The translations under genes were made by a program, and so were the position numbers. DNA of 47,863 nucleotides, taken from contig QHUB01000043.1 of the NCBI GenBank assembly GCA_003221035.1, positions 1-47,863 on the forward strand, written 5' to 3'. This document shows, one piece after another, positions 1-47,863 of the stretch. Positions within the stretch are counted from its first letter, which is position 1. The number at the start of each line of letters is the position of its first letter. This stretch comes from Gemmatimonadota bacterium. Lineage in GTDB: Bacteria > Gemmatimonadota > Gemmatimonadetes > Gemmatimonadales > GWC2-71-9. The notes below the pieces were generated by a model. The model was not told the DNA's origin, made no database searches, and was given only the letters and a program-made list of their open reading frames with translations.

Positions 1-432
1 GAGCGTGAGCTCGGGCCAGACGTCGAGTTTACTGAACACGAGCGCGGTCGGCTGCAATGCGTCGAGCACAGCCGAGACTTCGGACGGGCGGTCGAGCGGG
101 AGATAGTCGGCGATGTCGACCGGCAGGTTCCGGGCGAGCCGCTCCGCCGATGGCGAGAAAAATGTGAACGCGAGCTGCCAGTCCGGATGCTCGGCGCGCA
201 GTGTCTCGAGCACGGGCTTTGCCTGCAAGCCTTCGCCGACCGAGGGCGCATGCATCCACACGAGCGGCCGCTTGGTGTCGCGCCGCGCGGCGGCCCACGC
301 CGCAAGACGGGCGGCCAATCCGCGCCGCCCGTCGAGTCCTCGCGCCACCTTCTTGTCGAAGCGGGCGAAGAGGGGAGCTGCGCGCGTCGCCACATGCACC
401 GAAAGCCGGTAGAGCAGCGAAGGCTTAATCAC
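1..432 (-). CDS. waaA: Kdo transferase (KdtA/WaaA), N-terminal part
   Basis: First 144 codons of a 3-deoxy-D-manno-octulosonate transferase, which adds Kdo to lipid A precursor at the inner-membrane face during LPS synthesis. The visible part matches the N-terminal half of the family: a short hydrophobic/basic start, the HAPSVGEGLQAKPVLETL segment (family HAASVGE...), a TFFSPSAERLA segment, DIADYLPLDRPSEV, and a block ending in SKLDVWPELT, equivalent to the family METELWPN. The start is GTG at 432, overlapping the TGA of the upstream dsbA-like gene in a GTGA junction, so translation is probably coupled. The gene runs off the window edge. Gram-negative LPS synthesis follows from its presence. 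Confidence 0.88.
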   Translation of the reverse strand, partial: MIKPSLLYRLSVHVATRAAPLFARFDKKVARGLDGRRGLAARLAAWAAARRDTKRPLVWMHAPSVGEGLQAKPVLETLRAEHPDWQLAFTFFSPSAERLARNLPVDIADYLPLDRPSEVSAVLDALQPTALVFSKLDVWPELTL

Positions 433-1082
433 GGGTTGGAGCGCGTGCGCACTGCGTAGATCGAATCGAGCACCTGCCGCATGGGATCGGGCGTGTAGGG
501 CGCGCCCTCGAGCAACCCGCCTTCGATATAAAAGGAAGGGGTGGCGTGCGCGCCCGAGCGCAGAGCGCGCTGGGCATCCGCCTCCACTTCCTTTCGGGCC
601 GTGCCCTCGGCGATACAGGCGCGGAGCTTCGCCCGATCCACGCCGACGTGCTGGGCGATGGCGACGAGTGTGGGGCCGGGATCGGGCAGTTTGGCCCACG
701 TGTCTTGTTGCGCGTACAGCGCGTCGTGCGTCTGCCAGAACTTGCCCTGCCGGGCCGCGCACATGGCGACCTCCGCCGCCGCCACCGCATTGGGATGCAG
801 GCTGGTGAGGGGCAGATTGATGAACACCCAGCGGACCTTGCCGGTCGCCACGTATTCGCGCTCGAGTGTGGGCAGCACGGTGGCGGTGAACATCCGGCAG
901 GCGGGGCACTGAAAATCGGCCATTTCGTAGACGGTCACCGGCGCGCCCCGAGCCCCTTTGGAGCGGGCCGCGAGCGGATCGTCCGGCTGCCGGTTTTGCG
1001 CGCTCCCCACAATGGGGAAGAGCAGCGCGGCGGCGAGACAGAGGCGAGTGAACGGAATGCTGCTCAGGGCTATGCCTGGCAT
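429..1082 (-). CDS. DsbA-family thiol:disulfide oxidoreductase, exported
   Basis: About 217 aa. An N-terminal signal peptide (MPGIALSSIPFTRLCLAAAL..., probable cleavage after GSA) leads into a thioredoxin-fold DsbA/thioredoxin_4 domain. The redox motif is CPAC in the segment ADFQCPACRMF, and the cis-proline loop is ATPSFYIEGG near the C-terminus. It should act in the periplasm, oxidising or isomerising disulfides. The reading frame is open for about 90 more codons upstream, but that stretch has no family match, so I choose ATG 1082, directly before a signal peptide. No clear Shine-Dalgarno is visible. It ends in a GTGA overlap with the Kdo-transferase gene. Confidence 0.85.
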   Translation of the reverse strand: MPGIALSSIPFTRLCLAAALLFPIVGSAQNRQPDDPLAARSKGARGAPVTVYEMADFQCPACRMFTATVLPTLEREYVATGKVRWVFINLPLTSLHPNAVAAAEVAMCAARQGKFWQTHDALYAQQDTWAKLPDPGPTLVAIAQHVGVDRAKLRACIAEGTARKEVEADAQRALRSGAHATPSFYIEGGLLEGAPYTPDPMRQVLDSIYAVRTRSNP

Positions 1083-1474
1083 GAGCGCGACCCATGCGAC
1101 CGGTGAATAGGTGGTAGAGCGGCTCGGGCGGTATGCAACCTTCACAAAAGGGCCTGGCAATCCCGCCGGAGCATGGGACCGAAGGTAGGCACCCGTCGAA
1201 CCGTCGGGCAAGGGCGTAGGGCTTCCCTTGCGAGCCTCGCGACCTGACTTCACTATATGGAGGGACGTTCGCCCAAGCCGTTGGGTGTCCCACTCGATTT
1301 CCCAAGCCCAGGAGGCGGCATGGATCAGATTTCCGTTCGCTGCGTTCTCCATTGTCAGCGCAACATCATCATTCCGGGTCGATGTAGTCGCTAGCGGCGG
1401 AGCCGTTCCGTCGCCCCGGCGTCGAACCGGCCGCGACTGTTCTTCTTCAACTCAACAGCGTGAGGATATCGACT
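1083..1474. other. 392-bp divergent intergenic region upstream of susC
   Basis: Non-coding gap between the dsbA-like gene (minus) and susC (plus). It holds a 7-bp stem hairpin (GCAAGGG 1208-1214 / CCCTTGC 1225-1231), a TATAGT box on the minus strand at 1252-1257 and a TATATG box on the plus strand at 1254-1259, neither with a good -35 partner, and a short open frame with an AGGAGG (see 1320-1394). The susC ribosome site GAGG lies at 1462-1465. I could not recognise a riboswitch or tRNA. A structured leader for susC is possible. Confidence 0.5.
1320..1394 (+). CDS. Possible 24-aa leader peptide upstream of susC
   Basis: ATG at 1320 is preceded by AGGAGG at 1310-1315 (4-nt spacing, short but close to consensus) and runs 24 codons to TAG at 1392-1394. 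The predicted product begins MDQISVRCVLHCQ and contains three cysteines. It lies 80 bp before the susC start. I know no such family; it may be a chance frame or a leader that couples translation to susC expression. Confidence 0.25.
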   Translation: MDQISVRCVLHCQRNIIIPGRCSR

Positions 1475-4400
1475 ATGCGACTGACTAGTGGTCGAGCCAG
1501 CCTGACTGCCGGGCTTGCCGCGGCTCTGCTCTTCGGAGGAGGAGCCGCCGCTACGCGACTGGCCGCGCAGCAAGCGCAACAGCAAGGCGGAATCAACGGG
1601 ACGGTCACCGACCGTGTGAGCGGCGCACCGCTCGCGTCGGTACGCGTGAGCGTGCTGAATACCAATCGTTCCGCGTTTACCAACCAACAAGGGAAGTTCT
1701 TTCTTCAAGGCCTGCCGGTTGGAACCTATCAACTGCAGGCCTCGCTGATCGGCTACGGGGCCGCGACCGGTAGCGCCGCGGTAACGACGGGGCAGAATGC
1801 AACGGTCGATTTTGGGCTCAAGGCCGCGGCTGTCTCGCTCGACGTCGTCACCGTCGTGACGCCTGCGGGTGAGCAGCGGGCGCGCGAGGCCGGCACTGCC
1901 ACGAGCAACATCGACATGCCGACGATCACCCAGAACCAGACCGTGACGACGTTCGCCGACGCAATGTCCGGCCGCGACGCCGGCGTGCAGGTGCTGCAGT
2001 CGGGCGGCACGGTTGGAACGGGCACCCGCATCCGCATCCGCGGTCAGACCAGCTTGTCGTTGTCCAACGAGCCTGTGTACTACGTGGACGGCGTGCGTGT
2101 CGAGTCTGGCGACAACTCGCTCTCCATTGGAACGGGCGGCCAGGCGCCGTCGCGCATCAACGACATCAATCCTGAAGACATTGCCAACGTCGAGGTTGTG
2201 AAAGGCCCCGCCGCTTCGACGCTGTATGGCACGCAGGCCGCGAACGGCGTCATCCGCATCACGACCAAGCACGGCGTCGCAGGACCGGCTCGCTGGCGCG
2301 TGTACGCGGAAGGCGGCGTGTTGAACGACAAGAATCAGTACCCGACCAACTTCATGAGCTGGGGTCACCGCGGTGCGACGACGGGCATCCAGTGCCGGCT
2401 GCTGTCATCGGTGGCGACGACGAATCCCTGCGTGATCGACAGCATGACGTCCTACAACGTGCTGATGGATCCGAAGCAGACGCCGATCGGCACGGGCTAT
2501 CGCGGTCAGCTGGGCTTGCAGGTGCAGGGCGGCACCGATCAAGTGCAGTACTATCTGTCGGGCGATTACTCGGATGACCTGGGCATTTATCGCCTGTCGG
2601 ACGTCGAATATCAGCGCCTGACGACGACCTTCGCGGGTTCGCCGCCGCCCTACGAGGTGTACCGGCCCAACGAACAGAAGCAGACCAGCCTGCGCTCCAA
2701 CATTCACATTCTGCCGATGCCGCAGCTCGACATCACGGGCAACCTCGGTCTCGTGCAGAGCCGCGCGCGGCTGCCGCAGAACGACAACAACGTTACCGGC
2801 TTCTTGCCGAGTGGCCTGTTCGGTCGCGGCCAGGAAGGGTCGCCGAACATCTGGGGATTCTTCCTCCCCGGTGACGTCTTCCAGATCCTCACGCAGCAGG
2901 ACATCAGCCGCGTGACGGGCAGCCTGGCGGGCAACTATCGCCCGACGACGTTCCTCACGGTCCGTGCGAACGTCGGCCTCGACTACACCGGCCGAAACGA
3001 CATTCAATTCCAGGCGCGCGGCGAGGGCCCGAACTTCTCGAACTTCAAACAGGGCCGCCGCAGCGACAACCGCTTCACCATCTTCCACTACACGTCGGAC
3101 CTGAGCGGCACGGCGCAATTCGAGCTGTCGCCCACGGTCAATTCGCGGACGTCGGTGGGGTTACAGTTCCTGAAAGACGACTTCTTCGGCGTCCTGGCGA
3201 ACGGGCAGAACATGCCCCCGGGAGCGCATTCGATCACGAGCGGTGCGATCCGGACCGCCAGTGAGCAAACGACGCTCGCCGTGACCCTCGGCTACTATGC
3301 CGAGGAGCAGATCGGCTGGCGCGACCGCGTCTTCATCACCGGCGGCCTCCGTCACGACCGCAACAGCACCTTCGGCATCAAGACGCGATCGGTGAGCTAT
3401 CCGAAGATTCAGGGATCATGGGTGATTTCGGACGAGGACTTCTATCCCCACAGCATGCCGGTCAGCAATCTGAAGCTCCGGTTCGCCTACGGCGCGTCCG
3501 GGCAGCAGCCGGGCAGCACGGATGCGCTGCTGTTCTATCTCGGCCAGACCGCCACCATCAACGGGAGCGATCAGCCGGGCATCGACCTGTCGGCGTTTGG
3601 CAACCCGAATCTGAAGCCCGAGTGGTCCTCCGAGGTCGAGCTCGGCTTCGACGCCGGGTTGTTCAAGGACGCGGCGCGCTTCGAGCTGACGTATTACAAC
3701 AAGCGCACCAAGGATGCGTTGATCAGTCGCCGGCTGCCGCCGTCGCAGGGCATCAACCAGACGCGGTTCGAGAACATCGGTTCGGTGCAGAACCGCGGCA
3801 TCGAGGCGCTGATCAGCGCGCGGCAGGACATCTCGCCGAAAGTGGGATGGGACGCGACGATCAGCATTGCCCGCAACACGAACAAGCTGCTCAAGCTCGG
3901 GGTCCCGCCGATCGTGAATGGCGAGATTCAGCAGCGCGAGGGCTATCCGTTGTTCGGCTTCTGGGACCGGCCGATCACGGGGTATACCGATGCCAACGGC
4001 AACGGCATCATCGAGGTCAACGAGGTTACGGTCGCGGATAGCGCGCTCTACCTGGGCTCGTCGATTCCGCGCACCATCGTCACCCTGAACGCGGGCTTCA
4101 ACTTCCTGCGAAATCGCCTGCGGCTGTCGGGGCAGTTCGATTATCGTGGCGACTGGAAGGCGTACAACCTGACGGAGCGGTTCCGCTGCGTCGGCGCGGG
4201 GTTCAATTGCGAGGGCGTGAACGACCCCAATGCTCCGTTCGCGGAGCAGGCTCGCTCGGTGGCGGCGGGCAGCAGCGCACTCGGGTTCTCGCAGGCCGGC
4301 TACATCACGGACGGCACGTTCCTGCGGCTGCGCGAGGCCTCGCTGACCTATACCGCGCCGGACAACTGGGCGCGGACGGTTCATGCCCAGTCGATGCAGT

Positions 4401-4552
4401 TCTCCCTGACGGGCCGCAATCTGCTCAAGTGGACCAACTACGACGGGATCGACCCCGAGCTCAACGGCAACGGGCAATCCGACCTGCCGGATGACTTCCT
4501 CACCGCGCCTCCGATCCGCACGATGGCCGTGCGCGTATCGTTGGGCTTTTAG
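1475..4552 (+). CDS. SusC/RagA-family TonB-dependent outer-membrane receptor
   Basis: About 1025 aa. A signal peptide (MRLTSGRASLTAGLAAALLF, cleavage near AAQ) is followed by a carboxypeptidase-regulatory-like domain (about 38-118), a TonB plug (about 125-240, with YYVDGVRV and VEVVKGPAASTLYGTQAANG) and a long beta-barrel ending in VRVSLGF with terminal phenylalanine. With its SusD partner it should import an oligomer (peptide or glycan; substrate unknown). The frame is open back to GTG 1460, but ATG 1475 has GAGG nine bases upstream and begins the signal peptide, so I prefer it. The segment TDANGNGIIEVNE near residue 845 resembles an EF-hand-type calcium loop. susD follows with 9 bp between them. 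Confidence 0.93.
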   Translation: MRLTSGRASLTAGLAAALLFGGGAAATRLAAQQAQQQGGINGTVTDRVSGAPLASVRVSVLNTNRSAFTNQQGKFFLQGLPVGTYQLQASLIGYGAATGSAAVTTGQNATVDFGLKAAAVSLDVVTVVTPAGEQRAREAGTATSNIDMPTITQNQTVTTFADAMSGRDAGVQVLQSGGTVGTGTRIRIRGQTSLSLSNEPVYYVDGVRVESGDNSLSIGTGGQAPSRINDINPEDIANVEVVKGPAASTLYGTQAANGVIRITTKHGVAGPARWRVYAEGGVLNDKNQYPTNFMSWGHRGATTGIQCRLLSSVATTNPCVIDSMTSYNVLMDPKQTPIGTGYRGQLGLQVQGGTDQVQYYLSGDYSDDLGIYRLSDVEYQRLTTTFAGSPPPYEVYRPNEQKQTSLRSNIHILPMPQLDITGNLGLVQSRARLPQNDNNVTGFLPSGLFGRGQEGSPNIWGFFLPGDVFQILTQQDISRVTGSLAGNYRPTTFLTVRANVGLDYTGRNDIQFQARGEGPNFSNFKQGRRSDNRFTIFHYTSDLSGTAQFELSPTVNSRTSVGLQFLKDDFFGVLANGQNMPPGAHSITSGAIRTASEQTTLAVTLGYYAEEQIGWRDRVFITGGLRHDRNSTFGIKTRSVSYPKIQGSWVISDEDFYPHSMPVSNLKLRFAYGASGQQPGSTDALLFYLGQTATINGSDQPGIDLSAFGNPNLKPEWSSEVELGFDAGLFKDAARFELTYYNKRTKDALISRRLPPSQGINQTRFENIGSVQNRGIEALISARQDISPKVGWDATISIARNTNKLLKLGVPPIVNGEIQQREGYPLFGFWDRPITGYTDANGNGIIEVNEVTVADSALYLGSSIPRTIVTLNAGFNFLRNRLRLSGQFDYRGDWKAYNLTERFRCVGAGFNCEGVNDPNAPFAEQARSVAAGSSALGFSQAGYITDGTFLRLREASLTYTAPDNWARTVHAQSMQFSLTGRNLLKWTNYDGIDPELNGNGQSDLPDDFLTAPPIRTMAVRVSLGF

Positions 4553-4561
4553 GAGGCGACC

Positions 4562-5893
4562 ATGAGATACCACACTCGTTTCGGCCTCGTGCTCGCCGCG
4601 CTCGCCGTGTCGGCCTGCTCAGGCCTCCTGGACGTGAAGGATCCGGACATCATCAATCCCGGGGATATCCAAAACGCAGACGGTGCCATCGCGGCTTACA
4701 ATGGCGGCATCGGCGACTTCGCGTTCGCCAATGACGGTGACAACGGCGGCACGGAGGGGCAAATCCTCGTGTCCGGCGTGATGTCAGATGAGTACATCGA
4801 CGTGGAGACGTTCCCGACGCGGATTGAATACGATTCGCGCGCCATCAACGAGCGGAACGGCACGTTGACAAACGTCTTCTTCAACCTGGCCAAGGCACGG
4901 GTCGCGGTGGAGGGCGCCGCAACGGCGCTCGAGACCTACGTGCCGACGGACACGGCGCGCATCGGCGAAATGCTGGCGCTCGCCGGCTACACGTACGTGT
5001 ATTTCGCCGAGAACTACTGCTCGGGGGTTCCGTTCAGTGAGCGGTTGGACAACGGCGATATCCAGTACGGGAGCCCGCTGACCACGGCACAAATCCTGGA
5101 CCTCGCCGTGGCGCGGTTCGACTCGGCGCTGGGATATACGCAAACGGCGTCGGTCGTCCGTCTGGCCAGCGTTGGGAAGGGCCGCGCGCTGCTCGACAAA
5201 GGCGACTTTGTGGGTGCCAATGCCGCCGTCGCCGCGGTCACGCCGGGGCAATACCAGACGACGCATTCGCTGTCGAGCGGCCGTCAACAAAACGGCGTAT
5301 TCGTCTTCAACAATCCCAGCGGTGCCCGGGGCGGCACGGCGCGCTTCGGCGTGTCCAATTCGGAGGGCACCAACGGCCTCGACTTCCGGACGGCGGCCGA
5401 CCTGCGGGTCCCGACGCAGCAGATGGGACTCGGCTTCGACAATGCATCGCCGCTGTGGGTGTTCCTGAGATATGCGGATCGCACGAGTCCGGTCACCGTG
5501 GCCGGCTACGTCGAAGCCCGCCTGATTCGGGCCGAGGCGGCATTGCACTCGGCGCCCGGGACCAGGGCCGTGACCGATACGTTGAACGCGCTTCGCGCGG
5601 ACGCCGCGAATAACGGCGGCTTTACGCTTACAGCGCTGGCCGATCCCGCTACCGACAGCGCGCGCACGGTCCTCTTGTTCCGTGAGCGCGCGTTCTGGAT
5701 GTTTGGGCAAGGCCACCGGCTCGGCGATCTCCGGCGGTTGGCACGCGCCCCGTACAACTTCCCGGTCAACAGCATTTATCCGGTCGGGACGTATCCCAAA
5801 GGTACGGTATACGGAAACAACACCGAGTTGCCGGTGCCGTTCGACGAGCGTAACAACCCGAACTTCACGGGGTGCAACTACAACGTCCCGTAA
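4562..5893 (+). CDS. SusD/RagB-family outer-membrane lipoprotein
   Basis: 443 aa. A lipoprotein signal peptide with lipobox VSAC (Cys 20) is followed by the start typical of the family (SGLLDVKDPDIINPGD). The body has helical TPR-like segments (LAGYTYVYFAENYCSGVPFSE; a RERAFWMFGQGHRLGDLRRL block near the C-terminus) as in SusD-like substrate-binding lids. It would sit on the cell surface over the SusC barrel. The ribosome site AGGAGG at 4551-4556 overlaps the susC stop codon, so the pair is translated together. The gene is somewhat shorter than typical Bacteroidetes SusD (around 500 aa), as is usual for distant members. Transcription probably ends at the palindrome beginning at 6003. Confidence 0.92.
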   Translation: MRYHTRFGLVLAALAVSACSGLLDVKDPDIINPGDIQNADGAIAAYNGGIGDFAFANDGDNGGTEGQILVSGVMSDEYIDVETFPTRIEYDSRAINERNGTLTNVFFNLAKARVAVEGAATALETYVPTDTARIGEMLALAGYTYVYFAENYCSGVPFSERLDNGDIQYGSPLTTAQILDLAVARFDSALGYTQTASVVRLASVGKGRALLDKGDFVGANAAVAAVTPGQYQTTHSLSSGRQQNGVFVFNNPSGARGGTARFGVSNSEGTNGLDFRTAADLRVPTQQMGLGFDNASPLWVFLRYADRTSPVTVAGYVEARLIRAEAALHSAPGTRAVTDTLNALRADAANNGGFTLTALADPATDSARTVLLFRERAFWMFGQGHRLGDLRRLARAPYNFPVNSIYPVGTYPKGTVYGNNTELPVPFDERNNPNFTGCNYNVP

Positions 5894-5895
5894 CG

Positions 5896-6007
5896 GGTGT
5901 AGCGTTGTACACGGTGTAGCGTTGTACACAGGGGTAGGGGTGCAGCGTGGTGTACACAGGAGTAGGGGTGCAGCGTGCAGAAAAGAGGGGTGCAGCGTGT
6001 AGAAAAG
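5896..6007 (+). repeat. Degenerate direct-repeat tract after susD
   Basis: Two perfect tandem copies of a 17-bp unit (GGTGTAGCGTTGTACAC) at 5896-5912 and 5913-5929 are followed by related 28-, 28- and 22-bp units at 5930-5957, 5958-5985 and 5986-6007. These share the core AGGGGTGCAGCGTG and end in either TGTACAC or AGAAAAG. The units grade into the palindrome at 6003-6042. Confidence 0.85.
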
Positions 6008-6094
6008 AGTAGGGGCGCAGCATGCTGCGCCCCTACTCTTTTTAGATGCTGCGCCCCTACTCTTTTTAGATCCTGCGCCCCGACGTCTTTTCTA
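5958..6094. repeat. Long imperfect inverted repeat with about 65-70-bp arms
   Basis: The left arm (about 5958-6022) carries the unit (G)GGGTGCAGCGTG.AGAAAAGAG. The right arm (6023-6094) carries perfect 24-bp tandem copies of ATGCTGCGCCCCTACTCTTT... at 6022-6045 and 6046-6069 and a diverged third copy to about 6094. The arms are reverse complements of each other with mismatches, so the transcript can fold into one long hairpin or several alternative ones. Confidence 0.8.
6003..6042. terminator. 40-bp perfect palindrome, probable bidirectional terminator
   Basis: Perfect inverted repeat centred on GCATGC (centre 6022/6023): each base i pairs with 6045-i from 6003 to 6042. The G+C-rich stem (AGTAGGGGCGCAGC) is flanked by an A-run on the left and CTCTTTTT on the right, so it can act as an intrinsic terminator for both susD (plus) and the convergent lipoprotein gene (minus). 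The same core occurs at 11393-11412 and 34557-34580. Confidence 0.75.
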
Positions 6095-6111
6095 GAACCC
6101 TTAATCCAGCG

Positions 6112-6552
6112 TCAGCTCCCCGCCCCCTTGGTGGTAATGCGGATCACGCCCTTGGTGGCGCCCGTGCCGTAGTACGTCGTCGCGTCGATGCCGGTCAGCA
6201 CCTCGATCTGCTCGATGTCTGCGGCCGGCATGACCACCAGCGACGCGTAGTCGTTCAGCTCGACGCCATCCATGATGATCATCGGCTGATCGTGCAGCAT
6301 GACACTGGAGCGGCCGCGATGCTCGACGCGTCCGGCGCTGCCGTTGTTACCGTCCTTGAACTCGAAGAAGGGGACTGTCCGCTGCAGCGCTTCCCACGCG
6401 GTGCGAGCACCGGTTTTCTCGATCGCGTCGGCATTGATGATGCGGCGGCCGTCCCCTGGATGCACCGACGAATCCGAGGGGCGATGGGGACGGTGGCAGG
6501 CGGACGACAACAGCAGCGTGGCGACGGCTGACACTCGAACCAGACGGGACAT
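6112..6552 (-). CDS. Lipoprotein consisting of a lone TonB-receptor plug-like domain
   Basis: 146 aa. MSRLVRVSAVATLLLSSAC is a lipoprotein signal peptide. The remainder aligns by eye with the plug of SusC-type receptors: IINADAIEKTGARTAWEALQ, then VELNDYASLVVMPAADIEQI, VLTGIDATTYYGT and GVIRITTKG. Compare ANVEVVKGPAASTLYGT and GVIRITTK in the SusC at 1475. No beta-barrel follows; the protein stops after the plug. The start ATG 6552 has GAGG upstream; the longer frame to 6708 adds an Arg-rich stretch with no signal. It is convergent with susD and lies downstream of the cupredoxin gene. A function as a surface or periplasmic partner of TonB receptors is inference. Confidence 0.7.
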   Translation of the reverse strand: MSRLVRVSAVATLLLSSACHRPHRPSDSSVHPGDGRRIINADAIEKTGARTAWEALQRTVPFFEFKDGNNGSAGRVEHRGRSSVMLHDQPMIIMDGVELNDYASLVVMPAADIEQIEVLTGIDATTYYGTGATKGVIRITTKGAGS

Positions 6553-6605
6553 AGGACCTCGCGGCCCGGGGTGTCCGTGCATCATGGCCAGTGGGACGGA
6601 ACGAG

Positions 6606-6992
6606 TCAAGGAGGCGGCGGGTCGACGACCACGGTGCCGATCATGCCGCTGTGGATCGAGCAGTGGTAGGGAAAGGTGCCGACGCTGTCGAATCGGATCT
6701 CGTACCATGCCGCGGGTGTCAGGCTGCCGCTCCCAAAGAGTCCGCTGTCGGACACCACGGTGTGAATCACCGCGCCCTCATTGGTCCAGCGCACCGGCAG
6801 GTGGAAGCCGACGTGAATGGTGTCCGGCGTGAAAAAGCTGTCCCGTGCCGCGACGAAGACGGTGCCCGGCCGGATGCCGAACACGGGGTCCGGTTTGCAT
6901 GTGACCAGCGCGGCGCAGAGTCCCAGGACCACGACCACGCAAAAGGACGACAACCAGCGTCGGGTCGTCGTCCGGTTCACGGCATGCCTCAT
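6606..6992 (-). CDS. Cupredoxin (plastocyanin-like) lipoprotein
   Basis: 128 aa. The N-terminal hydrophobic segment ends in a lipobox (LVTC, Cys 32). A single blue-copper fold follows, with ligands that can be read directly: His in GAVIHTVVSD, then Cys-His-Met in YHCSIHSGM near the C-terminus, and the closing strand GTVVV. This is the type-1 copper arrangement H...C-x2-H-x2-M. It probably serves as a membrane-anchored electron carrier in the periplasm. It lies 7 bp after the M23 peptidase gene on the same strand, so co-transcription is likely. Its terminal Pro-rich tail (DPPPP) is short. Confidence 0.85.
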   Translation of the reverse strand: MRHAVNRTTTRRWLSSFCVVVVLGLCAALVTCKPDPVFGIRPGTVFVAARDSFFTPDTIHVGFHLPVRWTNEGAVIHTVVSDSGLFGSGSLTPAAWYEIRFDSVGTFPYHCSIHSGMIGTVVVDPPPP

Positions 6993-6999
6993 GCTGCAA

Positions 7000-7941
7000 T
7001 CAATCCACGATCGCGTCCGGCAGCACGTACTTCATCGGGTCAACCGGCCGGCCATTCACCCACACCTCGTAATGCAGATGCGGTCCCGTGGATAGACCCG
7101 TCGACCCGACTTTCGCGACCGGCTGGCCGCGCTTCACGCGCTGGCCGCGTACGACGAGAATCTTGGAGCAGTGCGCGTAGCGCGTCACGAGCCCGTAGCC
7201 ATGATCGATCGTCAGCATGTTGCCGTAGCCTTCGACCCACGCGACGTTCGTGATGACGCCGGCGGCCGGCGCGTCGATCTCCATGCCCATCGGCGCGGAG
7301 ACGTCAATGCCTTCGTGCGGACGCGCGAGGTGGAGAATCGGATGGACGCGCTCGCGCGCGAACGCGCTGGTGAGCCAGCCCTTGGTCGGCATGATCGACG
7401 GCATCGCGGCATAGCGCGAGCGCTGGCTCGACGCCGAGTCGTAAGCTTCGTTGAGCGAGCGGACGAGAATGTTGGCACGGCGGGTCAGTTGATCCATGTC
7501 GATGCGCGCGGCGAGCGCGAGCTTTCCGTTCGCGCCGGCCGCGGACAGACTGTCACGCTCGACCCATTGGCCGGTCGGTCCGCCGATACCCGCCTGCTGC
7601 ACATCTTTGTCGATCGGCGTCAAGCCCGCGAGCAGTCGCAGCGCCTGCTCGCGCTCGCCGAACACATTCAACGTGTCGCGCAGCCCCTCGATGCGCTCGC
7701 GCAGTCGCTGGATCTCACCCGCGAGCACGTCATTTTCGCGCTCGAGCGCGCGGCTCTTCGTGACGTTGACGCCGCGCGACAGCGCGGTGCCGCCGAGCAC
7801 GAGCACCAGCAGCGCGAGCACGCTGCCGATTCCGACGAGCGCCTTGACGACCGTCTGCGACACTTCCACGGCACGGGATGAACCCGAGCCGTGCGGGACC
7901 AGCATGACGGTCCAGCGGCGCTCCGCCTGTTTCTTCTTCAT
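7000..7941 (-). CDS. M23-family (LytM) cell-wall metallopeptidase, membrane-anchored
   Basis: 313 aa. A basic N-terminus (MKKKQAERRWTVMLVPHGSG) leads to one membrane segment (VVKALVGIGSVLALLVLVLG), then a coiled-coil stretch (ENDVLAGEIQRLRERIEGL), a linker, and a C-terminal peptidase_M23 domain. Zinc/catalytic motifs are HEGIDVS, the YGLVTRYAHCSK strand and TGPHLHYEVWVNG. It should cleave peptidoglycan cross-links or activate an amidase in the periplasm. ATG 7941 is chosen over TTG 7953 because a promoter-like pair, TTGACG-18-TATGTT, ends just upstream and would place transcription start next to this ATG. Cupredoxin and plug lipoprotein genes follow. Confidence 0.9.
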   Translation of the reverse strand: MKKKQAERRWTVMLVPHGSGSSRAVEVSQTVVKALVGIGSVLALLVLVLGGTALSRGVNVTKSRALERENDVLAGEIQRLRERIEGLRDTLNVFGEREQALRLLAGLTPIDKDVQQAGIGGPTGQWVERDSLSAAGANGKLALAARIDMDQLTRRANILVRSLNEAYDSASSQRSRYAAMPSIMPTKGWLTSAFARERVHPILHLARPHEGIDVSAPMGMEIDAPAAGVITNVAWVEGYGNMLTIDHGYGLVTRYAHCSKILVVRGQRVKRGQPVAKVGSTGLSTGPHLHYEVWVNGRPVDPMKYVLPDAIVD

Positions 7942-7952
7942 ATCGGGATGCA

Positions 7953-7982
7953 AACATACGCCCCGAAGCGCGACGGCGTCAA
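7953..7982 (-). promoter_or_regulatory. Promoter for the M23 peptidase gene (TTGACG-18-TATGTT)
   Basis: On the minus strand TTGACG (7982-7977) and TATGTT (7958-7953) are separated by 18 bp. The -10 box ends 11 nt before ATG 7941 and no Shine-Dalgarno is visible, so the transcript would have an almost absent 5' leader. Confidence 0.5.
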
Positions 7983-8025
7983 ATCGCGCAATGTGCGCCG
8001 CGTCACGTTCCTCTCGGGCAACCGA

Positions 8026-9543
8026 CTAATCCGTGCCGGGCTTGGGAAAAAGCGGCGGGGGCTTCGCGACCTTCCAGCCCGTGACATTCAGATTCGCCAG
8101 ATCCCCCAACCGCACACGCGCGAGGGTGCGGTCTGCGCCCAACGCATTCCACGCTTCCTCGCTCTTCGAGGGAATGAACGGCGCGGCCAGGACCACGAGT
8201 CGCGCGACCGTGCGAATCAGATTTGCGAGGGCCGCATCGAGTTCGGCGTCGCGTTTCCCCTTCGCGAGCTTCCACGGCGCCGTCTCCTCGACGTAGCGAT
8301 TGGCGCGTGTCGCGAGCTCGATCACGAGCGCCACGCCCTGCTGCAGATCGTTCGCGTCCATGGCGCGGCCGTACGCGGCGAGCGTCTTCTGGGCCGCGCG
8401 CTCGAAGTCGCCCCCGTCAGGTCCTGACGACGGGACAACTCCATCGCGATAGCTCACCGTCATCGACAGCGACCGCGACACCAGATTGCCGAACGTGTCG
8501 GCGAGATCGGCGATGTAGCGCGCGTCGAACCGCTCCCAGGTGAAGTTGCCGTCGTTCTCGAATCCCACCTCGCGCAGCAGGAAGTACCGCAACGCGTCGG
8601 CGCCATGGCGCTCGATGGCCGTGCCGAGGCTCACCGCGGTTCCCGCGGTCTTGCTCATCTTCGTGCCTTCCCACTGCACATAGCCGTGCGCCCACACCTC
8701 GCGCGGGAGCTCGAGACGCGCGGCGAGCAGCATCGCCGGCCAGATCACGCAGTGAAAGCGCGTAATGCCTTTCCCGATCACGTGCAGATCGGCCGGCCAG
8801 ACCCGCTCGTACCCGGCCTCGGGAAAGCCTGTCGCCGAGAGATAGTTGATCAGCGCATCGAACCAGACGTAGACCGTCTGCTCGCCGTCGCCGGGGAAGG
8901 GAATGCCCCACGGCAGGCGCTGGCGCGAGATCGACACGTCCTGCAGGCCGTCTTCGAGCAGCCGGACGACTTCGTTGCGGCGGATCTCCGGCTCGACTCG
9001 CAGCGCGCCCGTGCGAATGCGCTCGAGCAGCTGCTGCCCGTACGCACTCAGCCGAAAGAAGTGATTGCGCTCCTTCGTCCTCACCAGCTCGAGCGTCGGA
9101 TGCTCGATGCAATGGCCGTTCGCGATCTGCGCCGGCTGCTTGAATTCCTCGCAGCCGGTGCAATACAGGCCCTCATAGTCCGCGACGTACAAGTCGTCGG
9201 GCCGCTGCTGCTGGATGCGCTCCAGGAGCGCGACGACGCCGCGCACGTGGCGCGGCTCCGTCGTGCGGATCCAGTCGTCGTTGCTGCATTCCAGGCGCCG
9301 CCAGTAGTCGGCGAATGTCTGGGCCATGCGATCGACCCATTCGCGCGGCGTGACCTTGGCGCGTGCCGCCGCCTGGATCACCGACTGGCTGTGCTCGTCC
9401 ATGCCCATGAGGAAACGGACGTCGTCGCCGCGCAGCCGCCGGTACCGGGCGATGGCGTCCGCGCCGACTTTTTCCAGGGCGTGCCCCAGATGGGGATCGC
9501 CGTTGGAGTAATCGATGGCGGTGGTGAGGTAGAACGTGCCCAC
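8026..9543 (-). CDS. metG: Methionyl-tRNA synthetase (short form)
   Basis: 505 aa. Charges tRNA-Met in the cytoplasm. The HIGH-type motif is PHLGH (residues 17-21) and the KMSKS motif is KMSKT (295-299). A zinc knuckle is visible as Cys128-x2-Cys131 ... Cys145-x2-His148. The anticodon-binding helical domain fills the C-terminal third, with no C-terminal EMAP/tRNA-binding extension. The open frame extends upstream to 9747, but that stretch is the ricT-like gene in another frame; the family start MGTFYLTTAIDYSNG corresponds to GTG 9543, which shares one base with the ricT-like TAG. Translational coupling with the ricT-like gene is therefore likely, an adjacency also seen in other phyla. Confidence 0.93.
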   Translation of the reverse strand: MGTFYLTTAIDYSNGDPHLGHALEKVGADAIARYRRLRGDDVRFLMGMDEHSQSVIQAAARAKVTPREWVDRMAQTFADYWRRLECSNDDWIRTTEPRHVRGVVALLERIQQQRPDDLYVADYEGLYCTGCEEFKQPAQIANGHCIEHPTLELVRTKERNHFFRLSAYGQQLLERIRTGALRVEPEIRRNEVVRLLEDGLQDVSISRQRLPWGIPFPGDGEQTVYVWFDALINYLSATGFPEAGYERVWPADLHVIGKGITRFHCVIWPAMLLAARLELPREVWAHGYVQWEGTKMSKTAGTAVSLGTAIERHGADALRYFLLREVGFENDGNFTWERFDARYIADLADTFGNLVSRSLSMTVSYRDGVVPSSGPDGGDFERAAQKTLAAYGRAMDANDLQQGVALVIELATRANRYVEETAPWKLAKGKRDAELDAALANLIRTVARLVVLAAPFIPSKSEEAWNALGADRTLARVRLGDLANLNVTGWKVAKPPPLFPKPGTD

Positions 9544-10406
9544 TACGCGTGCAGCTGATCGAGCGCGACGACACGCGTCGCGCCATCCTCGGCGCGCAGC
9601 GTGACGCGCTCGCGGAAGATGTCGACGGCGATCACGCGCTCGTTTCCGGCGGACGTCTTGACGGTCTTGCCTTCTTTCGGGAAGCGCTTGCGTTGCTGGA
9701 CATAGAAGTCGTGCTCGTAATGCAGGCAGCAGAGCAGCCGCCCGCACGGGCCGGAAATCTGGATGGGATTGAGCGACAGCCCCTGCGCCTTCGCCAGCGA
9801 CAGACTCACCGGCCGCCCCTCCGGCAGCCAGCTGGCGATGCAGAGCTGCCGGCCGCAGCGCCCAATGCCGTCCAGCCGCTTGGCCTCATCGCGGGCCCCG
9901 ATCTGGCGCAGCTCGATGCGCGTGCGAAACAGCCCGGCCAGGTCACGCACCAGCGCGCGGAAGTCGACCCGCTGTTCGGCCGTGAAATAAATCGTCAGCT
10001 TGCGCCTGTCCCATTGCCATTCGGCATCCGAGACCTTCATCGGCAGCGTGTGCTGGCGTACGCGGTCGCGCACCGTACGGCGGACCTCTTCTTCGTTGAT
10101 ACGGAGATCGGACGCGACCTTCCGATCGTCGGAGGTCGCCAGGCGGACAATGTTCCGAATCGCTGGAAGGTCGTTGCCCTTCTCCGCCTGCGGAGCGGTC
10201 GGGGGTTGAGTCCCCCCGCACGCGCCACAGCGAGCGCACTTCTTCTCCGCCACTTCACCCAACGCCGAAACGACCCCGAAGTCCTGCCCGCGTTCGACCT
10301 CCACGATGACGGGAGTGTCGATGCGGGGAGGAGAGGAGTCTGGAGACGGCCAGGTGAAATATTCGCGCCGGTTGCCTTTGAACCGGACTTCGATGACTGA
10401 GGTCAA
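9543..10406 (-). CDS. PSP1-domain protein, RicT/YaaT-like
   Basis: 287 aa. The N-terminal region (VIEVRFKGNRREYF) and the central/C-terminal PSP1 block are clear: FRTRIELRQIGARDEAK, GIGRCGRQLCIASWL, then PCGRLLCCLHYEHDFYV, with the conserved paired cysteines that in RicT help bind Fe-S clusters. An extra Cys-rich loop (KKCARCGACGG, about residues 55-65) followed by a Pro/Gln stretch lies between the two. In Firmicutes RicT works with RicA and RicF in RNA processing; no partner is visible here. The start is TTG 10406, one base after the accA TGA. The metG start overlaps its stop. Confidence 0.85.
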   Translation of the reverse strand: MTSVIEVRFKGNRREYFTWPSPDSSPPRIDTPVIVEVERGQDFGVVSALGEVAEKKCARCGACGGTQPPTAPQAEKGNDLPAIRNIVRLATSDDRKVASDLRINEEEVRRTVRDRVRQHTLPMKVSDAEWQWDRRKLTIYFTAEQRVDFRALVRDLAGLFRTRIELRQIGARDEAKRLDGIGRCGRQLCIASWLPEGRPVSLSLAKAQGLSLNPIQISGPCGRLLCCLHYEHDFYVQQRKRFPKEGKTVKTSAGNERVIAVDIFRERVTLRAEDGATRVVALDQLHA

Positions 10407-10407
10407 C

Positions 10408-11364
10408 TCACTTCTCGGTTAGCGCACCCATGGAAAGGTACTTCTCCTCGCGGCGTTTGAGGAGCTTGTCCGTTTTGAGCTTGCGGAGCTGGCCCAGATG
10501 GCGCTGCAGCGCGTCGCCGAGCGCGGCGGCGGCGGCTTCGGGATCGGAGTGGGCGCCGCCGGGCGGCTCGGGGATGATCTCGTCGATCACGCCGAGGTTG
10601 AGAAGATCCTGCGCGGTGATCTTCAGCGCTTCCGCGGCACGCTCGCGCTGGCTCGCGTCCTTCCACAGGATCGCCGCGCAGCCTTCCGGCGATATCACCG
10701 AGTAGACCGAGTTCTCGAGCATCAATACCCGGTCCGCCAGCCCGACCGCGAGAGCGCCGCCCGACCCGCCTTCACCGATGACCGCCGTGATGATCGGCGT
10801 CTGCAGTGACGCCATCTCGATCAGGCTGCTGGCGATCGCCTCCGCCTGGCCGCGCTCCTCCGCGCCGAGGCCCGGATAGGCGCCGGGCGTATCCACCAGC
10901 GTGATGACCGGTGCGCCGAACTTGGCGGCCAGCCGCATCAGTCGCATGGCCTTCCGATAGCCTTCGGGATGCGCCATCCCGAAGTTGCGGTACAGATTTT
11001 CCTTGGTGTCACGGCCCTTCTGGTGGCCTATGATCATGACGCTGATGCCGTCCAGCCGTGCCCAGCCTCCCACGATGGCGGGATCGTCGCGGTAGAGGCG
11101 GTCGCCGTGCAGCTCGACGAAATCGGTGAACACGGTGTTCACGTAGTCCAGCGGGTAGGGGCGGCGCGGATGACGCGCGACCTGCACGCGCTGCATGGGC
11201 GTCAGACTGCGGTAGATCTCGACCCGCAGGGTCGCGAGCTGCTCCTCGAGGGGCCTGAGGTTCTTGGCCAGATCGGCGTTTTCCCCGGCGACGCGCTTCA
11301 GCTCCTCGATCTGCTTTTCGAGCTCGAGGAGGGGTTTTTCGAAATCGAGGGTGTAAACCGCCAT
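10408..11364 (-). CDS. accA: Acetyl-CoA carboxylase carboxyltransferase subunit alpha
   Basis: 318 aa, the usual length. Together with AccD it transfers the carboxyl group from biotin to acetyl-CoA, the first step of fatty-acid synthesis. Recognisable blocks are the helical N-terminus (LDFEKPLLELEKQIEELK), HPRRPYPLDYV, GDRLYRDDPAIVGG, VTLVDTPGAYPGLGAEERGQ, and the crotonase-like active region GEGGSGGALAVGLADRVLML and YSVISPEGCAAILWKD. The start ATG 11364 follows a palindromic repeat that separates it from dnaE. accD is not in the window. Confidence 0.95.
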   Translation of the reverse strand: MAVYTLDFEKPLLELEKQIEELKRVAGENADLAKNLRPLEEQLATLRVEIYRSLTPMQRVQVARHPRRPYPLDYVNTVFTDFVELHGDRLYRDDPAIVGGWARLDGISVMIIGHQKGRDTKENLYRNFGMAHPEGYRKAMRLMRLAAKFGAPVITLVDTPGAYPGLGAEERGQAEAIASSLIEMASLQTPIITAVIGEGGSGGALAVGLADRVLMLENSVYSVISPEGCAAILWKDASQRERAAEALKITAQDLLNLGVIDEIIPEPPGGAHSDPEAAAAALGDALQRHLGQLRKLKTDKLLKRREEKYLSMGALTEK

Positions 11365-11392
11365 TCATGTCCGTTGTTGTGGGACTGAGCAC

Positions 11393-11412
11393 GGGCGCAG
11401 CATGCTGCGCCC
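11393..11412. repeat. 20-bp perfect palindrome, copy of the GCAGCATGCTGC family
   Basis: GGGCGCAGCATGCTGCGCCC is a perfect palindrome (base i pairs with 22805-i) in the 70-bp dnaE-accA spacer. It shares its core with 6003-6042 and 34557-34580. It has no T-run on the minus strand, so it looks like a repeat or mRNA-stabilising hairpin more than a terminator. Confidence 0.8.
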
Positions 11413-11434
11413 CTGCATCAACCAATCATCGTTC

Positions 11435-14400
11435 CTACGCCTTCACGAGCTGCACGCCATCGACCCCCACGATATTGCGTAGCGCGGCCAGCAGATCCTC
11501 CGCGCCATCGACGCGGAATTGGCGGCTGCGCAGCCGTACGGTCTCATTCCCTGCGCCGTTTGCACCGGTCCACTCCAGGAACACCGGGATCGGGCCCGGG
11601 TGCGCCGCGCACAGCGCCGCAATGGCCCGCGTGGTCTCCGGCTGGGGCGAATGTCCCTGGCTCCAACGGAGCGCGACCCCGATGGCGCCACTCGGCTTCA
11701 GCTCATCGAGCAGGCGCACCCCCTCGACGATGAACGGCGCCTGCTCTTCACCGCGATCGCGCGGGCTGTAGCTCCCGGTCAGCAAATACGCGCCGTCGGT
11801 CCGGATCAGGCTGTTCAGCTTCGACCAGGCCTCGGGGAACACCAGCGCCTCCGCCGCGCCGTGAAAATCCTCGAGCGTGAGGCGCGCGTATTCCGCACCC
11901 GTCTTCTTGGAGGTCTGCCGTTTCACAACCGTGACGACGGCGGCTACCGTCACCTTCTGAGCACTCCACATCCCCAGGGTGGCGGTGGTCCGGCTCCCAA
12001 AAAGCTCCACTTCCGGACGGTACTTGGCGAGGGGGTGGCCGGAAATGAAGAAGCCGAGCACGGCTTTCTCCCGAGTCAGACGCTCATGTTCAGTCCAGGG
12101 CGGCACTTCTGGGAGCCGGGAGCTAGGAGCCGGGAGCTGGGGCGTCTCGCCGAAGAGTGCGTGTTGACCGGTGAACCGTTCCTGTTGACGGACTTGGGCT
12201 TCGCTGAACGCGTGGTCGAGTGCCGCTACCAGCTGGGAGCGCTCCCCCCCAAGCGAATCGCAGGCGCCGGAGTCGATCAACGACTCGATGACGCGCTTGT
12301 TGCAGAGCCTGAGGTCGATCCGGTCGCAGAGCTCGACCAGCGAGCGGTAGTGTCCTGCCTGACGTCCCGCGATGATCGATGCGATGGCGCCTTCGCCGAC
12401 GTTGCGGACCGCGCCCAGCCCAAATCGAATCCGCTGATCACCAACGACGGTGAACTTGTAGCCCGACTCATTCACGTCCGGGGCGAGCACCTGCAGATCG
12501 AGCTCGCGCGCTTCGTTGATGTACTGCACGACGCGATCGGTATTGCCGATTTCGGACGACAACAACGCCGCCATGAACTCGGCGGGATAGTAGACCTTGA
12601 ACCACGCCGTCTGGTAGGACAGGATCGAGTAGGCCACGGAGTGCGACTTGTTGAACCCGTAGCGGCCGAACGTCTCGATCTGCGCGGCGATTTCCTCGAT
12701 CGTTTTCTTGTCGTGCCCGCGCTCGATCGCGCGTTTCACGAAGTTGCCCAGCTCTTCCTGGATCAGCTCCTTGATCTTCTTCCCGACCGCCTTGCGCAGC
12801 ACGTCGGCTTCCGCGAGTGAGTAGCCGGCCAGCGCGCTCGCGATCAGCATCACCTGTTCCTGATAGACGATCACGCCGTATGTCGGCGCGAGAATCTCCT
12901 CGAGCGCCGGATGCGGGTAGCGCACCTTCTCGCGGCCCAGCTTGCGGTTGATGTAGACGAGGTACATGCCGGTATCGAGCGGGCCGGGACGGAGCAGCGC
13001 GTTGGTGGCGACCAGGTCGTCGAAATGGTCGCACTTCATGTTGCGCAGGCAGTCGGTCGCGAGCGGCGATTCAAACTGGAAGATTCCGGCGGTGCGACCG
13101 GCGCGCAGCAGCTCGTAGACGCGTGCGTCGTTGAGGTCGGGATTGTCGAGATCGATCGTCACGCCGTGCCGCTCCTGCACCATCTTGGCGGCGTCGTGCA
13201 GCACCGTCAGCGTCTTCAGGCCGAGCAGATCGATCTTCAGCATGCCGACATGCTCGAGACCGACCATGTCGTATTGCGTGATGATCGCGTCGGTGTCGGA
13301 CTTCGAGTCGGGCGCCGTGCATACGGGGACGTAATCGGTCAGCGGCCCCGGCGCGATGACGACACCCGCCGCGTGCACCGAAGCGTGGCGCGCGAGTCCC
13401 TCGATCCTCGAGCCGAGATCCAGCACTTTCCTGATCCGCTCGTCCTGGGCGGCGGCTGATTTCACTTCGGGCACCTTGTCGCACACTTCGGCGAGGGTGA
13501 CGCTGAATGCGGGCCCCGACGGGATGAGTTTGGTGAGCCGCTCGACATCGCCCATTTCGACGCGGAGCGTGCGCGCGACGTCGCGGAAGGCGGCGCGCGC
13601 CTTCAGCGTCCCGAACGTGATGATCTGACCGACCGATTCGCGGCCGTAGCGCTCGCGCGCGTACTCGAGGATCTCGCCGCGCCGCTCGAAGCAGAAGTCG
13701 AGGTCGATGTCGGGCATCGAGATCCGCTCGGGATTCAGGAACCGCTCGAACAGCAGGTCGAACTTGAGCGGATCGACGTTCGTGATCTTCAGCGCGTAGG
13801 CGATCAGGGATCCCGCCGCCGAACCGCGTCCGGGACCGACGGGAATACCGCGATCGCGCGCGGCCTTGATCAAATCGTAGACGATCAGGAAATATCCGGC
13901 GTACCCCGTGCGCGTGATGACGTCGAGCTCGTACTCCAGGCGCCGTTCCACCTCAGCGGGCAGGGGATCGCCGTACCGCTCGGCGGCGCCCTTTCGTGCC
14001 AAATGCACGAGCAGGTCCCGGTCGGTCGCGAATTCGGCGGGTAGCGGAAATTGCGGCAGGAAATAGCGCTTCTCGAAGTCGAACTCGCAGAGCTCGGCAA
14101 CGCGTGCGGTCTCCGCCAGCACGTCCGCGCGATTGCCGAACAGCGCGCCCATCTCCTTCTCGGACTTGACGTAGCTCTCCTGACCGAAAAAGCGGAAGCG
14201 CTTGGGATCGTCGAGGTCCTTGCCGGTGCCGATGGCCAGCAGCACGTCATGGGCCTCTGCGTCTTCCTTCCTTAAGTAGTGCGCATCATTGGTCGCGAGG
14301 ACCGGCAGACCGAGCTCCTTGGCAATCCGGAACATCCCTTCGGTCACGACCTGCTCTTCGGCGATGCCGTGATTCTGCACCTCGAGCCAGAAGCCGTTCG

Positions 14401-14914
14401 GCCCGAACGTGCGCGCGAACCATTCGGCACTGGCTTTCGCGGCCTCGAAGTTCCCCTGCCGCAGATACAACGCGATTTCTCCCGACAGGCAGGCGGCGAG
14501 GCCGATGATCCCGTCGTGATACTGCGCCAGGACCTCTTTATCGATGCGGGGTCGGCGGTAATAGCCCTCGAGGAATCCTATGGAGGAAAGCTTGATGAGG
14601 TTCTGATAGCCCGTCCGGTTCTTGGCGAGCAGTACCAGGTGCGAATAGTTGGAGCCAAGCGGTGCGTCCTGGGCGGGTTTCTCGCGGCTCAGGCGGCTCC
14701 CGAACGCGAGATAGGCTTCGAACCCCAGGATCGGCCGGATCTTCCGCGCCTTGGCTTCTTCGTAGAACGACCACGCGCCGTGCAGGTTGCCGTGGTCGGT
14801 GATTGCGAGTGAGTCCATGCCCAGCGCCCGCACCCGGTCCAGCAAGTCGGGGATCCGGTTGGCGCCGTCGAGGAGAGAGTACTCGCTGTGGGTATGGAGA
14901 TGAACGAACGGCAT
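11435..14914 (-). CDS. dnaE: DNA polymerase III subunit alpha
   Basis: 1159 aa, replicative polymerase of the DnaE type. Domains in order: PHP (MPFVHLHTHSEYSLLDG at the N-terminus with His7 and His9; ITDHGNLHG; TNDAHYL), palm with GPGRGSAAGSL (360-370) and catalytic PDIDLDF (401-407), then fingers, beta-binding region, a helix-hairpin-helix segment and a C-terminal OB fold. The frame is open to 14956, but ATG 14914 begins the conserved N-terminus. A four-unit heptanucleotide array (12112-12139) encodes about residues 926-935 in the Pro-rich linker before the OB region. The divergent antiporter gene starts 36 bp away. accA follows on the same strand. Confidence 0.95.
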   Translation of the reverse strand: MPFVHLHTHSEYSLLDGANRIPDLLDRVRALGMDSLAITDHGNLHGAWSFYEEAKARKIRPILGFEAYLAFGSRLSREKPAQDAPLGSNYSHLVLLAKNRTGYQNLIKLSSIGFLEGYYRRPRIDKEVLAQYHDGIIGLAACLSGEIALYLRQGNFEAAKASAEWFARTFGPNGFWLEVQNHGIAEEQVVTEGMFRIAKELGLPVLATNDAHYLRKEDAEAHDVLLAIGTGKDLDDPKRFRFFGQESYVKSEKEMGALFGNRADVLAETARVAELCEFDFEKRYFLPQFPLPAEFATDRDLLVHLARKGAAERYGDPLPAEVERRLEYELDVITRTGYAGYFLIVYDLIKAARDRGIPVGPGRGSAAGSLIAYALKITNVDPLKFDLLFERFLNPERISMPDIDLDFCFERRGEILEYARERYGRESVGQIITFGTLKARAAFRDVARTLRVEMGDVERLTKLIPSGPAFSVTLAEVCDKVPEVKSAAAQDERIRKVLDLGSRIEGLARHASVHAAGVVIAPGPLTDYVPVCTAPDSKSDTDAIITQYDMVGLEHVGMLKIDLLGLKTLTVLHDAAKMVQERHGVTIDLDNPDLNDARVYELLRAGRTAGIFQFESPLATDCLRNMKCDHFDDLVATNALLRPGPLDTGMYLVYINRKLGREKVRYPHPALEEILAPTYGVIVYQEQVMLIASALAGYSLAEADVLRKAVGKKIKELIQEELGNFVKRAIERGHDKKTIEEIAAQIETFGRYGFNKSHSVAYSILSYQTAWFKVYYPAEFMAALLSSEIGNTDRVVQYINEARELDLQVLAPDVNESGYKFTVVGDQRIRFGLGAVRNVGEGAIASIIAGRQAGHYRSLVELCDRIDLRLCNKRVIESLIDSGACDSLGGERSQLVAALDHAFSEAQVRQQERFTGQHALFGETPQLPAPSSRLPEVPPWTEHERLTREKAVLGFFISGHPLAKYRPEVELFGSRTTATLGMWSAQKVTVAAVVTVVKRQTSKKTGAEYARLTLEDFHGAAEALVFPEAWSKLNSLIRTDGAYLLTGSYSPRDRGEEQAPFIVEGVRLLDELKPSGAIGVALRWSQGHSPQPETTRAIAALCAAHPGPIPVFLEWTGANGAGNETVRLRSRQFRVDGAEDLLAALRNIVGVDGVQLVKA
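12112..12139. repeat. Heptanucleotide array, four units, inside dnaE
   Basis: GGAGCCG GGAGCTA GGAGCCG GGAGCTG (plus strand). It encodes a Pro/Ser-rich linker (QLPAPSSRLPE) in DnaE. One of about eight heptamer arrays in the window. Confidence 0.85.
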
Positions 14915-14936
14915 GGTTACAGCGCGGAATCTGCCG

Positions 14937-14942
14937 TATTTT
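14937..14942 (+). promoter_or_regulatory. TANNNT box (TATTTT) before the antiporter gene
   Basis: TATTTT lies 8 nt before ATG 14951, and no Shine-Dalgarno lies in between. The distance fits a -10 element of a leaderless transcript. I see no convincing -35 box. Confidence 0.4.
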
Positions 14943-14950
14943 GCGCGCTC

Positions 14951-16321
14951 ATGCAATGGCTGATGCTGGTTGTCACGTTCATCGTCGCGGCGATCCTCAA
15001 TCGTATCGCACGCGCATCAGGCGCACCGCTCGAAGCGCTCGCGACGCTCGCGCTCGGCAGTGTGATGCTCCTCGCGTACATCGCCGGCACGATCGCGCAA
15101 CGGCTTCGGCTGCCGCGCATCGTCGGCTACATGCTCGCGGGTTTTATCGCCGGTCCCGCGTGGATCCGGTTGGTGCGCGGCCCCGAGCTCGAAGCGCTCA
15201 GTCCGATTGCCAGCGGCGCATTGACACTCATTGCGTTTGCCGTCGGCAATGAGCTGACCTTCGACGCGCTGCGCGTCGCCGGCGTACGGCGCACCGCTCT
15301 GCTGCGCATCCTTGGCGGAGCATCGGCAGTACCCTTTCTCGCCGTGACGCTCGTCGTGCTCACCGTCGGTCCGTGGTTTCCGCTGACGGCCCATCAACCG
15401 TTTCGGGATGTGCTTCTGGTCGCGCTGTCGCTGGGTACGCTGGCGGCCGTGAGCTCGCCGATCCCGATCTGGCCGGTCATGCACGATGCTCACGAGACGA
15501 ACGGCCTGGCTGAGACGACGCTTCAGGTCAGTGTGCTCCAAGACCTCCTCGCTCTGCTGCTGGTCGTGCTGCTGCTTGCGGTGGCATTGCCGTTGGGGAG
15601 TGCCGGCGCGGTCGCGCCCGGAAGCGCCACGCATGCCTTGCTGATCTTCGCCGGCTCGCTCGTGGCCGGGATCACACTGGCGCTCGCGGCGTCGCAGTAC
15701 CTGCGTGTGATCCGGGACCATTTGGCTTGGGTTCTGGTGATCCTGGCCCTGCTCGCGTCGCAAGTCGTGCGGTTGCTCGGCCTGGATGCCGTCTTGATTG
15801 GACTTGCCGCTGGGGTCACGCTGCGCGCCAGTGCGCCGAGTCACAGTGCCCGTGTCAGAGGTGAGCTCGAACGATGCGCGATACCAGTCTATGTCGTATT
15901 TTTTGCGCTCGTCGGCAGCAGCCTCCAGCTGGACGCGCTCACCGAGATCTGGCCCTGGGCCCTGCTCCTGATCGGGCTGCGCGTGGTCGGGCTGTGGGGC
16001 GGGATGCGATGGGCGGGCCGGCATCCGGCGGTATCCGGCGAATGGGTCGAGTATGGATGGTTGGGATTGGTGTCGCAGGGTGGATTGGCGATCACACTCG
16101 CTGCCATTTTCCGGCGCGCGTTTCCAGAATGGAATGTGTCGCTGCAGGCGCTGCTGGTGGCGATGATCGCCGTGCACCAGCTGGCGGGACCGATCTGCTT
16201 CCGCTGGATGCTCGGAGGAGGTTGGCGGTGGCGACGCAGCCGTGAGGTCACAAGGGAGGTTCATGAAGCACCTGCGACACCTTTTGCTCTTGACGGTAGT
16301 GGCGGGGGTCGCGTGCAGTAG
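14951..16321 (+). CDS. Monovalent cation:proton antiporter (CPA-type)
   Basis: 456 aa integral membrane protein with 12 or so hydrophobic segments, starting MQWLMLVVTFIVAAIL. Features of the sodium/hydrogen exchanger fold are LRLPRIVGYMLAGFIAGP, LIAFAVGNELTFDALR, SLGTLAAVSSPIPIW (broken-helix region), and GLVSQGGLAITLA near the C-terminus. It probably exchanges Na+ or K+ for protons; ion specificity cannot be read. ATG 14951 is preferred over the longer frame from 14888, which overlaps dnaE in antisense. Its last 20 codons overlap the start of the next gene by 59 bp in another frame, unusually long for this window. Confidence 0.82.
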   Translation: MQWLMLVVTFIVAAILNRIARASGAPLEALATLALGSVMLLAYIAGTIAQRLRLPRIVGYMLAGFIAGPAWIRLVRGPELEALSPIASGALTLIAFAVGNELTFDALRVAGVRRTALLRILGGASAVPFLAVTLVVLTVGPWFPLTAHQPFRDVLLVALSLGTLAAVSSPIPIWPVMHDAHETNGLAETTLQVSVLQDLLALLLVVLLLAVALPLGSAGAVAPGSATHALLIFAGSLVAGITLALAASQYLRVIRDHLAWVLVILALLASQVVRLLGLDAVLIGLAAGVTLRASAPSHSARVRGELERCAIPVYVVFFALVGSSLQLDALTEIWPWALLLIGLRVVGLWGGMRWAGRHPAVSGEWVEYGWLGLVSQGGLAITLAAIFRRAFPEWNVSLQALLVAMIAVHQLAGPICFRWMLGGGWRWRRSREVTREVHEAPATPFALDGSGGGRVQ

Positions 16322-17954
16322 CAGCACCGAGCCGCATTTCCGTGCCTGTACGGCGGCCGACAACGCCGTCACACTCGCAGTCAACCAGTACGCTTCGATC
16401 GACCCGGTTGTCGATAGCGGGTGCATGGTGTTTCCGGCCACGCTCGGTGCGGCCGAGTATCTCGTCATTCCGCAGCTCGGCGCCGGCGTTCCCGGCCAAC
16501 TCGCCCAATTCCGGCTGGTGGGAGACACGATTCTTCCCGCGCCCGGGCCCTCGCCGGCGGTGGCGCCGGACCTCATGGATCTGAGTCCCGCCGAGCGGTT
16601 TCACGCGTACTTGAGATTGGGTGACGAGCGGCGCTCCTGGGGATTGGTGCCGGAACAGGCTGGTCCGGCAGCGCAATCGCAGCCGCAGTTGTCGATCGCG
16701 GCCGGGCCGCCGGGGATGGGCACGCTGCGCGTATTTCAGGTGTGCGCCAAGACCGATTGCTCGAAGTTCGATCGCGTCGGCGCGCGCGTGCGCGCGCTCA
16801 AGTCCAAAGTGGCTATCTACGTGGATACGCTGGCGCCCGCCAGCGGACTCGACTCCCTGGCGCTCGACAGCATCGCCGATCTGTTCGATCAGCGGCTGTA
16901 CGCGATCGATACGGCTGCGTTCGGCCGCGAGTCGGACATCGATTCCAATACGGTCGTGATGGTATTGATGACCAACACGGTGAACAAGCTCGTGACGGCC
17001 GCCGAGTGCAACCGTACCGGTTTCGTTGCCGGCTTCTTCTTCGGCGCCGATTTGGATCCTGCATTCCGAAATGACTCTCGCTCCAACAAGGCGGAGATCT
17101 TCTACTCGATCGTGGCCGACCCGGCCGGTACGCTGAGCTGCCCGCACCCCGCCTCCGACGTCGAGAAGTTCGTGCCGGTGACGTTCATTCACGAATTTCA
17201 GCACATGATCAACTTCAACCAGCATGTTCTAATCCGTGGCGGCGGCGGCGAGCTGCTGTGGCTCAACGAGGGGCTCTCGCACTACGCCGAGGAGCTGGGG
17301 GGTCGCAGTTACGCGCTGACGCCCGATGCGACGGTCACCGACTGCGGCGCGGGCAGCGTCGAATGCCGGTTTTATGGCGGCGACCTGCTCGATGCCTATG
17401 AGTACATGGACACGGTCACCAAGCATTTCCTGTTGCCGACGGCCGGCATCGGATCGCTCGCCGAGCGTGGCGCGGCGTGGATGTTCGTGCGTTATATCGT
17501 CGACAAATACTCCGCCGGCACTACCCGTGCGGACTGGGACGCTCTGACCCGCCGGCTGGTAGGGACCGCGCAAATCGGGTCCGACAACATCGCCGCCGTC
17601 ACCGGCGTCCCGTTCTCCACCACCGCCGCGCGCTGGGTGCTCGCCATCTACGTAACGGATCGAGGCGGCATCCCCCCGGAGCTGCAGTACGACTCGTGGA
17701 ATCTTCACGCCGTCTACGCCGGGCTGCACGGGCGCGCGCCCGATGTCTTTCCAAAGACCTATCCGCTCGTGCCGCTCGTCTTCGTGGGTCGAACGGTTGG
17801 GCTCACCGGTACCATGCGCGCCGGGTCGGGCATCTATCTGAGTTTGACGCAGCCGGCGGGTGATCGGGGATTCACGCTCAGCTTCACGGGGACCAATGGG
17901 CTGCCCATTGGCTCGAGCTTCGGTGCGCGTGTGAATGTGATGCGGATGCAATGA
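16263..17954 (+). CDS. HExxH zinc metalloprotease lipoprotein (M30/hyicolysin-like)
   Basis: 563 aa. The signal peptide MKHLRHLLLLTVVAGVAC ends in a lipobox (Cys 18). The middle of the protein carries the zinc site HEFQH (His310, Glu311, His314) and a third ligand in LNEGLSHYAEEL (Glu336), the gluzincin-like spacing seen in M30-type peptidases. A C-terminal beta-rich domain follows. Two cysteine pairs in TDCGAGSVECRF and PHPASD-type loops suggest an extracytoplasmic location. ATG 16263 has GGAGG five bases upstream, deciding the start against the longer frame. It probably degrades extracellular protein. The stop overlaps the next start as ATGA (17951-17954). Confidence 0.78.
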   Translation: MKHLRHLLLLTVVAGVACSSSTEPHFRACTAADNAVTLAVNQYASIDPVVDSGCMVFPATLGAAEYLVIPQLGAGVPGQLAQFRLVGDTILPAPGPSPAVAPDLMDLSPAERFHAYLRLGDERRSWGLVPEQAGPAAQSQPQLSIAAGPPGMGTLRVFQVCAKTDCSKFDRVGARVRALKSKVAIYVDTLAPASGLDSLALDSIADLFDQRLYAIDTAAFGRESDIDSNTVVMVLMTNTVNKLVTAAECNRTGFVAGFFFGADLDPAFRNDSRSNKAEIFYSIVADPAGTLSCPHPASDVEKFVPVTFIHEFQHMINFNQHVLIRGGGGELLWLNEGLSHYAEELGGRSYALTPDATVTDCGAGSVECRFYGGDLLDAYEYMDTVTKHFLLPTAGIGSLAERGAAWMFVRYIVDKYSAGTTRADWDALTRRLVGTAQIGSDNIAAVTGVPFSTTAARWVLAIYVTDRGGIPPELQYDSWNLHAVYAGLHGRAPDVFPKTYPLVPLVFVGRTVGLTGTMRAGSGIYLSLTQPAGDRGFTLSFTGTNGLPIGSSFGARVNVMRMQ

Positions 17955-18925
17955 CGGCGGCGGTCGGGCGGTCGGCGGTCGGGCGGTCAAAAACCAACGG
18001 CGGCGGTCGGACGGTCATGATCGTCACGGCGCTCCTGATTGCCGGCTCGCGCAGCACGACCGCCCAAACCGAAGGCTCCATTCTCACACTTCTCCCCGGC
18101 ACAACTCGCGCGGCCGCGCTCGGCGGCGCCGGTGCGGCCCTGGTCGGCGACGCTGGTGCGATGTTCAGCAATCCCGCCGGCATTGCGACGATCCGGCACC
18201 TCAGCATCGAAGGATCCTATGAGCCATATCTCGCGGGCTCCGCGGTCGCGACGGCGGCGCTCGCGTTGCGTGTCAGCCGCTTCACGTGGGGGTTGGGCGC
18301 CGAGGAGCTCGACTATGGTACCGAGCCGGAGATCGTTCCCGATCCTTCCACCGGCGGTCGCCGCGGCACGGCGACCGGCGCCTCGTTTCATCCGTACGAA
18401 GCGCTGGCCGCGAGCTCGCTCGTCTACCGCCGCGGCGTCGCCGCGCTCGGGGTCACGGCCAAGTACAACCGCCAGCAAATCGGGGAAGAGATCCGCGACG
18501 CGTGGGCCGGTGACGTGGGATTGGCGATCGCGGTCTTCGACATCATGGCGATGGGCGTGAGCGTCCAGAATCTGGGCGGCGATCTCGGCGGCGGCGCGCT
18601 GCTGCCGCGGCGCACCCGCGCCGGCCTCACTCTCAACTACACCGACCCCGAGGGGACCTTCCGCCTCCTCACCACGCTCGAGGGACAGTGGACGCGCGAC
18701 CGGAGTGCCGTGCTGGTCCAGGGCGTCGAGGGCGGGGTGGTTACGAGTGGCGTCGGCCTGGCCGCCCGGGTCGGCTATTCCACACGGCCCGCGGTGACCG
18801 ATGCATCACGATGGACATTCGGCGGCGGAATCGTCCTGGGGAGACTGGCGCTGGACTACGCATTCCAGGGCTATGACGCGCTTGGCGGCGGCACGCACCG
18901 CGTGGGCATCCGATGGACTCCCTGA
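17951..18925 (+). CDS. PorV/PorQ-like outer-membrane beta-barrel protein
   Basis: 324 aa from ATG 17951, or about 302 aa from ATG 18017 (MIVTALLIAGSRSTTAQ, a better signal peptide). After the signal, the sequence TRAAALGGAGAALVGDAGAMFSNPAG is the hallmark start of PorV/PorQ/UPF0164-type barrels (FadL-like fold). Alternating hydrophobic strands run to the C-terminal RVGIRWTP. In Bacteroidetes PorV relatives serve the type 9 secretion system; no other T9SS gene is in view, so the role stays open. The N-terminal 20 codons lie in a 15-bp tandem repeat. Overlaps of 4 and 13 bp with its neighbours make it part of a coupled cluster with two peptidases. Confidence 0.75.
   Translation: MTAAVGRSAVGRSKTNGGGRTVMIVTALLIAGSRSTTAQTEGSILTLLPGTTRAAALGGAGAALVGDAGAMFSNPAGIATIRHLSIEGSYEPYLAGSAVATAALALRVSRFTWGLGAEELDYGTEPEIVPDPSTGGRRGTATGASFHPYEALAASSLVYRRGVAALGVTAKYNRQQIGEEIRDAWAGDVGLAIAVFDIMAMGVSVQNLGGDLGGGALLPRRTRAGLTLNYTDPEGTFRLLTTLEGQWTRDRSAVLVQGVEGGVVTSGVGLAARVGYSTRPAVTDASRWTFGGGIVLGRLALDYAFQGYDALGGGTHRVGIRWTP
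17959..17988. repeat. 15-bp tandem repeat at the PorV-like gene start
   Basis: Two perfect copies of GGCGGTCGGGCGGTC (17959-17973, 17974-17988) with a diverged copy near 17999-18016. Each 15-bp unit reads as a 7- plus an 8-bp half, so it resembles the heptamer arrays elsewhere in the window. Confidence 0.8.
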
Positions 18926-20034
18926 TCGAGCGGGCGCGGCCGCACTGGGGCCGTCTGCTCAAGCGCGTGCTGCTCATCGCGCTCGGCGCCTTGGCTGGAG
19001 GCGCGGTGTTGTTGCTCCTGCTCAGCGCCGACGCGCGCTACATCGCGCGCGCGGGAGTCGAGGAGGGGCGGCTGCTGCTGCGACGCCGCTCCATCGCCAA
19101 GCTGATCGCGGATTCCGCCACGCCGGCGCCGCTGCGGCAGCGACTCACGCTCGTGCTGGCGGCCCGCGCCTACGCCGTCGACTCGCTCGGCCTTGCCGTC
19201 GCGAAGACCTATACCACCTACGTGGACGTCGGCCGCGATACGCTGCTGCTGGTGCTCTCAGCGAGCCGCAAGGACAAGCTGCGAGAGGTCACCTGGCGCT
19301 ATCCAATCGTCGGGATCGTGCCGTACAAGGGGTTCTTCAATGCCGACCGGGCCCGGCAGGAGGCGGACCGGCTCGACGCGCAGGGGCTCGACGTGTTCCT
19401 GCGTCCCTCCGGCGCATTCTCGACGCTCGGCTACTTCAGCGATCCGTTGTTCTCGACCGCGATGAGCCGGGATACGATGGAGCTCGTCGCGACCGTGCTG
19501 CACGAGCTCGCGCACAACACGCTGTACGTGAAGAGTCAGACGCCGTTCAATGAAAGCTTCGCCAGCTTTGTCGGATACCGCGGAGCGGAAGCCTTCTTTC
19601 GCTCGCGGGGTGACACCGTCGATGCCCGGCGCGCCGCGGCGCGCTGGCGCGACGAGCGCACGCTGGACGTGTTCTACGCCGAGCTGGCGCGCAGGCTCGA
19701 CTCGGCATACACGAGCCCGCTGAGCGGGCCGGCGCTCGAGCAGGTGCGGTCGCAGCTGTATGGGTGGGCGCACGATCAGTTCCGCGGCGCGGTTGGGCAA
19801 TCGCTCGAGACGTACGACTGGCGCTGGTTTGCGCAGGCGCCGCTCAACAACTCGGTCGTGATCGCCGAGCGTTTTTATCGAATGGATTTGAATTTGTTCG
19901 ACGAAGTGTACTTGCAGAACAACGCGGACATTGCCGAGACTATTCGCGCGATTCAGGTCCGCGTCTACACGCAGCCCGGCGACCCCTACCAGGCTTTGTA
20001 CTCGCGTCCGGGAATGAAGGTCGAAGACGACTAG
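18913..20034 (+). CDS. Predicted aminopeptidase (COG4324 family), membrane-anchored
   Basis: 373 aa. One N-terminal membrane helix (VLLIALGALAGGAVLLLLL) anchors a periplasmic domain. The zinc motif HELAHNTLY (His197, Glu198, His201) and FNESFASFVGYRG (Glu214) match the family of putative aminopeptidases related to E. coli-type COG4324 proteins, including the SRKDKL...W.YPIVG segment before it. It should release N-terminal residues from peptides, consistent with the metalloprotease two genes upstream. ATG 18913 overlaps the PorV-like gene by 13 bp. Its stop codon TAG shares CTAG with the stop of the convergent gdhA, so the two genes overlap by four bases with no terminator between. Confidence 0.85.
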   Translation: MDSLIERARPHWGRLLKRVLLIALGALAGGAVLLLLLSADARYIARAGVEEGRLLLRRRSIAKLIADSATPAPLRQRLTLVLAARAYAVDSLGLAVAKTYTTYVDVGRDTLLLVLSASRKDKLREVTWRYPIVGIVPYKGFFNADRARQEADRLDAQGLDVFLRPSGAFSTLGYFSDPLFSTAMSRDTMELVATVLHELAHNTLYVKSQTPFNESFASFVGYRGAEAFFRSRGDTVDARRAAARWRDERTLDVFYAELARRLDSAYTSPLSGPALEQVRSQLYGWAHDQFRGAVGQSLETYDWRWFAQAPLNNSVVIAERFYRMDLNLFDEVYLQNNADIAETIRAIQVRVYTQPGDPYQALYSRPGMKVEDD

Positions 20035-21308
20035 TTTCCTCTGAGCCGCTCCGCATCGGCTACGCGCTGCAGCGCGATGCCGTAGGCCGCCGTTCTGAAG
20101 GTCACCTTCTTCTCTTTTGCCAGATCCCGCACCGAGACGTAAGCCTTCGTGATCGTCGCCTTCAGCTCCCTGTTCACTTGCTCATGAGTCCAGCGATACT
20201 GCTGTAGGTTCTGCGCCCACTCGTAGTAACTGACCGTCACACCGCCGGCGTTCGCCAGAAAATCCGGGATTACCGCGATCCCGCGCTCCTGAAGAATGAG
20301 ATCGGCCGTCGGCGTGGTCGGTTCGTTCGCGCCTTCGACGACGACCTTGCAGTCGACCGTCCTCGCGTTGCTTTCCTTGGTGATCACGCCACCCAGCGCC
20401 GCGGGCACGAGCCACTCGCAGGGAATCGTCCACAGCTCTTCATTTGTAATACGCTTGCCGCCATTCCAGTCGGGGACCGGCTTGCCCTGCGCGACGTGCG
20501 CGAGCAGACCCGGAATGTCGAGTCCCTTGTCGTTGTAGACGCCGCCGTCGACCGAGCTGACCGCAATGATCTTTGCTCCGGCTTCCGTGTCGAGCAGCCG
20601 CGCGAGATGGCTGCCGACGTTGCCGAATCCCTGAATCACCACCCCACCACCCTTCAGCGGAATCCCGAAATCGCGAGCGTATTCCTGCATCACGTACATG
20701 ACACCGCGTCCCGTGGCTTCCTCGCGGCCGAGTGAGCCTCCGAGAGCGACGGGCTTGCCGGTGACCACGGCGGGAGTGTAGCCCTGGCGGCTCGAGTACT
20801 CGTCGAGAATCCAGGCCATCACTTGCGCGTTGGTGTTGACGTCGGGGGCGGGAATGTCGCGGTAGGGGCCGAGCACGATGGCGATGCGTTGGGTAAAGCG
20901 TCGTGTCAATCGCTCGAGCTCCAGCTTGGACAGCTTCTTGGGATCGACCGTGACGCCGCCCTTGGCTCCGCCGAACGGGATGTCCATCAGGGCAGTCTTC
21001 CAGGTCATGATCGTCGCCAGGCCGAGCACCTCGTCGTGATCGGCCTCGGGGTGGTAGCGGATGCCGCCCTTGCAGGGCCCGCGCGCCCCGTTGTGCTGGA
21101 TGCGATAGCCGGTAAAGACCTCGATCCGGCCGTCGTCCATGCGGACCGGCACCTCGACCTGCACTTCGCGGAACGGCGACATCAGGATCTTCCGCATGTA
21201 CGACTCGAGGTTGATCAGGTCGGCAGCACGATCGAATTGATTTTGGACGATGGCACGGCCGGACATCGGCGCGCGACTGGGCCGCGGCGGGTGTTCAGAC
21301 GGTGTCAT
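20031..21308 (-). CDS. gdhA: Glutamate dehydrogenase (Glu/Leu/Phe/Val family)
   Basis: 425 aa. Converts glutamate to 2-oxoglutarate and ammonia, or the reverse. Seen in sequence: substrate domain with GPCKGGIRYHPEADHDEV and the catalytic-lysine block PFGGAKGGV, the GYTPAVVTGKP segment, and the Rossmann motif VIQGFGNVGSHLA. VVEGANEPTT and FLANAGGVTVSYYEW are typical late motifs. Coenzyme preference cannot be read safely. ATG 21308 has GGAG 7 bases upstream. It lies 15 bp after the TPR protein gene and ends convergently against the aminopeptidase gene. Confidence 0.95.
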   Translation of the reverse strand: MTPSEHPPRPSRAPMSGRAIVQNQFDRAADLINLESYMRKILMSPFREVQVEVPVRMDDGRIEVFTGYRIQHNGARGPCKGGIRYHPEADHDEVLGLATIMTWKTALMDIPFGGAKGGVTVDPKKLSKLELERLTRRFTQRIAIVLGPYRDIPAPDVNTNAQVMAWILDEYSSRQGYTPAVVTGKPVALGGSLGREEATGRGVMYVMQEYARDFGIPLKGGGVVIQGFGNVGSHLARLLDTEAGAKIIAVSSVDGGVYNDKGLDIPGLLAHVAQGKPVPDWNGGKRITNEELWTIPCEWLVPAALGGVITKESNARTVDCKVVVEGANEPTTPTADLILQERGIAVIPDFLANAGGVTVSYYEWAQNLQQYRWTHEQVNRELKATITKAYVSVRDLAKEKKVTFRTAAYGIALQRVADAERLRGN

Positions 21309-21323
21309 GGCGCTCCGAGAATC

Positions 21324-22451
21324 TTACGTGGGTCGGAGGCGACGGCCGGCGAGCCGGCCGTCGGGATGTTGAGCGTCGATCAATGCCTGCGCGGGGTTGG
21401 GGGCGCGCTCGAGGCGGTTTCCGTCAGCGGTGAGCACGCCGATGACGTCGCTCGTGACGAGCGTAGGGGTCTCGGCAGGGTGCTCGAGCGCGAACACGAG
21501 CCCTCTCGCTGCGCTCGTCAGCTTTGAGACCATTCCGTTCCAGGTGCGGTCCGCCGGTAGCGGCCGCAGGCCCACGATCAGGGGACAGACCGTCTCATCG
21601 AGGGCGGCGGGGGTCACGAGCGGCGCTCCCAGCCGATACGCGAGGTCGTTGAGAGCGGGGACTTCGGGGCCGAGCAGGATCACCTGGCCGAAGTGCCAAC
21701 CGCAATTGGTGGCGACCTCATGGAATGTCGCCACAATCGTTCCGTCGCTCGGAGCGACTGGGCCCGGTTGGGACGCCAGTACGACGGTGCCCGTCTCCGC
21801 GAAAAAGCGCTCGCTCGGCGTCAGATCATCGGGGCGGCGCGCGCCGTACCCGCCGTAGCGGCGGGTGGTGATGATCTCGCGCTCGGCGTCGGCGCGCTGC
21901 TCGGCGTGCTCCGCAGCCTGGGCCGCGCCCTCGAACGCAACCTCTGCCGCCTGATAGCGGCCCGCGTTGCGCAGGATCTGGCCGCGCAGCTTCAGGGTGT
22001 CGGTATGCGGCTCGAGTGCGAAGGCGCGGTCCAACGCCAGCAACGCCCGGTTCTTGTCGCCGAGCTTGTAGGCGGCATAGCCGAGCTCGTGCCAGACGAG
22101 CGCGAGGTCGGGGTCGACTTCAACGGCGCGCTCCAGTTCGGCGAGCGCTTCCCGGTACCGCCCGAGCTCCGTGAGGGCCGCGCCGCGCAGCGTGTAGGCA
22201 AAGCCGGTCTCGCCCAGTGCGCCGCGCGCGCGGTCGGCGAGCTGCAGCGCTTCCTCACCGTGACCGCTGGCTCTGAGTAACTCGAAGTACTCGGCCCAGG
22301 CCGGTTTCAATTCCGGCTTGTTCGTGAGCAGCTCATCGTAAGCGGATTGTGCGTCGCGCACACGCCCCTCGCGCGCCAGCCAGCGTGCACGCGCGAGCGC
22401 GCGTTCGCTGCGAGCATCGGGGAACAAATCGTAGGACGCCGTCGTCCGCAT
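21324..22451 (-). CDS. TPR-repeat protein with an unrecognised C-terminal domain
   Basis: 375 aa. The first half is made of tetratricopeptide repeats: ARWLAREGRVRDAQSAYDEL, ALTELGRYREALAELERAVE, LGYAAYKLGDKNRALLALDR. From about residue 205 there is an alpha/beta domain of unknown type (GTIVATFHEVATNCGWHFG, VILLGPEVPALNDLAYRLG) that I cannot assign. The protein has no signal peptide, so a cytoplasmic scaffold role is likely. ATG 22451 is preferred to 22460 because a TAGATT box ends 8 nt before it. The 3' end contains a GACGGCCGGC/GCCGGCCGTC hairpin that is part of the coding sequence. gdhA follows 15 bp later. Confidence 0.7.
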   Translation of the reverse strand: MRTTASYDLFPDARSERALARARWLAREGRVRDAQSAYDELLTNKPELKPAWAEYFELLRASGHGEEALQLADRARGALGETGFAYTLRGAALTELGRYREALAELERAVEVDPDLALVWHELGYAAYKLGDKNRALLALDRAFALEPHTDTLKLRGQILRNAGRYQAAEVAFEGAAQAAEHAEQRADAEREIITTRRYGGYGARRPDDLTPSERFFAETGTVVLASQPGPVAPSDGTIVATFHEVATNCGWHFGQVILLGPEVPALNDLAYRLGAPLVTPAALDETVCPLIVGLRPLPADRTWNGMVSKLTSAARGLVFALEHPAETPTLVTSDVIGVLTADGNRLERAPNPAQALIDAQHPDGRLAGRRLRPT

Positions 22452-22459
22452 GCGGCTCA

Positions 22460-22465
22460 AATCTA
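22460..22465 (-). promoter_or_regulatory. TANNNT box (TAGATT) before the TPR gene
   Basis: TAGATT on the minus strand ends 8 nt before ATG 22451, with no Shine-Dalgarno between. This fits leaderless transcription. The divergent M20 gene has a similar box on the other strand. Confidence 0.4.
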
Positions 22466-22504
22466 CCCGGCCACCACTCGCTGGCTAGCGGCGACTCGTC
22501 TGTC

Positions 22505-22510
22505 TACATT
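22505..22510 (+). promoter_or_regulatory. TANNNT box (TACATT) before the M20 dipeptidase gene
   Basis: TACATT ends 9 nt before ATG 22520; the nine bases between (TCTGCCGCC) contain no Shine-Dalgarno. Probable -10 of a leaderless mRNA. Confidence 0.4.
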
Positions 22511-22519
22511 TCTGCCGCC

Positions 22520-23872
22520 ATGGATCGCGACCGTCTGCTTGGCGAGCTGAACGAATTCCTGCGAATTCCTTCCGTCTCGACACTGCCTGCCCACAACACT
22601 GATTGCCGCCGCGCCGCCGACTGGGTCGGCGCGGAACTTCAGCGCCTTGGATGCAGCGACGTCCAATACCTCGGCAGCGAAACGCATCCGGTGGTCTGGG
22701 GGAAGGGGCCCGCGGTGCCGGATGCCCCCACGCTGCTCATTTATGGGCATTACGACGTGCAGCCGCCGGATCCGCTCGCGGAGTGGGTCACGCCGCCCTT
22801 TGAGCCTGCCGTTCGCGACGGCAAGCTGTTCGCGCGCGGCGCCGCCGACGACAAGGGACAAGTCTTTTGTCTGCTGAAGGCCATTGCCGCTTTGCCCAAG
22901 CCGCCGGTCAACTTCCGGTTCTTGATCGAGGGCGAAGAGGAGTACGGCTCGAAGGTGCTGTTCGACTTGTTGAAGCGCGAGCCTCAGCGTGTGCGTGCCG
23001 ACGCCATACTCGTCGCGGATATGTCGTACGTCGCGCCGGGATGGCCCGCGGTCTACACGACACTGCGGGGTCTGGCGTACGCCGAGATCACGGTCCGCAC
23101 GTCCAAAACCGATCTCCATTCGGGTGAGTACGGCGGCGCCGCGCCCAACGCGCACGAAGAACTCTCCCGCTTGCTGTCGCGGCTGAAAGGTGCAGACGGC
23201 AAGATCAACATTCCGGGATTTTACGGCCCGGTGCAGCGGCCGTCGAAAACGGAGCTGGCGGCCTGGAAGAAACTGCCATTCAAAGAAAAGGATTTTCTGA
23301 TCAAGCGGGTGCAGGGCAAAGGACTGGTCGGACTGAAGCAGTACTCCGTGCTCGAGCGGCTGTGGGCGCTTCCCACGTTCGAAATCCACGGCATTACCGG
23401 CGGGTTCACGGGTGAGGGTGCCAAGACCGTCATTCCCGCCGAGGCGACGGCGAAAGTGAGCATGCGTCTCGTCCCGAAGCAGAAACTGGCGCCGGTTGAG
23501 CGGCAGCTCGCCGCGGCCGTCAAACGTCTGGCGCCGAAGCACGTGACAGCCACCGTCCGCTTTCTGCATGGCGCGGATCCGGCGCAAATCAAGGTGAACA
23601 GCCCCGCATTTCAGTTGCTGGCGCAGGCGTTCAAGGAAGTGACGGGGCGGGGTAGTGTGCCGGCGCGCGCCGGCGGGTCGATTCCCGTCGTTCCGGCGCT
23701 GGCGTGGGGCGGAGCGCCGGTAATCCTTACCGGGATTGGCCTGCCTGATGATCGGCTACACGCGCCTAACGAAAAGCTGGATCTGAAGCAGCTGTGGGAC
23801 GGGATCGAGGTGTTCCGGAGATTCTATGAACTGCTAGGGAGCCTGGATTCTGAAGTCAGGAGTCGGGGCTGA
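22520..23872 (+). CDS. M20-family dipeptidase/carboxypeptidase
   Basis: 450 aa, cytoplasmic di-zinc peptidase of the carnosinase-like M20 group. Motifs: GHYDVQPP (zinc His77, Asp79), RGAADDKGQ (bridging Asp near 110), EGEEEYGS (general base and zinc Glu near 139-141), a dimerisation/lid domain from about 205, and the late zinc His in DRLHAPNEKL. ATG 22520 begins the conserved N-terminus; the long upstream frame is not coding. The last residues (LGSLDSEVRSRG) and the TGA are encoded by the left terminal inverted repeat of the adjacent 345-bp element, so the natural C-terminus was probably replaced by the insertion. Confidence 0.92.
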   Translation: MDRDRLLGELNEFLRIPSVSTLPAHNTDCRRAADWVGAELQRLGCSDVQYLGSETHPVVWGKGPAVPDAPTLLIYGHYDVQPPDPLAEWVTPPFEPAVRDGKLFARGAADDKGQVFCLLKAIAALPKPPVNFRFLIEGEEEYGSKVLFDLLKREPQRVRADAILVADMSYVAPGWPAVYTTLRGLAYAEITVRTSKTDLHSGEYGGAAPNAHEELSRLLSRLKGADGKINIPGFYGPVQRPSKTELAAWKKLPFKEKDFLIKRVQGKGLVGLKQYSVLERLWALPTFEIHGITGGFTGEGAKTVIPAEATAKVSMRLVPKQKLAPVERQLAAAVKRLAPKHVTATVRFLHGADPAQIKVNSPAFQLLAQAFKEVTGRGSVPARAGGSIPVVPALAWGGAPVILTGIGLPDDRLHAPNEKLDLKQLWDGIEVFRRFYELLGSLDSEVRSRG

Positions 23873-23877
23873 ATCGC

Positions 23878-23905
23878 TGACTCCCGGCTCCTGATTCCTG
23901 ACTCC
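23878..23905. repeat. Heptanucleotide array, four units, inside the 345-bp element
   Basis: Read on the minus strand: GGAGTCA GGAATCA GGAGCCG GGAGTCA. With the left terminal repeat it can form an imperfect hairpin. Confidence 0.8.
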
Positions 23906-24126
23906 TCATCGCAGCCCGCCGTCGCAGGGATCGGATCAAGCCGCCCAGCATGTTGCCGATCGCCGCGCCCTTCCCCGGGGAAGGCTGCGGTAAGGCGGTA
24001 GATCTCCACCACGAGGTCCATCGAGTCTCGCCACACATGAAGATCGCGATATCCGCGGATCGCGTTGGAGGGAATGGCGATGGGAGAATCTGAGATCGCT
24101 TGGCACGTATCCAGCACCATTTCCAT
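23906..24126 (-). pseudogene. Broken four-helix-bundle (S23/IVP-like) protein gene
   Basis: The frame from ATG 24126 contains RGYRDLHVWRDSMDLVVEIY, then RLTAAFP, the clear N-terminal helix of the four-helix-bundle family found as 23S rRNA intervening-sequence proteins. The usual C-terminal helix (IGNMLGGLIRSLRRR) is present just downstream but in another frame, and about 50-60 central residues, including the normal LRRAAVSIPSNIAEG-type segment, are missing at that place. The two parts meet at a perfect 16-bp palindrome, CCTTCCCCGGGGAAGG, about 23974-23989. It is therefore an internally deleted, frameshifted remnant. It is the only gene-like content of the 345-bp element. Expression is unlikely to give a stable product. 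Confidence 0.72.
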
Positions 24127-24186
24127 GCGACACGAAATATTTCTACGCGGACCCCGACTCCTGATTTCTAGATCCAGGCTCCGTCT

Positions 24187-24759
24187 TTAGCGAACTATCT
24201 TCTTGCTCGCGTTCCGGAACTTGTTGATCTCGTGCTGCGTCAGGCCGCGGCCGCCGTAGCGCTCTTCCTTCCACGGATCGCCGCGCATGTGGTAGCCGTT
24301 CTGCTCCCAAAATCCGGGCAGATCGTCGTCCAGCAGCTCAAAGCCCCGCACCCACTTCGCACTTTTCCAGAAATAGAGATGCGGCACGAGCAGCCGCGCC
24401 GGTCCTCCGTGTTCGGGAGTGAGCGGCTCGCCCGCCCAGTCGAGCGCGATGAGGTTCCCCGGCCGATCGAGGTCCGACAGCGGCAGGTTGGTCGTGAAGC
24501 CTTGCTCGGCCACGACCAGGCAATACTTCGCTTCCTTCTTAAGGCCCGCGCGCTGCAACAGGTCCTGGACGGGCACACCCGCAAAGTCGTTGTCGAGACG
24601 GCTCCAGGTCGTGACGCAATGAATGTCGCAATGCACGGTCTTCCGGGGCAGCGCCTGAAATTCATCCCACGTCAGCGAGAACGGACGGTCGACCAATCCC
24701 GAAACCCTGAACGTCCATTTGTCGGTATCGACCATCGGCACGTCGCCGTAGTGCAGCAC
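24187..24759 (-). CDS. Molybdopterin-binding oxidoreductase (sulfite-oxidase-like), start uncertain
   Basis: 190 aa from GTG 24759. The domain is the oxidoreductase molybdopterin-binding (COG2041) fold: VSGLVDRPFSLTWDEFQALP, then the cofactor block DIHCVTTWSRLDNDFAGV with the molybdenum-ligand Cys, GFTTNLPLSDL, PLTPEHGGPARLLVPHLYFW and KSAKWVRGFELLD. It has no signal peptide, so it is probably cytoplasmic. Homologous sequence continues upstream of GTG (RIPPGQIQTTKWP reads in frame), but between it and an in-frame TAG there is no ATG, GTG or TTG. The TAG belongs to the palindromic element at 24806-24889. The 5' end has thus been cut or altered, or a rare start codon is used. Confidence 0.8.
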   Translation of the reverse strand: MLHYGDVPMVDTDKWTFRVSGLVDRPFSLTWDEFQALPRKTVHCDIHCVTTWSRLDNDFAGVPVQDLLQRAGLKKEAKYCLVVAEQGFTTNLPLSDLDRPGNLIALDWAGEPLTPEHGGPARLLVPHLYFWKSAKWVRGFELLDDDLPGFWEQNGYHMRGDPWKEERYGGRGLTQHEINKFRNASKKIVR

Positions 24760-24805
24760 CGGCCATTTGGTCGTTTGAATTTGGCCAGGGGGGATTCGCG
24801 GTGTG

Positions 24806-24889
24806 TCCGTGGGCTAAAGCCCCGGCTCGGCCACTACGCGAGTCCTTAAGGACTCGTGTCCTCGCCGAGCCGCCCCTTCAGGGGACGGA
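24806..24889. repeat. 84-bp nested-hairpin palindromic element
   Basis: Outer 25-bp arms at 24806-24830 and 24865-24889 are inverted copies differing in a few bases (TCCGT....AAG..CGGCTCGG). Each arm contains its own small hairpin (GGGCTAAAGCCC; CCCCTTCAGGGG), and the middle holds an 18-bp perfect palindrome CGAGTCCTTAAGGACTCG (24839-24856). It lies across the lipB 3' end and supplies its stop codon, immediately before the sulfite-oxidase-like gene. Confidence 0.8.
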
Positions 24890-25545
24890 TCAACCCCGAA
24901 CGCTGATTCAAATCCTCTCACCACCGCGTCGACACTCTCATCCCACAACTTCTCCCCTCTCCCTTCTCCCTTCTCCTTTCTCCCTTCTCCCTTCTCCCTT
25001 TCTACAGACGTCATCTCCACGCCCTGAATCCCGCACGGCACAATGCGATCGAACTGCGACAGATCAGTGGTCACATTCAGGGCAAACCCGTGCCACGACA
25101 CCCACTGCTTCACGTGGATGCCGATGCTGGCAATCTTCCGTTCCCGCGTCCAGACGCCGGTGAATCCCGGATTGCGCTGGGCCGGAATGTCGAGCAGGGC
25201 GAGCGCGTCGATCAGCGCCTGCTCGAGCGTGCGCAGGTACCAGTGCAGGTCCTGCTTGTAGTGTGTGAGATCCAGAATCGGGTAGCCCACGAGCTGCCCG
25301 GGCCCGTGGAACGTGATGTCGCCGCCGCGCTCGACTTCGTGAATCTCGATCCCCCCCCCGTCGCGCTGCAACAGATTCGCGGCGTGGGAGTTTCTGCCCA
25401 TCGTGATGACCGGCGGATGCTCGAGCAATACGAGCACGTCATGGTCCAGCCGGCCGGCGATGCGATCGTCCGCAAGCTGCCGTTGCCATTCGAGCGCTTC
25501 CGCGTAGGGAACGGTGCCGGCGTCAATGATCTCGAGCGTCGTCAT
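24814..25545 (-). CDS. lipB: Octanoyl-ACP:protein octanoyltransferase
   Basis: 243 aa. Transfers octanoate from ACP to lipoyl-domain lysines, the step before LipA. Motifs: RGGDITFHGPGQLVGYPI, GFTGVW, the conserved lysine in ERKIASIGIHVKQW (Lys137), WHGFALNV, and the acyl-thioester cysteine in PCGIQGVEMTS (Cys171). ATG 25545 is the start; the longer frame to 25893 is antisense-like noise. Two oddities: residues about 183-198 (EREKGEGRKEKGEGRGE) are encoded by a seven-unit heptanucleotide array, and the last 24 residues plus the stop come from the palindromic element, an acquired tail absent from the family. ATG overlaps the membrane-protein stop as ATGA. Confidence 0.93.
   Translation of the reverse strand: MTTLEIIDAGTVPYAEALEWQRQLADDRIAGRLDHDVLVLLEHPPVITMGRNSHAANLLQRDGGGIEIHEVERGGDITFHGPGQLVGYPILDLTHYKQDLHWYLRTLEQALIDALALLDIPAQRNPGFTGVWTRERKIASIGIHVKQWVSWHGFALNVTTDLSQFDRIVPCGIQGVEMTSVEREKGEGRKEKGEGRGEKLWDESVDAVVRGFESAFGVDPSPEGAARRGHESLRTRVVAEPGL
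24951..24999. repeat. Heptanucleotide array, seven units, inside lipB
   Basis: Seven tandem units of TCTCCCT type (first TCTCCCC, fourth TCTCCTT, others perfect) on the plus strand. Unit gain or loss would shift the lipB frame after the catalytic cysteine. Confidence 0.9.
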
Positions 25546-25970
25546 GGTGTGGCCGGTCCTGGACCCCGGCCCTCCAGAGCCCAGCGGGTCGCCAGGACAC
25601 CGACCGCGATCCCCAGCGCGGCCCACACGATCAGTCCGACCATGTGCGCGAGGCGATATACCGGAGCGCCGATGAATCCGACCAGTAACGCTCCGAGGGC
25701 TGCGAGGACAGCAATGACACCACGGTGCCAGATGTTGTCGAGCGCGGAGCTCCGGTACCACGCGTAGGCGCCACCCACGCCGATCGCGAGGATCAGTCCA
25801 GCCGTCAGCGCCTTGGAGCCGACGTCGCTTGGATCGGTCGTCGCTGCGTAGTCGCGCACGACCGCGGTCACGACTTGGGATGCGCTCAGGCACGCGCTCC
25901 CGAATCCCACGCCGCCGGCGAGCGAGCCCAGGCCGAGGGCGAGCGGATCCCTGACCGAGTCTTCCGTCAA
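25542..25970 (-). CDS. Small integral membrane protein, unknown function
   Basis: 142 aa with about four hydrophobic segments (LALGLGSLAGGVGFGSACL; TAGLILAIGVGGAYAWY; VIAVLAALGALLVGFIG; HMVGLIVWAALGIAVGVLA). I recognise no family. The start is TTG 25970, overlapping the lpdA TGA as TTGA, and its TGA overlaps the lipB ATG as ATGA, so it is locked between two lipoate-related genes and is probably co-translated with them. A link to lipoate or PDH metabolism is only inferred from position. Confidence 0.65.
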   Translation of the reverse strand: MTEDSVRDPLALGLGSLAGGVGFGSACLSASQVVTAVVRDYAATTDPSDVGSKALTAGLILAIGVGGAYAWYRSSALDNIWHRGVIAVLAALGALLVGFIGAPVYRLAHMVGLIVWAALGIAVGVLATRWALEGRGPGPATP

Positions 25971-27358
25971 ATGTGGATCACGCGGCCGAGCGAATCGAGC
26001 GCCGCCTCGGCGACGGCCTCGGACATGGTAGGATGCGCGTGGATCGCGAGCTCGACTTCTTCGACTGTGTACTCGTTCTCCCGCGCCACGGCCAGCTCGT
26101 GAATGATCTCCGATGCATGGGCGCCGACGATGTGCGCGCCCAGGATCTCTCCATACTTCTTGTCGCGGAGAATCTTGACGAATCCCTCGGTCTCACCGGT
26201 CCCGCGCGCGCGGCCGTTGGCGGAAAACGGGAACTTCCCGGCCACATAGTCGAGCTTTTTTTCTTTGCACTGCTCCTCGGTCATGCCGATGCTCGCCACC
26301 TCAGGATGGCAATACGTCACGCTGGGCACGTTGTCGTATTTGATCGGATGCGGCTTCTGGCCCGCCAGGATCTCGGCGACCACGACGCCCTCACGGCTTC
26401 CTTTGTGCGCGAGCATCGGCGGGCCGGCGACGTCCCCGATCGCGTAGTAGCCCGGCGCCGTAGTCTGAAGGTTCTTGTCGACTTTGATGAACCCGCGATC
26501 GGTGAGCTGAATCCCGCATTCCTTGAGACCGACGTTCTCGGTGTTCACCGCGCGGCCGGCGGCCATGAGGACCGCAGCCGCCGTCACCTGCTTTTTCTCG
26601 CCTCCCGCCTCGACGTCGAGCGTGACCTTGTCTTTGGCGACCGTGGCCTTGGTCACCTTCGCTCCCGCAATGACCTCGATGCCGCGCTTGCGATAGCTCT
26701 TGCCCACGGCGTCGGACGACTCGGCGTCCTCGAGCGGCAGAATACGGGGCAGGGCCTCGATCACGGTCACTTTGACGCCGAAGGCATTAAAGATGTCGGC
26801 GAACTCCATGCCCACCGCGCCGGCGCCGATGATCGCGAGCGCTTCAGGAATTCTCTCCATCAACAGCGCTTCATCGGAGGATATGACGGTGGTCTTGTTG
26901 ATCTCGAGACCGATTTGCGCGATGCCTTTGACACGCGAGCCGGTGGCGATCACGACAGCCTTCTTTGCCTCGTAGACGTCGTTCCCGACTTTAACTTTCT
27001 TGCCGGGCTGAAGCGTGCCCGTGCCCTTCACGACCGTGATCTTGTGCTTCTTCATCAGGAACTCGACGCCCTTGGAGTTCTGCTCCGCGACGCGGCGCGA
27101 GCGCTTCATGGCGACGCCATAGTCGGTTTTCACGCTGCCGGCCTCCACACCGAAGTCCTTGGATTCCTTGAGCGCGTTCGCCAGGAAGGCCGAGTACAGC
27201 AGCGCTTTGGTCGGAATACAGCCGATGTTCACGCAGACGCCGCCGAGCTTCTCCTGCTCGATGACCGCCGACGCGAGGCCAAGCTGTGCCGCACGGATAG
27301 CGCAGACGTAGCCCGCGGGGCCGCCACCCAGGACGATTACGTCGAAACTATTCGCCAA
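25967..27358 (-). CDS. lpdA: Dihydrolipoamide dehydrogenase (E3)
   Basis: 463 aa FAD flavoprotein that reoxidises the dihydrolipoyl arm of E2 and passes electrons to NAD+. Seen: FAD-binding GGGPAGY at the N-terminus, redox-active CVNIGC (Cys42, Cys47), the NAD domain IIGAGAVGMEFADIF, the second FAD motif TTAPGYYAIGDVAG, and the active-site HAHPTMSEAV near the C-terminus. The start is TTG 27358 (MANSFDVIVLGGG) with a G-rich ribosome site (GAGGGGGG) 3-4 bases before. A heptamer hairpin separates it from pdhC. It serves the PDH genes just upstream in the same direction. Confidence 0.96.
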   Translation of the reverse strand: MANSFDVIVLGGGPAGYVCAIRAAQLGLASAVIEQEKLGGVCVNIGCIPTKALLYSAFLANALKESKDFGVEAGSVKTDYGVAMKRSRRVAEQNSKGVEFLMKKHKITVVKGTGTLQPGKKVKVGNDVYEAKKAVVIATGSRVKGIAQIGLEINKTTVISSDEALLMERIPEALAIIGAGAVGMEFADIFNAFGVKVTVIEALPRILPLEDAESSDAVGKSYRKRGIEVIAGAKVTKATVAKDKVTLDVEAGGEKKQVTAAAVLMAAGRAVNTENVGLKECGIQLTDRGFIKVDKNLQTTAPGYYAIGDVAGPPMLAHKGSREGVVVAEILAGQKPHPIKYDNVPSVTYCHPEVASIGMTEEQCKEKKLDYVAGKFPFSANGRARGTGETEGFVKILRDKKYGEILGAHIVGAHASEIIHELAVARENEYTVEEVELAIHAHPTMSEAVAEAALDSLGRVIHI

Positions 27359-27371
27359 CGGTCCCCCCTCT

Positions 27372-27476
27372 GGAAATGCGGAATGCGGAATGTGGAATGT
27401 GGAATCTAGGGGCGAGTGTCATGCGCTTCGACGCGCCCCGGTCGATTCCGCATTCCGCATTCCCCATTTCGCATTA
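27372..27476. repeat. Facing inverted heptanucleotide arrays between pdhC and lpdA
   Basis: Left array 27372-27407: GGAAATGC GGAATGC GGAATGT GGAATGT GGAATCT. Right array 27444-27476: GATTCCG CATTCCG CATTCCC CATTTCG CATTAC, the reverse complement with small changes. The 36-bp centre adds a GGGGCG/CGCCCC stem, so the whole spacer can fold into one long hairpin. The pdhC stop (TAA 27476-27474) lies in the right arm. It may cap or stabilise the upstream PDH mRNA. Confidence 0.85.
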
Positions 27477-28766
27477 CAAAAGCATCGCCAGCGGATTCTC
27501 GAGCATTTGTTTGAGCGTCTGCAAGAATCTCGCGCCCGTGGCGCCGTCGATCACCCGGTGGTCGCAGCTCATCGTCACGCGCATGCGCCGCCGCGACACG
27601 ATGCGGTCGCCCCCCCCGTCAGGCACCGCCTGCGGCGTGATTGATCCGACAGCGATGATGCCGGCTTCGGGTGGATTGATCACCGCCGTGAAGTGCTCGA
27701 TGTCGAACATGCCGAGGTTCGAGATGCTGAACGTCGAGCCGGTGTACTCCTCGGGCTTGAGCCGGCGATTGCGCGCGCGGCCGGCAAGCTCGCGCGCTTC
27801 GGCGCCGATCTGACGCAGGCTCTTCAAGTCGGCGTTTCGGATCACCGGCGTGATCAATCCATCCTCGATCGCCACCGCCATCCCGATGTGGACCTCGTTC
27901 CAGTACCGGACGTGATCCTCCTGGAACCAGGCGTTGCAGGCGCGATGCTGCACGAGCGCGAGGGCGACGGCTTTGATGATGATGTCGTTGAACGAGATCT
28001 TCCCGCCTTCTTCACCGAGCTGCTTGTTGAGCGCCTCGCGAGCTTCCGCGGCGCGCTCCATGTCGATCTCGGTCGTGAGGAAGAAATGCGGTACGGGGCC
28101 GAGCGATGCCGCGAGACGCTTCGCGATCGTCTTGCGGATCTGAGTGAGGGGGACGTCCTCGTAGGGGACACCCGTGCGTCGTGCGTCGTACGTCGTGCGT
28201 GGTGCCGCTGCAGGTGCCGCAGGGGCCCCTTCGACATCGCGCTTGATCACGCGACCACCAGGCCCGGAACCTTGCACGAGCTTCAAGTCGACGCCCGCGT
28301 CTCTGGCGATTCGTCTCGCGAGCGGCGAGGCTTTTACGCGGGTTGCGTCCGCAGGCGCCGCATCGCGTGCGGGTGCGGCAACCGCAGGCGTCGGCGCGGT
28401 GGCAGGAGCCGCGGCCGGTGCGGCAGCTGGAGCCTGTTTCGGAGCGGCCGCTGCCGGAGCAGGTGCCGGCTTCGGCGTCGCCGCTCCCGGCTCACCGCTC
28501 CCGGCTCCCGCTCCGTCTACTTTCTCGCCCGCCTTCCCAATCCACGCCACGACATTCCCGACGGGAACCGTCGTGCCTTCCTGCACAATCACCTTGAGGA
28601 GTTGGCCGTCGGCCCGCGCCACCAGCTCCATCACTGCCTTATCGGTCTCGACTTCGGCGAGTGTGTCACCGGATTTGACCTGGTCGCCCTCGTGCTTGGT
28701 CCACTTTACGAGGCGGCCTTCTTCCATCGTGGGCGACAGCGCCTCCATGTGAACTTTGGTGGCCAT
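27474..28766 (-). CDS. pdhC: Dihydrolipoamide acetyltransferase (E2 of pyruvate dehydrogenase)
   Basis: 430 aa. One lipoyl domain (1-80) with the lipoylation lysine in EVETDKAVMEL, an Ala/Pro-rich linker (about 84-135), a peripheral-subunit-binding domain (KASPLARRIARDAGVDL...), a second linker, and the catalytic core ending with SCDHRVIDGATGARFL (active-site His). It forms the core of the PDH complex and hands acetyl groups to CoA. Two four-unit heptamer arrays (28173-28200, 28483-28510) code for linker residues about 189-198 and 85-94, where sequence is least constrained. ATG 28766 follows pdhB by 8 bp. A long heptamer hairpin begins at its stop. Confidence 0.95.
   Translation of the reverse strand: MATKVHMEALSPTMEEGRLVKWTKHEGDQVKSGDTLAEVETDKAVMELVARADGQLLKVIVQEGTTVPVGNVVAWIGKAGEKVDGAGAGSGEPGAATPKPAPAPAAAAPKQAPAAAPAAAPATAPTPAVAAPARDAAPADATRVKASPLARRIARDAGVDLKLVQGSGPGGRVIKRDVEGAPAAPAAAPRTTYDARRTGVPYEDVPLTQIRKTIAKRLAASLGPVPHFFLTTEIDMERAAEAREALNKQLGEEGGKISFNDIIIKAVALALVQHRACNAWFQEDHVRYWNEVHIGMAVAIEDGLITPVIRNADLKSLRQIGAEARELAGRARNRRLKPEEYTGSTFSISNLGMFDIEHFTAVINPPEAGIIAVGSITPQAVPDGGGDRIVSRRRMRVTMSCDHRVIDGATGARFLQTLKQMLENPLAMLL
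28173..28200. repeat. Heptanucleotide array, four units, in the second pdhC linker
   Basis: CGTGCGT CGTGCGT CGTACGT CGTGCGT, followed by a diverged GGTGCCG. Encodes the RTTYDARRTG part of the E2 linker before the catalytic core. Confidence 0.88.
28483..28510. repeat. Heptanucleotide array, four units, in the first pdhC linker
   Basis: GCTCCCG GCTCACC GCTCCCG GCTCCCG, followed by a partial unit. Encodes Gly/Ser/Glu-rich residues (SGEPG region) between the lipoyl and peripheral-binding domains. The unit is close to the reverse complement of the dnaE array unit. Confidence 0.85.
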
Positions 28767-28774
28767 GGCGAGAG

Positions 28775-29755
28775 CTACTCGAGGTAGAGCACGCGGCGGG
28801 CAGCCGCCACGACCTTCTCGGGCGAGGCTTTTGCCGCGCGCTCGAGATGCTTGTTGTAGGGCATCGGGACGTCGGCCTGAGTCACGCGTTGCACCGGTGC
28901 GTCGAGATCATCGAATGCGTCGCGCTGGATGAGATCCACAACCTGCGCCCCGATTCCCGCGTGCGGCCAGCCTTCCTCGACAACCACCGCCCGGTTGGTC
29001 TTCCGCACGGACTCGAGGATCGCGGTCTCATCGAGCGGGCGCAGCGAGCGCAGATCGAGCACCTCCGCCTTCACATCCTGCTCGGCGAGCTGCTCGGCGG
29101 CCTTCAATGCAACGGTGAGTGTCTTGGAGTGGCAGACGAGCGTGACATCCTTCCCCTCCCGCTTCACCTCGGCCTTCCCGATCGGGACGATGTGCTCTCC
29201 ATCCGGGACCTCGCCCTTGAGGTTGTAGAGCATCTCGCCTTCGAGCACGATGACCGGATTGTTGTCGCGAATCGCCGACTTCAAGAGACCTTTTGCATCA
29301 GCCGGTGTCGCCGGGGCGACGACCTTGAGCCCGGGGATGTGCGCCAGCCAGCTCTCCCAGGCCTGCGAGTGCTGGGATCCGAGCTGGAGCGCGGCGCCAT
29401 TGGGACCGCGGAAAACGATCGGCACGTTGATCTGGCCGCCCGACATGTACAGCATCTTCGCCACCGAGTTCACGATCTGGTCCATCGCGAGCACCGCGAA
29501 GTTCCAGGTCATGAACTCGATCACGGGCCGGAGTCCCGCCATCGCGGCCCCGACGCCAATTCCGGCGAACCCGAGCTCGGCGATGGGCGTATCCACGACG
29601 CGCTTGGGCCCGAACTCCTCCAGCAGGCCGCGGCTGACCTTATAGGCACCCTGGTAAACGCCCACTTCTTCGCCCATCAGAAAGACGTCCTGATCGCGCT
29701 GCATCTCTTCGCGCAGCGCCTGGTTGAGCGCGTCCCGGTACGTGAGGGTGGCCAT
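28775..29755 (-). CDS. pdhB: Pyruvate dehydrogenase E1 component, beta subunit
   Basis: 326 aa, the usual length. With PdhA it forms the thiamine-diphosphate-dependent E1 that decarboxylates pyruvate and acetylates the lipoyl arm of PdhC. Motifs: YRDALNQALREEM, LMGEEVGVYQGAYKVS (the Glu that activates TPP), DTPIAELGFAGIGVGAAM, GPNGAALQLGSQHSQ, and the transketolase C-terminal region VVVEEGWPHAGIGAQV. ATG 29755 shares one base with the pdhA stop TGA (TGATG), implying coupled translation and equal subunit amounts. pdhC follows 8 bp later. Confidence 0.95.
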   Translation of the reverse strand: MATLTYRDALNQALREEMQRDQDVFLMGEEVGVYQGAYKVSRGLLEEFGPKRVVDTPIAELGFAGIGVGAAMAGLRPVIEFMTWNFAVLAMDQIVNSVAKMLYMSGGQINVPIVFRGPNGAALQLGSQHSQAWESWLAHIPGLKVVAPATPADAKGLLKSAIRDNNPVIVLEGEMLYNLKGEVPDGEHIVPIGKAEVKREGKDVTLVCHSKTLTVALKAAEQLAEQDVKAEVLDLRSLRPLDETAILESVRKTNRAVVVEEGWPHAGIGAQVVDLIQRDAFDDLDAPVQRVTQADVPMPYNKHLERAAKASPEKVVAAARRVLYLE

Positions 29756-30765
29756 CAGTCGACCATCACGTCGGTGTAGAGCTCATCCGGATCGGGATCG
29801 GGGCTTTCGTCGGCAAACTTCACCGCGTCCTCGACCTCCGCGTGGATCTCCGCATCCATCGCGTCCAGTCCCGCCTGGTCGATCACGCGCTCTTCCTTGA
29901 GCTTGCCGGCCAGATGCGTGATGGGATCGCGCGCCTTTTGCTCCTCGACCTCGTCCTTTGTGCGATACACTCCGTGCAGCGGGTCCGACATCGAGTGACC
30001 CATGTATCGGTAGGTCCGGACTTCGAGCAATGTCGGCTGGCTCTGTTTGCGCGCGCGCTCGACGGCCCGCCGGGTCGCGTCGTAGACGGTCAGCACGTTC
30101 ATGCCATCCACGAGCTCGGCCGCCATGTCGTAGCTGCACGCGTGCTCGACGATGTCTGTAACCGCCGCGACGCGCTCGAACGCGGTGCCCATCCCGTAGC
30201 GGTTGTTCTCGCAGAGGAAGATGACCGGAAGCTTCCACACCGACGACATGTTCAGCGTCTCGTGGAAGGAGCCGATATTGACCGCGGCCTCGCCGAAGAA
30301 GCAGACGCTCACCTTGTCGTTACCCTGGTACTTGCTGGCGAATGCGAGGCCGGCGCCCAGCGGGATGTGCCCGCCCACGATGCCGTGCCCGCCCATGAAT
30401 CCCTTCTTGGCATCGAACAGGTGCATCGAGCCGCCTTTGCCCTTCGAGCATCCCGTCGCCTTGCCGAACAGCTCCGCCATGACTGCGCGCGCTGAGATGC
30501 CCTTGATCAGGGCCTGGCCATGCTCGCGGTACGAGCAGATGACGTAGTCGTCTTCTTTGAGAGCGGCCAGCGCTCCGACCCCCACCGCTTCCTGCCCGAT
30601 ATAGAGGTGGCAAAAGCCGCCGATCTTTCCGAGCGCGTAGGCTTCAGCCGCTTTTTCTTCGAAGCGGCGGATCAACAGCATATGGCGCAGCATCGTCAGC
30701 TGCAGCTCGGGAGGGACGGCGGACTGTGTGGCTGCGGGTTTCGTGGATCTGGCGGTAGCGGTCAT
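29755..30765 (-). CDS. pdhA: Pyruvate dehydrogenase E1 component, alpha subunit
   Basis: 336 aa. TPP-binding subunit of E1. Seen: RRFEEKAAEAYALGKIGGF, GQEAVGVGALAALKEDDYV, SYREHGQALIKG, GKGGSMHLFDAKKGFMGGHG, and the TPP/Mg region CFFGEAAVNIGSFHETLNM followed by PVIFLCENNRYGMGT (the usual GDG is GEA here). The late motif TYRYMGHSMSDP matches the family. ATG 30765 overlaps the lipA stop as ATGA; pdhB overlaps the other end. Branched-chain 2-oxoacid E1 is the alternative, but the neighbouring order and the E1-alpha pattern favour pyruvate. Confidence 0.93.
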   Translation of the reverse strand: MTATARSTKPAATQSAVPPELQLTMLRHMLLIRRFEEKAAEAYALGKIGGFCHLYIGQEAVGVGALAALKEDDYVICSYREHGQALIKGISARAVMAELFGKATGCSKGKGGSMHLFDAKKGFMGGHGIVGGHIPLGAGLAFASKYQGNDKVSVCFFGEAAVNIGSFHETLNMSSVWKLPVIFLCENNRYGMGTAFERVAAVTDIVEHACSYDMAAELVDGMNVLTVYDATRRAVERARKQSQPTLLEVRTYRYMGHSMSDPLHGVYRTKDEVEEQKARDPITHLAGKLKEERVIDQAGLDAMDAEIHAEVEDAVKFADESPDPDPDELYTDVMVD

Positions 30766-31661
30766 CGCGTCGCGGCCTCCACTTGCTCCCAGGCGTGATA
30801 GCTCGAACGCACCAGCGGACCCGATTCGACATGCCGGAAGCTGAGCGACAAGCCATAGCGCTTCAGCTCGGCGAACTCGTCCGGCGTGTACCAGCGCGCG
30901 ATGGGCAGGTGCTGGTCGGACGGCCGCAGGTACTGGCCAATGGTGAGAATGTCGACGCGCGCCGCACGCAGGTCACGCATGGCGGCGAGCAGCTCGTCCC
31001 AGTCCTCGCCCAGCCCGCAGATGATTCCGGACTTGGTGAGCAGCTCGGGATTCATGTCCTTGGCGCGATCCAGCAGCTCGAGCGCACGCGCATAGCGGCC
31101 ACCGGGTCGCGCGATGCGATACAGCCGCGCGATCGTCTCGAGATTGTGATTCAAGATGTCGGGTTTGGCATCAACGATGAGGCGCAGCGCTGTGGGATTG
31201 CCTTTGAAGTCGGGGATGAGGACCTCGATCGAGGTCTCGGGCAGTCGAAGTCGAATCTCTGTGATGCAGTCGGCAAAGACTTCCGCGCCGCCGTTCGGCA
31301 AATCGTCGCGATCGACGCTGGTGATGACGACGTGCCTGAGGCCCATCTGCGCCACCGCATCCGCGAGCCGCCTGGGCTCACCGGTATCGAGCGGAGCGGG
31401 CGTCCCGTGCGCGACGGCGCAGTACGCGCAGTTGCGCGTGCAGACATCCCCCAGGATCATGAATGTCGCCGCCTTGTGCTCCCAGCATTCCCCGATGTTG
31501 GGGCAGTGGGCTTCCTCGCACACCGTATGCAGCCGGAGGTCGCGCATCATGTTCTTGAGCGTGATGTAATTGGGGCCCCCGGGGGCTTTCACCTTCAGCC
31601 ACGCGGGCTTACGGGGCTCTGGAGCGGCAGCGGGCAGGATCTGAACGAGGGGCGCAGCCAT
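30762..31661 (-). CDS. lipA: Lipoyl synthase
   Basis: 299 aa radical-SAM enzyme that inserts two sulfurs into the octanoyl group placed by LipB. Both Fe-S clusters can be read: auxiliary Cys48-x4-Cys53-x5-Cys59 (CEEAHCPNIGEC) and radical-SAM Cys74-x3-Cys78-x2-Cys81 (CTRNCAYC). The late serine ligand is in RSSYHAWEQ. It heads the lipA-pdhA-pdhB-pdhC-lpdA-lipB run. ATG 31661 has no Shine-Dalgarno; a TATCTT box 8 nt upstream suggests leaderless transcription. The pdhA ATG overlaps its stop. Confidence 0.96.
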   Translation of the reverse strand: MAAPLVQILPAAAPEPRKPAWLKVKAPGGPNYITLKNMMRDLRLHTVCEEAHCPNIGECWEHKAATFMILGDVCTRNCAYCAVAHGTPAPLDTGEPRRLADAVAQMGLRHVVITSVDRDDLPNGGAEVFADCITEIRLRLPETSIEVLIPDFKGNPTALRLIVDAKPDILNHNLETIARLYRIARPGGRYARALELLDRAKDMNPELLTKSGIICGLGEDWDELLAAMRDLRAARVDILTIGQYLRPSDQHLPIARWYTPDEFAELKRYGLSLSFRHVESGPLVRSSYHAWEQVEAATR

Positions 31662-31669
31662 GGAGGACG

Positions 31670-31675
31670 AAGATA
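31670..31675 (-). promoter_or_regulatory. TANNNT box (TATCTT) before lipA
   Basis: TATCTT on the minus strand ends 8 nt before ATG 31661. The bases between (CGTCCTCC) are the opposite of a Shine-Dalgarno, so initiation on a leaderless mRNA is likely. No clear -35 box. This would drive the whole PDH/lipoate run. Confidence 0.4.
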
Positions 31676-31707
31676 GCCACTGCTGAGGGGGTGGGGTAGG
31701 CCATTTT

Positions 31708-32709
31708 TCAACCAGACGGTTGATCTCCGCCCCGATTCTTGAGTCGACGCAACTCGTCCTCGATTTCCGTCGAGGTCCCGAGCGTCCCGTCGGCGATATC
31801 AGCGATCTCCTCCGCTTCCCTCCATTGCCGTTCGAGCTCTGCGATCTCCGCCCGCTCGTCCATCGCCATCTCGAGCGCCAGCCCGCGTTCGGGGCGCAGC
31901 GAGCGCAGCGTCAGCTCGCGGCGCGCGATGTCCCTCACGAGATGATCGGCGCCGCCGACATGATCGACCTCGCGCGCGGCGTCTTCGGCCTTCCGGCGGC
32001 CTCCACGGTCGAGATTCAGAAACGTCAGCCCCTGTCGAAGAACCTGAACGGCATCCTGCCCCGTGAGCTGCGCGGCTTCCTGCCGGCAGGTTGGGCAGCT
32101 CAAGAGCACGGCCATGTCTGCATGACGGTCAGGGACGACGCGTGCGTGCTGCACATGCTTGGCGCGCAGCACCATGACGCTGCCGCAATGCGCGCACATT
32201 GGCGGCTCGCTCAGGATGACCCGCCGGCGACCTACCATGCCGACGTAGATCCGGTCGACGATGCGATGGACATTCCAGACGATGACACCGAATCCGCCGC
32301 CCGCCGCGACGTTCGCGGCGATGCCGAGTCCAATCGCGGCGATGGTGAGGGGAACGACCACCTTCATCCGTTCGCGCTGCCGGTTGCGCAGTCGCTCGCC
32401 GTAGCGCCAGGTCGCGAGCTCGACGCGCGGCGGTTTGCCGACGCGCACGAAGTCGTAGCGTTCCCAGCGAATCAGGGCGACCTGATCAGTGGATGCGGCG
32501 ATGCGTCCCTGACCGGCAGCGCGCGCCACGGCTTCGATGCGTTCGAGTCGGTCGTCAAACGGGGTGAGATTCCAGCGAGTGCAGCGGGGACAGACGACCC
32601 AGAGCCGACCCTTCCACTCATCGAACGCGATGCGCCGGCCGACACCGAGGCCCGAAGGTCCGCCATCTCCGTCAAATGCGGCATTACAGAACGCGCAACT
32701 GCTGAACAT
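31708..32709 (-). CDS. Membrane protein with two split zinc ribbons, unknown function
   Basis: 333 aa. Four CxxC pairs stand out: Cys5/Cys8 and Cys40/Cys43 near the N-terminus, Cys172/Cys175 and Cys205/Cys208 in the middle, giving two separate zinc-ribbon-like sites. Between them is a hydrophobic stretch (MKVVVPLTIAAIGLGIAANV and GVIVWNVHRIV, about 115-150). The C-terminal third is charged and helical (RAEIAELERQWREAEEIAD), probably coiled coil. I do not recognise the family. ATG 32709 lies 3 bp after the FAD oxidoreductase stop, so the two are probably co-transcribed. Confidence 0.65.
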   Translation of the reverse strand: MFSSCAFCNAAFDGDGGPSGLGVGRRIAFDEWKGRLWVVCPRCTRWNLTPFDDRLERIEAVARAAGQGRIAASTDQVALIRWERYDFVRVGKPPRVELATWRYGERLRNRQRERMKVVVPLTIAAIGLGIAANVAAGGGFGVIVWNVHRIVDRIYVGMVGRRRVILSEPPMCAHCGSVMVLRAKHVQHARVVPDRHADMAVLLSCPTCRQEAAQLTGQDAVQVLRQGLTFLNLDRGGRRKAEDAAREVDHVGGADHLVRDIARRELTLRSLRPERGLALEMAMDERAEIAELERQWREAEEIADIADGTLGTSTEIEDELRRLKNRGGDQPSG

Positions 32710-32712
32710 GGC

Positions 32713-33819
32713 CTAGGAAGTAAAGCGCTCCGGGGCTAACGATGCAATCTCCACCTCTGATGCACCCGTCGCGACGAGACTGGCGATGATCTCGCCCGTG
32801 AGGCCGGCGAGCAGCACGCCGTTGCGGCCGTGGCCGGTCGCGTACCAGAGACCGCGCACGTCGGGGTCCGGTCCCACGATGGGACGCCCATCCGGCGTGA
32901 GCGGCCGCAGACCGGCCCAGGTGCGCGTCGGTTGGGCCGGGAGTTGAGGGATGATGCGCCTGGCTGAGGCCGTGATTTCGGCGATGCCGGCCGGTGTTAC
33001 GCTGCCGTCGAAGCCCACGCGTTCCATGGTGCTGCCGAAAATTGCCTCGCCGCTGCGTGCCAGCACGTAGCCGTGGTCATAGTAGAGGACTGTCCGCGGC
33101 ATGTTTTCGGGCCACGGCGCGGCTGCCATCTGGCCGCGCACCGGTTCGACCGGAAGGTGTCGCGGCAGATGATCGATTTGTGTCGACCAGGCTCCGGCGG
33201 CGATGACCACGTGTTCGGCTCTGATCTTGCCGGCGGGAATCTCGGCGCCCGTCACTCGCCCGAGAATTTTGTGAATGCGATTCACGCGTGTGGAAAACGT
33301 CCTCGCGCCGAGGCGCTGGGCATCCGCTCGCAGCGCCCGGGTCAGGGCAGGGGCGTCGACCGCGCCGTCTTCTGGCGCGAACATGGCGCCGAGACAGGGG
33401 GCGGCCGCGGGAAAACGTTCCGCAACGTCGGCGGCTTCGAGCCAGTCGCAGCGCAGGCCGGCCTGCCGCTGATCGGCCACGGCTTCCCGCAACCGCTCGG
33501 CTTCGGCATCGTCGAACGCGAGTGACGCGATGCCTTCGCGCCAGAGACCAATGTCGATCCCGGTGGCGTCCGCGAGTGCAACACCGAGTATCTCGTAGAG
33601 GTCGCGGCCGCGCAGGCCCAACGCGCGCAGCGCTTCGTCCGTCCGCTCGATTTGCGGTCCCAGAATCCCCGCGGAAGCCGCCGAGGCGGCGGCGGGATCG
33701 GGTCCAGGCTCGCAGATCGCGACCTTCAGGCCGCGCAGCGCGAGCGCGCGCGCGCAGGCGGCGCCGATGATGCCGCCGCCCACGACCAGTACTTCACACG
33801 ACGAAACTTTGTGCGACAT
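32713..33819 (-). CDS. FAD-dependent amino-acid oxidase-like protein (ThiO/DAO type)
   Basis: 368 aa. The N-terminal dinucleotide motif VLVVGGGIIGAACARALALRG and the DAO-fold segments RAEHVVIAAGAWSTQ, PVEPVRGQMAA, RTWAGLRPLTPDGRPIVGP and LWYATGHGRNGVLLA are typical of glycine oxidase/ThiO and related D-amino-acid oxidases. It should oxidise a small amine or amino acid with FAD. No thiamine gene is adjacent, so a ThiO role is not supported by context. ATG 33819 is the start. The divergent small membrane-protein gene starts 43 bp away. Confidence 0.85.
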   Translation of the reverse strand: MSHKVSSCEVLVVGGGIIGAACARALALRGLKVAICEPGPDPAAASAASAGILGPQIERTDEALRALGLRGRDLYEILGVALADATGIDIGLWREGIASLAFDDAEAERLREAVADQRQAGLRCDWLEAADVAERFPAAAPCLGAMFAPEDGAVDAPALTRALRADAQRLGARTFSTRVNRIHKILGRVTGAEIPAGKIRAEHVVIAAGAWSTQIDHLPRHLPVEPVRGQMAAAPWPENMPRTVLYYDHGYVLARSGEAIFGSTMERVGFDGSVTPAGIAEITASARRIIPQLPAQPTRTWAGLRPLTPDGRPIVGPDPDVRGLWYATGHGRNGVLLAGLTGEIIASLVATGASEVEIASLAPERFTS

Positions 33820-33862
33820 TTAGGCGTACGCTGCACACGCACCGGGCAACACGGAGGAAATC

Positions 33863-34078
33863 ATGTTCCGGAGCATTTTGGGGTTCGCAATTCTCGCCGT
33901 ACTCGCCTGGCTCGGCCTGAAGCTGGTGTTCGGCATTCTGGGCAGCCTGGTCGGCCTCGCGATGACGATTCTCTGGCTCGCGTTTCTCGGCTTCGTGGTC
34001 TATCTCGCATTGCGGCTCGTCAGCCCGAGGACCGCGGACCGCATCCGTGACATGATCAAAGGCCGTCCTTCCTCCTAA
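33863..34078 (+). CDS. Small two-helix membrane protein
   Basis: 71 aa. Two hydrophobic helices (ILGFAILAVLAWLGLKLVFGI; LVGLAMTILWLAFLGFVVYLA) are followed by a basic tail (SPRTADRIRDMIKGRPSS). The ribosome site GGAGG (33853-33857) lies five bases before ATG. No family recognised. Its stop TAA overlaps the stop of the convergent lipoprotein gene by four bases. Confidence 0.75.
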   Translation: MFRSILGFAILAVLAWLGLKLVFGILGSLVGLAMTILWLAFLGFVVYLALRLVSPRTADRIRDMIKGRPSS

Positions 34079-34539
34079 GGCTCCCACGGCAACGGCTGGC
34101 TGGAATGAGCGTGCACAATTTTCCAGCGGCCGTTGCTCTGTTTTTCCAGGATGATCGTGGCCCGGCCTGCCTCAGCGCGCCGCGCGGCTGCGTTCGTCCA
34201 GCGATAGTCCACTAACACCCACGCCATACGGCCCTCGACCGTCGCGCTCGCCACGGTCGTCGTCACACGTCCCGAACCGACCGAGATCCCCGCATAGCGC
34301 GGTGCCGCGAGGCGCACGCGCGCGTTCTCGATCACGAGCGCATCCGGCGCGTAGAGCGTGTCGGCGTGCGCGTCGCCGGCTGCATCGAGCGTCAGCGCAA
34401 GCTCCACCATGGACTGCACCTCGTCCGTCCCGCCGCTCGTCGCCGACCCCGCGTTCAGGGCCGTCACGGTGCCGGGTGTAACCGTTCGCGTGACGCACGC
34501 GAGCGAAAGTCCCACGAGCAATGCCAACGGGCGCTGCAT
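34075..34539 (-). CDS. Lipoprotein with an NTF2/SnoaL-like domain
   Basis: 154 aa. MQRPLALLVGLSLAC is a lipoprotein signal peptide (Cys 15). The remainder resembles DUF4440/SnoaL-type folds: VQSMVELALTLDAAGDAHAD, LYAPDALVIENARVR, WVLVDYRWTNAA, ATIILEKQSNGRWKIVHAHS. Such domains bind or modify small molecules; nothing more specific can be said. The frame continues to ATG 34569, which lies within a palindromic repeat; I prefer ATG 34539 because it begins the signal peptide. Overlaps the convergent small membrane gene by four bases. Confidence 0.7.
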   Translation of the reverse strand: MQRPLALLVGLSLACVTRTVTPGTVTALNAGSATSGGTDEVQSMVELALTLDAAGDAHADTLYAPDALVIENARVRLAAPRYAGISVGSGRVTTTVASATVEGRMAWVLVDYRWTNAAARRAEAGRATIILEKQSNGRWKIVHAHSSQPLPWEP

Positions 34540-34556
34540 GCAGATGGTGTTGATGC

Positions 34557-34580
34557 AGGGGCGCAGCATGCTGCGGCCCT
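34557..34580. repeat. 24-bp palindrome, third copy of the GCAGCATGCTGC family
   Basis: AGGGGCGCAGCATGCTGCGGCCCT pairs base i with 69137-i across 34557-34580 with a single mismatched pair (34561/34576). It overlaps the last two bases of the deoxyhypusine-synthase-like gene and lies just before the lipoprotein gene, like the 11393 copy between dnaE and accA. Confidence 0.78.
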
Positions 34581-35535
34581 ACTTCCCCAGTTTCGCCAGC
34601 ACAGCCCACGCGATCATCGGGAACAGAATCTCGTGGTGTCCAGTCAGCTGTATTCCCCGTCCTCCGGCCAGCGTGGGCCGCTCGACCACATTCACCCGCG
34701 GCCGGTAGTGACGCTGCATGTCGCAGTCGCATGCCGTGAAGTTCTTGGGGCGACCGCCGTTCAGGTTGCGCGCAACGGTGAGCGCTTTGAGAAAGACTTC
34801 CGGCATCAGTACCGCGCTGCCGAGGTTCAATACGACGCCCCCGCCGTCGAGATCGGGCAGAATGCCGGCGAGCCGCTTGAAGTCACGATGACTCGTCGCG
34901 CCGATCGCGGCGCCGTCGGCGGTCGGATGCTGATGAATGATCTCGGCCCCAAGCGCCGCGTGCACGGTGACGGGAACGCCGCTGGCCCGGCTCGCCAGCA
35001 GAACCGAGACCTCACGGCCGGGCAGCTCTTTGCGCGCGCTCAAGTACTCCGACAGCGCCTCTCCTGCTCCCTGTTGCGCGTTGGCCCCACGCGCCAACGC
35101 CGCGTTCATCTCGCGTCCGGTTTCCTCTGCCATGCCGAACGTGCCGTCGCCCAACCCGGCCGCCACGTCTTCGCTCGTTCCGCCAAACGCGGCGAGCTCG
35201 AAGTCGTGGATCGCGGCGCTGCCGTTCATGGCGATCGCGGTGATGGCGCGCCGCTCCATCAGGGCGATCAGAAGCGGCCCGAGCCCCACCTTGATCACGT
35301 GTCCGCCCAGCATCGCGACGATGGCGCGCTTGCCCGCCGCGGCCACGATCTGGTCGACGACGTAACGGAGATCCTGCGCCGCCAGGATCGCCGGGAGCGC
35401 GTCGAGGAAAGCGGTGAAGGAGCGATCGGAGGACTGAGGAGGGCGGGCGAGGAGCGAGGCATCGACTTTGTTGGGGCGTTTGGCAACGGGCACTGTCTTG
35501 AGGCGCGAGAAGTCGGCTTCGCGATACTCAGTCAT
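34579..35535 (-). CDS. Deoxyhypusine-synthase-like protein
   Basis: 318 aa. Blocks such as MLGGHVIKVGLGPLLIALME, AIAMNGSAAIHDFELAAFGG, TSEDVAAGLGDGTFGMAEET and LNLGSAVLMPEVFLKAL resemble the NAD-binding deoxyhypusine synthase fold. Bacteria lack the eIF5A substrate, so bacterial members probably act on polyamines or another amine; the substrate cannot be told. ATG 35535 overlaps the stop of the GT2-DUF3108 gene as ATGA, deciding the start against the longer frame to 35721. The 3' end runs into a palindromic repeat. Confidence 0.65.
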   Translation of the reverse strand: MTEYREADFSRLKTVPVAKRPNKVDASLLARPPQSSDRSFTAFLDALPAILAAQDLRYVVDQIVAAAGKRAIVAMLGGHVIKVGLGPLLIALMERRAITAIAMNGSAAIHDFELAAFGGTSEDVAAGLGDGTFGMAEETGREMNAALARGANAQQGAGEALSEYLSARKELPGREVSVLLASRASGVPVTVHAALGAEIIHQHPTADGAAIGATSHRDFKRLAGILPDLDGGGVVLNLGSAVLMPEVFLKALTVARNLNGGRPKNFTACDCDMQRHYRPRVNVVERPTLAGGRGIQLTGHHEILFPMIAWAVLAKLGK

Positions 35536-37091
35536 GGCTGAGGCACTCCCGGGACCGCGTAGTCCTTGAGCTTCAGCGTCACCTGACCGAACGAGAAGTT
35601 GGACTGAATGGCGAGGACGATGCGTTGCGGATCGTCCGACAGCCAGATATGGGTCTCCGACTTCTCGGCGAAGATCCCGCGACCCTGCGGAATCCTGGGG
35701 CGGACCACGAGTGCCCTCCACTTCTTTCCGGCCACGCTCACGCGCTCGCGTCCCAGCACCTCGATGATGACGGGATTCCGGTCGGGGCGAAAGTAGCGCG
35801 CGTACTCGTACCGCTTCCCGACCTCGAGCTGCACCGTCCGGATCCAGTAGAGAAAGGCGGCGTCATCGAGCGGCTCGAGCACCGTGGCGAAAGTCGTGTC
35901 CTTGCCTTCCTCTCGATAGAACCCGGAGTCCGGATAGATGTCGTACCGACGCTCGCGATGCTTGTCGCGCTCGTCTTGCACGGTCGAAAAGCGGCGCGAC
36001 CGAAAGTCGTATCGCCCCACCCAGGACTCGATCGTCTGGTCGAGGTGGTACCAGAACGCGCCGCCGGAGATGCGAAACCGGATATGCACCGTCTCGACGC
36101 CATGCACGGTATCGATCCCCATGACTTCCATCGCCGCGCTGCCGACGTTGAACACGCCGTACTTGGCGTTGTACGAGAACCGTTCTCCGACTGGAAAGGT
36201 CACGGCGGGGACGGGGTGCACAGCGGGACGCGTCGGCGCCGGAACGGGGGGAGGCGGGGACGGAGTGCACGTCGGCGGCGTGCCGGTGCATACCGAGTCC
36301 TGCGCCACGGCGCGGTTTGCCAGGCCAAGCAGCGCGAGGACAAGCGTAGCCGTGCCGGTGCCCTTGCGAACCGCGCGGATGAGCGCGCGCGAGCGCCACA
36401 CGGCCAGCAGCTGCTGCCAGGGACTGGACCGCGATGGCCGCTGCTTGAGATCGTAGCGCGCGTCGCTCGAAACCAGCTCGACGCGTCGCGCATGCGCGCC
36501 CAGCCGCGCGAGCAGCTCGGCGTTGGCCGCCCAGCCTTCGGTTGTGAGCAAGGGCGCGTCCGGCGCTCCGCCCCGCGTCGCCTGGCGGAGCACGATGAGA
36601 CGCAAGGCGATGAAGCCGGAGATCGAGTCCCGCACGCCGCTTCCGACGCGCAGCAGCCGGGGCGCCCAGCGCCGCGCCCACCGTGCCGGCCAGGCGCGCA
36701 TCCCCTTCTCACGATGTTGCTCCGCGACGACCAGATCGGAGCCTGACTCCAGCCGCTTTACCATCTCTTCCATCGTCTCCGGCGCGTGCACAAAGTCGGC
36801 GTGCAGCGTGATCGCGCAGTCACGCTTGGGACGATCGGTCCGCTGCAGCGCCACCCGCAGCAGCTCTTCGAGGCTCCGCGCGTACCCCTGGCGGCTTCGG
36901 TGCTTGATGACCGTGAGCGGCAGCACGCGGGCGTACGAGGTCAGGACGTCGGCGCTCCCGTCGGTCGAGGCGTCGTCGCAGGCGATGATCTGGTATTCAC
37001 GCTCGAATGCCGTGAAGACCTGCCGGACTTTCCACAGCACAAGCCCAACAGTGCTGGCCTCGTTATGAACCGGAATGCACACGTAGATCAT
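35532..37091 (-). CDS. Fusion: family 2 glycosyltransferase plus DUF3108 domain
   Basis: 519 aa. Residues 1-235 are a GT2 domain (MIYVCIPVHNEASTVGLVL; IIACDDASTDGSADVL; HADFVHAPETMEEMV). Residues 246-264 are hydrophobic and end in AVAQ, exactly like a signal peptide (TATLVLALLGLANRAVAQD). A Pro-rich spacer follows, then a DUF3108-like all-beta domain (GERFSYNAKYGVFNVGSAAM; FRSRRFSTVQDERDKHRERR; SETHIWLSDDPQRIVLAIQS). DUF3108 proteins are normally separate and periplasmic. No internal ATG or GTG start is seen at the junction, so the fusion looks real unless a frameshift hides one. Coupled to the deoxyhypusine-synthase-like gene. Confidence 0.8.
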   Translation of the reverse strand: MIYVCIPVHNEASTVGLVLWKVRQVFTAFEREYQIIACDDASTDGSADVLTSYARVLPLTVIKHRSRQGYARSLEELLRVALQRTDRPKRDCAITLHADFVHAPETMEEMVKRLESGSDLVVAEQHREKGMRAWPARWARRWAPRLLRVGSGVRDSISGFIALRLIVLRQATRGGAPDAPLLTTEGWAANAELLARLGAHARRVELVSSDARYDLKQRPSRSSPWQQLLAVWRSRALIRAVRKGTGTATLVLALLGLANRAVAQDSVCTGTPPTCTPSPPPPVPAPTRPAVHPVPAVTFPVGERFSYNAKYGVFNVGSAAMEVMGIDTVHGVETVHIRFRISGGAFWYHLDQTIESWVGRYDFRSRRFSTVQDERDKHRERRYDIYPDSGFYREEGKDTTFATVLEPLDDAAFLYWIRTVQLEVGKRYEYARYFRPDRNPVIIEVLGRERVSVAGKKWRALVVRPRIPQGRGIFAEKSETHIWLSDDPQRIVLAIQSNFSFGQVTLKLKDYAVPGVPQP

Positions 37092-37102
37092 GGCCCTGCA
37101 AT

Positions 37103-38134
37103 CTAGAGAAGGCCCCCATAGACGTCCAAGACACCCTGCGCCATGACGTGCGCGGTGAAGCGCGGCGGCAAGGGGATGGCGACCGGGTGGTCGATCGTCT
37201 CGATGACCTTTTGCGCCAGCGCCTCGGGCGCCCCGACAGGAACCAGGGCCTCAGGCGGCAGGATCTCCGGAATACCGCCCGCTGAAGTCGCCACGACCGG
37301 ACGTTCCAGCGCCAACGCATTCAGAATCACGCTGCCGAGACCTTCGCTGCGTGAACAGAGCACGAAAACGCCGGCCGCGGCGATCAGCGCGTCCACACGG
37401 TCGACGTGTCCGATCAAATGCACGCGATCGCTCAGAACCCGGCGCTCGATTTCCCCGGCCAGGGACTCACGGAGCTTGCCGTCGCCCGCGACGACCCAGT
37501 GCAGGTCGGGACGTGTCCCACGCGCATACGCCGCCGCTCTGATCAGCGTGCGGTGATCTTTCTCGCCCGTGAGGGCCGCGGCGTTCACGGCGATCGGCGC
37601 GGACGCCGGGATTCGAAGCTGGCGACGAATGTCGAGCGGCGGCTGCGCCGCCCGACGTACCGCGGTCACGTCAATTCCGTCGGGAACCACCACCACGGCA
37701 TCGTGGGCGATCCCGTCCGCGACCAGCACGCGCTTCACCGCTTCGGAAATCGCGATGATCCGGTCGGGTCGGCGCCAGGCGCCAAATCGGCCGATACGAA
37801 ATTCGACGCGCCGAGTCGCCACCACGGTTCTTCCACTCGCCACAGTCGCGGTGAGAGTCAGTGAATGACTATCGTGGACGTGGACGATGTCCGGCTTAAA
37901 GGCCCCGATGGTACGGCGCAGGTGCCACCAGGCGCGCGGGTCGAGGCCGATGTCCCAGGCGGTGCCGAGCACCTCGATGCCATCGGCTGCCGCGCGTTGC
38001 GCGAGCTCGCTTCCTTGTTTTGTGACGAGTGCCAGCGTGACGTCGCTCTGGCGTGCCAGCTCCTGACACAATAGCCAGACCTGGTTCTGGCCACCGCGCC
38101 AGTCGCGGCCCGAATCGACCTGCAAGACGCGCAT
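37103..38134 (-). CDS. GT-B glycosyltransferase (family 4-like)
   Basis: 343 aa. N-terminal Rossmann-like half starts MRVLQVDSGRDWRGGQNQVW, as in nucleotide-sugar transferases acting on cell-surface glycans. The C-terminal half carries the sugar-nucleotide motif VFVLCSRSEGLGSVILNALA followed by ERPVVATSAGGIPEIL, with the E-x7-E type residues. The acceptor is unknown; the neighbouring GT2 fusion suggests a shared glycolipid or glycan pathway. ATG 38134 lies five bases after a run of G-tracts on the mRNA (see 38139-38169), which could serve as or block the ribosome site. Confidence 0.85.
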   Translation of the reverse strand: MRVLQVDSGRDWRGGQNQVWLLCQELARQSDVTLALVTKQGSELAQRAAADGIEVLGTAWDIGLDPRAWWHLRRTIGAFKPDIVHVHDSHSLTLTATVASGRTVVATRRVEFRIGRFGAWRRPDRIIAISEAVKRVLVADGIAHDAVVVVPDGIDVTAVRRAAQPPLDIRRQLRIPASAPIAVNAAALTGEKDHRTLIRAAAYARGTRPDLHWVVAGDGKLRESLAGEIERRVLSDRVHLIGHVDRVDALIAAAGVFVLCSRSEGLGSVILNALALERPVVATSAGGIPEILPPEALVPVGAPEALAQKVIETIDHPVAIPLPPRFTAHVMAQGVLDVYGGLL

Positions 38135-38138
38135 TGCG

Positions 38139-38169
38139 CCCCCCGCCCCCCCCGGCCCCGGCCCGCCCC
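38139..38169 (-). other. G-quadruplex-forming tract at the glycosyltransferase start
   Basis: On the minus strand five G-runs of 4, 3, 4, 8 and 6 bases are separated by 1-2-nt loops and end five bases before ATG 38134, where the ribosome site should lie. The tract begins right after the histidine-kinase stop codon (38174-38172). Confidence 0.7.
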
Positions 38170-38171
38170 GG

Positions 38172-40148
38172 CTAGGCGGGGACCTTCACGACTCCGGCGA
38201 GTACGCGGCGCAGTGCGTCGAGCTTAAAGGGCTTCTGTAGGAACGGACGGCCCAGCTCTTCGAGAAATTGCAGCGTGTCGCCGCGAACCGTGTCGCCCGT
38301 GGCAAAGATGATCCTATCGGCCACCGTGGGATGCATGCGCGCGAGCGTGTGGAACATCTCGCGACCGCCGAGCCGGGGCATCCGCAGGTCGCAGATGATG
38401 AGGTCGAAGGGCTGCATCAAGGCGCGCTTCAGCGCCTGGCTGCCGTCGTTGGCGACGGCGACCTCATGGCCCCAGCTCTCGAGCGTGGCCTGCATGTAAT
38501 GAAGAATGTGGGGCTCGTCATCTACAACGAGTACCCGCAGGTGTTCGGCCCGTTCGGGGCTACCGCCGCGCGTCGTGGCGTCGGCGTCGCCGGTTCCGGC
38601 CAGGGGACTTAAGCCCGCGCGCACTCCCGTCGGCAATTCGACTGTGAATGTCGCTCCCCGGCCGCTTCCGGCTCCACCGGGGTCTACGATGATGTCGCCG
38701 CCGTGTTCCTTGACGATCCCGAGACAAATCGATAGGCCGAGGCCCGTGCCTTCGCCTTCGGACTTGGTGCTGAAGAAGGGTTCGAACACGCGATGCGCGA
38801 CGGCCTCGGGGATTCCCGGTCCGTTGTCCGAGATGTTTACCGAGAGCCCGTCCGGCTCGCACCGCGTCACGATGTCGATATGGCCGCCGCCGTCCTTATA
38901 TCGTGTGGTCGCGATGGCCTGTGCCGCGTTGTTGATGATGTTGACGAAGACCTGCTTGATCTGGTTCGCGTGGACTTCGACTTCCGGCAAACCGGGCTCG
39001 AAGGTGAGCGTGAGCTCGACGTGTGCCGCGAGGAGCTGGTTCTTCAGCAGTTGGTGCGTCGACTCGAGGATGGGACGAATCGACTGCAGCTGGCGCTCGC
39101 CCTCCTGCCGCCGCGCGAACGACAGCAGGTTGCGCACGATCGCGGAGGCGCGCTCCGCTTCCTGGCGAATCACCGCCAGTGGCTCAGCGAGCCGGGGTGG
39201 CACGTCCGGCGCTTCGCCGAGCAGGTCGCTGAAGCCCACCACCGAAGCGAGCGGGTTGTTGAGATCGTGCGCGACACCGGCGATCAGCTGCCCGATCGCC
39301 GACATCTTTTCAGACTGCAGCAACTGGTCTTGCAGCCGGCGCTTTTCGGTTTGATCCTCGAACAGGAGCACTGTGGCGCCCGGTTCTCCGGCTGGAATCG
39401 CGGTCGCGAGGAGGACGCGGTCGCCCGCGCGGAGCTCCACCGACCCATTCGCACCTTCCGGCGTGAGCAGGCGCGCGATGGACTCGCCCCAGGAGGGCGG
39501 GAGGAGCGTGAGCCAGGGACGTCCGGGGAGCGCCGTCACCGGCAGCTTGATCAGCTCGGCAAACATCCGATTGGCGCGCCGCACCGCCCCCTGGGGACCG
39601 ATGTAACAGATCGCCTGGTTGAACGCGTCAACCGTCTGCTCCCATTCCCGCTTGCCGCTCGACAGCAGCTCGACCAGACGCGCGTTCTCGAGGGCGATGC
39701 CCGCCTGGGCCAGCACCGCGCGCGTAAACACGAGGGCGCCCTCGTCCATCGGATTCTGCGTGTCGCCTTCCATCGCGACAGCGCCAATGGTGCGCGAGAC
39801 CGCGACGATGGGGACGCCCAACCAGCTCGACGGCACGGGCTTCTCCACCGGGACGTCCAGTTCGGCGGCGCGCGCGGCGACCTTGTCGGAAAACACCAGC
39901 GGGCCGCGCCGCAGCGCGAGCTGCAGCAGCGGATCATCGGTGGTCGCGGGACGTGGACCGTTGTGGTAGGTCACGACCAAACGATTGCTGTCGACGTCGA
40001 GCAGCATGACCGACAGCCGTCCCGGCACGAGCTGCTCGGTGAGCACCCGCGCGACGATCTCCACGATGGTGGCCGGTCGAAAGGCCCCCGCGAGCTCCTG
40101 TGACAACGCGGTGAGCCGCGTCAGAATCTCGGCAACCGACCCCTTCAT
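38172..40148 (-). CDS. Soluble hybrid sensor histidine kinase (GAF-PAS-HisKA-HATPase-REC)
   Basis: 658 aa with no membrane segment. Order: GAF-like domain (about 15-160), PAS-like domain (170-275, AICYIGPQGAVRRANRMF), dimerisation/phosphoacceptor helix with His294 in GVAHDLNNPLASVVGF, HATPase (INNAAQAIATT; ISDNGPGIPEAV; GLGLSICLGIVKEHGG), and a C-terminal receiver whose phosphoacceptor is the Asp in DLIICDLRMPRLGG. A DNA-binding output is absent, so the signal must pass to another protein. ATG 40148 overlaps the SCP2-like stop as ATGA, tying the kinase to the upstream lipoprotein/TonB-receptor operon. Confidence 0.92.
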   Translation of the reverse strand: MKGSVAEILTRLTALSQELAGAFRPATIVEIVARVLTEQLVPGRLSVMLLDVDSNRLVVTYHNGPRPATTDDPLLQLALRRGPLVFSDKVAARAAELDVPVEKPVPSSWLGVPIVAVSRTIGAVAMEGDTQNPMDEGALVFTRAVLAQAGIALENARLVELLSSGKREWEQTVDAFNQAICYIGPQGAVRRANRMFAELIKLPVTALPGRPWLTLLPPSWGESIARLLTPEGANGSVELRAGDRVLLATAIPAGEPGATVLLFEDQTEKRRLQDQLLQSEKMSAIGQLIAGVAHDLNNPLASVVGFSDLLGEAPDVPPRLAEPLAVIRQEAERASAIVRNLLSFARRQEGERQLQSIRPILESTHQLLKNQLLAAHVELTLTFEPGLPEVEVHANQIKQVFVNIINNAAQAIATTRYKDGGGHIDIVTRCEPDGLSVNISDNGPGIPEAVAHRVFEPFFSTKSEGEGTGLGLSICLGIVKEHGGDIIVDPGGAGSGRGATFTVELPTGVRAGLSPLAGTGDADATTRGGSPERAEHLRVLVVDDEPHILHYMQATLESWGHEVAVANDGSQALKRALMQPFDLIICDLRMPRLGGREMFHTLARMHPTVADRIIFATGDTVRGDTLQFLEELGRPFLQKPFKLDALRRVLAGVVKVPA

Positions 40149-40588
40149 GCGCCTTCGTCGAGAAACCGCGTGGGCACGCGGGTCGCGGCATCCACCAACG
40201 CTTCCGCGGACTTAATGAAGCGCACCACAATCGGCAGCGAACCCTGCAGCGCCACCTTGCGCTGCATGATTCCGGCGATAGGGCCGAGCTCTTTCTTGAG
40301 GATCTGCTTCCAGTAGCGGTATTCGGCGGTGAGAATGAAGGGCGCCTGTTGCGCGTCCGACCGCTTCACGAGCTTTGCGGTGCGGCACACGCCTCGATCG
40401 AGATCGAGCAAAATCGCCAGGTCATCAGGCATGCCGAGCGCAGGTGCGGCGGGCATGACCAACGCGACCGACCCGTGCGTCCACTCCGTTGACGCCGAAC
40501 GGTATTCATCGCTGCCGTTGATCGCCGTTTCGTACGCCGAGACCCACTCGGGCGACGGGAAGGGATGGAGTACCGCCCCCCCGTTCAT
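40145..40588 (-). CDS. SCP2/sterol-carrier-like domain protein
   Basis: 147 aa. MNGGAVLHPFPSPEWVSAYE opens a small alpha/beta domain with LLDLDRGVCRTAKLV, FILTAEYRYWKQILKKELGP and MQRKVALQGSLPIVVRFIKS, which looks like the SCP2 sterol-transfer fold (substrate-binding groove followed by a helix on residual chain). Lipid binding is plausible but not shown. ATG 40588 overlaps the amidotransferase stop as ATGA; the longer frame to 40666 is antisense-like. The kinase start overlaps its own stop. Position suggests a lipid-linked input to the kinase, which is inference. Confidence 0.5.
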   Translation of the reverse strand: MNGGAVLHPFPSPEWVSAYETAINGSDEYRSASTEWTHGSVALVMPAAPALGMPDDLAILLDLDRGVCRTAKLVKRSDAQQAPFILTAEYRYWKQILKKELGPIAGIMQRKVALQGSLPIVVRFIKSAEALVDAATRVPTRFLDEGA

Positions 40589-41277
40589 GCGACCGCTCGC
40601 GCGAAGCCCTCGAACAGGGCCCGTTCCGTCAGGTCCTCTGGATGCCATTGTACGGCGACCGTCCACGGAGCAGCCGCGTCGGCAGGCTCCGCCGCCTCAA
40701 TCACGCCGTCCTCGGCCCACGCTACGGCCTTGAGCGCCGGCGCGAGGTCGCGAATGGCCTGGTGGTGCCTGCTGTTCACGCTCGCGGAGCGGGCGCCGAG
40801 CGTACGTTCGAGCAGCGAGCCGGGTTCGACGCGCACGGCGTGGCGGCTCGTCTCATCAGTGTGGACCACGGACCCCGGCCGCTCGCTGTCCAGGTCCTGA
40901 TAGAGCGTGCCTCCGAGGGCGACGTTGAGGATCTGAATGCCGCGGCAGATCGCGAGCACGGGCAGTCGGCGGGCACGCGCCGCCGCGATGAGGGCCAGCT
41001 CCGCGGCGTCCCGCACCGGATCGACGTCGCCCAGCCGTGGATGCGGCGTCGCGCCGTAGCGAGCGGGCGCGACGTCTTCACCCCCCGTCAGCACGAGTCC
41101 CTGCACGGCGGCGAGAGCGGCGGCGGCGCGTTCAGCCGCCAGCATGGTGGGAATGGCGAGCGGCACGAGGCCCGCGCTCTCGAGTGCCTTGACGTATGCG
41201 GTGTTCAGCGTGACGCGCTCGCGGCCATCGACCAATCGGCGGGGCGCCGTCACCACAACCGCAGGAGCCGTGCTCAC
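40585..41277 (-). CDS. Class I glutamine amidotransferase-like hydrolase (peptidase C26)
   Basis: 230 aa. The nucleophile Cys111 lies in AICRGIQILNVALGGTLYQD, and the catalytic His-Glu pair in VQWHPEDL, the arrangement of gamma-glutamyl-gamma-aminobutyrate hydrolase (PuuD-like) proteins. VLTGGEDVAPARYG is a characteristic early block. It may hydrolyse gamma-glutamyl compounds; the substrate is unknown and no putrescine genes are near. GTG 41277 overlaps the stop of the lipoprotein gene (GTGA), and the open frame that runs on to 41913 is not this gene. Confidence 0.82.
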   Translation of the reverse strand: MSTAPAVVVTAPRRLVDGRERVTLNTAYVKALESAGLVPLAIPTMLAAERAAAALAAVQGLVLTGGEDVAPARYGATPHPRLGDVDPVRDAAELALIAAARARRLPVLAICRGIQILNVALGGTLYQDLDSERPGSVVHTDETSRHAVRVEPGSLLERTLGARSASVNSRHHQAIRDLAPALKAVAWAEDGVIEAAEPADAAAPWTVAVQWHPEDLTERALFEGFARAVA

Positions 41278-41771
41278 GAAGTCTGGGTCGCGGGACCGCC
41301 GAACAGAGGGCAGCGGGGGTTGTTGACGCTGGCCCAGTCGATGCGCACGGCGTAAAGGTTCAACGCGTTGCTCCCCCCGATGACCGTGCCGATCGCAGGG
41401 TGGCCCGCCGGATCCTCCTGGTCGAGAATCAGGATGCCCATAGCGCGTTGGGAGGTATCGTCCACCACGAGCAGGCCGTATCCGCGCTGCGGGAACGCCG
41501 GCCCCCGAAACTGCATGGAGATCTTGCCGGCCGCATCGCGTCCGACGATGACGGCGCCACGATCGTTCTTCTGCTGGATCACGAGCGCGGGGAGCGAGTC
41601 GGGAAGGCCGCGCGGCGGATCGGTCACGACCGCGCGCGCATTGGAGAGCTGCGACGTGATCATGGACGGGCCGGCCAGAAGCGCGATCCCGCACGTCGGA
41701 GAGCCACCCGTCCCCCGATTGCAGGCTGCAGCTGCAGCCAGCATAAGTGTCGGCAGCGCCATGCGTTTCAT
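41274..41771 (-). CDS. Lipoprotein of unknown function
   Basis: 165 aa. MKRMALPTLMLAAAAAC is a lipoprotein signal (Cys 17). Two further cysteines (PTCGIALLAG; NNPRCPLFGG) could form a disulfide. The body (ALVIQQKNDRGAVIVGRDAA; GPAFPQRGYGLLVVDD; DWASVNN) is beta-rich with no family I recognise. A TACATT box 7 nt before ATG suggests leaderless transcription, though it lies 15 bp after the TonB receptor stop. Its stop overlaps the amidotransferase GTG. Confidence 0.6.
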   Translation of the reverse strand: MKRMALPTLMLAAAAACNRGTGGSPTCGIALLAGPSMITSQLSNARAVVTDPPRGLPDSLPALVIQQKNDRGAVIVGRDAAGKISMQFRGPAFPQRGYGLLVVDDTSQRAMGILILDQEDPAGHPAIGTVIGGSNALNLYAVRIDWASVNNPRCPLFGGPATQTS

Positions 41772-41778
41772 AGCGGCA

Positions 41779-41784
41779 AATGTA
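41779..41784 (-). promoter_or_regulatory. TANNNT box (TACATT) before the 41274-41771 lipoprotein gene
   Basis: TACATT on the minus strand ends 7 nt before ATG 41771, with no Shine-Dalgarno between. It may be an internal start within the operon or only a chance match. Confidence 0.3.
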
Positions 41785-41786
41785 AC

Positions 41787-43991
41787 CTAATGCGACCAGA
41801 TCGCCGTGACCGTAACCGCGCGCACCGGCGCGAGCGTCTCGGGCACCATGTTGTAGATGTAATTGAGAACGTTGGTTGCGAGGAGTCGCAGCTCCACAGG
41901 TCCGCGCGTCCACGAGCCCCGAAGATCCAGCACGCTCATCGGCACGCGCCGCGGGTCGACGAATCCTTCGAGCTCTATCGTTTCAGGGCGGCTCGCAAAT
42001 CGATAATCCGCCCCGACAGCAGCGGCGCCGAGCGTGTAATCCGCTCCGAGCGTGAGCTGGTGCGGTGGCCGGAACGCGAGCGGCCCGCTCGTGCTGTCGC
42101 CGGCGAGCTGGCGGCGCGTGGACAGGTACATGTAGCCGAGCGTCGTGGTGAGATGCCCGGCGATCGGTGCGGCGATCACGCTGGCGTCGAGCCCCGCCAT
42201 GCGAGCGCGGACGACGTTCTGCAGTTGGATCTTCACGTGCGTACCGGTGCTATCGGTGATCTGGATGACCTGCGGCTCGATCAGATCGCGCGCCTCGGTC
42301 CAGAACAGCGCGGCGTCGAGCCGGAGCGTGCGCAGCAGCGGTGCGCTGGTGTGCCCGAGCTCGAACGACCAGGCCGTCTCGGGCCGGAGCGTGGGATTCG
42401 GTATCACCTCGAATCCCAGCGCAACGGTGCGCACGAACCGCTCCGCCATTGTGGGCGAGCGGAAGCCTCGACCTATCGACGCCCGCAGCGTTCCCCCGTC
42501 GCGCGCATGATGGTCGGTCGGAACCGACAACCCGATTCGGGGACTGACCACGGCGGTCAGCGAGCCACCGTCCACCGCCAGGAAGTCGACGCGCGCGCCG
42601 CCGCTCACGCGCACCGTCCCGGCGCGCTGCTCGCTTTGCCCGTAAGCGGCGAATTCGGACTGCGTATGTTTGCCGAAGATGTCGCTCGTCACGTCGGAGA
42701 ACGTGCCCTCGAGACCCACCACCACCGTGCGCGTGCTGTCGGGACGGTCTTCGATCTGCCCCGCCAGTCCATAGCGGTCGCTGAGACCGTACTCTGATGT
42801 GCTGCGCCGCACATCCGTGAAGTCAGTTCGGAGCCACGAGCCGCGCGCGCTCCACGCGAATTGCGGCGACAGGGTGGTGCGGGTTTGCGCGGTGACGTAG
42901 GCCTTTCTCGAGTCGGTGTGGGCGCCGAGCTCCGTCGTGTCCACCTTGAACGGCTGATAGACCTGGCCTTGATCGTCGCACTCCCCGCGGCTGCACCAGC
43001 TGAGCGGTTCGTCATAGCGGTCCGACGCCCAGGCGCCGGAGACATCGACCCGCGTGTTGTTGGTATGCCAGCGTCCTTTCGCGGCGAAGTGCAGGTGGTC
43101 GTCCTGGTCCTGCTCGCGGTAGCCGTCCGAATGGCGGTCACCGCCGGAGATGCGCCCCCCCAGTACGTCGTTGCCGTATGAGGCGGAGACATCGGCGGAG
43201 CCGAGGATTCCGGTGTTGTCGCGAAACCGCCAGATGCCGTGCGGCGGATCGCCGAGCGCGCCGCCGGTCAACCGGAGAGTGGAATGGAAGCCATCCGGAA
43301 TGTCGCGCGTGGTCAGATTGATCACGCCGCCGAGCGCGGCCGATCCATAGAGCGACGAGCCGGCCCCCTTCAAGACCTCGACGCTCTCGATCTCGTCCAC
43401 CGCGAGCAGATCCCAGTTGATCCCGCCGCGGTCGCCCTGATTCATCGGAACGCCGTCGACGGTCATCAGCACCCGAGAGTTCAGGCCCTGTACGTATCCG
43501 GTCGAGCCGCGAATGTTGGTCTGCCCGTTGATCATTTGAACGCCGGAGACATGCGCGATCGCTTCGTCGATCGTGGCGACGGCTCGGTGATCGATGTCTT
43601 CGGGCGTGACGTTCGCGACGCTGGTCGAGGGCCTCTCGCCGAAGTGGGGCACGCGGCTGCTGATCACGTCCACGGGCGGCAGGGCCAGCGGCTCGGCTGC
43701 CAGGGCAAAGTCCACGGTCGTCGAGTCGCCTCCGGTGAGCGCGACGACGGTGTCTGCCGCCGCATGTGCTATGGCGGCGGCATAGAGATGAACACGGCCG
43801 GCGGGGACCAAGACGATGCGAAACCGGCCCGCGGGATCGGTGCGAGCCGCGAGCGTGGTTCCGCGCACGGCGACGGTCGCGCTCGCGATCGGCGCGCCCT
43901 CCGTATCGCGGACCGTGCCGCGGACGACGCCCTGCGCACCTGCGCGCACGGGCGCCAGGACGAGCAGGAGCGCCGCTATTGCGCGGTACAT
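41787..43991 (-). CDS. TonB-dependent outer-membrane receptor
   Basis: 734 aa. Signal peptide MYRAIAALLLVLAPVRAGAQ, carboxypeptidase-regulatory domain (22-100), plug (110-215, with IAHVSGVQMINGQTNIRGS and VDEIESVEVLKGAGSSLYGS) and a 22-strand-type barrel (FRSPTMAERFVRTVALGFEV; LTTTLGYMYLSTRR). It lacks the SusC length, so it resembles siderophore/cobalamin-type receptors; substrate unknown. ATG 43991 overlaps the upstream lipoprotein gene by 16 bp. A short loop (SWCSRGECDD) may bind metal or form a disulfide. Part of a chain that ends in a histidine kinase. Confidence 0.9.
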   Translation of the reverse strand: MYRAIAALLLVLAPVRAGAQGVVRGTVRDTEGAPIASATVAVRGTTLAARTDPAGRFRIVLVPAGRVHLYAAAIAHAAADTVVALTGGDSTTVDFALAAEPLALPPVDVISSRVPHFGERPSTSVANVTPEDIDHRAVATIDEAIAHVSGVQMINGQTNIRGSTGYVQGLNSRVLMTVDGVPMNQGDRGGINWDLLAVDEIESVEVLKGAGSSLYGSAALGGVINLTTRDIPDGFHSTLRLTGGALGDPPHGIWRFRDNTGILGSADVSASYGNDVLGGRISGGDRHSDGYREQDQDDHLHFAAKGRWHTNNTRVDVSGAWASDRYDEPLSWCSRGECDDQGQVYQPFKVDTTELGAHTDSRKAYVTAQTRTTLSPQFAWSARGSWLRTDFTDVRRSTSEYGLSDRYGLAGQIEDRPDSTRTVVVGLEGTFSDVTSDIFGKHTQSEFAAYGQSEQRAGTVRVSGGARVDFLAVDGGSLTAVVSPRIGLSVPTDHHARDGGTLRASIGRGFRSPTMAERFVRTVALGFEVIPNPTLRPETAWSFELGHTSAPLLRTLRLDAALFWTEARDLIEPQVIQITDSTGTHVKIQLQNVVRARMAGLDASVIAAPIAGHLTTTLGYMYLSTRRQLAGDSTSGPLAFRPPHQLTLGADYTLGAAAVGADYRFASRPETIELEGFVDPRRVPMSVLDLRGSWTRGPVELRLLATNVLNYIYNMVPETLAPVRAVTVTAIWSH

Positions 43992-44476
43992 GACACGAAA
44001 TCGGTGGCGGGACGAAGGTTGTCGAAGTCGACGACGAAATTGATGTCACCGGGTGCAGGTCCGTTCGACACGGTGACGACCCCGGGCTGGGTGGTGTCGG
44101 CGGGATCGCGATAATAGCCGGCGACGCGCAGGAGCGCGGTATCGGCGGGTGTCAGCGTCAAGCTGCCTTGTTTCTTCCACACTGCCACCACCCAGTGATA
44201 GGTGTCGGGGGGGAGCTCGACGCTGTAGTCCGCCACCGAATCGGTATAGGGCACCGAGCCGGGTATGAGGGGGCGGCGGTTGGCGATGAGGTCGTTGCAG
44301 GTCTGGGGGAACGTGGCGTAGGCGGCGATGAAGACGTCGTCGGTGCTGTCGGGAATGGTGCCCTGAAATCGCAGCGTCCCGCACAGACCGACGAGCGACG
44401 GTGCGCAAATCGGCTCAGGCTGAAGACCGCCGCCACAACCGGCGATCACCAGAGCCACAAGGAGGATTGTGCGCAT
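43976..44476 (-). CDS. Lipoprotein of unknown function, partner of the TonB receptor
   Basis: 166 aa. MRTILLVALVIAGCGG is a lipoprotein signal peptide (Cys 14). A beta-sandwich-like body follows (TLRFQGTIPDSTDDVFIAAY; DYSVELPPDTYHWVVAVWKK; INFVVDFDN) with five cysteines. I recognise no family. The frame is open to 44626 but ATG 44476 begins the signal. The last 16 bp overlap the TonB receptor start, so the two are made together, as with SusD-like or HmuY-like partner lipoproteins. FmdB is divergent 69 bp away. Confidence 0.65.
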   Translation of the reverse strand: MRTILLVALVIAGCGGGLQPEPICAPSLVGLCGTLRFQGTIPDSTDDVFIAAYATFPQTCNDLIANRRPLIPGSVPYTDSVADYSVELPPDTYHWVVAVWKKQGSLTLTPADTALLRVAGYYRDPADTTQPGVVTVSNGPAPGDINFVVDFDNLRPATDFVSCTAQ

Positions 44477-44510
44477 CCGCCAATTTGGGGCAGGCCGCTG
44501 AAGCGTCAAC

Positions 44511-44539
44511 TTGACCGTGGTTTTGCGGCGGAATAACGT
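44511..44539 (+). promoter_or_regulatory. Promoter for the FmdB gene (TTGACC-17-TAACGT)
   Basis: TTGACC (44511-44516) and TAACGT (44534-44539) with an ideal 17-bp spacer. The -10 box ends 6 nt before ATG 44546, which places transcription start at about the ATG itself: a leaderless gene. This is the best-looking promoter in the window. Confidence 0.55.
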
Positions 44540-44545
44540 TTCGGC

Positions 44546-44713
44546 ATGCCACTTTACGAATACCGCTGCACGGCGTGCGACGCGCAGTTCTCGCGCACCG
44601 AGACGATGGCGCAGCACTTGAACCATAAGCGGCCGGCGTGTCCGGAGTGCAAGTCGCGCGCTGTGGAGCCCGTCTTCTCCGACTTCTTCGCGAAGACCAT
44701 CCGCAAGAGCTGA
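44546..44713 (+). CDS. FmdB-type zinc-ribbon protein
   Basis: 55 aa, MPLYEYRCTACDAQFSRTET opening the FmdB/CxxC zinc-ribbon family. Two CxxC knuckles: Cys8-x2-Cys11 and Cys32-x2-Cys35 (RPACPECKSRAVEPVF). The usual role is regulatory but poorly known. Start and size fit the family. Its TGA overlaps a CTG that probably starts the next gene. A clean promoter lies directly upstream. Confidence 0.88.
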   Translation: MPLYEYRCTACDAQFSRTETMAQHLNHKRPACPECKSRAVEPVFSDFFAKTIRKS

Positions 44714-45264
44714 TCCTGTTCGAGCGCCTGCGGGACGCGTTCCGCGCCGCTGTCGATGCGGCGTCCACGCCCGATCTGCGCTCGCTCGCGCGGCAGATGC
44801 GTGAGGCCGTCGTCGATGCCAAAGTCGCCGTCCAGGAGATTCAGGAGGCGGTGACGCGGACCGAGCGGGAAATCGCCGCGCAGCGACAGCAGCTCGCGGA
44901 CGCGGAGCGCCGCGGCCGGCTCGCCGGCGAAATCCAGGATCAGGAAACCGTCGCGGTGGCCGAGCGTTTCGCGGCCAAACACCGCGAGCGCGTCGGCGTG
45001 TTGGAGCGCAAGCTGGTCGCGCAGCGGGACGAGCTTGGGCTCGCGCAACGCGAGCTGGACGACATGCAGGCGCAGCTCAAGAGCGCGGCGGCCGCACAGC
45101 CGAGCACCGAGCATGCCTGGCGCGATATCGAGGAAGCAGGCGGCGCCCGGCCCGGGACAGACCTGCAGGACGAGCTGCTCAAGGCGGACATGGATCGCGC
45201 GGCGCGCGAGGCCGCCGCGCAGCGCCAGCTCGAGGAGCTGAAAAAGAAAATGAGAAAGGACTGA
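44710..45264 (+). CDS. Coiled-coil protein (PspA-like character), likely CTG start
   Basis: 184 aa if it starts at CTG 44710 (then MILFERLRDAFRAAVDAA...). Almost the whole protein is charged helix (AVQEIQEAVTRTEREIAAQR; ERVGVLERKLVAQRDELGLA; RAAREAAAQRQLEELKKKMR), as in PspA/coiled-coil families, but I am not sure of the family. The open frame extends to GTG 44638, which would overlap FmdB by 76 bp. CTG 44710 shares four bases (CTGA) with the FmdB stop, the same geometry as the ATGA junctions here, so I prefer it. The next ATG in frame is 44797, far inside. DUF1028 gene follows 2 bp later. Confidence 0.6.
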   Translation: MILFERLRDAFRAAVDAASTPDLRSLARQMREAVVDAKVAVQEIQEAVTRTEREIAAQRQQLADAERRGRLAGEIQDQETVAVAERFAAKHRERVGVLERKLVAQRDELGLAQRELDDMQAQLKSAAAAQPSTEHAWRDIEEAGGARPGTDLQDELLKADMDRAAREAAAQRQLEELKKKMRKD

Positions 45265-45266
45265 CC

Positions 45267-46265
45267 GTGCTGCTGCTCTCTCTCCTCCAGATCCTCCACC
45301 AACCTCCACAACCTCCACCATCCGACTTTCTCAAACGCGCTCACACCTACAGCATCGTCGCGTATGACTCGGCCACGGGCGATCTGGGCATCGCCGTGCA
45401 GTCGAAGTTTCCGAACGTCGGCGGCCTCGTGCCGTGGGCCAAGGCGGGCGTCGGTGCGGTCGCGACGCAGGCGTTGAGCAACACCGATTACGGCGAGAAG
45501 GGCCTGGAGCTGATGGCGCGCGGCGCGACGGCGCCCGAGGCCATGCGGATCATCATGCGCGGCGATTCCCAGCCGTCGCAGCGGCAGGTCGGGATGGTAG
45601 ATGCCCGCGGGAATTCGGCGAGCTGGACCGGCGATTCGACGTTCGATTGGGCGGGAGGACGCGCGGGGGGAGGCGCGGCCGGCGGCAAGAATCAGCTGAT
45701 CACCGGGCACGGGTATGCGGCGCAGGCCAACATCATGGTATCCGATGCGACCGTGCGAAACATGGCCGAGACGTTCGAGCGCACGACGGGCAGTCTGGCG
45801 GATCGGCTGATCGCCGCGCTCGTGGCGGGGCAGGCGGGCGGCGGCGACAAGCGCGGCATGCAATCGGCGGCGCTGCTCGTCGTGCGCGCGAAGGGCGGAT
45901 ATCTCGGCGGTACGGATCGGTACATCGACATCCGCGTGTATGACGCGCCGGATCCCATCAAGGAGCTGCAGCGGCTGTACGCGCTCCACAAGTTGTTCTT
46001 CTTCACGAGCGATTCGGCCGATCTGGTACCGATCACGCCGGCGCTGCAGAAGGAGCTCGAAGCGATCCTGCTGCGTGAGCCGGTCAATCAGTCGCAAAAG
46101 TGGCTCGACGCGCCGCAACCCAAGCTCAACCAGAAGTTTCTCACCGCGCTCGCCAGTTTCATGTATTGGGAGAACTACGACGTGCGCGTACGGATGGACG
46201 GCAGAATTGACCGTGTCGCACTGGATGACATCCGGAAGAATCGGAGTGTGCGCGGTACGCGGTAA
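45267..46265 (+). CDS. DUF1028 family protein, Ntn-hydrolase-like, exported
   Basis: 332 aa. A short hydrophobic N-terminus (MLLLSLLQILHQPPQPPP) is followed by the family signature HTYSIVAYDSATGDLGIAVQ, then SKFPNVGGLVPWAKAGVGAV, and later VGMVDARGNSASWTG and HGYAAQANIMVSD. In Ntn-hydrolase enzymes the residue after processing would be the nucleophile; Thr27 is a candidate, but this is inference. Substrate unknown. GTG 45267 has AGGA 6 bases upstream. The N-terminal Pro-rich codons contain 9-10-bp CCTCCAC repeats. The C-terminus (RSVRGTR) and stop lie in a heptamer array. Confidence 0.8.
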   Translation: MLLLSLLQILHQPPQPPPSDFLKRAHTYSIVAYDSATGDLGIAVQSKFPNVGGLVPWAKAGVGAVATQALSNTDYGEKGLELMARGATAPEAMRIIMRGDSQPSQRQVGMVDARGNSASWTGDSTFDWAGGRAGGGAAGGKNQLITGHGYAAQANIMVSDATVRNMAETFERTTGSLADRLIAALVAGQAGGGDKRGMQSAALLVVRAKGGYLGGTDRYIDIRVYDAPDPIKELQRLYALHKLFFFTSDSADLVPITPALQKELEAILLREPVNQSQKWLDAPQPKLNQKFLTALASFMYWENYDVRVRMDGRIDRVALDDIRKNRSVRGTR

Positions 46266-46305
46266 GCGGTATGCGGGAATGCCCGCGCACCGTGCACCGC
46301 TCACC
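46250..46305. repeat. Facing inverted heptanucleotide arrays after the DUF1028 gene
   Basis: Left: GCGCGGT ACGCGGT AAGCGGT ATGCGGG (46250-46277). Right: CGCGCAC CGTGCAC CGCTCAC (46285-46305), roughly the reverse complement. A hairpin can form; the DUF1028 stop (46263-46265) is within it. It resembles the pdhC-lpdA arrangement. Confidence 0.75.
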
Positions 46306-46316
46306 TGGAGGCTTCG

Positions 46317-46711
46317 ATGGATGTAAAACGCGGCCGCATGGTGTTTCTCGGCTACGGAAAATACTGGCGCTCGGATCGCATCCTGGGTCTGACGCCAATC
46401 GAACAGGGGCGCGGCCCGGGCCAGCGCACCAATGTCTTCATCGAGGGCCAGACGGAGCCGGTCGTCGCTTCGCGGACCGAGCAGGCGATCCTCGAGGACA
46501 TGGGCGCGTCCGACGACAGCTTTCAGCAGGAAGCGCTGCGCCAGGCGACGCGCGAGCTGCTCGAAGCGTTTCACGAGTTCTCGCCGGTGCTGCGGCGCGC
46601 GCTGCAGAACGAGCACCACTTCGACGTGGAGAAGTGGGAGGGGCGGCTCGGCAACCTGCTGGGGCCCACGGCGCAGCCGGACCTCGCTGAACAAGACGAT
46701 TTGTTCGCTCG

Positions 46712-46715
<4 letters not shown>
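46317..46715 (+). CDS. RemA/DUF370-like protein with C-terminal helical extension
   Basis: 132 aa. The first half (VFLGYGKYWRSDRILGLTPI, RGPGQRTNVFIEG, PVVASRTEQAILEDM) follows the pattern of RemA/DUF370 proteins (short beta protein with a ...adRI... motif, a conserved basic turn and a vvlS-type segment), which in Bacillus form DNA-binding rings controlling matrix genes. The second half (ALRQATRELLEAFHEFSPVL, RRALQNEHHFDVEKWEGRLG) is helical and not part of RemA. The assignment is from pattern only. ATG 46317 follows GGAGG by 5 bp. Its stop overlaps the POT transporter as ATGA. Confidence 0.5.

Positions 46716-47863
<1,148 letters not shown>

Follow-up and report, generated by a model that had tools for sequence, protein, structure and literature searches.

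A barrel-less plug lipoprotein family as a probable, genetically linked accessory of a SusC-SusD lineage in Gemmatimonadota

We found that a 47,863-nucleotide stretch of Gemmatimonadota DNA (hereafter the window, from a genome whose completeness is given as 98.67%) encodes a small lipoprotein consisting of a TonB-receptor plug domain without a barrel. Computation identifies a plug fold, a lipoprotein signal, a family of barrel-less relatives, convergent linkage to susC and susD, co-inheritance with these genes, and a plug that has lost its TonB box and one lock residue. We give somewhat better than even odds to the idea that this neofunctionalised plug is a cognate accessory outer-membrane lipoprotein of SusCD which docks on the transporter from the periplasmic side. 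The features of the locus are collected in Table 1.

Table 1. Coordinates and annotation of the window features and of one further barrel-less plug type.
Feature	Position	Strand	Basis or remark
susC, SusC/RagA-type TonB-dependent receptor with its own CTD, plug (residues 142-264) and barrel	1460..4552	+	TIGR04056, 423.8 bits against a cut-off of 368.25
susD-like lipoprotein, cognate	4562..5893	+	SusD_RagB, 18.0 bits, under the cut-off of 23.1
Intergenic terminator candidate, bidirectional, separating susD from the plug gene	6003..6042	.	perfect inverted repeat of 20 nt, ends formed by an A-run and a T-run, amid short tandem repeats
Lone plug lipoprotein, 146 aa	6112..6552	-	ORF call, Pfam, structure model, family alignments
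Plug domain of the lone plug lipoprotein	6145-6441	-	residues 38-136, PF07715
Lipidation Cys19 of the lone plug lipoprotein	6496-6498	-	SSAC lipobox, lipidation predicted
Signal peptide of the lone plug lipoprotein	6499-6552	-	sequence MSRLVRVSAVATLLLSSA
Cupredoxin-like lipoprotein, upstream of the plug gene	6606..6992	-	Pfam and NCBIfam scores under curated cut-offs
M23 peptidase, upstream of the plug gene on the same strand	7000..7953	-	neighbour in 8 of 79 loci
CarboxypepD_reg + Plug proteins	L047:554-1438, L050:1886-2743, L102:1144-1986, L046:11894-12664		

A family of plug-only lipoproteins

The first-pass annotation had described a plug-only lipoprotein of 146 aa, and the open reading frame, the lipobox, the single Plug domain and the quoted motifs are all present. 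A linker of about 18 residues separates Cys19 from the Plug domain, which matches PF07715 over profile positions 11-107 of 107 (59.2 bits, with the cut-off at 23.9; E 6.6e-16). The stop codon lies 10 residues past this domain, and the same chain holds no barrel. TIGR04056 (SusC/RagA) reaches 54.2 bits on the protein and stays below its curated cut-off of 368.25. Cys19 is invariant in both alignments of the window protein and its relatives (A1 and A3, see below). Among 78 lone plugs, 75 pass an automatic lipobox test and the remaining three also have a cysteine, and none of the 75 carries an Asp at the +2 position. In E. coli, lipoproteins without an Asp after the lipobox cysteine are sorted to the outer membrane. 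Under this rule, which stems from another phylum, the lone plugs would be anchored in the outer membrane.

Structure prediction, proposed as a check in the first-pass annotation, gave a confident plug fold. AlphaFold2, supplied with the 28 A3 sequences, returned a model with a mean pLDDT of 82.2 and a pTM of 0.70, in which the blocks 41-60 and 91-120 reach pLDDT 95-96. The nearest structures are plugs of SusC and other receptors: these were the top Foldseek matches (probability 1.00, best E 6.8e-6), and a second structural comparison listed FyuA with a Z of 10.5 and the SusC BT1763 with a Z of 10.2 over 108 residues at 3.4 Å. When the sequence profile was compared with solved structures, SusC homologues ranked first (E about 1e-11). 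Judging by the model, we are confident that the window protein folds as a TonB-receptor plug.

A search with the window protein alone in 61 related genomes detected short frames of some 140-180 aa, in addition to the receptors of some 1000 aa that were to be expected. The profile A1, made of 19 members from this search, was run over 395 Gemmatimonadota genomes and recovered at least 77 homologues at 91-202 bits in at least 69 genomes, a lower bound given that nine candidates were scored per genome. All 77 frames measure 660 aa or less, and none is barrel-sized. They stand apart from the receptor plugs, of which the best among the matches listed, in a 1031-aa frame of genome G350, scored 70.8 bits; a few short-frame plugs lie near the border at 70-78 bits. 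Represented among the 77 are three families of the same order (f1, f2 and f3) and four others of the class (f4, f5, f6 and f9). In the 78 copies retrieved, a median of 2 and a maximum of 56 residues follow the aligned domain, and dN/dS was 0.11-0.18 in seven of seven related pairs examined, which indicates purifying selection.

The alignment A3 combines the window protein with 27 members from a pattern scan of genome contigs, and omits two of the 28 scan loci, L168 (cut by a contig end) and L176 (below 85 bits). All 28 A3 members match Pfam Plug and no other Pfam family at E up to 0.01. The 28 scan loci are titled Gemmatimonadetes, Gemmatimonadales, Gemmatimonadota or Longimicrobiaceae with one exception, L158, in a scan that relies on short peptide patterns which distant relatives outside Gemmatimonadota could escape. 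L158 (VBIW01000101.1), titled Chloroflexi bacterium CF_140, shares 78% identity over 4.2 kb with a Gemmatimonadetes MAG, and by this resemblance its title is probably a wrong taxon label.

These data bear on the idea that the window protein is a decaying fragment of a truncated receptor. Its sequence is plainly plug-derived and shares 36% identity over 88 residues with the plug of the adjacent SusC, but it has a signal peptide of its own. According to the first-pass annotation, orthologues with a full barrel would mark the window copy as a truncation; across the 395 genomes, the 77 homologues listed at 91 bits or more, from 69 of them, include no frame large enough for a barrel. The barrel-less family, the short tails behind the domain and purifying selection at dN/dS 0.11-0.18 thus rule out a truncated receptor, and we assign this reading a negligible chance. 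A recent duplication of the plug of the adjacent SusC is unsupported at this 36% identity. On an 88-row plug tree of few columns, monophyly of the lone plugs was neither supported nor rejected (4 changes, p-AU 0.134).

Further barrel-less plugs were noticed as well. The window's own genome carries a second, more degenerate plug lipoprotein of 158 aa (L181:5156-5632(-), G000:C34; Plug 26.0 bits). It converges with the gene that follows another SusC, and plug lipoproteins in a convergent position may be more widespread. Another plug-only lipoprotein type (L058:3002-3442(-), G000:C88, and L057:2503-2955(+); Plug 61.8 and 63.7 bits) is closer to canonical receptor plugs, and no SusCD of the window's lineage was found alongside. 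A third barrel-less type combines CarboxypepD_reg and Plug in proteins of 256-294 aa (Table 1).

Linkage and co-inheritance with SusCD

We examined the surroundings of 82 plugs, namely 76 of the 77 profile hits scoring 91 bits or more, the plugs of G001 and G009 from the single-protein search and four borderline plugs of 75-77 bits; a partial hit (G380:C17) was left out. Three of the 82, whose contigs end within 300 nt before any susD appears, were excluded, and 79 were counted. The convergent orientation of the plug gene and a susCD pair, already noted in the first-pass annotation, is true of the window and recurs among the homologues. A convergent susD lies within 3 kb of 66 of the 79 plugs and is backed by a susC in 61 of these 66; for 63 of the 66 the distance is 250 nt or less (median gap 78, range 3-239). 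The proposed search for other barrel-less plug lipoproteins and their neighbours yielded at least 77, and most plugs examined face susD and susC. The susC-susD unit with its facing plug persists while the surrounding genes vary: susD recurs in 68 and susC in 65 of the 79 loci, and the next families in at most 10. Among the other families recurring in at least four loci, seven were checked in Pfam (MetG-like, beta-propeller, LemA, TPM, S15 peptidase, PSP1 and esterase), and no common substrate emerges from these seven.

Some loci depart from the close convergent arrangement. No SusCD was recognised in the fetched DNA around four plugs of family f3 (L116, L117, L120 and L123), and the frames checked near them are other enzymes or match no family. 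Instead of susD, a second lone plug of greater divergence is opposite the plugs of L119 and L124, and susC is encoded on the plug's own strand in L119, L122 and L124. The genes intervening at L049 include a second SusCD, the gap between plug and susD at L098 is 2.7 kb, and at L142/L169 plug and SusCD are divergently oriented, this SusCD being of another lineage. The plugs of L052 and L099 are paired with SusDs of a different branch. The lone plug lipoproteins of L119 (6501-6893(+)) and L124 (6376-6828(+)) stand tail-to-tail with this second plug, which is too diverged for Pfam Plug, beside susC. One further oddity was seen: at L108:7396-12027(-), a 1543-aa frame matches a sodium:solute symporter followed by the plug and barrel of a TonB receptor, either as a fusion or as a frame artefact, and ends face to face with a lone plug.

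In the window, the SusD-like protein scores 491 bits on a profile built from the SusDs of seven relatives. The intergenic gap (5894-6111) has a folding energy far below that of shuffled sequences (z -8.2), and 45 of 56 homologous stop-to-stop gaps between susD and plug also fold better than shuffles with z < -2, as expected of a shared two-way terminator. A consensus terminator scan did not list the palindrome that we mark as a candidate in Table 1. The segment 5896-6093 is densely filled with short tandem repeats (units of 17, 22, 24 and 28 nt) and nested inverted repeats. As the plug gene is transcribed toward susD from the opposite side, the dose of the plug can differ from that of SusCD.

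On the other side of the plug gene, a neighbouring cupredoxin lipoprotein had been pointed out. The adjacency is real, but the scores for a cupredoxin identity fall below the cut-offs. Relatives found by blastp occur in 2 of the first 20 fetched loci, where they are convergent with another SusCD. With these two loci and the window, a functional tie between plug and cupredoxin is unsupported, and the neighbour is probably incidental as far as gene order tells. A tie to the M23 peptidase was rejected, its gene being present in just 8 of the 79 loci.

We analyzed whether plugs and transporters have been inherited together. A SusC tree of 63 rows comprised 28 of the 54 full-length partner SusCs (L052 and L099 not among them) and 35 others. 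All 28 partners fall into one clade of 35 rows with an SH support of 100, which also contains three rearranged plug loci, two loci cut by contig ends, L193, where the plug is absent, and L108 on a long branch. The distance matrices of lone plugs and SusDs correlate over 62 pairs with a Mantel r of 0.68, as compared to a maximum of 0.14 in 999 permutations, and in 42 of the 62 the nearest neighbour is identical for plug and SusD. Six genomes, G034, G142, G179, G232 and G304 among them, carry two units each; here 10 of 12 plugs match the nearest neighbour of their SusD, the exceptions being both plugs of G028. Physical linkage alone would render the trees congruent in part, and it is therefore the lasting linkage that needs explaining. 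On this genomic evidence the lone plug is probably a genetically linked accessory lipoprotein of SusCD, which would form a physical complex with the transporter.

The SusC subfamily is wider than the plug, with a member at E 1e-230 or better in 237 of the 395 genomes. We hand-picked 20 subfamily SusC loci among rows without a strong plug alongside; 15 have no plug, one has a diverged convergent plug and four (L203-L206) end too early, so that 15 of 16 judgeable loci are plug-less, in genomes some of which (e.g. G029, G044 and G372) carry a strong plug elsewhere. The two contigs of G372 are possibly one broken locus. On an 86-row SusD tree, plug presence and absence require at least 16 changes against a mean of 18.2 for shuffled labels, with 48 of 500 shuffles as low and with L203 and L205 scored as plug-less even though their contigs end early. 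Taken from these distributions, the plug is a facultative accessory that was gained or lost several times. As some lineages are without the plug, the transporter can do without it.

An assembly or quality-control factor that holds the barrel or the plug of the cognate SusC during insertion would fit a predicted lipoprotein with a plug fold that is cognate to one receptor lineage. However, many SusCs of the subfamily lack a lone plug and nothing specific points to such a function, which we consider very unlikely.

Residue changes and possible roles of the lone plug

We compared 78 lone plugs with the plugs of 54 partner SusCs and of 35 other SusCs, some of which (e.g. L193) belong to the same subfamily, counting rows with a letter at the respective position. 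Position 120 is K/R in 50 of 53 partner and 34 of 35 other SusCs but in only 1 of 78 lone plugs, the window protein having a Thr. R77 is found in 48/48 partner and 18/26 other SusCs versus 7/78 lone plugs, D107 in 52/53 and 30/34 versus 12/78, and N109 and P110 are each absent from all 78 lone plugs. Conversely, D/E at position 88 is present in 71 of 78 lone plugs and in none of 48 partner or 26 other SusCs. W53 occurs in 76 of 78 lone plugs, in none of the 54 partner rows and in none of the 32 rows inspected of the 35 others, a comparison checked with a second alignment given that just part of the SusC rows is aligned before about position 70. R79 is kept in 72 of 78 lone plugs, and G129 and G135 are kept in all 77 that are aligned there.

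In an alignment with FhuA, R79 presumably corresponds to R93 and position 120 to R133. The available part of PMC11658791 describes FhuA R93 and R133 as basic residues that lock the plug to the barrel. By this pair of lock residues of TonB receptors, the lone plugs have kept one, the R93 equivalent, and lost the other. The suggestion in the first-pass annotation that the protein occupies a receptor is weakened for a normal plug by the loss of the R133-type lock, retained in 1 of 78, although the R93 equivalent is there. Its suggestions of a regulator of SusC or a detached binding domain are conceivable. Its suggestion that the protein binds TonB found no support, as a simple pattern detected a TonB-box-like motif in none of 75 lone-plug linkers, and a slightly stricter form of this crude pattern detects it in 37 of 54 partner SusCs.

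Could the lone plug nevertheless enter the cognate SusC barrel once the resident plug has been pulled, and keep the pore closed as a second gate? It has a full plug fold, one of two locks and a cognate pairing with SusD, and the available part of PMC7618045 implies that plug density is missing in some detergent-solubilised SusC barrels. Against this stand the loss of the R133 equivalent, the extensive or complete loss of R77, D107, N109 and P110, and the missing TonB box, by which the protein could be removed from the barrel again. Moreover, the window's SusC and 15 aligned partner SusCs retain their own plug motifs. We regard a stand-in of this kind as unlikely. A receptor with two plugs in the wider sense, in which, besides the resident plug pulled by TonB, a lipid-anchored plug matched to each unit dynamically occupies and gates in trans either the cognate SusC barrel or its periplasmic mouth, appears to us rather unlikely.

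A further option is a lipoprotein that uses its plug loops to bind a ligand beside SusD without touching SusC. Seven positions (67, 71, 73, 79, 80, 83 and 88) are well conserved among the lone plugs. Also, in a 2001 study by Usher cited in PMC11658791, a FepA plug on its own reportedly binds the siderophore with no barrel present, which would make barrel-free ligand binding possible; that plug was a laboratory construct, however, and not a natural lipoprotein family. The neighbouring genes, in turn, hint at no common substrate, with no family besides susC and susD in more than 10 of the 79 loci. We hold such a ligand binder to be distinctly unlikely.

The loss of the TonB handle and of one lock, together with a window SusC that keeps its own plug and barrel, makes docking more plausible than either a second locked plug or a role as adaptor for TonB. 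We thus prefer an accessory plug that docks on SusCD. Its plug domain would have split long ago from a SusC-type receptor to become an outer-membrane lipoprotein in its own right, matched mainly to a single SusC-SusD lineage of Gemmatimonadota. Anchored by its lipid, the plug would face the periplasm and dock from there on its cognate SusCD, where it might handle the substrate leaving the barrel or steady the mobile SusC plug. It would not itself be pulled by TonB. Localisation, orientation, docking and an effect on transport are what we infer for this protein.

Relation to known systems

The lone plug shares the fold and the C-terminal motif of the SusC/RagA plug (PF07715; TIGR04056/TIGR04057). 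It differs in lacking the barrel, the CTD and a TonB-box-like motif, in having a lipid anchor, in having mostly lost the K/R at position 120, R77 and D107, and in having gained W53. Accessory lipoproteins of SusCD are themselves known. According to the available part of PMC7618045, SusCD utilisomes carry surface glycan-binding proteins (SGBPs) and surface enzymes, and a stable SusCD complex of B. theta holds two lipoproteins of unknown function. Like the lone plug, these are lipoproteins genetically tied to a SusCD pair. That part of the source treats them as glycan-binding proteins, enzymes or proteins of unknown function and calls none of them a plug. The lone plug gene is convergent with susCD and does not share an operon with it. 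Neither a natural barrel-less plug lipoprotein nor a two-plug receptor was among the literature matches listed in open-access full text. Plugs and SusCD accessory lipoproteins are hence known as such, and a natural plug-only lipoprotein partner was not met in this literature.

How the plug moves and how the pore is sealed during transport are still argued for TonB-dependent transporters. Stand-alone plugs that are each matched to a SusCD unit and lack the TonB handle and one lock offer a ready test of the role of a plug outside its own barrel. For the Gemmatimonadota, a little-studied phylum, the lone plug is a likely third component of a SusCD system.
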